Assembly: GCA_030019205.1 (NCBI GenBank)
Contig: JASEFH010000023.1
Span: 1 to 42,750 of the forward strand
Direction of reading: 5' to 3'
Source of the DNA: Methanomicrobiales archaeon
GTDB taxonomy: Archaea; Halobacteriota; Methanomicrobia; Methanomicrobiales; JACTUA01
Length of the DNA: 42,750 nucleotides
Both the position numbers and the translations under genes were made by a program. A model generated the notes under the pieces. That model saw only the letters and a program-made list of their open reading frames with translations, did no database searches and was not told the DNA's origin. Shown here one piece after another: positions 1 to 42,750 of this stretch (its first letter is position 1; every line of letters starts with the position of its first letter).

Positions 1-342
1 GCGGTAGGTGAAGATCCGCTCCTCCCCGTTCTCCCCCCGCCAGATCAGCGCCACCCTGTTCCTCCGGGAGTTCAGGGCATGGCGGTCCAGGCAGTTGTGG
101 GTGATGTTGAGCTTGCCGTTCACGAACCATCTGGCATGCGGATACTGCCAGTCCTTCACCCTCTCGTAGGGCGCGAACCAGTCCAGCTCCTGCGCTATGT
201 CATCCCAGAACCCCTCCGGATCCTGGATGAACTTCTGGTAGGTCTCCTCGTAGTTCTTCACCCAGGCGTTCTCCCGGTAGCTCCGGTCCGGAACGATCAC
301 CGTCTCCTGCTCGACCAGTTTCACCTCGAACTCGTCTGCCAT
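1..342 (-). CDS. acs: Acetyl-CoA synthetase, N-terminal part (cut by window edge)
   Basis: AMP-forming acetate:CoA ligase activates acetate to acetyl-CoA in the cytoplasm via acetyl-AMP; in a hydrogenotrophic methanogen it would serve acetate assimilation. Only the first 114 residues are present. They match the family's N-terminal cap: YQKFIQDPEGFWDDIA at about 35-50, LDWFAPYERVKDW at about 53-65, then WFVNGKLNITHNCLDRH and the start of the ATP-grasping domain (ALIWRGE). The start ATG at 342 has GGTGG just upstream and a TATA-like element about 45 bp away. The adenylation motif and the catalytic lysine lie outside the window. The family call is strong; the exact substrate (acetate or another short acyl acid) cannot be settled from this part. 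Confidence 0.93.
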   Translation of the reverse strand, partial: MADEFEVKLVEQETVIVPDRSYRENAWVKNYEETYQKFIQDPEGFWDDIAQELDWFAPYERVKDWQYPHARWFVNGKLNITHNCLDRHALNSRRNRVALIWRGENGEERIFTYR

Positions 343-382
343 GGTCCACCTATCCTACATTATTAATCGTTATCAATTCTCG

Positions 383-392
383 ACTTAAAGGT
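383..392 (-). promoter_or_regulatory. Probable TATA box of acs
   Basis: On the minus strand this reads AACCTTTAAG, a purine-rich BRE-like flank followed by a TATA-like core, about 45 bp before the acs ATG in the only AT-rich patch of the region. Position and composition fit an archaeal promoter with a short leader; there is no experimental support. Confidence 0.45.
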
Positions 393-750
393 TATGGTCG
401 AAGGCAGTTGCGCGCATTCCGCGCGATAGGGCAGACGAATCATGGGCGTTCTTCACATCCCCCTGCAGAAAGCGTGGGATGGGGAGGTGTGGCACCCCTC
501 TCCTCCGTGCGTTATACCCGTGCTTCTTCGAACCGGAACGTGCGCAGAGAGGATCGCGACCCGGACGGCCTCGGGCACGGGGGAGCGGGATTCCCCTGCC
601 CCGCACGGAGATGCCGATCCGTGCCGTGACGGAGGCGGCAGGCATCCGCCGGAATGCGTCTGACGCCGCAGTCATACAGCGGATGACCGTGATCGTGCAG
701 AGTCGGGCCGGGGCCGGCCCCCCCGCTCTTCCCCGCATCGCCGCGGGGAC
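393..750. other. GC-rich stretch without recognisable gene
   Basis: This lies between the acs promoter and the 3' end of the ferredoxin gene. Open frames exist on both strands but are rich in Arg, Pro and Gly, lack ribosome-binding sites and resemble no family I know. No tRNA-like fold or U-tract terminator was seen. Confidence 0.5.
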
Positions 751-975
751 TTACTCGACCCGGATGACCTGCGTCGGACAGAGATCCGCGGCTTCCCGCA
801 CACAGTCCTCCTGATCCTTCGGGACATCCCCTCTGCTGATATCGGAACCGGTACGGTACTCCTCTCTGATCTGGCTGAACGTGTCCTGCGGGTTCTCCTC
901 GAACACGCCGGGGCATGTTGTCCAGCAGGCAGCGCAGCTGATGCACCCCGGACGATCGATCTCAACTGCAACCAT
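751..975 (-). CDS. Small mono-cluster [4Fe-4S] ferredoxin
   Basis: A 74-residue soluble ferredoxin, a low-potential electron carrier for cytoplasmic redox enzymes. Cysteines are at 11, 14, 17 and 21 (CISCAACWTTCP) and again at 58 and 66 (CVREAADLCP). The spacing matches Pyrococcus-type ferredoxins, where residues 11, 14, 17 and the last Cys bind one cluster and the Cys21/Cys58 equivalents form a disulfide; position 14, Asp in the Pyrococcus furiosus protein, is Cys here. A loop of about ten extra residues lies between the two halves. The start at 975 was chosen because GGAGGT sits eight bases upstream and the family's N-terminus begins here; the longer open frame upstream is not protein-like. 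It stands alone, with no partner enzyme beside it. Confidence 0.9.
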   Translation of the reverse strand: MVAVEIDRPGCISCAACWTTCPGVFEENPQDTFSQIREEYRTGSDISRGDVPKDQEDCVREAADLCPTQVIRVE

Positions 976-1552
976 ACATGATACCTCCGCGTTGGGTGCG
1001 GGCAGTGGATGATAATTCCACCCCCCGATGAGCGGTACCTCCCAATCGTCGTGCTCCCTGATGTAAGTACCGGATCCTCCTCCAACGCCGTCCCTTCTGC
1101 GGCCGTCGGACGAAGGTCCCGCATCCCGTGGGGATGGGTGCGGATGACAGCGATGGACTGCCTGCGTGTGGGATTTCCATCGGGTTCTGCTCGGTTCTGT
1201 CTGTGGCTTGCAGCTTACCGCCATTCTCGAGGCGCTTCTCGCGGGACCGGGGCATCGAAGACCTGCCTGCCGAGGACGATCACGGATGTCCTCGGGCTCA
1301 TTCTGCGGTTCGAGGGGTGGCCGCCGCACTCCCGGGTGCCACCGGGGGTCGTATTCTGCCCCTGCCGTACCCTTCAGGAGCGGGCAGGCGGGGGCGTCCT
1401 GCGATCATCGGCACATGCCAGGAGCCTCTGCTGCGCTTTACCTGCAAAACCTGCCCATCCCCTGTCTCCAGTAAGTATAAATGAGGTCCGAACATACATG
1501 TGGAATAGCCTGCTGAGACCGACGCAGCTTCGCCAGCTTTTCACTGCACGAG
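976..1552. other. Intergenic region ahead of ycaO
   Basis: About 580 bp between divergent genes. Apart from the ferredoxin ribosome-binding site at its left end and a TATA-like element near its right end, it is GC-rich and has no frame I would call a gene. It contains short imperfect repeats such as GCATCCC and GGGGATGG around 1120-1140. Confidence 0.5.
1474..1482 (+). promoter_or_regulatory. Probable TATA box of the ycaO-tfuA operon
   Basis: AGTATAAAT stands out in GC-rich surroundings, about 75 bp before the ycaO start. It would place transcription start near 1505 and give a leader of about 45 nt. Confidence 0.5.
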
Positions 1553-2782
1553 ATGACATCCATGCACCTGCGGCCCTGCAAGAAAGGATACAGGGAGGAT
1601 ACGCACCGTGCATATCCTCCGGAAGAGACATTACGGCGCATCGAGGGGAAAATGGCCAGCGCCGGCATCACCCGCGTCGCGGACATCACCAGCCTCGATC
1701 GGATCGGAATCCCCGTATTCTCCAGCATCCGCCCTTCGGCCGAAGAGGGTGCGGTGTCGGTCTACAACGGCAAGGGAGCGACCCCCATCGAAGCCCGGAT
1801 ATCGGCGATGATGGAGGGGATCGAGCGGTTCTCGGCGGAGGCGGACGGACGGTTCCTCGAGTGCTCCGCGTACTCGGCGGTCGCACGGACGGAGAATGCC
1901 CTGGATCCCAGCGCTCTGATCCTGCCGCCCCGCACGGACCCAGATCTGGCGGTGCCGTGGGTGAAAGGCTACGACATCCTGCAGGATGAGGAGATCCTGG
2001 TGCCCGCCCATGCCGTGTTCCATCCTCTGGCCGCACGGTACAACCGCCTCTTCCGCACCAACACCAACGGCCTCGCCTCGGGAAACACTCTCGAAGAGGC
2101 AGTATTCCACGGTCTTGCGGAGGTGATCGAGCGGGACGCCTGGTCGCTCGTGGAGGTGAGCCGCAATACGGGCCCCGTCGTCCGCAACGTCACCGATCCG
2201 CTGATCGCAGAATTCCTGCAGAAGTTCGAGAAAGCCGGGGTTTCCGTCGTGTTGCGGGACATCTCCAGCGATATCGGAATCCCGACATTCGCCGCGGTCT
2301 CCGACGACATCCTCCTGAAGGATCCGGCGCTGCTCACCATCGGCATGGGAACCCATACGAATGCGCGGGTCGCCATGCTGCGGGCCCTTACGGAGGTCGC
2401 CCAGAGCCGCCTGACGCAGATCCATGGTGCCCGGGAGGATACCGATCTCGCGGACATCCGGAAGAAGATCGGCTACGAGCGGACGAAGAGGATGAACCGG
2501 CACTGGTTCGAGATCCGTACCGAGAAGGACTGCTCCGAAATACCCTCCTTCGACAGCGACGATTTCCTGACGGACATCCGCCTCCTCCTGCGGCATCTGC
2601 AGGAGAGGGGAGTCGAGAGAGTGATCGTGGCGGACCTGACACGGGAGGAGATCGGTGTCCCCGTGGTCCGCGTGATCGTCCCGGGTCTTGAGGTGTATGC
2701 GATGGACGGGGAGAGGCTGGGGGAGAGGTGCAGGAGTGCAGCCAAGAATCGTCGTCTTTCTCGGCCCGAGTCTGGATCCTGA
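1553..2782 (+). CDS. ycaO: YcaO-family McrA-glycine thioamidation protein
   Basis: ATP-dependent YcaO cyclodehydratase homologue. In methanogens this family, with TfuA, converts an active-site glycine of McrA (methyl-coenzyme M reductase alpha subunit) to thioglycine. Of 409 residues, the YcaO nucleotide-binding signature is seen as S84, E88, E91-R92 (SAMMEGIERF) and E182, H186, E190, E193-R194-D195 (EAVFHGLAEVIERDAW), followed by the conserved THTNARVAMLRALTEVAQSR stretch. The C-terminus ends a little after VPGLEVYAMD, with a short basic tail that lies inside the tfuA overlap. The start is the first ATG after the promoter; a second ATG at 1562 is possible. Immediate pairing with tfuA makes the McrA assignment more likely than a RiPP azoline function. 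Family certain, substrate inferred from context. Confidence 0.93.
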   Translation: MTSMHLRPCKKGYREDTHRAYPPEETLRRIEGKMASAGITRVADITSLDRIGIPVFSSIRPSAEEGAVSVYNGKGATPIEARISAMMEGIERFSAEADGRFLECSAYSAVARTENALDPSALILPPRTDPDLAVPWVKGYDILQDEEILVPAHAVFHPLAARYNRLFRTNTNGLASGNTLEEAVFHGLAEVIERDAWSLVEVSRNTGPVVRNVTDPLIAEFLQKFEKAGVSVVLRDISSDIGIPTFAAVSDDILLKDPALLTIGMGTHTNARVAMLRALTEVAQSRLTQIHGAREDTDLADIRKKIGYERTKRMNRHWFEIRTEKDCSEIPSFDSDDFLTDIRLLLRHLQERGVERVIVADLTREEIGVPVVRVIVPGLEVYAMDGERLGERCRSAAKNRRLSRPESGS

Positions 2783-3392
2783 AGAGGCCCGGCGGATCCT
2801 GCCGGCAGCCGAATACCGCCCGCCGGCGAAGCGTGGCGACATCCTGAGGGCTGCCGGAGACGGCGCCGGCATCCTCGGGCTCATCGACGGAGTCTTCTTC
2901 CAGGACTGCTCCGTGGCGCACCGCGAGATCCTGTCGGTGCTCCGCCGCGGGGTGCGCGTGATCGGGGCCTCCAGCATGGGAGCGCTGCGGGCTGCGGAGC
3001 TGGACGGGTTCGGGATGGAGGGTGTCGGGGAGATCTATGCGCTCTACCGCTCCGCTGCCGTGGAGTCGGACGACGAAGTCGCCCTGAGCTTCGATCCGCT
3101 CTCGTTCCGCCCGCTCTCGGAGCCGCTGATCAACATCCGGCACAATCTGAGGCGGGCGGTGGAGCAGGGGGTCCTGGACCCCGGGGAGGCGGAGACCCTC
3201 CTGTCGGCAGCCCGGGATCTCTACTTTCCCCGGCGGACCTGGGCGGCGGTGCTGCGTGCCGCCGAAGATCGCATCGATTCCGGCTCCCTGGAGAGGTTCC
3301 GCCATTTTCTGGAGACCGACTACAGGGACCTGAAGAGGGAGGACGCGATAGCGGCCCTGCAGAGGATCGCCGAGATCGTGGAGGGGGGATAG
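2736..3392 (+). CDS. tfuA: TfuA-like protein, partner of YcaO in McrA thioamidation
   Basis: A TfuA-core protein of 218 residues thought to help YcaO deliver sulfur to the McrA glycine. It opens with IVVFLGPSL, followed by the family's IGLIDG-like stretch (ILGLIDGVFFQDCSVAH) and the signature GASSMGALRAAEL, then a helical C-terminal half. The GTG at 2736 is chosen because it comes just before the conserved IVVFLGPS and follows GAGAGGTG; the upstream ATG of the open frame would add a non-conserved tail. It overlaps the 3' end of ycaO by 47 bp in another frame, implying tight translational coupling. No catalytic mechanism for TfuA can be read from the sequence. Confidence 0.92.
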   Translation: MQPRIVVFLGPSLDPEEARRILPAAEYRPPAKRGDILRAAGDGAGILGLIDGVFFQDCSVAHREILSVLRRGVRVIGASSMGALRAAELDGFGMEGVGEIYALYRSAAVESDDEVALSFDPLSFRPLSEPLINIRHNLRRAVEQGVLDPGEAETLLSAARDLYFPRRTWAAVLRAAEDRIDSGSLERFRHFLETDYRDLKREDAIAALQRIAEIVEGG

Positions 3393-3534
3393 GGTCTGGC
3401 GGAACAGGCGGACAGGATCGCTGCACCTTCAGGGCCGCGATTCGGAGAGGCGGGGGAAGGCTGATATCGGGTTGGTGACAGATATGGTCAGGAGTTTTCG
3501 ACTTCCCGAAGCGGCGATGACGGGGGGAGAACGG

Positions 3535-3813
3535 ATGATGGTCCGAGTCAGGGCGTTTGCACGGTTTGCCGAGATCATCGGCAGGGATCAGGAGATCGAG
3601 ATCGCGGAGGGATGGACCGTGGGGGTGCTGCTGAACCGCCTCGCCGCACTCCACCCCGGACTCGAGGAGGAACTATACGACGAGCAGGGAGCGCTCCGAG
3701 ACCACGTGATTGTCATGCGGAACCGTCGGCACATCGATACCTGCGGCGGTCTGCAGACCGCGCTCTGCGAGGGGGACGAGATCGCGATCTTCCCCCCCGT
3801 TGCGGGAGGATAG
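3535..3813 (+). CDS. moaD: MoaD-family sulfur carrier, small subunit of molybdopterin synthase
   Basis: A beta-grasp, ubiquitin-like protein of 92 residues ending in the C-terminal GG that is adenylated and thiocarboxylated. The frame shows the MoaD pattern: VRVRAFARFAEIIG, a central LLNRLAALHPGLEEELYD helix, VIVMRNRRHI and the end GDEIAIFPPVAGG. The start at 3535 has GGGGGGAGA upstream; an earlier ATG at 3517 would add six residues. It is followed after 2 nt by moaE, so together they make molybdopterin synthase for the Mo/W pterin cofactor used by formylmethanofuran dehydrogenase and formate dehydrogenase. Sitting just behind ycaO-tfuA, a role in thioamide sulfur supply is also conceivable, but that is inference. 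Confidence 0.9.
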   Translation: MMVRVRAFARFAEIIGRDQEIEIAEGWTVGVLLNRLAALHPGLEEELYDEQGALRDHVIVMRNRRHIDTCGGLQTALCEGDEIAIFPPVAGG

Positions 3814-3815
3814 GG

Positions 3816-4238
3816 ATGCCGTCAGGAACGATCGAGATCCGGGAGGAGGACTTCTCTGTCGACGCGGTACTCTCCGAGCTGCGGGACGAGCGCGCGGGGG
3901 CGGTGGTCAGCTTCATCGGGACCGTGCGGGGCGACAGGATCGAGAAGATGGTGCTCGAGGCGTATCCGGAGGTGGCCGTACAGGAGCTGGAGAAGATCCG
4001 CGAAGAGGCGATGGACAGGTTCCGGATCCTCTCGCTCTCTGTCATCCACCGCATCGGGACACTGTCGGTGGGCGAGAAGATCGTGCTCATCGCGGCAGCG
4101 GCCCCGCACCGCCACGAGGCGTTCCTGGCCTGCGAATACGCGATCGACGAGCTGAAGAAACGCGTACCCATCTGGAAGAAGGAGATCGGGCCCTCGGGAG
4201 AGGTGTGGGTGGAGGGGCACCGGGGAATCTCCCGGTAG
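3816..4238 (+). CDS. moaE: Molybdopterin synthase catalytic subunit
   Basis: MoaE transfers sulfur from thiocarboxylated MoaD to precursor Z (cPMP) to make molybdopterin. The 140-residue product has the hallmark GAVVSFIGTVR at about 28-38, HRHEAFLACEYAIDELK at 98-114 and PIWKKE at 118-123, with lysines at 114/115 and 121/122 matching the pair that act in catalysis in E. coli MoaE. The ATG at 3816 follows GGGAGGATAGGG, overlapping the moaD stop region, with a 2-nt gap. Length and motifs are normal for the family. Confidence 0.95.
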   Translation: MPSGTIEIREEDFSVDAVLSELRDERAGAVVSFIGTVRGDRIEKMVLEAYPEVAVQELEKIREEAMDRFRILSLSVIHRIGTLSVGEKIVLIAAAAPHRHEAFLACEYAIDELKKRVPIWKKEIGPSGEVWVEGHRGISR

Positions 4239-4403
4239 CGGGGGTGCAGTGGTTCCCGCACTGCCGCCCCGTCGATCCCCTCCGCGGCGGCGGGATGGAG
4301 CAGGCCGCGATCCGGCCCCGGATCTCTCCCGGATGCAAGGGGGACCGGCGGGAGCACGGTGCGCAGTGCGTGAGAGCGCGCGAAAGGCAGGAGGCATGAA
4401 CGG

Positions 4404-4598
4404 GTGAGAGTCGAGCTTCCGGGAGGGGGGGCGTGCGAGGTGCCGATTCGGGAATCGAAGATCGCGGACGTCCTCCGCGAGCTCCGCATCAATCCCCTCG
4501 ATGTCATCGTCGTCAAGAACGGGCGGATCGTGCCGGAGGACGACGATGTCCGCGATGGCGATTGCATCCGCCTCATCGACGTGAAGTCGGGCGGCTGA
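4404..4598 (+). CDS. ThiS/MoaD-like small sulfur carrier
   Basis: A 64-residue beta-grasp protein with GTG start; AGGAGG lies about nine bases upstream. It has the ThiS outline: short strands, a helix SKIADVLRELRINPLDVIVVKNGRIV, an acidic turn PEDDDVRDGD, then CIRLIDVKSGG. The C-terminal GG is what is needed for adenylation and thiocarboxylation by an E1-like enzyme. Archaeal proteins of this size serve as sulfur donors for thiamine or tRNA thiolation, or as SAMP-type protein modifiers; which one applies here cannot be told. It is the second GG-ended carrier within 1 kb, 165 bp downstream of moaE and on the same strand. Confidence 0.8.
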   Translation: MRVELPGGGACEVPIRESKIADVLRELRINPLDVIVVKNGRIVPEDDDVRDGDCIRLIDVKSGG

Positions 4599-4947
4599 TC
4601 GCTGCATGCCGATCGGACCGTGCGCGATCGCCGCGGGGCGGGCGGACGTTCCCGCCGCATGCTGAACGCAGGGCAGAGCGCTCCGCGCACCGGCGATGAC
4701 CCGGCATGGGGGGTTCTGAAGGCATCCGAACCCTCCCCGCCCGCGCCGCATCCCAACCTGGCCTGAGGCCTGCTGGATCCATGGCGGCAGCGAAGAGGAC
4801 GGATCGGGATCTCCGCCGATTCGCGGACCGGGTTATCCCGCGCGGCGGAGGTGAGGGGCCTCTCGGGAGAACGCCGCAATCTCTCCGGCATTTGGTGCCC
4901 GTTGCCGGTCCAGCGCGGGAGCGGCAGGTTCTCGCGCCGCAGCGCCT
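4599..4947. other. Gene-free stretch between convergent genes
   Basis: The ThiS-like gene and pelota converge here. The sequence is GC-rich and holds no protein-like frame, no clear U-tract and no tRNA-like fold. One frame beginning near 4706 runs antisense into pelota and was not accepted. Confidence 0.5.
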
Positions 4948-5973
4948 TCATGCGATCGGGAACCGAAGCAGGGCGGCGATCCCCCCGAGCGCCGTCAATC
5001 GACGCCCCGGATCGAAGGCAGAAGAGAGGATCACCACCCGGGCGCCCGTCCGTTCGCTCTCCTCGATCAGTGTCCGGATGCCGGGGTCCCGCAGGAGGTC
5101 GTCCACGACCAGGATCTGCTGGACGGCGCCATAGGAGGTGGCTTCTCGCACCTCCGCCCGCCCGTAGGCAGCGGGCCTCCCGCAGCTGATCCGCATCAGC
5201 AGCTCCTCCATCGCCTGCACCTCCCGCTGGAGCTGGAGGTCGCCCGAGAGGCGCTCGAGGGCCCCCTGGCCGATCACGTCCTGCACCCCTCCCCGCCCGG
5301 TGCGCCGCGTGTCCACGACGCGGATGCGGTCCACGACGGGATCGCCGGCGTCCCGGAGGTATTTCAAGAAATCCTCTTTGACAAAACCGGGCCCGGCCAG
5401 GACGATCGGCCCGGTGACCTCGGCAAGCCAGCGGCGGATCGTATCGAAGAACTCCTGCCTCTGGTAGGCGCCGCCTCCTTTCCCGCTCCCCATGGTCACC
5501 TCCGCCACCTCCTCGGGCCCGTACTGGCGGATGCGGTAGAGCTCCGCAGCACCCTCTTCGAGGGTGAGGATGTGCACCACTCCGAAGACGGATGCCTTCA
5601 CCGCCCGCTCGATACGCTCCCGATCCTGCCGTGTCCAGGTCTTGATCACCGAGATCTCCTGGCCGGCCTCCAGGTTCACCGTATGATAGGAACCGACGTC
5701 CACCCCGAACTGGATGACCCCCCCGATCCGCAGCCTTGCGGCGTAGCTCTGGAAGTCGACCTTCTCCGCCCGGATGCCCAGGCGGACGGGGCGCTTCTCC
5801 GCCTTCTCCGGCCGCACCCTGTCTGTCACCGCCTCCATGCTGCGGAGCGTCGTGGCAAACACCAGATCCCCGGGGCGGATCAGGTGCCCGAGGTGCCAGA
5901 GGTCGTCCAGCGTCTCGGGCACCAGACGTATCTCCCCGTGATCGCCACGGAAGTCCAGGAACTCACTCTTCAT
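4948..5973 (-). CDS. pelA: Pelota (aPelota/Dom34), ribosome rescue factor
   Basis: An eRF1-like protein of 341 residues that enters the empty A site of stalled ribosomes and, with ABCE1, splits the subunits (no-go and non-stop surveillance). It has the three Pelota domains: an N-terminal Sm-like domain (EIRLVPETLDDLWHLGHLIRPGDLVFATTLR), a central domain with YHTVNLEAG and VFGVVHILTLEEGAAELYRI, and a C-terminal eRF1_3 domain ending in LTALGGIAALLRFPIA. The GGQ motif of true release factors is absent, as expected for Pelota. Its ATG lies inside the last codons of rqcH (11-bp overlap), so the two are translated from one mRNA. Confidence 0.96.
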   Translation of the reverse strand: MKSEFLDFRGDHGEIRLVPETLDDLWHLGHLIRPGDLVFATTLRSMEAVTDRVRPEKAEKRPVRLGIRAEKVDFQSYAARLRIGGVIQFGVDVGSYHTVNLEAGQEISVIKTWTRQDRERIERAVKASVFGVVHILTLEEGAAELYRIRQYGPEEVAEVTMGSGKGGGAYQRQEFFDTIRRWLAEVTGPIVLAGPGFVKEDFLKYLRDAGDPVVDRIRVVDTRRTGRGGVQDVIGQGALERLSGDLQLQREVQAMEELLMRISCGRPAAYGRAEVREATSYGAVQQILVVDDLLRDPGIRTLIEESERTGARVVILSSAFDPGRRLTALGGIAALLRFPIA

Positions 5974-7858
5974 GATCCCCCGCGATCTCCGATCCGCCGG
6001 GCGGCACGAATGCCATCACACGTTCGGTGGAGAGGATGCCGCGCATCGCCCGCTCGTACTCCGGGGGGATCTTCTGGCGGAGGAGCCGCACCACCTTCTT
6101 CGCCGTGTCATTCTCCCCGAACGGGCCGGGTGCCAGCTGCACCCGGATGTCCGCGTGTGCGGAGACGGCGCTTGGAGGCCCGCCAATCACGGCCGCCTCC
6201 GGGGTGAGCTGAACTCCGATCGAGACTGCCAGGGGCACATCGCGGTAGTAGGTGCGCTCCCCCCGCACGATGAACGAACCCCGGGTGACATACTCTCCCG
6301 ACGGGGGGGTCTTGCTGATCTGGTCCGGGCGGGCGCTGTAGACGTCCGCTACGAAGTGGCCGGCCTTCCACGCCCCCGAGAAGGAGGCGGCGAACTGGGC
6401 CGCCTCGTCCATCCTCTCCGTCCGACCCTTCACGATAACGACGCTGGCTCCATGAACGTCGGCGTGGACGAAGATATCGCCCCCTTCCATGTACTTCTTC
6501 ACCAGTTCTTCGTTCTGCTCGGCATTCTTCCCGCCGAGCACGAGTACGCCGTCGCTCGTGTAGAACCAGCGGAAACGGTGGAACCAGCGGGGTTTTGCCG
6601 GTGTCAGCGCGCCCCTCCTCTCCAGCTTCTGCCTCTCGGGCAGGGCCCGGTCCATGGCGGCCAGGGCGCCCTCCCGTTTCCTTCGCAGTCTCTTGATCTG
6701 GTCGTAGTAGCTGCCGACCGTCTCCTCGATGCTCTGGTGCAGCGGCAGCTTCACGGATACCCCGATGTCCACCTCCACCGCATTCTCGGCCGGATGCACC
6801 GCCACCACCCTGCGGGCGAGAGGCGTGTCGCTTTTTTTCAGGAGACTCTCGATCTCCTGCCAGGATCGCGTCTTCCGCGCGTCGGACAGGGCGGAGAGCA
6901 CCTCCTGGATCCGGGGGTAGTTCTCGTAGATCAGCTCCGTCACCCTCTCCAGACGCCGGATGCGCTGCTCGAACCGGGCGACGGAGGCCTCCTGCTGCCG
7001 GCGGATCACCTCCTCGCGGGTGAGCCGTGGGGAGGCCTCGGGTTTCGCGGCGGGTGCGGCGGGGTAGTAGGCGGCGAGCGCCTGGTTGAACGTATCGAAG
7101 GTCTGGAGGACCGCACCGCGTCCCAGGGGGATGGGCCAGCAGCCGCTCTCCATGATGACGGGCCTCCTGTCCTGCTTCACGTCCCGCACCAGAGAGGTGA
7201 GAGCGCTGAAGACCGCTCCGGCATCCGCTTCAGCGGCCGGAGCGGTCTTCTCCGCTCCCGCACGGCGGCAGACCTCTTCGGCGTACGGGCCGCCCAGCAT
7301 GCAATCCACGGCGAGGGTGCGGACCAGGTCGCGCCCGGACTGCCGGAGCAGCCCCTCGAATTCGGTCGGAGACCGCTGCGTGCAGTCTATCCCCTCGAGC
7401 GCGTAGGTCGATCCCGGGACCACATCCCGCTCCCGGAAGCGGTGGTGCCAGAGGGGTTTGATGATGGTGTCATCCTCCGTGCAGAGGATCGCGTTCCCCT
7501 CGTCGAAGAGCTCGAGGTAGAGGCGGTAGCAGGCATCCCTCTTCTGGACTGCGATGTAGAAGACCCTCTCCATGCCGACCTGCCCGATCTCCGGGATCCG
7601 CCCGCCGTAGAGGTGCTTCCGCAGGAGCATCGCGAATCCGGGGGGGATCTTCGGAGGCGCGGGGAACGCCGGCGTGAGGTGGGCACGCCTTCCCGCCTCC
7701 ACCAGCAGCTGATGCCGGGCCCCTTCGCCGTTCAGGCGGATGCCGAGCGTCTTCCCGTCGAACTGGTAGATCTTCCCGATCCAGAGAGGGAGCAGGGCCC
7801 GGAGCTCCTGGACCATTGCCGCCAGATCCATCCCGCTCATGCCCTGCAACGTTGCCAT
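5963..7858 (-). CDS. rqcH: RqcH/NFACT family ribosome-associated quality control factor
   Basis: An archaeal homologue of bacterial RqcH and eukaryotic Rqc2/NEMF, which bind the split large subunit with a trapped peptidyl-tRNA and recruit tRNA to extend the stuck chain. Of 631 residues, NFACT-N covers about 8-160 (MSGMDLAAMVQELR, PLWIGKIYQFDGKTLGIRL), a coiled coil spans about 300-360 and 400-440, and the NFACT-R domain follows (WFYTSDGVLVLGGKNAEQNE, GDIFVHADVHGASVVIVKG). The family's conserved Asp-Arg pair (D97-R98 in Bacillus) appears as E97-R98 here. The start at 7858 is uncertain; the ATG at 7840 (MSGMDL) is an alternative that would suit the TATA-like sequence at about 7870. It overlaps pelota by 11 bp. 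Confidence 0.93.
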   Translation of the reverse strand: MATLQGMSGMDLAAMVQELRALLPLWIGKIYQFDGKTLGIRLNGEGARHQLLVEAGRRAHLTPAFPAPPKIPPGFAMLLRKHLYGGRIPEIGQVGMERVFYIAVQKRDACYRLYLELFDEGNAILCTEDDTIIKPLWHHRFRERDVVPGSTYALEGIDCTQRSPTEFEGLLRQSGRDLVRTLAVDCMLGGPYAEEVCRRAGAEKTAPAAEADAGAVFSALTSLVRDVKQDRRPVIMESGCWPIPLGRGAVLQTFDTFNQALAAYYPAAPAAKPEASPRLTREEVIRRQQEASVARFEQRIRRLERVTELIYENYPRIQEVLSALSDARKTRSWQEIESLLKKSDTPLARRVVAVHPAENAVEVDIGVSVKLPLHQSIEETVGSYYDQIKRLRRKREGALAAMDRALPERQKLERRGALTPAKPRWFHRFRWFYTSDGVLVLGGKNAEQNEELVKKYMEGGDIFVHADVHGASVVIVKGRTERMDEAAQFAASFSGAWKAGHFVADVYSARPDQISKTPPSGEYVTRGSFIVRGERTYYRDVPLAVSIGVQLTPEAAVIGGPPSAVSAHADIRVQLAPGPFGENDTAKKVVRLLRQKIPPEYERAMRGILSTERVMAFVPPGGSEIAGDHEE

Positions 7859-7912
7859 GGTATACCAAACTACATATGGATTCACAACAAAAATTAGTCT
7901 AGTGGTTATCCG
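7859..7912. promoter_or_regulatory. Divergent promoter region of rqcH-pelA and the EMC6-like gene
   Basis: A 54-bp AT-rich spacer between two divergent starts. CTACATATGG at about 7869-7878 is TATA-like on both strands and is spaced for a short leader in front of the plus-strand gene at 7913. For the minus strand it would favour the internal rqcH start at 7840 or an almost leaderless message. Confidence 0.45.
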
Positions 7913-8272
7913 ATGACAGGGGAGGCGAAGAAGGGCGGAGGGGAGCTTCCCGACGGGTTGGAGAAGCAGAAGGCGCACAGGGAGCGGATCGTTCGCACGG
8001 CCGTCGCCAGTTTTGCCGGGCTGGGGGTGGGAGCGCTCTCGTTTCTTTTGGGCGGAGAACCGGACGCCGCGACCGCCCTCCAGCCGAACGCGTCCCTCGG
8101 CATCATCCTGCTGGTCATCGGTATCGTCGTCCAGCGCTATATCTTTATCGCGCTGCGGATCGATCCGACGACGCTCACGACGAAAGACTGGTTCTATCAG
8201 GGTTTCATGACGTTCGCCTTCTGGTACATCGCATGGACCGTTCTCCTGACTCCTCTCTATTTTAACCTCTGA
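7913..8272 (+). CDS. EMC6-like archaeal membrane protein
   Basis: A small integral membrane protein of 119 residues. A charged N-terminal tail (1-25) is followed by three hydrophobic segments at about 29-46, 61-80 and 95-118, with ALRIDPTTLTTKDWFYQGFMTFAFW between the last two. This topology and sequence style match the archaeal EMC6-type family, related to the EMC6 subunit of the eukaryotic ER membrane protein insertase. It precedes ABCE1 by 23 bp on the same strand, so the two are likely co-transcribed. A link between membrane insertion and ribosome recycling is suggested only by position. Confidence 0.7.
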   Translation: MTGEAKKGGGELPDGLEKQKAHRERIVRTAVASFAGLGVGALSFLLGGEPDAATALQPNASLGIILLVIGIVVQRYIFIALRIDPTTLTTKDWFYQGFMTFAFWYIAWTVLLTPLYFNL

Positions 8273-8295
8273 ACCGTTGTCCGCGAGGAAGTGCC

Positions 8296-10065
8296 ATGCG
8301 AATTGCCGTCATTCACCGGGAACGATGTCATCCCAGGCGGTGCGGCACGGAGTGCATTCTCTACTGCCCGCGGGTCCGGACCGGAGACGAGACGGTCCTG
8401 ATCGGGGAGCACGGAAAAGCGGTTATTTCCGAGGAATTGTGTGTCGGGTGCGGCATCTGCGTCAAGAAGTGCCCATTCGAGGCGATCGACATCGTCGGGC
8501 TCCCCGAGGAGCTGGAGCACCCGACACACCGCTACGGTCTCAACGGGTTCGTCCTCTACGGGCTGCCTGCCCCGGTGGAAGGCAAAGTTACGGGAATCCT
8601 GGGTGCGAACGGTATCGGCAAGAGCACCGCCATCAGGATCCTCACCGGTCAGCTCCAGCCCAACCTGGGGCAGCTGGAGGAGAGACCGGACTGGAAGGAG
8701 ATCCTGAAGGAGTACACCGGCACCGCGCTCTTCGAGTACCTGCAGCGTGTCGCGCAGGGAGCTGTAAAAACGGCGCAGAAGCCGCAGTACATCGACCAGA
8801 TCCCCCGGGTCTTCCAGGGGAGTGTGGACGCGCTGCTGCGCACCACCGACGAGCGGGGGAAGCTCGAGGAGTACATCGATCGCCTCGCCCTCCGCTCCAT
8901 CCTCGAGCGCGATATCGGCACGATCTCCGGGGGGGAGCTGCAGAGGATCGCCCTTGCCGCGTGCCTCTCACGGGACGCGGACTTCTACTTCCTGGACGAA
9001 ATCACTCCTTTCCTGGATATCTACCAGAGGATGGTCGCCGCCGACCTGATCCGGGAACTCGCCTCCATGCGCCCCATCGTCATCGTGGAGCACGATCTCG
9101 CCATTCTGGATATGCTTGCCGACACGGTCCACATCGGTTACGGCAAACCCTCGGTCTACGGCATCATCACCCAGCCCAAAGGCGTTCGGAACGGCATCAA
9201 CCAGTACCTGGAGGGCTATCTGCACGAGGAGAACATCCGCTTCCGGGACTACGGGGTCTCGTTCGAACGGAGGATGCACGGCGGGGAGGCGGTGCTGGAG
9301 ACGCTGCTCGAATTTCCGGCGCTGACCAAACGATACGGGGCGTTCACCCTCCACGCGGAGGGGGGGGATATCCGCGCCGGCGAGGTGCTCGGCGCGGTCG
9401 GTCCGAACGGGATCGGGAAGAGCACGTTCGCCCGCCTACTCGCCGGCGAAGAGAAGGCAGACGAGGGGAGCCCCGATCGCACGATCCGGGTCTCCTACAA
9501 GCCGCAGTATATCAAGGGGACATCGTGCGACACCGTGGAGTTCGTGCTGAGGAGTATCACGAAGCGGTTCGACTCCTCATTCTACCAGCACGAAGTGGTC
9601 GAGCCGCTCGCCCTGCAGTACATCCTCCAGAAACCGGTGAACGAGCTCTCGGGCGGCGAACTGCAGCGCGTCTCGATCGCTGTCTGCCTCTCGCGGGACG
9701 CGGATCTCTACATCCTGGACGAGCCCAGCGCCCACCTGGACGTGGAGCAGCGGGTGCGTCTGCCGCGGGTGATCCGCAGCCACGCGGAGGCGAAGAAGGC
9801 GGGAGTGCTCGTCATCGACCACGATATCTACCTGATCGACATGATCAGCGAACGTATGATGGTATTCTCGGGGACTCCGGGTGTATCCGGCGAGGCGCTG
9901 GGGCCGTTCGAGATGGAAGAGGGGATGAATCGCTTCCTCCGCGAGATCGGGATCACCTTCCGCCGGGACAGGAGCGGGAGGCCCCGGATCAACAAGCCGG
10001 GTTCATTCCTGGATCGCGAGCAGAGAGCGCGGGGCGAGTACTACTACTCCGAAGCGAAGAAGTGA
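8296..10065 (+). CDS. rli1: ABCE1/Rli1 ribosome recycling ATPase
   Basis: An iron-sulfur twin-ATPase of 589 residues that splits 70S ribosomes after termination (with aRF1) or during rescue (with Pelota). The N-terminal domain has eight cluster cysteines at 11, 16, 20, 24 and 49, 52, 55, 59 in the canonical ABCE1 spacing. NBD1 has Walker A GANGIGKST at 103-111 and signature ISGGELQR; NBD2 has Walker A GPNGIGKST and LSGGELQR, then DEPSAHLD. In NBD1 the Walker B/D-loop reads DEITPFLD instead of the usual DEPSSYLD, keeping the catalytic Asp-Glu and the D-loop LD. The hinge and C-terminal RPRINKPGSFLDREQ stretch are typical. It forms a rescue cluster with pelA and rqcH just across the divergent promoter. 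Confidence 0.97.
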   Translation: MRIAVIHRERCHPRRCGTECILYCPRVRTGDETVLIGEHGKAVISEELCVGCGICVKKCPFEAIDIVGLPEELEHPTHRYGLNGFVLYGLPAPVEGKVTGILGANGIGKSTAIRILTGQLQPNLGQLEERPDWKEILKEYTGTALFEYLQRVAQGAVKTAQKPQYIDQIPRVFQGSVDALLRTTDERGKLEEYIDRLALRSILERDIGTISGGELQRIALAACLSRDADFYFLDEITPFLDIYQRMVAADLIRELASMRPIVIVEHDLAILDMLADTVHIGYGKPSVYGIITQPKGVRNGINQYLEGYLHEENIRFRDYGVSFERRMHGGEAVLETLLEFPALTKRYGAFTLHAEGGDIRAGEVLGAVGPNGIGKSTFARLLAGEEKADEGSPDRTIRVSYKPQYIKGTSCDTVEFVLRSITKRFDSSFYQHEVVEPLALQYILQKPVNELSGGELQRVSIAVCLSRDADLYILDEPSAHLDVEQRVRLPRVIRSHAEAKKAGVLVIDHDIYLIDMISERMMVFSGTPGVSGEALGPFEMEEGMNRFLREIGITFRRDRSGRPRINKPGSFLDREQRARGEYYYSEAKK

Positions 10066-10629
10066 TGAGTGGGCATCGCTCTTCGTCCCCGTCGTAAGAT
10101 CGGTCTCGATAGATGGTTGTGATAACGGACAGATTCTTGTGAATTGTTCGCACCCGACCAGCCGTACGTCCCGACCGCACTTCTGGATGTGCACCGGATG
10201 AGGGCGGCTCCGTGCCGCTCTTCCCGGGCCAGGAGGTCAACGCGACTCGCGGGGAGGGAGGGGGAAGGGGATGCGCCCCCCTCCCCCATCCCCAAAGGTA
10301 ACGATAGGGCCGGAGAATCAGGGATGCGAAGCTCCGACCGGCGCTGACGGTCCTGATCAATCCCCCTCCCGCCAGAACCGGGACCGTCACACCTCCTCCC
10401 CGAGCCGCAAGCCCCGCCATGATCGCCATCGTTTCATCGGACGACTGAGGGCCCCGGGGATGTAAAGGAGCCGGGCGAGGATCAATAGGCCCTCGTGCCG
10501 ACGAGGGCAATGCGGCTGCCCTCCCGCCGGTGCAAGAATCGTGCCGGGCAGGCGGAACAATCCCTGCATTTCGTGTTCGTTGTAAATTAGAAAATTTATC
10601 ATACACCCTGAAGCAAACCACCCTATGGT
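10066..10629. other. Gene-free stretch with promoter of the next gene
   Basis: GC-rich and without an acceptable frame until about 10575, where it becomes AT-rich. A GGGGATGC motif at 10267-10274 is followed by CATCCCC within about 20 bp, giving a short inverted repeat. No tRNA-like sequence was found. Confidence 0.5.
10590..10601 (+). promoter_or_regulatory. Probable TATA box for the 402-residue protein gene
   Basis: GAAAATTTATCA lies about 35 bp before the start codon at 10630 in a short AT-rich island, giving a leader of about ten nucleotides. Confidence 0.5.
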
Positions 10630-11838
10630 ATGCCGGAGGAGAAGTCTTCATATCTGCCCCTCGGGGAGAGACTGAACCTTCTGCAGAGAGAGTTCGTTTC
10701 CTACATCCAGAAGAATGCGAAGAAGGTTGAGGCGAACCTGCCTGTCTTCTACGGTTACGTGATCGCCTCTCTCGACGATCTCGGAGGAGAGATCGATGAT
10801 GCCTCCTATGATGCGTTCATCGATGCGATCTCCGGCAAGCTCCTGGAGGGGTGCGGGCGTGCCGCCGATCCGGAGTTCATCGAGAAGGTGATCGCGAACG
10901 CGCTCCGCTGCCGGAAGCACGCCGCCGTCCGAACGGGTCTGGATATCGCCGCGGGCGTGCAGCTGATGAAGGCAGGCGACTACGCCCATGCCATCCCCTA
11001 CCTCTCCCGGTACGCGGAGGCGGACGCCGCCATCGGAACCGCTCTTGCCTACTGCTACTACATGCTCTCCCTCTCCGAGATCGCCGGCAGCGGAGGGCGA
11101 ACGGGGGCCCGTCCGGGCGAGTCGGAACTCCTCGCCCGCGAACAGATGCTCCTCCTGGTGGAGAGGGCCCCGCCCGTTCACCGCCTCCCCGAGCTCCTGG
11201 CCGTTTCGGATCCGCTGGTCACCCGGGCCTTCTGGCTCATGATATCCTGTGCTCTGGAGTGGTTCCCGAGCGAGAAGCGGTTCTTCTACATGGGGCTGGA
11301 GAAGGCCCGCCGGGATGGCAACCGCGAGATGCGGCTGGAACTCCTGAAGATCGCCACGGAGCGTTTTTTTGACGATATGGTCTTCCTTCGCGAGTCATTC
11401 TACATCCGCCTGGAGGAGCGCGACGCGATCGGCGCCGCCGGTGTCGTCAAGCAGATGATGCAGCAGTATCCGGAGGATCTCGAGCCGATCTACTACGGCA
11501 TGAAGCTCTCGCTGCTGACCACTGTTCGGTCCACGTATGAGACCTTCCGGAAGCTGGCGATCGCGAAGGGCATGCCTCCGTATCTCGTCCAGCTGCAGGA
11601 TCTCGCATTTGCCCTCCTCACCCGGGAGAACCAGAACGCGCTCCGCCTCATAAGGGACCTGAAGAGGAAGCCGCCCTCTCTCCCCTACTACGCGACCGCG
11701 CTCGAGTATATCGCCCATGACTTCTTCCACGAGGACGAAAAAAGGGCGAAGAGGGCGAAGAAAGCTCTCCTCGACTCCATCGACCAGTTCTGCCTGCAGA
11801 CCCTCCGGGTGGAGCCCAGGATTGCGCTCCAGGACTGA
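10630..11838 (+). CDS. Conserved helical (TPR-like) protein of unknown function
   Basis: I do not recognise this 402-residue protein by name. It is soluble and almost entirely helical, with no signal peptide or membrane segment. The N-terminal 100 residues form an acidic helical domain (FVSYIQKNAKKVEANLPVFYGYVIASLDDLGGEIDD). From about 110 onward, helix pairs such as GVQLMKAGDYAHAIPYLSRYAEADAAIGTALAYCYYML resemble TPR repeats, and MRLELLKIATERFFDDMVF, AAGVVKQMMQQYPEDLEPIYYGMKLSL and the ending continue the solenoid. It stands alone with its own promoter, downstream of ABCE1 and before the motility block. A scaffold or adaptor role is the most one can infer. Confidence 0.8.
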   Translation: MPEEKSSYLPLGERLNLLQREFVSYIQKNAKKVEANLPVFYGYVIASLDDLGGEIDDASYDAFIDAISGKLLEGCGRAADPEFIEKVIANALRCRKHAAVRTGLDIAAGVQLMKAGDYAHAIPYLSRYAEADAAIGTALAYCYYMLSLSEIAGSGGRTGARPGESELLAREQMLLLVERAPPVHRLPELLAVSDPLVTRAFWLMISCALEWFPSEKRFFYMGLEKARRDGNREMRLELLKIATERFFDDMVFLRESFYIRLEERDAIGAAGVVKQMMQQYPEDLEPIYYGMKLSLLTTVRSTYETFRKLAIAKGMPPYLVQLQDLAFALLTRENQNALRLIRDLKRKPPSLPYYATALEYIAHDFFHEDEKRAKRAKKALLDSIDQFCLQTLRVEPRIALQD

Positions 11839-12705
11839 GCAGGGGCTGGGCGGATCTCCTTGCCATTGCGCATGTCCCGCTCCGGGTATGCGGATCCCCT
11901 CGATGGAGACGCTTTCCAGAGGTTCTCCGGGTTCCTCCCCAGTCCGCCACCTTCTTTCCGGAGTCCACGCCTTCGATGCTACGGGGTCCGATCATCCGCC
12001 GATCCCCGACCTTCCCGGAACCGGATCGGGCATTCCGGCTGACATGCCTCCGGCCGGTCATTCTGGTTCTGGGAGCGGGATGGAACCCCTCGCCCCCTCT
12101 CCCCGTTCCCCGTCCCGGCAACAGCGGAATCCAGGGACCGAGGATTCGTGCAGGCCCTTCCCCCTGCCTTCATCCCGCGGCACGGCAGACTCTTTCGGCG
12201 ATTCTGAAACGGTGCCGGGGTCTCAGTGCAATTCCGGGGGATCGGTCCCGCTTTATCCACCACGATTCGGGTCTGTTGGGCTGGATCCCGGTAGGATGGG
12301 ATGCGGTGCGGGCCCATCGCATTGACGGATCCAAAAGGGATTCGCCCTCCCCTCGCACCGTGCTATCTGGCCCTTTTCAAAGACGGTATCCCGATCAGGG
12401 AATCGGTCCTGGCTGGATTCGGGCCCGTTCCCTTCCGATGCCAATCGCCCCCTGCCAGCATATCCGGGCCTTTCGCACCTGGGGGAAGGGGGGGTACTGC
12501 CGCTCTTCCCCATTGCCTCATCCTCGCCTGGATACTCCCGGAACAGAAGAGCAGCCGTACGGCTCCTCCATCGCTCGGGCTGTATGGTGCCATCCCGGTT
12601 GCGGAGGCAGTCCCCGTCTCGGATGGGCGGATATTCGGGCAGCCGGGGGGAACGGAGTGGACCCCGGGAGATCCCGGGCTGTTCGATGCATGGCTGGCAA
12701 TCGCT
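11839..12705. other. 867-bp GC-rich gap without gene
   Basis: This is the region between the helical protein and the convergent propeller gene. Long frames occur on both strands but are Pro/Arg/Ser-rich, overlap one another and lack ribosome-binding sites. Small palindromes are present: an inverted repeat at 11999-12005/12023-12029, a 12-bp palindrome AGCCGTACGGCT at 12553-12564, and CCCGGG twice, 4 bp apart, near 12662-12680. It may be decayed DNA or an untranslated region; nothing decides this. Confidence 0.5.
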
Positions 12706-13890
12706 TCAGGGGAACAATGAGAAGAGGTTCTCGAGCCATGTGCGGACGGCAGCGATGCACGCCTCCACGCCGCCGAAGGGTTCACCGGGCGGTTGCGGGA
12801 CCGCGGCGGCATTCTGCCCGCGATCTGCCTCCCCCGCGGGTTCGCGGTGCGGCGGGGGTGTCACGGGCATCGACGGTCCTCCCGCCCCCTCCGGCGGTCG
12901 AATCGGGATCAGCGGGGATCGCTCGGACCAGCCGTAGATGTAGCCAACCGATGCCGGTGTCGTGAACCAGCACCTCCCCTCGCCGTCCAGGAAGAGCCTC
13001 CTCACCCGGCTGCCCCAGAGCCCTTCGGGTTTGCCGATGTGGGACTGTATCTGCCCTTCTACCGCGAGGAAGATGCCGCTGTCGGTCGCGAGAAGGAGTT
13101 CGCCCGCCGGCGTGCGTGCGACATCCAGGATCTCCTCCGTGCGGGGGAAGAGCGCATCGACCCGGATCTCGATCGTCGGGGAATGCCCCCGCCGCAGGTG
13201 GTAGACGTGCGTGCCGTTGAAGAGGAGGATGCCGCCCGTGGGGTCGCTTCGGAGTTCGCGGATGCCGATCCAGCTGCCGGGGAGCGGCTGGAAACGGACA
13301 GGTTCGGACCCGTTCTCGAGCACGAAGACGCCCGCTTCACCACCGGCGAAGTAGACCGCTCCGCTCTCGGGATCCCGCGCCATGCTGTATATGTGGTTGC
13401 AGGATAGCCCGCTCTCCCCGTGGGGCTTGAACCAGGTCCATGTGCCGTTGCGGTAGCGGTGCAGGCCGGCATCCCCGCTGGCGATCCACATCGCGTCGTC
13501 CTGACGCAGGATGTCCTGGACGATCAGGTTCTTCAGCAGCTGCTGGTCCCGGAAAGTGGTGAATCCGCTGCCGTTGTACCACTGCAGACCCGTCGAGTAA
13601 CCGATCCAGAGCGTCCCTTCCGCGTCCCGCTCCAGCGAGAGTACCCGGTCGCTCAGGATGCCTTCCCCCCGCCGGGAGTGGTTCGGGTGGAGGGTGCGCC
13701 AGGAGCCGTCGAAGATGGCGAGCCCGTTGTCTGTGGCGAGGTAGCATTCGCCGTCCCTGCCGAGGACCATGTCGCTCACCCGCACCGAGGGGACCTGGTC
13801 CAGCCCGGGCGAGAACTGGACGATGCCGCCCTGCGCGTTCCCGATCGCACAGACGACGAGGCAGAGGAGAACGGCTACAGCTCGATGCAT
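12706..13890 (-). CDS. Secreted beta-propeller protein at the end of the che operon
   Basis: A 394-residue exported protein. Residues 1-20 form a Sec-type signal peptide (MHRAVAVLLCLVVCAIGNAQ). The rest repeats a blade pattern of about 40-45 residues seen in two-component-regulator propellers: DGECYLATDNGLAIFDG, GTLWIGYSTGLQWYNG, AMWIASGDAGLHRYRNG, GAVYFAGGEAGVFVLENG, GELLLATDSGIFLAVEG, GRCWFTTPASVGYIYG. A Pro-rich linker and a short hydrophobic C-terminal helix follow. No kinase or membrane sensor domain is attached. The start at 13890 lies inside cheD (16-bp overlap); an in-frame ATG eight codons earlier is possible. Position suggests co-expression with chemotaxis; a ligand-binding or cell-surface role is inference. 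Confidence 0.8.
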   Translation of the reverse strand: MHRAVAVLLCLVVCAIGNAQGGIVQFSPGLDQVPSVRVSDMVLGRDGECYLATDNGLAIFDGSWRTLHPNHSRRGEGILSDRVLSLERDAEGTLWIGYSTGLQWYNGSGFTTFRDQQLLKNLIVQDILRQDDAMWIASGDAGLHRYRNGTWTWFKPHGESGLSCNHIYSMARDPESGAVYFAGGEAGVFVLENGSEPVRFQPLPGSWIGIRELRSDPTGGILLFNGTHVYHLRRGHSPTIEIRVDALFPRTEEILDVARTPAGELLLATDSGIFLAVEGQIQSHIGKPEGLWGSRVRRLFLDGEGRCWFTTPASVGYIYGWSERSPLIPIRPPEGAGGPSMPVTPPPHREPAGEADRGQNAAAVPQPPGEPFGGVEACIAAVRTWLENLFSLFP

Positions 13891-14360
13891 GTGCCGTCCG
13901 CCCTTCGAATGCATACCTTCCCGTTCGCGCGCGGATAGTATACGAGCGAGCGCCCGAAGGTGCCGCCGGTCTCTTCGGCCCGGATGCGGATGCGGTGCTC
14001 GTGCAGGAGAAGCCGGAGCGCTGTGACGTTCCTCTCGCCGATGTTCAGTGCGCCGCACAAATTCCCGAACATGGTCGATCCGCCCACCAGGAGGGCCGCG
14101 ACCGATCCGTTCCTGCAGCCCTGCTCCCGCAGACCCGAGAGCAGCACCTCCAGGGCGCTGTCGGCGTACTTACCGGGGCGATCCCGTCTCCCGTTTGCCG
14201 CGGGCAGCATGACGTGCGCCATGCCTCCCAGCGACCGGACCTCATCGTGCAGGATGAGCGCCACGCAGGATCCCAGCCCGATGGTGGACAGAGGGGTGCA
14301 GCCGATCCGGTACTCGCCGATGCCCACGACGGTCGCATCCCTGCATACTGCCTCCCCCAT
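13875..14360 (-). CDS. cheD: CheD, chemoreceptor glutamine deamidase
   Basis: CheD deamidates glutamines of methyl-accepting chemotaxis proteins and binds CheC, raising its CheY-P phosphatase activity. In archaea it also contacts CheF. The 161-residue protein carries the family's GLGSCVALILHD with catalytic Cys32, and AHVMLP with His49; Thr26 completes a triad whose spacing equals that of Thermotoga CheD (T21, C27, H44). The later LLVGGSTMFG and NIGERN motifs are also present. It starts eight nucleotides after the cheC stop and overlaps the propeller gene at its end. Confidence 0.96.
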   Translation of the reverse strand: MGEAVCRDATVVGIGEYRIGCTPLSTIGLGSCVALILHDEVRSLGGMAHVMLPAANGRRDRPGKYADSALEVLLSGLREQGCRNGSVAALLVGGSTMFGNLCGALNIGERNVTALRLLLHEHRIRIRAEETGGTFGRSLVYYPRANGKVCIRRADGTCIEL

Positions 14361-14368
14361 AACGGACC

Positions 14369-14986
14369 TCAGGCGGGAGGCTGCAGCAGCCGTTCCAGGA
14401 TCCGCAGGATGTCGCAGAGCATGGGGGGGTTGGGGAGCAGCATCAGATCCGCGACGATCCGGTGCTCGTCCGATGTCAGCTCGGTTTTGAAGAGCACCAC
14501 CTCGTTGACGTCGGCAGCCGGATCTGCCAGAAGGGACTCCATCGCCGCGTGGGGCATGTCGATCGCCAGGCTCGGCGGCGATGGAAGCATGACGATGTTG
14601 AGGAGCTCCGCAGTGGCGTCCAGGAAGGACGAGACCATGATGTTCCCGATCTCCAGGAGGGCGCTGCGGTCCATCTCCGAGAGGCCGCGCTCCCGATCGG
14701 TCATCCCCAGCAAGGTGTTCGTCATCCGGATCGCCGAGCTGCCGGGAAGGCAGAGGAGGACGAACCCTCCGCTGGAGAGCTCGCCCTGGATCTGGAACAC
14801 CACCAGCGCTGCTATCTCGTCTCCCAGGTGGAGGTGAACGTCGCCGATATCCAGCATGCGGACTTCGGGCACCGTCATCTGTATGTTCGTGTTCAGCATC
14901 TGCGACAGGGTGGTGGCCGCATGGGCAGCACCGATATTCCCCAGTTCGTTCAACGCATCGAGCTGGCTACTCGTCAGCGTCATCAT
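14369..14986 (-). CDS. cheC: CheC, CheY-P phosphatase
   Basis: CheC removes phosphate from CheY-P. Both active-site signatures of the family are visible: E14-x2-N17 in ALNELGNIGAAHAATTLSQML and E112-x2-N115 in LLEIGNIMVSSFLDA, so both sites look intact. The 205-residue length is normal; the usual GGxxxL-type strand is seen as LSSGGFVLLCLP. The ATG at 14986 overlaps the cheA stop by 4 bp (ATGA); the second codon is also ATG. Confidence 0.96.
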   Translation of the reverse strand: MMTLTSSQLDALNELGNIGAAHAATTLSQMLNTNIQMTVPEVRMLDIGDVHLHLGDEIAALVVFQIQGELSSGGFVLLCLPGSSAIRMTNTLLGMTDRERGLSEMDRSALLEIGNIMVSSFLDATAELLNIVMLPSPPSLAIDMPHAAMESLLADPAADVNEVVLFKTELTSDEHRIVADLMLLPNPPMLCDILRILERLLQPPA

Positions 14987-16890
14987 GCATCTCCTTCGAT
15001 CAGTGTGTGCACGTCAAGGATGGGCACAACGTCCCCGTCCCCCGGAATGGTGACCCCGCTTATCCCCCGGCATGTGCCGAAGATGCTGGAGAGAGGCTTG
15101 ACCACCACCTCCTGCTGCCCGTCCACGGCGGAGACGGGGATGCAGAACCTGCGGCCCTGATCCTGGAGGATGATCAGCACGTCCCGACCGTCCGAACTGC
15201 CGAACATGTCCTCCAGGCGGTGCAGGGGCAGCACCTCGCCGCGAACCATGATCGCCTCCCTCCCCCCGATGCGGTAGAGGGATTCGGGTCTCAGGCTGGC
15301 GACCTCCACGATGTTGTGGATGGGCAGGGAGCAGCGCCGCTCCCCGATCCTCACCATCATCACATCGACGATCGCCATCGTCGGGGGGAGCATCAGCACG
15401 AATCGCGTCCCCATGCCCTCGGCGGATTCGACCCGGATCGTCCCCTTGAGGGACTCGATTGCGCTCCGCACGACGTCGAGCCCCACGCCCCGCCCGCTGA
15501 TATCGGTCACCGCGGAGGCCGTGCTGAATCCGGGCCTGAAGAGGAGCTCGATCGCCTCCTCGCGGGTGAGGGCATGGGAGGCCTCGATGATGCCCTTCTC
15601 GATGGCCTTCTCCCGCACCCTCTCCACCGAGATACCGGCGCCGTCGTCCTCGATCTCCAGGATCACGTTGTCGCGGTCTCTCCGCGCCGAGAGGCGGATC
15701 GTACCCTTCCGGGGCTTCCCCTTCGTCTCCCTCACCTCGGGTGGCTCGATGCCGTGGTTCACCGCGTTTCGGATCAGGTGCAGGAGCGGATCCGAGAGGC
15801 CGTCCATGACGCTCCGATCGAGCTCCGTATCCCCGCCCTCGACGACGAACTCGATCTCCTTGCCTTCGTGGCGGGCTGTGTCGCGCACCACCCGCGGGAA
15901 GCGGTTGAAGATATGGGTGAGCGGGATCAGGCGGATGTTCATCATGAGGGCCTGGAGATCGGCGACAGAGCGGCCCATCATGTTCAGGGCTTCGTCGAGC
16001 TCCTTGATCTCGTACCGGGAAGCGATCTGCTTCAACCGCCCGCGGTTGATCACCAGGTCCTCGACGAGGTTCATCATGGTGTCCAGGCGGGCGATGTCCA
16101 CCCGGATATGCTTCACCTCGCGGGCCCTGTCCGTCCGTTCGGGCGGCGGGGCGGAGTTTGCTGCGGTGAGCGACCCGCCCGCAGGTTCAGCCCCGTCCAG
16201 GGGGAGGACGGAGACTTCGGCCACCTCGGACCCGTTCGCCGCCGTCTCGATCGCCTCCCGCCCGGCATCGCTCTCCAGGATCACCGTGAACCCGCCGTCG
16301 AACTCTCCGTCCTCGAGCACCTGGCGGGGGGGTGTCGTGGCCCGGATGCATCCGATCTCCTGGAGGTTCTCCAGGACGAGCATCGCCCGCAGGTTCCTCG
16401 CCAGGCATCCTGCGTCCAGGCGGACATCGATCGAAAAAGCCTGTTTCGGAGCCCGGCCGTCCGCTTCTCCGTTGTCCGGAAGCGGCGCATGCCCTTCCGC
16501 CCTGCATGCCTGGAGGAAGTCCGCGAGTGCGGTCAGCAGGTCCCGGGTCTGCGGCAGGGAGCCGTCCCCGCCTCCCTCGATGTCGTCGAGCAGGGCCTCG
16601 ATCTGGTCGGTGCACCGAAGCAGCAGGTCGATCGGCGCCTCGACTGCCGGAGGCAGGGCGCCGCTGCGGACGAGCTGGAAGATGTCCTCCATCGCATGGC
16701 AGAGCCTCTCCATGCCCTCGAATCCCAGGGAGGCGGACATCCCCTTCATGCTGTGGGCGGCGCGGAAGATCTCGTCTATGTCCCCCTCCCCGGATCCGCT
16801 CTCCAGGGCGAGGAGGTTCCTCACCAGGATCTCGTGGTTTTCGCGGGACTCCGCCACGTAGAGCTCCCGGTACATCTCCGCATCCGTCAT
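14983..16890 (-). CDS. cheA: CheA, chemotaxis histidine kinase
   Basis: The central kinase that passes phosphate from receptor complexes to CheY and CheB. Of 635 residues, P1 (HPt) carries His46 in IFRAAHSMKGMSASLGF. A P2-like region at about 145-235 is joined by linkers. The P3 dimerisation helices are at about 265-330 (VDIARLDTMMNLVEDLVINRGRL). P4 ATPase motifs are HLIRNAVNHGIE (N box), IEDDGAGI (G1), FRPGFSTAS and GRGVGLDVV (G2). P5, the CheW-like domain, runs to the end (VDVMMVRIGERRCSLPIHNIVEV). The start at 16890 overlaps the cheB stop by 4 bp; the longer open frame is out-of-frame cheB sequence. Confidence 0.97.
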   Translation of the reverse strand: MTDAEMYRELYVAESRENHEILVRNLLALESGSGEGDIDEIFRAAHSMKGMSASLGFEGMERLCHAMEDIFQLVRSGALPPAVEAPIDLLLRCTDQIEALLDDIEGGGDGSLPQTRDLLTALADFLQACRAEGHAPLPDNGEADGRAPKQAFSIDVRLDAGCLARNLRAMLVLENLQEIGCIRATTPPRQVLEDGEFDGGFTVILESDAGREAIETAANGSEVAEVSVLPLDGAEPAGGSLTAANSAPPPERTDRAREVKHIRVDIARLDTMMNLVEDLVINRGRLKQIASRYEIKELDEALNMMGRSVADLQALMMNIRLIPLTHIFNRFPRVVRDTARHEGKEIEFVVEGGDTELDRSVMDGLSDPLLHLIRNAVNHGIEPPEVRETKGKPRKGTIRLSARRDRDNVILEIEDDGAGISVERVREKAIEKGIIEASHALTREEAIELLFRPGFSTASAVTDISGRGVGLDVVRSAIESLKGTIRVESAEGMGTRFVLMLPPTMAIVDVMMVRIGERRCSLPIHNIVEVASLRPESLYRIGGREAIMVRGEVLPLHRLEDMFGSSDGRDVLIILQDQGRRFCIPVSAVDGQQEVVVKPLSSIFGTCRGISGVTIPGDGDVVPILDVHTLIEGDA

Positions 16891-17924
16891 GCGGCAGCGC
16901 CTCCCATGCCGTACACGATGCGTTCTATCTCTCTGTGCATCCTCCTGAACGGGACGACGAGATCCACGCATCCCCGCTCGAGAGCGGACCTGGCCATGCC
17001 GTAGACCAGGCAGTCCGCGGCATCGCAGACCATCGTCACACCCCCGCACCTTTTCACGGTCGCCGTGCCGTCGCCCCCGTCCTTTCCCATCCCGGAGAGT
17101 AGGATGGAGAGAGTCCTCTCTCGGAAGGAGCGTGCGGCGGAGGAGAACGTGACGTCCACGGCCGGCCGGACGGAGTGCAGCGGCGGGGCGGAGGAGTGCA
17201 CGATCCGCCCGCCCCTCTCTCCGTCTTCTGTCAGTGTCGCGGAGACTACCGTATGGACTCCCGCCCGTGACACCACGACACTCCCGCGCCTCAGAATATC
17301 GCCGTTCTCCGACTCTTTCACGGGCATTGGGGAGATCCGGCGCAACCGTTCGGTGAGCGGCGCGGTGAACCCCGGCGGCATGTGCTGCGTGACGATCACG
17401 GCGGCGGGTAGCGCCGCAGGGAGGGAGGAGAGGAGACGGTCGAGCATGGGCGGTCCGCCGGCGGACGATCCCACAACAACCGCGATCCCGGCAGGCTTCG
17501 CATCGAGCGGTGCTGCTTCGGGAGCGCGTGCGGGAAGATCGACGAGGTTGAAGATCTTTGCGACGAGCTCCCGCTCGATCCCCCGCGTCTGCGTGATATC
17601 TTTGGGTTTGAACATGAAGTCGTCCGCCCCCAGTCGGAGTGCCCGGGCGGTCGTCTCCGCATCGCGCGGGGTCAGCGAGCTGAGCACCAGCACTTTTGCA
17701 GACGATCCCGTCTCCGCCAGCCTCTGCAGGACCTCCAGCCCGTCCATGCGGGGCATCTCGATGTCCAGCGTGATCACATCCGGCTCCAGCGCCTCGATCT
17801 TCTTCAGGGCGTCCCGCCCGTCGATTGCTGTCCCGATCACGTCCAGCCTCCCGTCTGTTCCGAGCATATCCGCGATGATGGTCCGCATGAAGACGGAGTC
17901 GTCCACGACAAGCACGCGGGGCAT
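16887..17924 (-). CDS. cheB: CheB, receptor methylesterase/response regulator
   Basis: CheB removes methyl groups from chemoreceptors when phosphorylated by CheA. The 345-residue protein has a receiver domain at 1-120 (acidic pair D8-D9, phospho-acceptor D54 in LDIEMPRMDG), a linker, and a C-terminal methylesterase domain with the catalytic serine in VVGSSAGGPPML, histidine in TQHMPPGFT and aspartate in SGMGKDGGDG. The ATG at 17924 shares one base with the cheY stop (TGATG), so translation is coupled. Confidence 0.97.
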   Translation of the reverse strand: MPRVLVVDDSVFMRTIIADMLGTDGRLDVIGTAIDGRDALKKIEALEPDVITLDIEMPRMDGLEVLQRLAETGSSAKVLVLSSLTPRDAETTARALRLGADDFMFKPKDITQTRGIERELVAKIFNLVDLPARAPEAAPLDAKPAGIAVVVGSSAGGPPMLDRLLSSLPAALPAAVIVTQHMPPGFTAPLTERLRRISPMPVKESENGDILRRGSVVVSRAGVHTVVSATLTEDGERGGRIVHSSAPPLHSVRPAVDVTFSSAARSFRERTLSILLSGMGKDGGDGTATVKRCGGVTMVCDAADCLVYGMARSALERGCVDLVVPFRRMHREIERIVYGMGGAAA

Positions 17925-18283
17925 CAGGCGAGAACCGCTCTGACCTCTTCCAGCACCTTGGGGGCCTGGAAGGGTTTTACGATGTAGCCCTTCGCTCCGC
18001 TCTTGATGGCCAGCTTGACCATCTGCTCCTGCCCGACCGCTGTGCACATCACCACGCGGGCGCCGGGGTCCAGGGAGCGGATCGTCTTCAGCGCCTCGAT
18101 CCCGTTCATCCTGGGCATCACCACGTCCATGGTGACCAGTTCCGGCTTCAGCTCTTTGTACTTCGTCACCGCGTCCTCGCCGTCCTCCGCCTCTCCGACG
18201 ATGGTATGGCCGCCTGAGAAGAGGATGTTCTTCAGGAGAGTCCGCATGAAGAGGGTATCGTCGACGATGAGAATCCGTCCCAT
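17924..18283 (-). CDS. cheY: CheY, chemotaxis response regulator
   Basis: A single receiver domain of 119 residues; phosphorylated CheY acts on the archaellum motor through CheF. The key residues are all present: D8-D9, phospho-acceptor D53 in VTMDVVMPRMNG, T81 in CTAVGQ, and K103 in IVKPF. The ATG at 18283 was preferred over the in-frame TTG at 18292 because the receiver fold begins directly at GRILIVDD. It is the first gene after the AT-rich promoter that separates it from cheF. Confidence 0.97.
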   Translation of the reverse strand: MGRILIVDDTLFMRTLLKNILFSGGHTIVGEAEDGEDAVTKYKELKPELVTMDVVMPRMNGIEALKTIRSLDPGARVVMCTAVGQEQMVKLAIKSGAKGYIVKPFQAPKVLEEVRAVLA

Positions 18284-18347
18284 AGCTACCAATCCAATTA
18301 TTATTGATAATTACTATTAATAATTTACGAAATTTCAATATAAAAAA
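18284..18347 (-). promoter_or_regulatory. Promoter of the che operon, with U-tract after cheF
   Basis: A 64-bp AT-rich island. On the minus strand T6 (18347-18342) lies right after the cheF stop and could end or thin out the upstream transcript. A TATA-like TTTATATTG (18344-18336) follows, about 55 bp before the cheY ATG. The 9-mer ATATTGAAA (18341-18333) recurs in two other motility promoters of this window. Confidence 0.6.
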
Positions 18348-19154
18348 TTATTTCTTATCTGGATTTTTAACAGCATCTGATATGTATCTCACACCTTTTG
18401 GCGTGAGCTGGACCTCCCTTCGAACGCACACCACCTGGGCAATCTCCAGACCGATCAGCCTGTCGAACACCGCCTCCAGCTGCTTCTGGGAGATCGAGAG
18501 CATGTTCTCGATCGCATGGGAGTCCATGCCGCTGTACACCAGCATCGCCACCTGGGCGGAGAGGGGATCGAGCTCGTCCCCCCTCATGTCCATCTCACGG
18601 GTGGCGTCTTTGAGGAAGTTATAGAGCACCTGCAGCGTTGAGAGCGGGCAGAGCACGAAACTCGTGATCACCTCGTTCCGCTCCAGATGGTCGAGCTTGA
18701 TGACGTCGGTCTGCTTCCCCTGCACCTCACGCTGGGTCAGTTCGATCGATGCCACTTCGGTCAGGGGAACGCAGACCTGCTTCTCCTGGCTCACGAACCA
18801 GATCCCGGACTTCAAGACGGCAACGGCCCCTTTCTCCCAGCGTGCGTTCGTGACGAGGACGCCGCCCCGTATCGCCGGCGACATGAAGTACGCCATCAGC
18901 CGGTATGCACTGCAGGAGACGGTGATCCTGCGCTTCAGGATCTGGAGCACCTTCTCCACGGAGGCGATCTTCAGCGTCGTCCCGTCCTTGAGGGTGACGC
19001 TGAGCAGGCTCTTCCTCTCCTGGACGTCGACGATGGACTTGTACGGGATCTCCCTTCCGAGCGGTGCGCCGATCGAGAGCGCCTCCCCGTCGAGACCGAC
19101 GCTGCTGACAACCCATCCGCCATCATGCTCCAGTTTTACGGGGAGTTTCTGCAC
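18348..19154 (-). CDS. cheF: CheF, archaeal adaptor between CheY and the archaellum
   Basis: CheF is the archaea-specific link that takes CheY output to the archaellum switch; in haloarchaea it contacts CheY, CheD and the ArlC/D/E proteins. The 268-residue protein shows the two-part CheF make-up: a beta-rich N-terminal half (LGREIPYKSIVDVQERKSLLSVTLKDG, then SPAIRGGVLVTNARWEKGAVAVLKSGIWFVSQ) and a helical C-terminal part resembling a winged helix (IENMLSISQKQLEAVFDRLIGLEIAQVV...LTPKGVRYI). Start codon GTG with GAGGGGG seven bases upstream. Its place between the arl genes and cheY agrees with this role. Named from architecture and context rather than a catalytic motif. Confidence 0.82.
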   Translation of the reverse strand: MQKLPVKLEHDGGWVVSSVGLDGEALSIGAPLGREIPYKSIVDVQERKSLLSVTLKDGTTLKIASVEKVLQILKRRITVSCSAYRLMAYFMSPAIRGGVLVTNARWEKGAVAVLKSGIWFVSQEKQVCVPLTEVASIELTQREVQGKQTDVIKLDHLERNEVITSFVLCPLSTLQVLYNFLKDATREMDMRGDELDPLSAQVAMLVYSGMDSHAIENMLSISQKQLEAVFDRLIGLEIAQVVCVRREVQLTPKGVRYISDAVKNPDKK

Positions 19155-19166
19155 GTTCGAGCCCCC

Positions 19167-20192
19167 TCACGTTCGTAAGCTCCTGAGCTTCCCGAGCGTC
19201 TCCTCCAGCTCTCTCTCCAGGTCCCGTGCATCCACCTTCGTATCCTTCAGATCCCGAACGAGGCTCAAATCGAGGCCCCTTCGCATCGGGGCGATGTCTG
19301 CCCGAAGGGCGGAGAGGAGTTCATCCCCGGTGCTTCCCGATGCAAACGCCAGCATATCCTCCCCCGGCGCCTCCCCCGTCGGGTTCGCATCCACCTTCGG
19401 CGGAGCGGGGGGCTGCGGGGGGGGCGGGGTCCTTACGGGGGCAGTGCCGTCCGGCAGACCGGGGTCGACGGCATCGAGATCCGCGTCCGCGAGGTCCTCG
19501 AACTGACTGGCGATCGCATCCATGCCGTCCAAATCGTCGAGACCGGCCAGCCCGTTCTCGTGCGCCATCAGGATCTCGTCGACATCGTCAGTCTCCTGAT
19601 CGACCCGGACGGGCGTCTCCTCGCCCAGCAGAGATGCGTCCAGTCCCTGGAGGTCGTCCATCTCGTATCCGGACTCCTCCGCGGAATCCATCAGCAGCCC
19701 GTCCTCCAGCTGCGCAGAGGAGAGAGCCAGAAAGGGATCGGCGGGATCGGCGGCGGAGCCCCCGCCCGGAGCGGCTGGTTTCTGGAGCGCCGGCGGCGCC
19801 CGCGGGCTCGCCGGGCTGTCGGCGAGTGCTTCGTCCAGCAGCTCGTCGATCTTCCGCATGCGCACCTCCGGATCGTTCCCGCGGGTCTGGAACCGTGCGA
19901 CTCCCGCCCGCAGGGCGGCGATGAAACCCGAGAACGGCAACCGAAGCGCGGTCCGCTTCTTCCCCGGCACCGCCTCGCCCTTCGGGGGCGGGGGGGTCAT
20001 TCTGGGAGATTCCTGCCCTTTTTTCTCCGTTCTGCCCCCCGGCCGGAGGGATCCGGTCAGGATCATCACCATGAAGCCGGTCAGGAAGGCGGCGCTGATG
20101 AGGATGGGGAGCGGCGCGTCCAGGAAGACCAGGACGGATCCGGCCGCGACGACGGTGACGAGGAGGATGCACCTCCGCGATCGCTGCTGCAT
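19167..20192 (-). CDS. Unrecognised acidic membrane protein between arlJ and cheF
   Basis: A 341-residue protein I cannot assign. Two adjacent hydrophobic helices at about 9-24 and 28-47 anchor the N-terminus. A basic, Pro/Lys-rich segment (50-100) follows, then a short helix RMRKIDELLDEAL. Residues 160-250 are strikingly acidic and Leu/Asp-rich, with recurring short phrases (MDDLQGLDASLL, VDEILMAHENGL, LDDLDGMDAIA, FEDLADADLDAVD). A poly-Pro linker (254-265) leads to a charged C-terminal helix (about 290-340, LERELEETLGKLRSL). The gene begins 1 nt after arlJ and ends 12 nt before cheF, so it is made with motor and adaptor. A scaffold at the motor's cytoplasmic face, perhaps standing in for part of ArlC/D/E, is my inference. 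Confidence 0.85.
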   Translation of the reverse strand: MQQRSRRCILLVTVVAAGSVLVFLDAPLPILISAAFLTGFMVMILTGSLRPGGRTEKKGQESPRMTPPPPKGEAVPGKKRTALRLPFSGFIAALRAGVARFQTRGNDPEVRMRKIDELLDEALADSPASPRAPPALQKPAAPGGGSAADPADPFLALSSAQLEDGLLMDSAEESGYEMDDLQGLDASLLGEETPVRVDQETDDVDEILMAHENGLAGLDDLDGMDAIASQFEDLADADLDAVDPGLPDGTAPVRTPPPPQPPAPPKVDANPTGEAPGEDMLAFASGSTGDELLSALRADIAPMRRGLDLSLVRDLKDTKVDARDLERELEETLGKLRSLRT

Positions 20193-20193
20193 C

Positions 20194-21789
20194 TCACGCA
20201 CCTCCGAGACCGGGGATGTCGAAGAACATGTGAACGGCGATCGGGGCGGCGATGTAGAGGGCGCCCGTGATGATGCAGAGAAGGCTGGCAAAGAAGTAGA
20301 ACATGTACCGGTCCCCTCCGGCGACGATCTTGCCGGCGATGACGTTGAAGAGGGTCAGCAGGGAGATGATAATCACGACAAAGACGGTCATCTGCCCCTC
20401 GGGGAAGTTCACGAAGAGGCCCATGCCGCCGAGGGCCTGCCCCCCGACGGAGGATGGGCCCGAGAGCGCCGACTCCGATCCGCCGAACTGCTCCATGACC
20501 GCCGCGATCCCCTTCGCCATCAGGAGCAGGATGTGGAAGAGGAAGAGGAAGATCCCCACCATGGCCGCGTGCATCGGGATGAGCAGCACGATGAACCCCT
20601 TGTAGAACATGTCGCGCTTCTCCCGCAGCAGCACCTGCTCGAGCATCGAGGAGCCGATGATCTGGCCGATACGGTCCGGTGAACCGCCGAGCTCCACGGC
20701 GTCCCGGAAGATGTTCATGTACTTGTAGATCAGGTTGCTGCCGCTCTCGCCGATGAACCGCTCCCAGCTCCTCTTCTCATCCAGGCCAAGGTTCAGTTTG
20801 GAGTACACGGAGTCGATGAGAGGTTCGAGGTGGATCAGGGATTTGCGGTCCACCTCCGCCAGCGCGAAGACGGTGTTGATCCCCTTTCCGCCCATCACCG
20901 AACCCAGGCTGCGGATGAAGGTGGGGAAATCCCGATCCCGCTGCACGATGTTGGTGTCGTCGACGAAGCCGATGAAGCCGAGCGGGGCGAGGAGGACGCC
21001 GGCGAGGAGGAAGACCATGCCGAAGCCCCCCCCGAGCAGGAGGAGGAGCAGGCTCCCGACGACCGCGACAGGCAGCACGAGCCTCTCGATGCGGCGGATC
21101 ATCGCCTGCTCCCGGGAGCACCACTGCGGCATGCGGTGGGTCCTGACGTCGTCGGGCACCGACCGGTACATGATGGCGAGCCCCATCACCGAGATGGCGA
21201 TGATGAGGAGATAGGCGGTGTTCAGCGAGGACTCGATCCCCTCGGGGGAGTAGATGGCGACCGATATCATGATGATGATGCCGACGAGCGATGCCGAGAA
21301 GAGCATGGCGATGTAGGCATCGCCCCACTTCTTCAGCATCTCGAGGCCCTGCTCGAAGGTGTTTCTGTAGACCGATCTTACGGTCTCCAGCTCCCTTGTT
21401 AGAAAATCCTCGTCGGGGACGCCGGACTCGATGGAGTTGGCGTAGCGGTTGAGCAGGCTCCGCAGCATCTCGTTCTCCACCTTGTCGGCGACCAGAAGCA
21501 GCCCCTCGACGTAGCTGTAGTTCCACCTCCGCACGTACTTCTCGGCCTTCTCGATATAGCGGGACGGGACGTACTCCCTCCGCTCTGAGGTATATGCGAA
21601 GATCTCCGGGCGGGTCACACCGGCGGTGGTGATGGCGGCCATGTAGGTGCTCATGAAGAGGAGATCGGCGCCCATCTTCTTGTTCTCCTTCACCCGCCGG
21701 AGCAGGGCGGAAACCCTCTTTGCGAGGTCGGCGAACGGCAGGCTTCCCCCGCTGCCGTTCCGCACCACCGAAGCGGCGTTCTCGAACAT
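20194..21789 (-). CDS. arlJ: ArlJ (FlaJ), archaellum membrane platform protein
   Basis: The polytopic core of the archaellum motor, homologous to the TadB/GspF platform proteins, on which the ArlI ATPase acts. Of 531 residues, cytoplasmic N-terminal domains include the GADLLFMSTYMAAITTAGVTRPEIF motif. Membrane segments fall at about 175-195, 205-225, 255-290 (with many Leu/Gly), 410-440, 480-500 and 505-525. A large cytoplasmic loop holds the second conserved region (FPTFIRSLGSVMGGKGINTVFALAEVD, then YKYMNIFRDAVELGG). The ATG at 21789 was chosen (TGATATG, one base after the arlI stop, GGTGG upstream); a GTG at 21798 inside arlI is the alternative. Confidence 0.95.
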   Translation of the reverse strand: MFENAASVVRNGSGGSLPFADLAKRVSALLRRVKENKKMGADLLFMSTYMAAITTAGVTRPEIFAYTSERREYVPSRYIEKAEKYVRRWNYSYVEGLLLVADKVENEMLRSLLNRYANSIESGVPDEDFLTRELETVRSVYRNTFEQGLEMLKKWGDAYIAMLFSASLVGIIIMISVAIYSPEGIESSLNTAYLLIIAISVMGLAIMYRSVPDDVRTHRMPQWCSREQAMIRRIERLVLPVAVVGSLLLLLLGGGFGMVFLLAGVLLAPLGFIGFVDDTNIVQRDRDFPTFIRSLGSVMGGKGINTVFALAEVDRKSLIHLEPLIDSVYSKLNLGLDEKRSWERFIGESGSNLIYKYMNIFRDAVELGGSPDRIGQIIGSSMLEQVLLREKRDMFYKGFIVLLIPMHAAMVGIFLFLFHILLLMAKGIAAVMEQFGGSESALSGPSSVGGQALGGMGLFVNFPEGQMTVFVVIIISLLTLFNVIAGKIVAGGDRYMFYFFASLLCIITGALYIAAPIAVHMFFDIPGLGGA

Positions 21790-21790
21790 A

Positions 21791-23653
21791 TCAGCCACCT
21801 ATCTGCAGGAGCCCCTGCTTCCGGATGCGGGTCAGCATGTCGAAGAGGTCCCAGAAGCCCGTATATCCGGCCTTGTGGAGGCGCTCCAGAATGCGGGCAC
21901 GCTTCTCCACCTCGAGGTACATCTCCCCCTTGCGGTGCTCGGGGATCCCGAGCATGGTGGCGATCTTGTTCTCCAGGATGTAGCTCGCCCCCTTTCCCGT
22001 GAACTCGTGGGTGTCAGTGACAGGATCCCAGTGGAACATCTCGACGAACGAGAAGCCCTCCGTCTCGGGATTGTAACCGATCAGCTCGTTGACGGAGAGC
22101 ATCCTCCGCACCGTCTCCCCGCTGGGCCGCTTCACCGCGCTCTGGATCACGACGATGTTCAGGTTGTCCACGTAGGTCTTCGGGATGTTGATGGGATCCC
22201 CGCAGAGACGCTGGATCAGCTTCTCCACCGATGCCGCGTGGAATGTGCTCATCACGGGGTGGCCGGTCTGCATCGCCGAGAAGGCGACCGCGCCCTCGAC
22301 GCCGCGGATCTCGCCTACAAGGATCTGGTTGGGCCTCTGGCGGAGGGCGGCTTTCAGGAGGTCGAACATGGTCACCTCCGATCCCTCGCCCTCCCCTTTG
22401 CCCTTCCCCTTGGAGACCTCGCGTGTCCAGTTGCGGTGCGGGACCTTCAGCTCCGGGGTGTCCTCGATGGTGACGATCTTGTTCTCCGGAGGGAGGAAGG
22501 CGGTGAGGGCGTTCAGACTGGTGGTCTTCCCGCTCGCCGTCTCCCCGCTCATGAAGAGGGACATCCCGTGCTCCATGCAGATCCAGAGATAGGCGGCCAC
22601 CATGTAGTCGCATGTCTTCCACTCGATCAGCTGGAGGATGCTGATCGGCTCGTCCATCGCCTTCCGTATGGTGAAGTTGCTGCCGTGGCGGCTGATTTCG
22701 GTCCCGTAGACGATGTTGATGCGGGAGCCGTCGGGCAGGGTTGCGTCCACGATCGGGTTGCGGTATGTCAGGGGGCGCTTGATCCGTTCGGCGAGCTTGA
22801 TCACGAAGTTGTCGAGCTCCTCTGTCTTCTGGAAGCCGACGACGGACTTCAGGCCCTTGAAGATCTTGTGCTCGACGAAGATCGGGCCCACCCCGTCGCA
22901 GGTGATGTCCTCGATGTAGGGATCGGAGATGAACGGCTTGAGGGGGCCGAGCTCGATCTTGTCCCGCACCATCAGGTACTCGAGCGCCTTGTACTCGGGG
23001 GGGCTCAGGAGGATCCTGCCGTCGGGAAGTGTCGGCACTTCGACGGTGACCTCGCCCAGGGGGTTGACGGACTTCCGGGCCGTGAGGTCTTTGTTGAGGA
23101 AGTCCAGGATCTTCTTCTTCAGACCTCCGCCGCTCCTGTCGGCGAGTAGATGGCCGTCCCGTTCCTGGCCGGGCTCGGCGACGCATGTGACCTGGGCGAT
23201 CAGCTTCATTAAGACCGCCTTCCTCTCGTCCTCGGTCGTCGGGTCCTCCTCAAGGGCGTCTAACAGATCGATCAGCTTCCGCTCCACGGCGGGGACGTAG
23301 TCGGTCACGTTGTGGAGGAAGGAGGGCTCGATGGGGATGTAGTAATTCCGCGAGTCGTTCTGGTCGGGGAAGATGTGGATGAAGGTGACGTCGTTTGCCG
23401 GGTAGATCAGGTTCGGGTCCTTCATGGACTTCAGGTCCCGCTTCAGTTCGGAGAAGAAGAGGGGGATGCCGTAGGTGTTCACCGGGAACATGTGGAGGTA
23501 TTCCAGGAGGTGGGGGCTCCCTTTGACGTACTCCTTGGCGTTGGCGGGGAGCATGCGGTAGAGGGCGCATCCCTCGATGTTGGTGTAGCAGTCGTTCCCC
23601 TCGTCGTTCTCCGCCGGTTTGAAGGGGAGGTTCACGGATACGGACAGGGTCAT
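21791..23653 (-). CDS. arlI: ArlI (FlaI), archaellum motor/assembly ATPase
   Basis: A type II/IV secretion-type hexameric ATPase that powers both assembly and rotation of the archaellum. Of 620 residues, the N-terminal half holds the family's helical and barrel regions (about 60-290). The C-terminal RecA domain has Walker A GETASGKTT at 370-378, an Asp-box IEDTPEL at 396-402, Walker B ILVGEIRG and a His-box TGHPVMSTFHA. An inserted run of Lys, Glu and Gly (415-426, KGKGKGEGEG) follows the Asp-box and looks like a flexible loop. The protein is somewhat longer than ArlI of other archaea (about 510-570). One nucleotide separates its start from the arlH stop. Confidence 0.96.
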   Translation of the reverse strand: MTLSVSVNLPFKPAENDEGNDCYTNIEGCALYRMLPANAKEYVKGSPHLLEYLHMFPVNTYGIPLFFSELKRDLKSMKDPNLIYPANDVTFIHIFPDQNDSRNYYIPIEPSFLHNVTDYVPAVERKLIDLLDALEEDPTTEDERKAVLMKLIAQVTCVAEPGQERDGHLLADRSGGGLKKKILDFLNKDLTARKSVNPLGEVTVEVPTLPDGRILLSPPEYKALEYLMVRDKIELGPLKPFISDPYIEDITCDGVGPIFVEHKIFKGLKSVVGFQKTEELDNFVIKLAERIKRPLTYRNPIVDATLPDGSRINIVYGTEISRHGSNFTIRKAMDEPISILQLIEWKTCDYMVAAYLWICMEHGMSLFMSGETASGKTTSLNALTAFLPPENKIVTIEDTPELKVPHRNWTREVSKGKGKGEGEGSEVTMFDLLKAALRQRPNQILVGEIRGVEGAVAFSAMQTGHPVMSTFHAASVEKLIQRLCGDPINIPKTYVDNLNIVVIQSAVKRPSGETVRRMLSVNELIGYNPETEGFSFVEMFHWDPVTDTHEFTGKGASYILENKIATMLGIPEHRKGEMYLEVEKRARILERLHKAGYTGFWDLFDMLTRIRKQGLLQIGG

Positions 23654-23654
23654 G

Positions 23655-24392
23655 CTACACCTTCGCCATCGATACGGGGATGATCTTCATGCCGTAGCCC
23701 GGATGCACCTCGAAACTGACGATGTTGCCCGTGGTCTTGCGGGCCCCCCGCACCTTCACCACCTCCATCAGCATGACGTACTTGTTCCCGAGCTGCGTCT
23801 TCTTCATGATCAGGTGCGCATCGCAGATCGAGCGGATGCGGATGAGCGTGTCCTCTTCGTAGGCGTAGGTGTGGAGCGTGATGAGGATGGTCTTCCCGTG
23901 GTCGACCAGGTTCTTGCAGTTGGTGAAGAAGGTCAGGACGGCGTCGGAGGTGGTGTACTCGGTGAACATGGTCAGGGAGTCGATAACAACAACCTGGCAC
24001 GGGCTCTCGCGGATGGAGTCGATCACCCTCTGGAGGATGCCGTCCATCTCCTCCTTGCTCCACTGGAATCCGCTCATGTGGAGGGGGAAGACGCGGAGGT
24101 ATCCCCAGGCGAAGTGGTCCGATATGTCCAGGCTCATGGACTCCATCTGGGTGAGGAAGCTCTTGGTCGTGTTCTCCGTCGTGAAGAGATCGGCGTTGAG
24201 CCCCTGCTTCATCGCCCCCCAGATGATCTGCTGCGTGAGGACGCTTTTTCCCGTGTCGTTCTCGCCTTCGATCAGGGTGAGCGACCCCAGTGGTAGACCG
24301 TCGGCTATCTTCTTGTCGATCTCCGAATTACCCGTGGAGAGGATGTTCTTGTCCTCCCCGCCGAGTATGGTTGCCAGTCCCGCGCTGTCCAT
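23655..24392 (-). CDS. arlH: ArlH (FlaH), KaiC-like ATP-binding motor protein
   Basis: A RecA/KaiC-fold protein that binds ATP, forms a ring and interacts with ArlI to regulate the archaellum motor. The 245-residue product has Walker A GENDTGKS at 43-50 and Walker B-like VVVIDSLTMF, followed by TLHTYAYEE and the C-terminal GNKYVMLMEVVKVRGA typical of KaiC-like folds. The ATG at 24392 precedes the conserved N-terminus; 11 nt separate it from arlF. Confidence 0.95.
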   Translation of the reverse strand: MDSAGLATILGGEDKNILSTGNSEIDKKIADGLPLGSLTLIEGENDTGKSVLTQQIIWGAMKQGLNADLFTTENTTKSFLTQMESMSLDISDHFAWGYLRVFPLHMSGFQWSKEEMDGILQRVIDSIRESPCQVVVIDSLTMFTEYTTSDAVLTFFTNCKNLVDHGKTILITLHTYAYEEDTLIRIRSICDAHLIMKKTQLGNKYVMLMEVVKVRGARKTTGNIVSFEVHPGYGMKIIPVSMAKV

Positions 24393-24403
24393 CTGCGATC
24401 GCC

Positions 24404-24877
24404 TCACACGATGTATCTCGAGTCGTACACGCCGCTCGCCGTGACGACCTGCACCCACTGCGGGGGATCGCCGACGTATGCGACGGACAGGTTCGCCACC
24501 TCTCCCGGATCGAGCATGCCGGGATGGATGCTGTCGGGCGAGATCGAGACGATGCTCCAGGTCCCCGGCCCGCTCCCGCGGGGGTGGAACATCGGATCTC
24601 CGCCGCTGGAGAGGTATATGTCCATGTGATCGAAGTCCCCGACGGTCTCGCTGCCGGTGTTCTCCACCTCCAGCCACAGCGTGGCGGTGCTGGCGTTCAG
24701 CCTGGCATCGAGGATGGCGATGGAGGTGCGCAGGCGGATCTCCTGGTGGTGCACCGCGTCGCTCTGGGCGCCCGCGATCATTGAGGCGGTCGAGAGCGTC
24801 CCTCCCATCAGAGCGTAGGCGGTCACGACGAGCAATAGGATTGCAATTGCCGATGCAATCAGCGAGGCCGTTGCCAT
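24404..24877 (-). CDS. arlF: ArlF (FlaF), archaellum stator-type protein
   Basis: A small membrane-anchored protein with an extracytoplasmic beta-sandwich domain; ArlF and ArlG together form the stator held by the S-layer. The 157-residue product has one hydrophobic helix at 4-26 (ATASLIASAIAILLLVVTAYALMGG), the IRLRTSIAILDARLNASTATLWLEVENTGS strand region and a C-terminal strand WVQVVTASGVYDSRYI. The ATG at 24877 lies one base after the arlG stop. Assigning F here and G to the next gene rests on the N-terminal sequence style (ENTGSETV after VxV strands); the two could be swapped. Confidence 0.78.
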   Translation of the reverse strand: MATASLIASAIAILLLVVTAYALMGGTLSTASMIAGAQSDAVHHQEIRLRTSIAILDARLNASTATLWLEVENTGSETVGDFDHMDIYLSSGGDPMFHPRGSGPGTWSIVSISPDSIHPGMLDPGEVANLSVAYVGDPPQWVQVVTASGVYDSRYIV

Positions 24878-24878
24878 G

Positions 24879-25373
24879 TCAACCACTGGCGGAGAATTCC
24901 GCCGATCGTACCACACCGTTCTGGGAGACGAACTGGAAATACACGATGTCTCCCGAGATCGTGGGAATCTTGGAGCTCTCTATGGTCAGGTGGACGGTCT
25001 CTGCCGGATCCCAGTATCGGTTCGTGTCGCCGAGGATGATGTAATCCCAGCCATATCCCCCGAGGCTTCCTGCCTTCTTGGGTACGGACTCGAAGTCTGT
25101 CGGCGCGCCGATGAATATGTCGGACTGGTTTATCTCGTTTCCAGAGATGCGATTCGTCCCAACGTTCTTTATCCAGATCTGGGCGGATCCTGCATGCGCA
25201 TACGCATTGATGATCTTCAGGTCCGTCCGCAGGCGTTCATCGGCTGCGTGGGACGATGAGCTGAATGTTCCGGTCATCGTGTAGATGACCGGAAATATCG
25301 CGTTGATGAGGACGGCCGCGGCAACCACGGCCGTGATCAAGAACAATGCGGTGGTGATGGTATCGCTCGACAT
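24879..25373 (-). CDS. arlG: ArlG (FlaG), archaellum stator-type protein
   Basis: A 164-residue protein with an N-terminal membrane helix (ITTALFLITAVVAAAVLINAIFPVIY, about 6-31) and an extracytoplasmic beta domain. The RLRTDLKIINAYAHAGSAQIWIKNVGTNRI stretch resembles ArlG proteins, where RTDIEII and a K/N-N-x-G strand are conserved. ArlG is known in other archaea to form filaments topped by ArlF that reach the S-layer. The gene starts 3 nt after the ArlD/E-type gene stop and is followed by arlF after 1 nt. Confidence 0.78.
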   Translation of the reverse strand: MSSDTITTALFLITAVVAAAVLINAIFPVIYTMTGTFSSSSHAADERLRTDLKIINAYAHAGSAQIWIKNVGTNRISGNEINQSDIFIGAPTDFESVPKKAGSLGGYGWDYIILGDTNRYWDPAETVHLTIESSKIPTISGDIVYFQFVSQNGVVRSAEFSASG

Positions 25374-25376
25374 CCA

Positions 25377-26246
25377 TTATGCCCTGTCCTTCGTCGGAAT
25401 CCAGGACTCTTCACTATCCTGCACCGGATCCCTGGTTTTTGAGACAGCCGTCCGCCGTTTCTGTTCCATCAGCACCTCGATCATGTCCCGGTCCAGTGAG
25501 TTGTCGTTCGGATCCAGGATCCGGTTGAGGGAATAGAGCTCCTGCACGAACTCGTCAGATCCCATCTCATGCTGGTCCCCGATAGACGGCGGCATGAGAC
25601 GGGCGATCTCCCGCACCTGTTCCCGATCCTCTTTCGTGATGTAACCCATGGCGCGGTACGAATCCAGCATCATCTCCAGCCGGTCATGGCCGTACTTCGT
25701 CACTGTCTTGCGCGTCCACTCGAAGAGCCGGTGCACTTTCTGAAGGCGAATCCTCTCCTGTCCCCGTTTCGGATGGTCGTCGCGGATCTCCTTCGGAGCG
25801 GACAGCTGGGAACGGAGGGTTTCGAGCAGCTGCGTATCGATTGCACGAAGAGGTTCCCCCCCCGCGCTCGTGCAGTCCGCATCCTCGGGTGCTGATGCGG
25901 CACCGCATCTGTGCCCGGCAGGACCCGCCTTATCCGTCCCTGCACCCTCGACCTGCGACTCCCGAAGGGCAGCCGCAGCCTCGCGGGCGGCTGCAGCCGC
26001 TTCCCGCGCTGCAGCCGCTTCTTCGCGGGAAGCAGCGCTGTTACGGGCTTCGCTGGGGGAACCCTGCGGCACGACGACGAACGGATTCTCCAGTTCGTTC
26101 ATTCGCTCGCGGATATCGATCAGGAGCCGTTTTATGGAGGTCTTGATGAGGTCGACCTCCTCCTGCAGCTTGAGCAGCTTCACCTCGGGATCGTCTGCCG
26201 AGGCGCTGGAGATGATGTGGTCGACCTGCGCCTGATTCACCGCCAT
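25377..26246 (-). CDS. ArlD/ArlE-type archaellum switch protein
   Basis: A cytoplasmic protein of 289 residues. It has a coiled coil at about 20-53 (EVKLLKLQEEVDLIKTSI), a Glu-Ala-Arg-rich low-complexity segment at 70-95 built from repeats of AAAREAA, a flexible middle with two Cys, and a conserved C-terminal domain at about 165-265 (LFEWTRKTVTKYGHDRLEMMLDSYRAMGYITKEDREQVREIARLMP). The last resembles the ArlD/E domain in its W...KYG...L...Y...G.I...D pattern. ArlC/D/E proteins form the cytosolic ring that receives the CheF-CheY signal. It opens the motor operon. Whether D, E or a fusion cannot be told, and no second ArlC/D/E gene is present. Confidence 0.75.
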   Translation of the reverse strand: MAVNQAQVDHIISSASADDPEVKLLKLQEEVDLIKTSIKRLLIDIRERMNELENPFVVVPQGSPSEARNSAASREEAAAAREAAAAAREAAAALRESQVEGAGTDKAGPAGHRCGAASAPEDADCTSAGGEPLRAIDTQLLETLRSQLSAPKEIRDDHPKRGQERIRLQKVHRLFEWTRKTVTKYGHDRLEMMLDSYRAMGYITKEDREQVREIARLMPPSIGDQHEMGSDEFVQELYSLNRILDPNDNSLDRDMIEVLMEQKRRTAVSKTRDPVQDSEESWIPTKDRA

Positions 26247-26345
26247 ATCAGGTAATAGTAATCACTTATCATATTTCAATATATCTATTTTTTAAATCTT
26301 ATTATATTATTATATTTTTTATTTTAATAAGTTATTATCTCTTTT
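26247..26345 (-). promoter_or_regulatory. Promoter of the arl motor operon
   Basis: About 100 bp of very AT-rich sequence before the ArlD/E-type start. On the minus strand AGATATATTG around 26288-26278 is TATA-like and, with no Shine-Dalgarno sequence before the ATG at 26246, suggests a very short leader. It contains ATATTGAAA (26282-26274), shared with the che and archaellin promoters. Confidence 0.6.
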
Positions 26346-27430
26346 ATTTACAAACAGGCATGTACCCTTAAGAATACAGGCAACCGGTTAGCGTCTCCCC
26401 TATCCAACCCGGACACCCCCTCCGACTCGGGGCCTCTCGGCCTTCAGCACCCTCCCATCCCTCTTGTTCTCGTCTGTCCGCGAGGGGTCGGGAGGCGGGC
26501 CCCGATCGGGTTGCCGCCCCTTCCTGCCTTCTGCTACGGCGGAGGTCCGCGCCACCCTCTCACCGGGCACCGATGGCGGATCTGGCGCAATCGCCCCGGT
26601 GCACGGAACACGGTTGACAGAAAAGATCGCCCTGCCGGGATATCCTCTTCGTCGCCTGGCCGGACATTCTTCTTCGTAGCGGTTTTCACAAGAAGAGGAT
26701 GAGGGGCGTCTGCCGTCTCTCGCATCCTCCTCCGATGCTCGGGAGGCTCGCGGTCGCCCGCATCCGGGAGTGTGCTGCGACTTCGGGGTGCGCGATGGCG
26801 AGGGGAGGGGGATGCACGACGGTGCTCCCGAGGAGGTGAGATGGCAGGGGGCGATCGCCGCCCGTTTGCCGCGATCGTTCTTCGGATGCCGGGATTGGCG
26901 TGGCGTGGCCTGACCGCTGCCTCCGCCGTGACGCCCGTGAGCAGGAGCGAGAAGGGATCCGTTTCCACAACCGCAGACGCTTCCCCCTCCCCTATCCGTC
27001 CCCTTGCCCGATTGAGAATGGGTCCTCCCCGGCGATTCCGCCTGCCTCCCGGCGGTGAGAGGGAAGATCGGGCGGAACCGGAAGGGGGAGGCTCCAACCG
27101 GGATCGAGTTCCGTGTACGGATCGCCATTTCGAACGAACCTCCCTGCCGGTCCAGGCGTATCCCAGCAGTGTGCGGCATTCCAGGGTCACGGGGCATCGG
27201 GACGGGTCGCGGCGGGCCGAGCGTTCCATTCCCGTCGCAATGTTCCGTCATGCGGGCGCTCCGGAGCGAAAGGGACGGCAGCTCCGGCAGTAAGCCGCTG
27301 ATCCCGCCTCTCCGCGGGGGAAGCAGCCTTCCTGCCGCTCCCGGCGGGTTCAGGCAGTTTCACCCTTTGCGGTTGCGGGGCGGCGCCTCTCATTCCGGGT
27401 GAATCCGGGAAAGGGCTGGCGCATTGCCCG
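26346..27430. other. 1.1-kb GC-rich gap between archaellin and motor operon
   Basis: No acceptable gene was found on either strand; long frames are Arg/Pro/Ser/Gly-rich and resemble no archaellin or other family I know. A GGGGATGC motif occurs at 26808-26815. In related archaea extra archaellin genes often sit at this spot, so decayed copies are imaginable, but I see no recognisable remnant such as an archaellin signal peptide. Confidence 0.5.
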
Positions 27431-27434
27431 ATAG

Positions 27435-27455
27435 AGATAGAAAAAAAGATGGGTA
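27435..27455 (-). terminator. U-tract terminator behind the archaellin gene
   Basis: Immediately downstream of the archaellin stop, the minus strand reads CATCTTTTTTTCTATC, with a T7 run at 27447-27441. Such U-tracts suffice for termination in archaea. It supports the archaellin gene being its own transcript, apart from the motor operon. Confidence 0.65.
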
Positions 27456-28031
27456 TCAGTAGAGCTTGTTCACTGCATCGATCTGGGCAGGGGTTGTCCT
27501 CGTGAGCCCCAGCGCCGCACCAATGGACGGGCGGACTTCGAGACTGAACTTTGTGGATGTGCCAAGCTCGGCAGTTGGCATGACATAGACCGTGAACTGC
27601 TCACCGGACTCCAGCAGGAGGTCGGTGTCGCCGAAGTTCTGCTCGGAGATGTTCCACTTTCCGCCCTCGGCTGGATCGCCGGTAAGGTTTGTCACGTTTG
27701 CAATGGTCTCCACCGTGGATGCTGTGGACCATACCATCTGGACCTTGGTCATGTCGATGGGAGCGCCGCCCGCAGCAAGACCGACAGTGAACCGGACCGT
27801 ATCCATCTCGCCATTACCGTTGGTATCCAGGCCATAGACATCCCCGAGGATCTCCATGTTCGAGGTAGCCTGGCTCACGCCGGTATGTACGACCCGCTGG
27901 CTCTCCTGGGTGGTAAAGAACCCGGCTCCCAGGACGACATACGAGAACACCGCCGCCACGACGACGAATGCGATCAGCACGATCGCCGCCTCGAGGCCGG
28001 TGAATGCATCTTCACGATTCATGCTTCTCAT
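27456..28031 (-). CDS. arlB: Archaellin (archaellum filament protein)
   Basis: The filament subunit. The precursor is 191 residues with a class III signal peptide: short charged leader MRSMNREDAFTG, cleaved after Gly12 by prearchaellin peptidase, then the hydrophobic helix LEAAIVLIAFVVVAAVFSYVVLGAGFF that packs in the filament core. The globular part has three N-glycosylation sequons (NVT, NLT, NIS) and typical strands such as FTVYVMPTAELG. The start at 28031 has AAGGTG upstream; an ATG three codons later is also possible. It is the only archaellin in the window, has its own AT-rich promoter and U-tract terminator, and lies 1.2 kb ahead of the motor operon. Confidence 0.96.
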   Translation of the reverse strand: MRSMNREDAFTGLEAAIVLIAFVVVAAVFSYVVLGAGFFTTQESQRVVHTGVSQATSNMEILGDVYGLDTNGNGEMDTVRFTVGLAAGGAPIDMTKVQMVWSTASTVETIANVTNLTGDPAEGGKWNISEQNFGDTDLLLESGEQFTVYVMPTAELGTSTKFSLEVRPSIGAALGLTRTTPAQIDAVNKLY

Positions 28032-28165
28032 ACTTCTACACCTTGTGAGTGTATATTGGATCCCTCCAATACCACAAAATACGTTAAATGATTTATTATT
28101 ATTTAAATTTTTCTATTTTTCAATATCCAATTTCTATCCTTATGAAATAATTATATTGGAAATAA
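28032..28165 (-). promoter_or_regulatory. Archaellin promoter region
   Basis: An AT-rich region with a TATA-like TTTAAATA on the minus strand at about 28106-28099, and an upstream ATATTGAAA (28126-28118) shared with the other motility promoters. TATATTGGA occurs twice, exactly 100 bp apart (28052-28060 and 28152-28160), with a reversed near-copy at 28121-28130. These could be regulator sites, though AT-rich chance matches are possible. Confidence 0.5.
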
Positions 28166-28246
28166 CAGGTCATTGAAACAACCCAGTAATTTTAGAATGA
28201 ATTCAAAATGGGGAAATATTCTTATAACATGGTTTTTGAGGTCAGC

Positions 28247-29251
28247 TCACGGCCCCTCGTTCCCCTCGCGGATCCGCCGCAGGGCGGCTTCGGCCTTCGC
28301 GCGGACGCCGCCGTCGGCGTCATGGAGCGCCTGCTCCAGGGCCGGAACGGCCCGGGCATCCCCGAAACGGCCCAGGGACTTCGCCGCCTCCCGCCGCACG
28401 AAGCGGTTCTCGTCCCGAAGGGCGGGTATGAGGGGGCCGATCGCGGCAGGTTCGCCGATGATCCGCAGGGCGATCGCCGCTCCCATGCGGACATGCCAGT
28501 CGGCATCGCCCAGCGAGCGGAGCATCGGTTCGACCGCCGCCTCTCCCATGCCCGCGAGCGCCTGCACCGCACTCTCCCGCATGGACCGCCTTTCGTCTTT
28601 CATCGCCTCGATCAGCGCATGAATCGCCCGCTCTCCCCCGACCTTCCCCAGGGATCGCGCCGCCTCCTCCCGCACGGCGGGGTCCTCGTCGCGGAGGGCC
28701 CGGATGAGAGGATCGATGACCCTGGGATCCCGTTTCCCGCCCAGGGTGCGGACCGCCTCCTCCCGCATCCGTGCATCCTTCAGGCGCAGCGCCTCGATGC
28801 ACCATCCGATCTCGTCCGATACAGGGGGTTTCTGATGCGGCTGACCGCGATCGGCGGCATCCCCGGATCGCGGCACGGACTCCTGCCGCCGGCATCGCGC
28901 GAGCAGGGCGAGGGCGGAGACGACCCATATATCGATACCGGCGTTGAGCACGGCGAGAACGGGGTCGAGGGTGTGCCCGCTGAAGAAGAGCCACCCCGTC
29001 AGCAACCCGACTGCAGCCACGAGGAGGATCGTCACCTGCAACCCGCGGTGGGGATACCAGAGGGAGACCAGAATGATCGGGATGATGTAGAGGTGGGGGA
29101 GGAGGTAGTAGACCTGGGGGATGATCGGCTGCCCGCTCACGGCGTAGACGGTCACCAGGAGGGAGACGATGGCGAATGCCCCGATCAACCACAGCCGCAC
29201 GATATCGGTCTCCCTGGCGGAGACCCGCGCGAGGTGCTTTGTCTGCTCCAT
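28247..29251 (-). CDS. Membrane-anchored HEAT-repeat protein
   Basis: A 334-residue protein with four hydrophobic segments at about 20-40, 45-66, 71-92 and 97-118, followed by a linker (120-148) and a soluble C-terminal solenoid of about six 31-residue PBS-lyase-type HEAT repeats (units such as MREEAVRTLGGKRDPRVIDPL, VREEAARSLGKVGGERAIHAL, MRESAVQALAGMGEAAVEPM, VRRREA-like). Such repeats bind protein partners. The start ATG at 29251 has AAGGAG eight bases upstream and a TTTATAG box about 30 bp away. It is next to the archaellin gene and on the same strand, but separated by that gene's promoter. Function unknown. Confidence 0.85.
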   Translation of the reverse strand: MEQTKHLARVSARETDIVRLWLIGAFAIVSLLVTVYAVSGQPIIPQVYYLLPHLYIIPIILVSLWYPHRGLQVTILLVAAVGLLTGWLFFSGHTLDPVLAVLNAGIDIWVVSALALLARCRRQESVPRSGDAADRGQPHQKPPVSDEIGWCIEALRLKDARMREEAVRTLGGKRDPRVIDPLIRALRDEDPAVREEAARSLGKVGGERAIHALIEAMKDERRSMRESAVQALAGMGEAAVEPMLRSLGDADWHVRMGAAIALRIIGEPAAIGPLIPALRDENRFVRREAAKSLGRFGDARAVPALEQALHDADGGVRAKAEAALRRIREGNEGP

Positions 29252-29424
29252 GGCGATAATCTCCTTGTTGAAATTTTTACTATAAATAGAATTCGAAAAT
29301 TGAATAATAGTAAATTTTAATATTAATTAAAAACTACAGGTAAATCATCGTTATATATATCAAACACGTCGAAATGATTCGGGAATAGCCTGCCCCGAGA
29401 GTGCGGGCGGGCGCAGGTGATATC
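29252..29424. promoter_or_regulatory. Divergent AT-rich promoter region
   Basis: For the minus-strand HEAT gene a TTTATAG box lies about 30 bp upstream, with AAGGAG near the start. For the plus-strand gene, TTATATATAT at 29351-29360 lies about 65 bp before the GTG at 29425. The long AT-rich core between the two boxes leaves room for regulator binding. Confidence 0.55.
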
Positions 29425-30111
29425 GTGGAGAAGCAGGACATCCTCTCCCTGGCGGCGGCGATGGCGATCGTTGCGATCCTTGCCCTGGTGGTGAAGCCCG
29501 CCCTCTCCGGCGAGGACATCCTCGGGGTCTCGCTTCCGAGCGGCAGGGAGGCGGAGGCCACTCCGGTGCCGGCACGGTCGGCACCGCTCCCGACGCCCCG
29601 TCCCACAACCCCTGCTCCGGCGCCGTCCCCAACCGCAGCATGGAACGGGGCGCCGAAGTCCATCGGTTTTGTCGACCCGGCAGTCTACCAGATCCAGAGC
29701 GGAGACTCCGGGCCCCGGCTCAGCACGCCCCCCGCCCAGCCGCAGGACCACAGCCTGGTCACCTACGCCGTCATCCAGGGGCGCTGGAGCGGCACGACCG
29801 AGATCCTGCGCATCCCCTTCCCCTACTGGGAGATGCACTACACGGCGGAGCCTCTCGTCGACGTCTCGGAGGATCACGTCACCGTCTTCCCCCGCATCAA
29901 TATCCAGGTGATGGACGCGGACGACCCGAACCGGTTCGTGCGGGTGGCGAATCCGGATATCCTGGATTCCCGCCTCTTCGCCGAGAACGATCCCCGCCCC
30001 TGGATCGAGAAGTTCTATGAGGGCAACCGCAATTACTACTTCGTCATCAACGCGCGGTTCGTGTCCTCCTACACGATCGAGATCAAGGTTCCGAAGCGGT
30101 ACGTCGCGTGA
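29425..30111 (+). CDS. Single-TM anchored extracytoplasmic protein, unknown function
   Basis: A 228-residue protein with a short charged start (MEKQDIL), one hydrophobic helix at about 7-27 (LSLAAAMAIVAILALVVKPAL), and a Pro/Thr/Ala-rich spacer (about 43-72) of a kind found on cell-surface proteins. A folded domain of about 150 residues follows, with VTYAVIQGRWSGTTEILRIPFPYWEMHYTAEP and a C-terminal FVSSYTIEIKVPKRYVA, probably beta-rich and facing outward. GTG at 29425 is preferred because AGGTGA precedes it; GTG at 29401 would add eight residues. I recognise no family function. It is divergent from the HEAT protein. Confidence 0.78.
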   Translation: MEKQDILSLAAAMAIVAILALVVKPALSGEDILGVSLPSGREAEATPVPARSAPLPTPRPTTPAPAPSPTAAWNGAPKSIGFVDPAVYQIQSGDSGPRLSTPPAQPQDHSLVTYAVIQGRWSGTTEILRIPFPYWEMHYTAEPLVDVSEDHVTVFPRINIQVMDADDPNRFVRVANPDILDSRLFAENDPRPWIEKFYEGNRNYYFVINARFVSSYTIEIKVPKRYVA

Positions 30112-30676
30112 TCGCCTCGCCGATGCCGCACCGCTCCCGCAGGGGATATCGCCCTCCGGCTGCATACTCGTGCGTGCGACCGTGTCCGATCCCGGATGCG
30201 GATACGGCATTCTGCCCGGTCATGCATCTGACCTACTTCCCTCTCCCGTACTCTCCCCATCCCAATGGCATGCCACGCGTCCGGCACCCGGGGAGCCGCG
30301 CGAGCGGGGATGCCCTGCCTCCGCGTATCGCGTTGAAGAGCGGGGGGCATGGAGGCAGGGCATCTCTCCATCGGAGCCTCGCCGAGCGCGATTTTCCGGT
30401 GCAGGGGGGGTGTGGGATCGTGCGCATCGGCGAGGCTGGACCACCAGTGCCCGATTCACGGAGTTGTGCGCGAAATCAGCTGCAATTCGGAGATGGATCC
30501 AAGGGCCCATGCCTGTCGCGCGGGAGCGCCCCGGTCGAACGATTCTGGGAGGCGCATCCCCCGAGGATCAGGGGGATACCCGGCTTTCGTTACTGCTGCT
30601 GGATGCAAGGAAAAGAGATATCGGGGGGCGGGAAATTGGCAGATCCTCGACGAGCCCGTGCAATGGAAGATTGAGG
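30112..30676. other. 565-bp GC-rich gap between convergent genes
   Basis: No acceptable gene. It contains a perfect 14-bp inverted repeat (30309-30364, listed separately) and GGGGATGC motifs at 30306-30313 (plus) and 30561-30554 (minus). No clear U-tract follows either flanking gene. Confidence 0.5.
30309..30364. repeat. Perfect 14-bp inverted repeat with 28-bp loop
   Basis: GATGCCCTGCCTCC at 30309-30322 is exactly complementary to GGAGGCAGGGCATC at 30351-30364. It would form a very stable hairpin in RNA from either strand, about 200 bp after the stop of the single-TM protein gene. It could be a 3'-end processing or termination structure or a remnant of a mobile element end. Confidence 0.75.
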
Positions 30677-31054
30677 TCAGTCCAGCTTCCGCTTTCCCAT
30701 GGCCTCGATATACGTGACCTCTTTGCCGGGCTCTAACTCGCGGAGGGATTCGTCGGTGACCTGCAGCTCGAACATGGTATAGTCTTTCGTATCCATCAGC
30801 TGGACCGTGTTCCCGGCGATCGAGATCACCTGGCCGCTCTTGCGCTCGACGATCGGCACGTAGATCTTCGCCGAGACCGGCTGTACGATGGATCGCTTCA
30901 CGCCGTCGAAGATGCCCACCGCATCGATCCTCGACTTGGCTGCTCCGTGCTTTCCGGGCTTCGACGTCGCGATCCCCAGGATCTTGCTCGGCTCGTCGTC
31001 GATCACGACATAGCGCCCCTCTTTCAGCTTTCCAACCTCAGTCTGTTCCTTCAT
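30677..31054 (-). CDS. eif5A: Translation factor aIF5A (hypusine-containing)
   Basis: aIF5A relieves ribosome stalling, for example at proline runs, and needs a hypusine or deoxyhypusine. The 125-residue protein has the modification loop TSKPGKHGAAK with the target Lys35, followed by VGIFDG and the OB-fold half (SGQVISIAGNTVQLMDTKDYTMFEL). Length and sequence are standard. It has its own AT-rich promoter, diverging from the IMPase gene. It fits the several translation-rescue factors elsewhere in the window but is not linked to them. Confidence 0.96.
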   Translation of the reverse strand: MKEQTEVGKLKEGRYVVIDDEPSKILGIATSKPGKHGAAKSRIDAVGIFDGVKRSIVQPVSAKIYVPIVERKSGQVISIAGNTVQLMDTKDYTMFELQVTDESLRELEPGKEVTYIEAMGKRKLD

Positions 31055-31110
31055 TGCGATTCACATCTCTTGCGCTAGTAATTTATCTTGATTGCATTAC
31101 ATAAATTAAT
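31055..31110. promoter_or_regulatory. Divergent promoters of aIF5A and IMPase-nadK
   Basis: An AT-rich patch with AATTTATC at about 31079-31086 (plus) and AATTTATG around 31100-31093 (minus), each spaced as a TATA box for the gene it faces. Confidence 0.5.
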
Positions 31111-31174
31111 CGACGGATTTAAACCGATCCAGCGAGAAAGGAGGTTTGAGTCCGAGCGGAGCAGGTTATCCAGC

Positions 31175-31951
31175 ATGGATCTTCTCAAGCACTTCGAAGA
31201 GATCTCAGAGACGGTGGAGGATCTCATCCGGGATCTGACAGGGACCCGCGAGGCCGGAGAGTACATGGGCATGGGTGCGGACGGGACGCCTACGCAGAAG
31301 ATCGACCGGATCGTCGAGGACAGCATACTCACCTATCTGGATGCCAATCCATTCTGCAAAACCCTGATCAGCGAAGAGGCCGGACGGCGCGACCTCGCGG
31401 GCGAGAAGGGGACGCTATTCCTGGATCCTATCGATGGCACCTACAATGCCGTCACGGGGATCCCGTTCTACGCACTCTCGATGGCGTACGCAGAGGGCGG
31501 AGTCGTGCAGGAGGGGTTCGTGCGGGATCTCGCGCACGGCGAGACGTTCTACGCACGCCGGGGAGGGGGTGCGTTCCATGACGGGAGACCGATCCGTGTC
31601 TCCAGCACCGCCTACCTGGAGACGAGTGCCATGAGCATTTACGGGCGCAAGTTCAACCCCACGCGCGTGATGCAGCTCGGGAGAAAGGTCCGCCGCTGGC
31701 GCCTCTTTGGAGCCTCGGCGCTGGAGCTCTGCTACGTGGGGTGCGGGAGAATCGACGGCTTTATCGATCTGCGCGGCACATTGCGGGTGACCGACGCAGC
31801 AGCCGGCATGCTCGTCTGCGAGGAGGCGGGCGGCGAGGTGAGCGATCTCGACGGGCGGGATATTCGGTTTCCGGACGAAGTGACGGTGGGGCGGTGCATG
31901 ATCGCCACGAACGGCGTGCTGCACCGCAAGGTGATCGAGTATCTGAGGTGA
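31175..31951 (+). CDS. Inositol-monophosphatase-family phosphatase (IMPase/FBPase, possible NADP phosphatase)
   Basis: A Mg-dependent sugar phosphatase of 258 residues. Metal-site motifs are E67-E68 (LISEEAG), D84-P-I-D87-G-T ([11 protein letters not shown]), and a distal [17 protein letters not shown] with the last metal Asp. Archaeal members dephosphorylate inositol-1-phosphate and fructose-1,6-bisphosphate. In Methanocaldococcus jannaschii such a domain is fused to NAD kinase and acts as NADP phosphatase. Here the NAD kinase gene starts 2 nt downstream, which favours at least a part in NADP(H) balance. The ATG at 31175 follows GCAGGT; the longer upstream frame enters the promoter and was rejected. 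Confidence 0.92.
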
Positions 31952-31953
31952 CG

Positions 31954-32766
31954 ATGCAGATAGTGCTGATGTCCCGGATCGATGCCGAAGATGCGCTGGC
32001 ATTTGCAGCATCCCTTGGAGAGCTGCTGACCGCCGGCGGGCATCGGGTGGAGTACGAGTCGAACACCGCGTCTTGCCTGGGCAGGACGGGCGTCCCGCTC
32101 CCGGAGGTCTCGGCCGATCTGCTGGTGATCGTTGGAGGGGATGGCACGGTGCTGCTCGCCGTACAGCAGTTGAAAACCCAGATACCCGTCATCGGCATCA
32201 ACTGGGGGGAGGTCGGGTTTCTCGCCGATCTGGAGCCGAAGGAGGCGATCGGGTTCTTCTCTCACCTGGGCGATCGGTTCTCCGTGGAGAGGAGGATGCG
32301 GATCTCCCTCTCGGCAGACGGCGAGCCTCTCGGCGACGCCCTGAACGAAGCGGTGATCGTCACGGCCCGCCCGGCGAAGATGCTCCGCTTCTCGGTGATC
32401 GTGGAGGGGACGACGGCGGAGACCTTCCGGGCGGACGGTCTGCTGGTCAGCACCCCCACCGGCTCCACCGCCTATGCCATGAGCGCCGGAGGGCCCATCG
32501 TGGACCCGCGGATCGAGGGATTTCTGCTGGTCCCTCTCGCCCCCTACATGCTCTCCTCCCGCCCCCACCTCATCAGCTGCGACCGATCGGTGGGAATACG
32601 GCTGGAGAGTGCGAAGCCCGCACACCTGGTCATCGACGGGCAGCGGACCTGGGATGTAAAGAGCGGTACGGTGATCCGGATTCGGCGGTCGCCGGAGCCT
32701 GCACTCTTCGTGGACGTGGGCAAGAACTTCTTCGAGAAGGTGGACAACAAGCTCCGCCACCTCTGA
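31954..32766 (+). CDS. nadK: NAD kinase
   Basis: ATP- or polyphosphate-dependent NAD kinase of 270 residues making NADP. The family motif [10 protein letters not shown] has G61-G62-D63-G64-T65. NE/D-type residues (DALNEAVIV) and [18 protein letters not shown], which shape the NAD site, are also clear, as is the C-terminal beta sandwich ([22 protein letters not shown]). The ATG at 31954 overlaps the GAGGTGA element formed by the end of the upstream gene; an in-frame GTG at 31948 is possible. It forms a two-gene unit with the IMPase. Confidence 0.96.
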
Positions 32767-32839
32767 AATGCCCGTTCAGGGATCGCAAATGCTATCGACC
32801 GGAACGGCGATGGGATTTCCATAGACAAATGCGGAGTGT

Positions 32840-33547
32840 ATGAGAATGCGGACCGAACCGGATTATGCAGAGATCTCGGACGCCCTGAAGGCAACGCTGG
32901 GGCTGAAGGGATCTCCGGTGGCGATCAAGTTCGCCGCGAGCAAAGAGGACATCCCGGAAGGGATCCCCGAGTACCCCGAGACGGTGCGGCACTGCCAGAT
33001 GGTCTCGAAAGCCCGCAGAGAGGGGGCTGTCTTCTACGCCACGGAGGGGAAGCACCAGTGCATGGGCGGCGGCTGGGCGCTGGGGCTCAAGAAGCTGACT
33101 CCGAGCCTCAAGAGCGGGGAGTTCTACTACAAACTGGGCAAGTTCAAGAGCAAGGCGGCATGCAGGAGGACGATCGAGAACATCCCCCACCTGGGCGAGC
33201 AGGCCACCTACGCGCTCGTGTATGCCCCCCTCGAGAAGACGCCCTTCCCGCCGGACGTGGTGCTGATCATCGCCGAACCGCGGGCCATGCTCAAGATCGC
33301 CCAGGCGCTCCTCTACCCCCTCGGCGGGAGGATCCACTCATCGATGGCGGGCATTCAGTCCGTCTGTTCGGATGCGACCGCGTATCCTTTCCTGAGCGGG
33401 CAGGCGAACTTCTCCCTCGGGTGCGACGGCTCCCGGAAGTTCTCCGGCATCGAGCCCGATGAGATGGTGATGGGCTTTCCGGGCGAGATGCTGACCGAGG
33501 TGTGGGAGGCGCTGAAGATCGTCACGGGAGCTCCGGGCTCGACCTGA
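32840..33547 (+). CDS. DUF169 family protein
   Basis: A 235-residue soluble protein of the DUF169 family, common in methanogens and anaerobes and of unknown function. Visible family features are SPVAIKFA near the start, RHCQMVSKARREGAVFYATEGKHQCMGGGWALGL with two cysteines, YALVYAPLEKTPFPPDVVLIIAEPRAMLKI, and the C-terminal VCSDATAYPFLSGQANFSLGCDGSRKF with two more cysteines. The four cysteines could bind a metal or cluster, but that is inference. A GGAGTGT element precedes the start. The gene overlaps the convergent protease gene by 26 bp at the 3' end. Confidence 0.9.
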   Translation: MRMRTEPDYAEISDALKATLGLKGSPVAIKFAASKEDIPEGIPEYPETVRHCQMVSKARREGAVFYATEGKHQCMGGGWALGLKKLTPSLKSGEFYYKLGKFKSKAACRRTIENIPHLGEQATYALVYAPLEKTPFPPDVVLIIAEPRAMLKIAQALLYPLGGRIHSSMAGIQSVCSDATAYPFLSGQANFSLGCDGSRKFSGIEPDEMVMGFPGEMLTEVWEALKIVTGAPGST

Positions 33548-33986
33548 ACGTCCCGCCGACGCAGTCGAGCACCTGGCGGCAGGCGACTGCCGCTGCCTCC
33601 TCCACGGCAGGGTCCATCCCGTCCCGGAACCCGGTGACAGCGCCCCCCTCAATCCCGACAACGGTAACGTCGGGAGAGATGCCCAGCGTGCGCGCCAGCA
33701 GGACGGCCTCGGCAATCCCGAGATCGTGGAGGGAGAGGGGAAAGAGGTCGGACGGGGGGAGCTCCCGAAATACCCGCACCGATCCGATCGGGCCCATCCC
33801 CTGGGTGGCGTCCACGATCACGATCCGATCGTAGCCTTCCATCAGGGGGATCAGCCCGAGCCCGCCCATGCCCCCCTCCACCACGTCCACGCCGGGATGC
33901 TCCCGCTGCAGGAGCTCCATCACCCGCAGACCGGCGGCGTCGTTGCCCATGAAGGGGTTGCCGCAGGCGATCACGCGAACCTTCAT
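33522..33986 (-). CDS. Hydrogenase maturation protease
   Basis: An endopeptidase of the HycI/HybD/FrhD family that removes the C-terminal tail of a [NiFe]-hydrogenase large subunit after nickel insertion. The 154-residue protein has VIACGNPFMGNDAAGLRV with Asp16 at the first metal position, IVIVDATQ with Asp59, and SLHDLG with His87, matching the E/D-D-H nickel-sensing triad of HybD. The C-terminal part is VVGIEGGAVTGFRDGMDPAVE. No hydrogenase structural gene is nearby, so the client is unknown; F420-reducing or energy-converting hydrogenases are candidates. It starts 42 bp after the RHH gene on the same strand. Confidence 0.92.
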   Translation of the reverse strand: MKVRVIACGNPFMGNDAAGLRVMELLQREHPGVDVVEGGMGGLGLIPLMEGYDRIVIVDATQGMGPIGSVRVFRELPPSDLFPLSLHDLGIAEAVLLARTLGISPDVTVVGIEGGAVTGFRDGMDPAVEEAAAVACRQVLDCVGGTFRSSPELP

Positions 33987-34028
33987 CCTCTCGCATCCAT
34001 TCCCTGATGCCTCTGCAGATGGCCCCCG

Positions 34029-34319
34029 TCACCAGGTACCGGGGGTGTAGGGCGGTATCTTCTGGAGGATGAGCTCCTTCTCGCGATGGGCTTCCCGGAT
34101 CTCACCCTCGAGCCACGCGATCTGATCCTGCAGTATGCGTATGTGCATCTCCATGTGCTCGATCGTCGCCGATCGATGCTTCGTCGCGGAGCCTGCCGAC
34201 GCAAGGTACTGCTCTATCGCCGCCGCGACCATCTGGGACCTGGAAATCCCTTTCGACTCCGCTTCACGGTCGATTCTCTCCAGGGTCTCCCGATCAAGGG
34301 AGGTGGTGATCCGCATCAT
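34029..34319 (-). CDS. Ribbon-helix-helix DNA-binding protein
   Basis: A small transcription regulator of 96 residues. The N-terminal 45 residues form a ribbon-helix-helix (strand MRITTSLD, helix RETLERIDREAESKG, turn ISRS, helix QMVAAAIEQYLASA). A C-terminal coiled coil (about 55-85, MEMHIRILQDQIAWLEGEIREAHREKELIL) probably extends the dimer. Such proteins bind operators as dimers of dimers; as there is no toxin gene beside it, it need not be an antitoxin. It has its own TATA box about 70 bp upstream and precedes the hydrogenase protease gene, which it might co-transcribe or control. Confidence 0.88.
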   Translation of the reverse strand: MMRITTSLDRETLERIDREAESKGISRSQMVAAAIEQYLASAGSATKHRSATIEHMEMHIRILQDQIAWLEGEIREAHREKELILQKIPPYTPGTW

Positions 34320-34387
34320 CCTGCATCCTGCATGATGATCGGGAGCCCTGGCTTATCGCTTTTCTGCTTCGTCATTTGGGAGAAGGA

Positions 34388-34398
34388 GAATATATACC
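34388..34398 (-). promoter_or_regulatory. Probable TATA box of the ribbon-helix-helix gene
   Basis: On the minus strand GGTATATATTC lies about 70 bp before the start at 34319, the only strongly AT-rich spot in the gap. Confidence 0.5.
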
Positions 34399-34816
34399 TG
34401 ATGGCCCGCTCGTGCATGCGGTCGGGCGCAGCCTCACGGGATGTTGTCATCCTCCCTCCGGTTCCGGTTTTCTGATCGGCAGCGAAGGACGAGATCGCCA
34501 GGAACGGAGCGGAGGGGTCTGTCTTTTTCCCCGGTGCGGCACGCTCTCAAACGACCCGCTCCGACGTACCGGCGGGGGATGCAGGGGATGCCATCCCCTC
34601 CGTGGACCGGCGGGATGGGGCCGCCCCACCCGGAACACCCCGGGGGCGGAGATCCCGCCTGGGTGGGGAAGCCCGCGGGAAGAGAGGCAGTCCAGTGACG
34701 GGGCTTCAGGAACACCAAATCCAGCAAACGCGGCAGCGATCGACTGTCGGCCGCGGCACGGAAACGGAGCCCATGCCGCATCTTCGGAGCCGAAACGAGA
34801 GGGGGATCCCGATCCG
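34399..34816. other. GC-rich gap without gene
   Basis: No acceptable frame. It contains two overlapping-style GGGGATGC copies (34575-34582 and 34584-34591), the second forming the near-perfect hairpin GGGGATGCCATCCCC. Confidence 0.5.
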
Positions 34817-35245
34817 CTATACGATGTTCACGAGCCTGATCTCGAACGTCAGGTCCGTACCGGCCAGCGGGTGGTTGGCGTCCAGGACGATCGCGGATTC
34901 GGAGACGCTCTTCACCGTCACCATGAACGCGGTGCCGTCCGGCTGCACCACCTGCAGCCTCTGCCCGGTCTCGAAGTGCATGTCCTGCGGCAGGTGGTCG
35001 CGGTCCACCTCGATGACCAGCTCATCCCGACGGGGGCCGTAGGCTTCGTCGGCCGAGAGCGTGGTGGTCTTGGTCTCGCCGGGCACCATGCCCCTGACCG
35101 CCTCCTCGAATCCCGGGATCACCTCACCTTCTCCGATCCTGAACTGGATGGGCTCACCCTCGCCCGAGGAGTCGAACACGGATCCGTCGGGAAGCCTGCC
35201 GGTATACTCCACCCGGACTGTATCGCCTTTCTGTGCCTGTGCCAT
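34817..35245 (-). CDS. FKBP-type peptidyl-prolyl isomerase (SlyD-like)
   Basis: A cytoplasmic prolyl isomerase/chaperone of 142 residues. The FKBP core is clear: GDTVRVEYTGRLPDGSVFDSS, PIQFRIGEGEVIPGFEEAVRGMVPGETKTTTL and AYGPRRDELV. An insert-in-flap domain (about 75-125, ELVIEVDRDHLPQDMHFETGQRLQV...VMVTVKSV) of the SlyD/archaeal type follows, then NHPLAGTDLTFEIRLVNI. There is no His-rich tail, so metal storage as in E. coli SlyD is unlikely. The start at 35245 is set by the conserved MAQAQKGDTV and a TATA box about 30 bp upstream, giving a nearly leaderless message. Confidence 0.95.
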   Translation of the reverse strand: MAQAQKGDTVRVEYTGRLPDGSVFDSSGEGEPIQFRIGEGEVIPGFEEAVRGMVPGETKTTTLSADEAYGPRRDELVIEVDRDHLPQDMHFETGQRLQVVQPDGTAFMVTVKSVSESAIVLDANHPLAGTDLTFEIRLVNIV

Positions 35246-35272
35246 AGGAATCGGTGCCGGTGAGATCCCCCT

Positions 35273-35284
35273 CCTATATATGTA
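35273..35284 (-). promoter_or_regulatory. Probable TATA box of the FKBP gene
   Basis: On the minus strand TACATATATAGG lies about 30 bp before the start codon, so transcription would begin within a few bases of the ATG. Confidence 0.55.
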
Positions 35285-35384
35285 TGCCGATCCAACGGGC
35301 ATCCTTCGATGCGTGCACGCATCGGGGAGGATGGCCGGCGGGGAATGGTGCGGGATCCGCCATCGGAAGGCGAAGCATCGGACC

Positions 35385-36005
35385 CTACTTCTGGAGGATC
35401 CTGACATTGCGGAAATACTGCTTCATCCCTCTCTCGACGTCGTGGAAATGATCCGGCGCGTAGTGCGGCTCGCAGAGGACCACGATCAGGCACCGGAGTC
35501 CTGCCGAGGACTGCATGCAGAGTGTTGCGATGCTGTCGAGCGTTCCGTTGTCGGCGGGGCCCCGGATCTCGATGCCCACATCCCGGAGGATGAACGAAGG
35601 TTTTCCCCGTTCGTTCTGGACCGTCATCTCGACGTCGGGAAAATTCGCCGTCAGGTACTGGTACAGTTCCCCCCTGTAGTCCTCTTCGCCGTCGTGCATC
35701 TGAGAGGGCGTGAACTCTTCGAGCGCATCGCAGATCCGCTCCAGGAGATCGTCTGCCCCGTTCCGGACCCCCTTCTGCTGTCGCAGGAAGAACAGGAGGA
35801 TGATGGCATAGAGGAGAAAGAACCCGCCCGCCGTGGCGGCGACCTCGTACTGCACGAGGTACCCGGTGAGATCGGAACCGCCCCCGCTGAGAACCAGGTC
35901 AATGAGAAGGGTGTACAGCAGCTTCACGCCCCCGAGGATGATGGCGCTCAGCATCAGGGGCGTTAAAAACGCGTCAATTCGTTCGAATCTGGACAGCGTG
36001 TTCAA
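35385..36005 (-). CDS. Two-TM protein with a possible nuclease-fold C-terminal domain
   Basis: I do not recognise this 206-residue protein by name. Two membrane helices lie at about 14-36 and 57-75. The soluble part (85-206) has a helix with E113, a strand DVEMTVQ, then the strand pair KPSFILRDVGIEIRG, a helix, and a hydrophobic strand LRCLIVVLCEP. This alpha-beta order with acidic residues before and within a strand (E113, D124, D142, E146-x-R) recalls restriction-endonuclease-like folds, but the Lys of the motif is Arg and the match is tentative. The start is TTG at 36005, with GAGAG upstream; no ATG precedes the first helix. The gene stands alone upstream of FKBP. Confidence 0.72.
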   Translation of the reverse strand: MNTLSRFERIDAFLTPLMLSAIILGGVKLLYTLLIDLVLSGGGSDLTGYLVQYEVAATAGGFFLLYAIILLFFLRQQKGVRNGADDLLERICDALEEFTPSQMHDGEEDYRGELYQYLTANFPDVEMTVQNERGKPSFILRDVGIEIRGPADNGTLDSIATLCMQSSAGLRCLIVVLCEPHYAPDHFHDVERGMKQYFRNVRILQK

Positions 36006-36195
36006 TTCTCTCGAATGTCTTTTCTTTTCGGGTTCTGATAAGCCTTTTCATATGCGCCCGGATCGCCCCTCTTCCCGACTGCAGCCCTCCGGGACCTCCC
36101 CTCCGATCGCCCGGGGAGTGCACGAATCGGCGGGACCGCCCGGATGCAGGTGTCCGGTACCGGTCAGCGGCGGCCGTCCACCCGGTCTCTGCCCT

Positions 36196-36206
36196 ATTCT
36201 ATAAGC
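36196..36206 (+). promoter_or_regulatory. Probable TATA box of the ACT-hom operon
   Basis: ATTCTATAAGC lies about 45-50 bp before the GTG at 36249 and would give a leader of about 20 nt with AGGTGG just before the start. Confidence 0.5.
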
Positions 36207-36248
36207 CTTATCTTCCTGCAGGCCCCACTCTTTCTACAGGTGGCTCTC

Positions 36249-36752
36249 GTGCAGATATCGATGAAGCTGGAGATGAAGGATACGCCGGGGCAGCTGGTCA
36301 ATGCGCTGAAACCGATCTCGGATGCGGGGGGCAACATCATCGCCATCGTGCATCAGCGGGAGCCCCAGACGTCAAAGGAAACCATCGACGTCCAGGTAGT
36401 GGTCGAGCTGGCCGAGAAACGGCTTCCCGACCTGCTGGAGCTCTTCAAGAGGCACGGGATCCATGTCCAGCGCATCGGGAAGGAGCGTCTGGTCCATCGA
36501 CGCTCGCTGATCATGATCGGGCATATCATGCATACCGATCTCTCGGATACGGTGGATCAGATCGACCGTACCGGTTTTGCCGAGGTCTCCGAACTCTCCA
36601 TGGTCATGCCGGAGATACAGGAGCCGTCGACGGCCCGGATCACCATAAAATCGCGCAGCGAGTCCGACATGGCCAGCGCGCTGGATATCCTGCGGCGGGT
36701 GGCGAAGAGGAAGGATCTCCTGATCGTCGAACCCCTGGAGGAGATGCGATGA
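36249..36752 (+). CDS. ACT-domain regulator paired with homoserine dehydrogenase
   Basis: A 167-residue protein with an N-terminal ACT domain (ISMKLEMKDTPGQLVNALKPISDAGGNIIAIVHQR, about 2-75) and a second, ACT-like half from about 85 (LIMIGHIMHTDLSDTVDQIDRTGFAEVSELSMVM). ACT domains bind amino acids and give allosteric control; here the likely ligand is threonine or a related product of the pathway opened by Hom, whose gene starts within its stop (4-bp ATGA overlap). The GTG at 36249 is preferred, with ACAGGTGG five bases upstream; GTG at 36240 is the alternative. This may be the regulatory part that is fused to Hom in other organisms. Confidence 0.88.
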   Translation: MQISMKLEMKDTPGQLVNALKPISDAGGNIIAIVHQREPQTSKETIDVQVVVELAEKRLPDLLELFKRHGIHVQRIGKERLVHRRSLIMIGHIMHTDLSDTVDQIDRTGFAEVSELSMVMPEIQEPSTARITIKSRSESDMASALDILRRVAKRKDLLIVEPLEEMR

Positions 36753-37735
36753 AGATCGCCATTCTCGGTTTCGGATCCGTCGGACAGGGCGTGGCTTCCG
36801 TCATCGCCCAGAAGTCCCTCGGGCTGACGGTGACGGGGATAGCGGACTCGAAGAGCGGGGTCATCGACAACGCAGGGATCTCCCTCGCGGAGGCGCTCGA
36901 GCGGAAGCGCACCACGGGCCGCTGCGGGAGCCCCGGGATCAGCGCGATGGACGTGATCCGGATGGCGGACTACGATGCGCTCGTGGAGGTGACGCCGACC
37001 AACGCCCAGACCGGGGAACCGGCGCTCTCGCACATCCGTGCAGCGCTGGAGTGCGGGCGGCACGTCGTCACGTCCAACAAGGGCCCCATCGCGCTGGCTT
37101 TCCAGGATCTGCAGTCCCGCGCCGCACGGAAGGGGGTGCAGCTCCGCTACGAGGCAACCGTCTGCGGCGCAGTCCCCATCTTCCACCTGCTCGAGCACGG
37201 CCTCTCCGGGAACCGTATCATCGCCATCCACGGCGTCCTGAACGGTACCTGCAACTACATCCTCTCCCGCATGGATGCCGAGGGGCTGACCTACGATCAG
37301 GCGCTCGTCGAGGCCCGTGAACTCGGGTACGCGGAAGCGGATCCGACCTACGATGTCCGCGGCATCGATACGGCCATCAAGCTGGTCATCCTGGCGAACG
37401 CGATCTGGAGGCTGAATGCGCATCTGAGCGACGTGGAGGTGACCGGCATCGACAACCTCACCCCGGAGGCGCTGCGGCTGGCCGACGAGCAGGGAATGAC
37501 GATCCGCCTGATCGGCGAGGCGATCCCGGAGAAAGGGCTGCTGCGGGTGTCGCCGCGCATCATCGAGTGGGACCATCCGCTCGTCGTCCACGGGACCCTG
37601 AACGCTGTCACCATCGAGACCGATCTGGCCGGTCCGCTCACCATCGTGGGCAAGGGTGCCGGCTCGATCGAGACCGCCAGCGCCGTGATCGGGGATCTGC
37701 TCTTTATCCGGGACTGCTATGTCAAGGGTGCTTGA
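36749..37735 (+). CDS. hom: Homoserine dehydrogenase
   Basis: NAD(P)-dependent reduction of aspartate semialdehyde to homoserine, the branch to threonine and methionine. The 328-residue protein has the Rossmann motif GFGSVGQG at 7-14, a VEVTPTN loop and the conserved HVVTSNKGPIALAF, the signature LNGTCNYILSRM, and EARELGYAEADPTYDVRGIDTAIKLVILAN with the catalytic Asp/Lys region. It lacks the C-terminal ACT domain of long bacterial Hom proteins; the separate ACT protein upstream supplies one. It overlaps the upstream gene by 4 bp and the downstream gene by 17 bp. Confidence 0.97.
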   Translation: MKIAILGFGSVGQGVASVIAQKSLGLTVTGIADSKSGVIDNAGISLAEALERKRTTGRCGSPGISAMDVIRMADYDALVEVTPTNAQTGEPALSHIRAALECGRHVVTSNKGPIALAFQDLQSRAARKGVQLRYEATVCGAVPIFHLLEHGLSGNRIIAIHGVLNGTCNYILSRMDAEGLTYDQALVEARELGYAEADPTYDVRGIDTAIKLVILANAIWRLNAHLSDVEVTGIDNLTPEALRLADEQGMTIRLIGEAIPEKGLLRVSPRIIEWDHPLVVHGTLNAVTIETDLAGPLTIVGKGAGSIETASAVIGDLLFIRDCYVKGA

Positions 37736-38831
37736 GAGGAGACGAACGTTCCTTCGGCTGATACGGCAGTTCACCCTGGACGCCGGCTCGTTCACCGTGC
37801 ACGATCTGGCCGACGCGGCGGCGGTCCCGCGGAGCACGGCGCAGGACTGGATCAACCGCCTCATCGAGGAGCGGTGCATCCTCTTGCTGGAGGAGAAGCG
37901 CGGGAGGCAGGCGGCGAGGTACGCCGCCACGAGCGTGATCCCCTCCAGCACCTGCCGGCGGATCTTCACCACCCTGGACGGCGATCGGGTGGAGATCTAC
38001 CACGAGTGCATGAGCGGGGGCTGCGCCGCGTTCTGCGAGTTCCACCACCGCCAGGCGGAGGGCGTGCTTGTCGGGGTGAAGAGGGACGGGGCGCTCCTGC
38101 GGGAATCCGCCCGGCTCGGCATGGAAGAGGTCGAGATCGGGCCCTATCCCTCCCCGGCCGTAGGCGTGCGGGGTGTGGAGAGGAGGGGCGACTGGATCGT
38201 CCAGCATATCCGCTGCTTCGGCGGACCTGCCTATTCCCTGACGGAGATGATGTCCCGCGCCCGCGGTGTATGCGACGTGCGGATCCGGCGGATCGGGAAT
38301 ATCGTTGAGGGGGAGATCTACACCCGCGCCCTGGTCCATGTGGCCATCGGGATCGACGATACGGACAGTGCGGAGGAGGGTGCGACCTTTGCGCTTGCTC
38401 TGGCGCTCCTCCAGCACCTGGGAGGGATGGAGGGGATCATCCCGATCGGGCACCGCGTCGTCATGCTCTACCCGTATCTCCCGGAGAAGACGGCCGGCAA
38501 CTCCTGCAGCTGCATCGACCTGGCAGTGGAGCCGGCCCGCCAGGATCGGATACTGGACAGGGCGCAGCGGTTCGTCGAGGACGAGGTAATCTCTGCGGAA
38601 TGGGGGATTGCCGTAAAATGCGGCTTCATCGTCTCCCCGCCTCTCCGCGACTTTGGCATGCAGGTGAGACGGGGGCGGGTGGAGAGGGCGGATGCCGAGA
38701 GGGTTGCCCGCGATCACGGCATCCAGCTGTGCGGCGGCAGAGGGGTGATCGGGGCCCTGGCAGCGGTGGCGCTTCGGGATCTCGATACCGCCGCGCTCCT
38801 CGATCCGATGCAGAACAGTGCCCGCCCGTGA
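37719..38831 (+). CDS. Winged-helix protein fused to a GIDDTDS (TiaS/marker-11-like) domain
   Basis: A 370-residue protein. Residues 9-70 form a winged helix-turn-helix (FTVHDLADAAAVPRSTAQDWINRLIEERCILLLEEKRGRQAARY). A Cys/His-rich stretch follows (C79, C97, C102, C106, H109-H110) that could bind a metal. From about 205 comes VAIGIDDTDSAEEGATFALALALL (IDDTDS at 212-217), then NSCSCIDLAV and a Gly-rich end (GIQLCGGRGVIGALAAVAL). The GIDDTDS motif is seen in TiaS, which makes agmatidine in tRNA-Ile, and in the methanogenesis marker 11 family. This protein seems related but is not a full TiaS, which lacks the wHTH. It overlaps hom by 17 bp. Role unknown; DNA- or tRNA-linked regulation is conceivable. 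Confidence 0.75.
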   Translation: MSRVLERRRTFLRLIRQFTLDAGSFTVHDLADAAAVPRSTAQDWINRLIEERCILLLEEKRGRQAARYAATSVIPSSTCRRIFTTLDGDRVEIYHECMSGGCAAFCEFHHRQAEGVLVGVKRDGALLRESARLGMEEVEIGPYPSPAVGVRGVERRGDWIVQHIRCFGGPAYSLTEMMSRARGVCDVRIRRIGNIVEGEIYTRALVHVAIGIDDTDSAEEGATFALALALLQHLGGMEGIIPIGHRVVMLYPYLPEKTAGNSCSCIDLAVEPARQDRILDRAQRFVEDEVISAEWGIAVKCGFIVSPPLRDFGMQVRRGRVERADAERVARDHGIQLCGGRGVIGALAAVALRDLDTAALLDPMQNSARP

Positions 38832-38833
38832 CG

Positions 38834-38889
38834 GCATCCCCGCGCGATCGCGCGTGCAATTCGATTGCGGGGCCGCGCATCGGGGATGC
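38834..38889. repeat. Nested inverted repeats just after the GIDDTDS gene
   Basis: Outer arms GCATCCCCG (38834-38842) and CGGGGATGC (38881-38889) pair perfectly. Inside lie a 14-bp perfect palindrome CGCGCGATCGCGCG (38841-38854) and a 5-bp hairpin GCAAT-TCG-ATTGC (38856-38868). It begins 3 nt after the stop codon, so the 3' end of the hom operon mRNA would be highly structured. Confidence 0.65.
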
Positions 38890-39046
38890 GGCCGGGTCGG
38901 ATGCGGAAACAGGATTCATGCCGTTGCGGCGGGATTCCCTGCCTCCAGGACCGCAGGGATGGGCATGCTGCCCGCTGCTGAACGACCCTTCGCCTCGGTG
39001 CGCTCGGGCGCGGAGTACTGGAGGTGCGCGGCGGGAGAGGGATCGA

Positions 39047-39080
39047 AGGACGGGGATTGGACGGGTTTCCGCCCCGTCCT
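39047..39080. repeat. 9-bp inverted repeat
   Basis: AGGACGGGG (39047-39055) pairs exactly with CCCCGTCCT (39072-39080), leaving a 16-nt loop. Confidence 0.6.
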
Positions 39081-39114
39081 CGAGCCCTGACCGCGGAGAC
39101 GGTGGACGGGTGCG

Positions 39115-39143
39115 GGCGCAGGTCGCCCGCCGGGACCTGCGCC
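39115..39143. repeat. 10-bp inverted repeat with 9-bp loop
   Basis: GGCGCAGGTC (39115-39124) pairs exactly with GACCTGCGCC (39134-39143) around the loop GCCCGCCGG, a very stable hairpin on either strand. Confidence 0.65.
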
Positions 39144-39655
39144 GTGCAGTGTCGAGTGTGGATCCGGCGGCAGGCGGCGCACGGATACGCACCGTTCGGG
39201 TGTCGCACTGCCGGGTCGGGGAAGCACGGAGGACGCGCTTTCATGGAGCCCGTCAGCGCGATGGCCCGTATCGCGGGAGAGAGCGGGGCAGGACTCGCGG
39301 GTATTCGGGGAGAGGGCGAACCGTACGGCGGGGCATCCCCGCAGCAGCGGCCTTCCTCGATTTCGGACACCGATCGTGGACGTGATAGGGAAATTCTTTG
39401 GACTTTTCGGGAATGGAATCCCGATCAACTCTCCGATGGGCGCCGGAGAATCGTCTTCCCGCCGCATCGCGGGATGGGGAAGGGGCGTCGCACAGCAGGA
39501 TCGGGGGAATGCGCTCCTTCTCCGTCGTCTGCGGGCCCGATGTATCTGCGTCTTGGATCCGGCTCGAGCATGCGGTGCGGAAAGGTTGTCCGCATCAACC
39601 CGGCGTATCCAGGTCTTTCCATCGCCGATGCACGCGCCTGCCGATCCCCGGATTG

Positions 39656-40141
39656 TCAGAGATTCTCCCTGCCGGATCGCTCCTGGATCCCCTCTTTCCG
39701 GGGCGGGAGGTTGAGCGAGCGCCAGTACAGCCCCAGTTCCCGTATCGCTGCTGCGAACTGGTCGAAGTTCACCGGTTTGACCACGTAGCTGTTCGCCCCC
39801 AGGCTGTAACTCTCGAGGATGTCCCGGTCCTCGCTCGAGGAGGTGAGCACCACCACCGGAATGGTCCGCGTCTCGTCGCTCATCTTCAGGCGGCGGAGAA
39901 CCTCGATGCCGTCCACTTTCGGGAGCTTGAGGTCAAGGAAGATGACCTTGGGTTTGTCCCGCACGTCCCGCCCCCCGTATGCCCCCGTGCCGAAGATGAA
40001 GTCCAGCGCTTCTTTGCCGTCCCATGCCACGTGAACACGGTCGCTCAGGTTGCACCAGGAGAAGACGTGGAGGATCAGCTCCACGTCGTGAGGGTTGTCC
40101 TCGACCAGGAGAATATCCGTGGAATTTCCCTTCTCACTCAT
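39656..40141 (-). CDS. Response regulator, single receiver domain (Rcp1-like)
   Basis: A 161-residue stand-alone receiver. It has the Rcp1-type layout, in which a long second helix/loop precedes the phospho-acceptor: E14-D15 (LLVEDNPHD), a loop FIFGTGAYGGRDVRDKPK, phospho-acceptor D70 (VIFLDLKLPKVDG), T100 and K122 (YVVKPVNF). No output domain; the basic C-terminal tail is short. The start at 40141 is chosen because GGAGGT lies eight bases upstream (inside the kinase gene); ATGs at 40147 and 40156 are less well placed. It overlaps the kinase stop by 8 bp, so the two form a phosphorelay pair. Confidence 0.95.
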   Translation of the reverse strand: MSEKGNSTDILLVEDNPHDVELILHVFSWCNLSDRVHVAWDGKEALDFIFGTGAYGGRDVRDKPKVIFLDLKLPKVDGIEVLRRLKMSDETRTIPVVVLTSSSEDRDILESYSLGANSYVVKPVNFDQFAAAIRELGLYWRSLNLPPRKEGIQERSGRENL

Positions 40142-42750
40142 CAGCATTACCTCCATCCAGTGTGAAGAAAAATGTTGTGCCCCTGTCCGGCTCGGACTCC
40201 ACCCAGACGCGGCCGCCGTGCCGCTCCACGATCCGTTTCACGATGGCAAGTCCGACGCCCGAACCCTCGTACTCGTGGGGGTGCAGACGGTGGAACACCC
40301 CGAAGAGCTGGCCGGCATACTGCATGTCGAATCCGACGCCGTTGTCCTGCACGAAGTAGATCGCCCTGCCGCCCCTGTTGCAGGACCCGATGCGGATCCG
40401 GGCAACGGGACGTATCCGGGTGAACTTCAGGGCGTTGCTGAGCAGGTTCTGGAACACCTGCCGCAGCATGGAACGGTCGGCGGAGACCGTCGGGAGATCC
40501 TCGATGGCGATCTCCACCGCCCGCCCTTCCCGCTCGCTCTCCAGGCTCTCGTACGCCTCCCGCGCCAGATCCGCCGGGAGGATCGGCTCCCTGTGAAGGG
40601 CCTGGCGCCCCATCCGGGAGAAGTTCAGGAGATCGTCGATCAGACGGGCCATCTTCTGCGCATTCTGGCGCACCTTTCCGAGGTACTCGCGCGCCTCGGG
40701 CGGTAGCCCCTCCCCGTACGCGTCCAGCAGGATGCGGGAGAAGCCGTCCATCGCGCGCAGGGGTGCACGCAGGTCGTGGGAGACGGAGTAGGTGAAGGAC
40801 TCCAGCTCCCGGTTGGCATACTCGAGGTCCCGCGTGCGTTCGATCACGCGCCGCTCCAGCTCCTCGTTCAGCTGGCGGATCTCCTCTTCGGCCTGGCGCA
40901 TCGCGGTGATATCGTTGCCGATACAGAGGATCTCCGCGATCTCCCCCTCAGGACCGTATATCGGCCTGTTCGTCCATGAGATCCAGGCCCGCTCGCCGTT
41001 GCGGCGGATGTTTTCGTTCTGGCTCGTTGCATACTTCTCGGGATTGCGGGCGATGTCCAGGATCGTGCCGCGCAGATCTCTTCCCGCGCTGTCGAACTCC
41101 GGTATGATCGTCCCCACGGCGTTCCTGCCGAGGATCTCCGCCTCGGTATACCCGAAGAACTTCTGGGCGTACTCGTTGAAGAACGTGATGTGGCCCCGGG
41201 GATCCAGCCGCAGGATGATGCTGTTGGCGCTCTCCACGAGTTCCCTGTACTTCTCCTCGCTCCTCCGCAGCGCTTCCTCCGCCATTCTGCGGTGTGTGAT
41301 ATCCCTCCCCACGGAGAGGTACTCGACCACCTTTCCCTTGTCGTCGAAGAACGCGCGGTCGTTCCACTGCTGCCAGCGGATGCTCCCGTCCGCCAGGACG
41401 ATCGGGTGCTCGATGCTGCCGACGGGCCGCTCTGGAGTGAGGGCGGCGAGATGGCGCGCTACCCGTTCCCGATCGGGCGGAGGCATCCCGGGCCGGAAGC
41501 GGGTGCCGACGATCTCGGTGCAGGGCTTTCCGAAGTAGCGGCAGTAGGCTTCGTTCACGAAGAGGTGCGTCCCGTCGGGTGCAAACCTCGTGATGAACTC
41601 CGTCTGCCCCTCCACCACGGCGCGGTAGCGCTCCTCGCTCTCGCGGAGGCTCTTCTGGCTGTTCCGCAGCTCCTGGATCGTGCCTTTCAGCGTCCCCACC
41701 ATCGCGTTGATGCTCTGGCCCAGGATGGAGAACTCCTCTCCCAGCCCCGGCGCGATCCTGCGGTCCAGATCCCCGCGGGCGATCCGGTCCACGTCCTCCA
41801 CGATCGTCTGCACGGGACGGGTCAGGAAGCGGGAGACGAATACGGCAACCCCGAGACTTGCCAGCAGCACGACGACGGCAACCAGGAGGTGGGAGAGGAT
41901 CAGGCTGTTCAGCGCCCCTTGGATCAGCGCGGTGTTGTAGGTGAGCTCGACGATGAGGCTCATGTCGGAGCTGTAGTCCTCGTCCCGCAGGTCGATGAAG
42001 AGGTACCGCAGCGTCCTGCCGGATTCGGGGTTCTCGACCTCCATCCCTGCCCTCTTCTCAAGGATGGTGTCCAGCACCCGCTCCAGCTCCGGCGTGGGGA
42101 CGAAGGTGCGGTTTCCCACCTGCCTCTTCGCGGTGGTGTAGATGCGCACATCCTCGATGAACGGATTCCTGGATGCGATGTCGGTGATGGTCTCCGAGTA
42201 GCGGAGCTGGTTGCGCCTGTCGTTGAACGCATTCTCCACCAGCCCGAGTTCCAAGACATACTCGTGGTCCGGCGTGGGCATGTAGGCGTACTTCTTCAGA
42301 TCGGCGGTTGTCTTCTCCTGGACGACCCGGTCGGGGTAGAATCCGTCCGTGGTGCGGATCCGGTTCAGGTAATCGTAGAAGTAGGGGATGCTCTCCTTGA
42401 AGTCGAGCCCGAGGTCCGGCTCATAGGTTGAATACTCCACCACGCCCTCGCTGTTGATGACGTAGAGCTCCATCGCCCCGCCCAGCTGCTGCTTGACATT
42501 CTCCAGATCCATTCGGGCGGGGTCCCGTCCCGCGCGCTCGTACTCGGCCATGAAGAGCACGAAACCGTCCCGCATCTGCTGGTTCAGGGTATCGTCGAAG
42601 ACCTTGAGCCCTGCGTCGATCACCTCGACCGTTCTGACGATGTCCTGTTCGGTCTGGTTTCTCAGGAGTTCGGCATTGCTCCTGAAGTTCCTCTCGCTGT
42701 TCAGGTAGTCGACTATCGTTGTGCCCAGCACGGCAGCGAGGGTCAGGAGC
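40134..42750 (-). CDS. Membrane sensor histidine kinase with two PAS domains (N-terminus outside window)
   Basis: At least 872 residues are present and the frame stays open to the window edge, so the start lies beyond. In order: end of a first membrane helix, a long extracytoplasmic sensor region of about 270 residues (double-Cache-like, with LYVINSEGVVEYSTYEPDLG), a second helix (SHLLVAVVVLLASLGVAVFVS), HAMP (RPVQTIVEDVDRIARGDLDRRI), PAS (YRAVVEGQTEFITRFAPDG), PAS (YRELVESANSIILRLDPRG) with PAC motifs, HisKA with the phospho-His in SYSVSHDLRAPL-type context (SVSHDLRAPLRAM), and HATPase_c with QVFQNLLSNALKF, VQDNGVGFD and GSGVGLAIVKRIVERHGG. It overlaps the response regulator gene, its likely target. 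The ligand is unknown. Confidence 0.95.
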   Translation of the reverse strand, partial: LLTLAAVLGTTIVDYLNSERNFRSNAELLRNQTEQDIVRTVEVIDAGLKVFDDTLNQQMRDGFVLFMAEYERAGRDPARMDLENVKQQLGGAMELYVINSEGVVEYSTYEPDLGLDFKESIPYFYDYLNRIRTTDGFYPDRVVQEKTTADLKKYAYMPTPDHEYVLELGLVENAFNDRRNQLRYSETITDIASRNPFIEDVRIYTTAKRQVGNRTFVPTPELERVLDTILEKRAGMEVENPESGRTLRYLFIDLRDEDYSSDMSLIVELTYNTALIQGALNSLILSHLLVAVVVLLASLGVAVFVSRFLTRPVQTIVEDVDRIARGDLDRRIAPGLGEEFSILGQSINAMVGTLKGTIQELRNSQKSLRESEERYRAVVEGQTEFITRFAPDGTHLFVNEAYCRYFGKPCTEIVGTRFRPGMPPPDRERVARHLAALTPERPVGSIEHPIVLADGSIRWQQWNDRAFFDDKGKVVEYLSVGRDITHRRMAEEALRRSEEKYRELVESANSIILRLDPRGHITFFNEYAQKFFGYTEAEILGRNAVGTIIPEFDSAGRDLRGTILDIARNPEKYATSQNENIRRNGERAWISWTNRPIYGPEGEIAEILCIGNDITAMRQAEEEIRQLNEELERRVIERTRDLEYANRELESFTYSVSHDLRAPLRAMDGFSRILLDAYGEGLPPEAREYLGKVRQNAQKMARLIDDLLNFSRMGRQALHREPILPADLAREAYESLESEREGRAVEIAIEDLPTVSADRSMLRQVFQNLLSNALKFTRIRPVARIRIGSCNRGGRAIYFVQDNGVGFDMQYAGQLFGVFHRLHPHEYEGSGVGLAIVKRIVERHGGRVWVESEPDRGTTFFFTLDGGNADE

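Follow-up and report, generated by a model that had tools for sequence, protein, structure and literature searches.

The crenarchaeal ring scaffold ArlX (FlaX) has one transmembrane (TM) segment, ArlCDE have none, and it is through ArlH that ArlCDE are joined to the core of the archaellum (PMC8978795). In P. furiosus, narrow connections between the motor and the membrane have been seen (PMC5517150). It is still open what holds the cytoplasmic ring of Euryarchaeota at the membrane, and of which proteins the polar structures and the connections from motor to membrane consist (PMC8978795, PMC5517150). Operons with the gene order arlG-arlF are of the fla2/arl2 type, found in Methanomicrobia and Archaeoglobus (PMC1914349, PMC12488501).

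A gene encoding the arlJ-next protein, here called X, was examined in a stretch of 42,750 nucleotides (the window). Compared by anatomy and operon, X resembles ArlX in being encoded in an archaellum operon, of the arl2 type, and in having a predicted N-terminal TM anchor followed by a predicted cytoplasmic body. However, the ArlX gene lies upstream of the arlG/F/H/I/J block, whereas X follows arlJ in all loci, and X, with its two TM helices here and a small two-helix module at the C-terminus, is an acidic and largely disordered protein. ArlX itself forms rings of about 30 nm and binds ArlI and ArlH. X also resembles ArlC/D/E, which act on the cytoplasmic side of the same motor and are encoded in the same operon, but these proteins share no profile similarity with X, and the operon already has its own ArlDE.

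Locus and predicted anatomy of X

The following genes were located in the window.

19167..20192 (-): gene X (arlJ-next protein), intact ORF of 341 aa
20194..21798 (-): arlJ, directly upstream of X; T2SSF (Pfam)
18348..19154 (-): cheF, downstream neighbour of X, in this order only and when present; PF04283 (Pfam)
25377..26246 (-): single ArlC/D/E-type protein of the cluster; PF04659, slightly below its cut-off

The X ORF starts with ATG at 20192 and ends with a stop at 19167-19169, giving a coding region of 19170-20192 (-). The arlJ stop ends at 20194, leaving a 1-nt gap before X, and the GTG of cheF lies at 19154, 12 nt after the X stop; both spacings agree with the sequence-only reading of this DNA, as does its statement that the cluster holds one ArlD/E-type protein. 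ArlJ, CheF, ArlI, ArlH and the che genes in the window were confirmed by Pfam. Two profiles were used for X, namely A1, from an alignment of 35 X orthologues, and A4, covering the C-terminal domain. The parts of X are as follows.

20124..20186 (-): TM helix 1 (aa 3-23); AlphaFold helix 3-23, pLDDT ~80; hydropathy 8-24
20055..20111 (-): TM helix 2 (aa 28-46); AlphaFold 28-46; hydropathy 30-46; conserved in A1
19818..19862 (-): conserved 'KIDELLD' segment (aa 111-125; KID segment); conservation in A1
19428..19742 (-): acidic Asp/Leu-rich region (aa 151-255), with the short conserved phrases DPF..L, V.EIL.AH and L..LD.IDLDEIE
19338..19427 (-): Pro-rich linker (aa 256-285), 10 Pro in 30 residues
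19170..19337 (-): C-terminal two-helix domain (aa 286-341); pLDDT 77-91 over aa 291-340; A4 profile; phylum-wide part

Hydropathy and AlphaFold both recovered the two N-terminal membrane helices that had been read from the sequence, and these form a hairpin around a D-x-P turn. Composition counts likewise bear out the basic segment, the acidic Asp/Leu region and the Pro linker described earlier. The basic/Pro segment at residues 51-110 contains 12 K/R against 5 D/E, and the acidic region at residues 151-255 contains 30 D/E against 2 K/R, a composition whose acidity arises in a window of 4 of 2000 shuffles. The C-terminal part is charged, as proposed, but AlphaFold predicts a two-helix hairpin (289-316 and 322-340) instead of a single helix. 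These two helices have the highest AlphaFold confidence outside the membrane part, and the domain follows the pattern DDDL..LKSD.KK....SLLRDLKD.KV.A.DL..ELE..L. The AlphaFold model of X, built with 24 sequences, has a mean pLDDT of 59.8 and a pTM of 0.19, indicating no global fold but good local helices. About 290 aa after the two TM helices are predicted to be cytoplasmic, with the N and C termini probably both inside.

In the A1 alignment, mean conservation (BLOSUM) peaks at 2.15 in C-terminal helix a and 2.12 in the N-tail; C-terminal helix b scores 1.71, the KID segment 1.67 and the TM hairpin 1.61, and the acidic phrases go up to 1.1. The linkers score 0.1-0.6, and those flanking the KID segment 0.08-0.47.

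No relative was found in Pfam, NCBIfam and PDB sequence searches with X and its orthologues, and a PDB fold search with the X model gave no match. PF04659 and PF05377 did not match X; one of the 35 members reached E 0.067 to PF05377. Comparison by hhalign showed no similarity between X and the operon's ArlDE (probability 0.3-0.4%) and no profile similarity between X and CheF. Searches of openly accessible literature retrieved no description of a gene after arlJ/flaJ. A 2016 census reports diverged FlaC/D/E components and 191 linked arCOGs (PMC4858521), and an arCOG number for X may exist already.

Distribution of X in Methanomicrobiales

A total of 199 genomes of the order Methanomicrobiales, including Methanolinea, Methanoregula and Methanocalculus, were surveyed. 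Profile A1 detected X in 150 of these genomes, while ArlI was found in 149 and CheF in 138. X and ArlI occur together in 146 genomes, showing that X co-occurs with the archaellum. X was found without ArlI in G110, G126, G171 and G188, and ArlI without X in G089, G173 and G195; all seven are draft genomes with completeness of 74-85% (91% in G089). In all 60 inspected genomes of the order, the start of X lies no more than about 30 nt from the arlJ stop. Homologues in the same place in 60 genomes indicate that the observation of X is more than chance.

Two disrupted copies were observed. In G001 (locus L075, 7846-9012), a gene judged by eye to be transposase-like (388 aa) splits X between the acidic region and the C-terminal domain, with arlJ and cheF intact beside it, and is thus a natural disruption. 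In G017 (locus L077, single contig), X is frameshifted between the KID segment and the acidic region, through either sequencing error or real loss. Such damage could mean that X is dispensable or that these two strains do not swim.

X in other families of the phylum

The A4 profile detected X in four further families of the phylum (f8, f9, f12 and f14). In the loci examined, X is directly after arlJ, except for a fragment in G433 and the matches at L153/L154. The G433 fragment (L063, 8186-8518) is a 110-aa ORF apart from arlJ, in which the C-terminal domain of X occurs a second time. The L153/L154 matches, from family f10, are false positives that by eye belong to a Cas-like protein. The X found earlier as a 'lineage-specific' protein therefore extends well past its order, with homologues directly after arlJ in several other families. 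Operons with X beyond the order show the arlG-arlF gene order, and f8, f9 and f14 probably belong to the named arl2 groups.

ArlI matches with E values of about 1e-110 to 1e-130 were not counted as archaellum, since they are shorter, at about 550 aa, and resemble type IV pilus ATPases of other kinds. Families f10 and f24 and the f8 genera g86/g97 are archaellate and were missed by A4, yet there too arlJ is followed by an ORF, which starts -4 to +119 nt from the arlJ stop. These arlJ-next ORFs have no TM segment and a C-terminal layout similar to that of X. One of them, L163, matched A4 with E 6.6e-5 in a set of 5733 ORFs; of the six non-Cas matches that come next, five are arlJ-next ORFs as well (E 0.1-1.3). 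By sequence, these matches are suggestive of homology to X, significantly for L163 and weakly for the others.

Taken across the phylum, the C-terminal domain of X is constant and the anchor varies, with two TM helices in the X of the window, one in other families and none in some lineages. This pattern points to the C-terminal domain as a binding site and to the N-terminus as a replaceable tether.

Relationship of X to CheF

CheF, the neighbour of X in the order, is a soluble PH-domain protein, and X differs from it also in staying where CheF is lost. X was found without CheF in 12 of the 150 genomes, three of these being contig ends (G026, G182 and G200). The sequence-only reading had raised the check whether X always lies between arlJ and cheF; this holds on the arlJ side in the inspected genomes and fails on the cheF side in several of these 12. 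CheF-less archaellate genomes with X beside arlJ are G002, G014, G020, G011 and G158. G011 is a closed single contig and 98% complete. G002 is also 98% complete, and about 10 kb read past X are devoid of che genes; its family also includes G014 and G020. In G158, 9 kb past X are free of che genes. CheA-like matches in G002 and G011 are distant (31-34% identity). G132 is CheF-less as well, and matches to arlF, arlG and flagellin are also missing from its cluster; because this cluster may be decaying, G132 was left out of the support for X without CheF. The retention of X in CheF-less genomes ties it to arlJ, not to CheF.

Docking of CheF had been suggested as a core role of X, in which the acidic helices would attach to the PH domains of CheF and recruit it to the motor. 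Such a dock agrees with the adjacency of the two genes in the order, with the presence of X in every one of the 138 CheF genomes, and with a degenerate acidic region in CheF-less genera of the window's family (L050, L051 and L072). The suggestion was nevertheless not upheld, since X is kept beside arlJ without CheF, and in other families cheF is remote, lying about 70 kb from X in G218 and on another contig in G236, G293 and G317. The acidic phrases also persist in CheF-less G132, G157 and G158, and CheF of H. volcanii docks on ArlCDE (PMC9126983). The two proteins were modelled as an artificial fusion, in which the single stop between the in-frame genes was treated as a residue and readthrough is not claimed. 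CheF folded in this fusion, and the acidic region stayed unordered, at lower confidence than in X alone; the model reports no contact confidence, so it amounts to an absence of support for docking, not a disproof. Taken as a whole, a CheF dock is improbable. X goes with the motor of operons of the arl2 type (gene order arlG-arlF) and not with CheF, and looks like an overlooked archaellum motor part rather than a chemotaxis accessory.

Two assignments for segments of X were considered and rejected. The acidic phrases do not behave as a CheF-dependent module: they are lost in CheF-less f1 genera and partly in G011, yet kept in the three CheF-less genomes named above. The KID segment resembles the 'EIDALL' sequence quoted in PMC9126983 and was considered as a FliM-like CheY-binding site. 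It is retained in che-less G002 and, in a changed form, also in G014 and G020, and the CheY-binding reading was therefore dropped.

The genes beyond X vary. In L108 and L109 (g13 genomes), cheF runs opposite to X and shares about 47-51% identity with the CheF of the window, with no further che gene found adjoining it in L108. One Methanolinea genome (UBA277; L021 and L092) has a tandem pair of cheF copies after X. In f10 loci (L160, L169-L172 and L174), the next gene downstream of the arlJ-next ORF codes for a receiver domain fused either to HEAT repeats or to a C-terminal extension, which may stand in for CheF. These f10 genes would suit a general signalling adaptor, by which X connects ArlJ/ArlI to whichever signal protein is encoded next, CheF here and receiver-domain proteins in f10. 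However, the f10 ORFs are weak homologues of X, and G014 and G002 (L050 and L051) have neither kind of signal protein but a propeller-like gene directly after X, which makes a general adaptor very improbable. The window itself has a two-component-regulator-propeller gene at 12706-14058, beyond the che cluster.

Putative role of X in the archaellum motor

The sequence-only reading placed a lineage-specific scaffold at the cytoplasmic face of ArlJ. Apart from the restriction to one lineage, this remains reasonable, since X is archaellum-linked, lies beside arlJ and has a predicted membrane anchor with a cytoplasmic body, as a scaffold or adaptor would. With ArlCDE devoid of a TM segment, ArlX in possession of one and ArlH joining ArlCDE to the core, a tether is a vacancy that X could fill.

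X may well be a constitutive component of the arl2-type archaellum motor, with the C-terminal domain binding the cytoplasmic motor and the N-terminus tethering it beside ArlJ. The C-terminal two-helix domain (aa 286-341) would bind a conserved cytoplasmic part of the motor, most likely the ArlH/ArlDE ring and possibly loops of ArlI or ArlJ. The TM hairpin and the long flexible acidic linker would keep this domain at the membrane beside ArlJ. X would thereby supply the membrane tether that ArlC/D/E are without, as ArlX does in Crenarchaeota. Both the binding partner and the tethering role are presumed from the evidence above. If the arlJ-next ORFs of f8 g86/g97, f10 and f24 are orthologues, their missing TM anchor means that tethering is not the universal function. 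More tentatively, X could be the universal last subunit of the phylum's arl2-type operons, combining a two-helix motor-binding module and a lineage-variable tether in an ArlX-like anchor role.

The most constant and tightest link of X is to arlJ, whose stop adjoins its start, and this would also fit an assembly factor or regulator of ArlJ, such as a translationally coupled chaperone or gate, that is not a lasting part of the motor. Translational coupling is, however, common for structural subunits too, and such a factor leaves the long acidic region unexplained; we consider it rather unlikely. The bacterial polar hubs FimV/HubP and PopZ have a flexible, acidic body and, at the C-terminus, a conserved helical module. 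By analogy, the anchor, acidic flexible region, Pro linker and C-terminal helices of X might form a membrane-tethered polar organiser, which would collect motors and might also build or bind the polar cap, whose proteins in Euryarchaeota remain to be identified (PMC5517150). This likeness would be one of working only, as the hubs belong to a different machine and neither a sequence nor a fold match to them was found. Polar caps have also been described in Thermococcales and H. salinarum, both outside the X searches, and a polar organiser appears unlikely.

As a candidate motor component, X accompanies arlJ in almost all arl2-type operons examined in the phylum, carries no family name and is directly testable; it would extend the accepted parts list of the archaellum in methanogens. 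Elsewhere in the window, a HEAT-repeat membrane protein is encoded at 28247-29251, upstream of the archaellin gene, and a homologue occupies the same place in L033, L034, L039 and L051.
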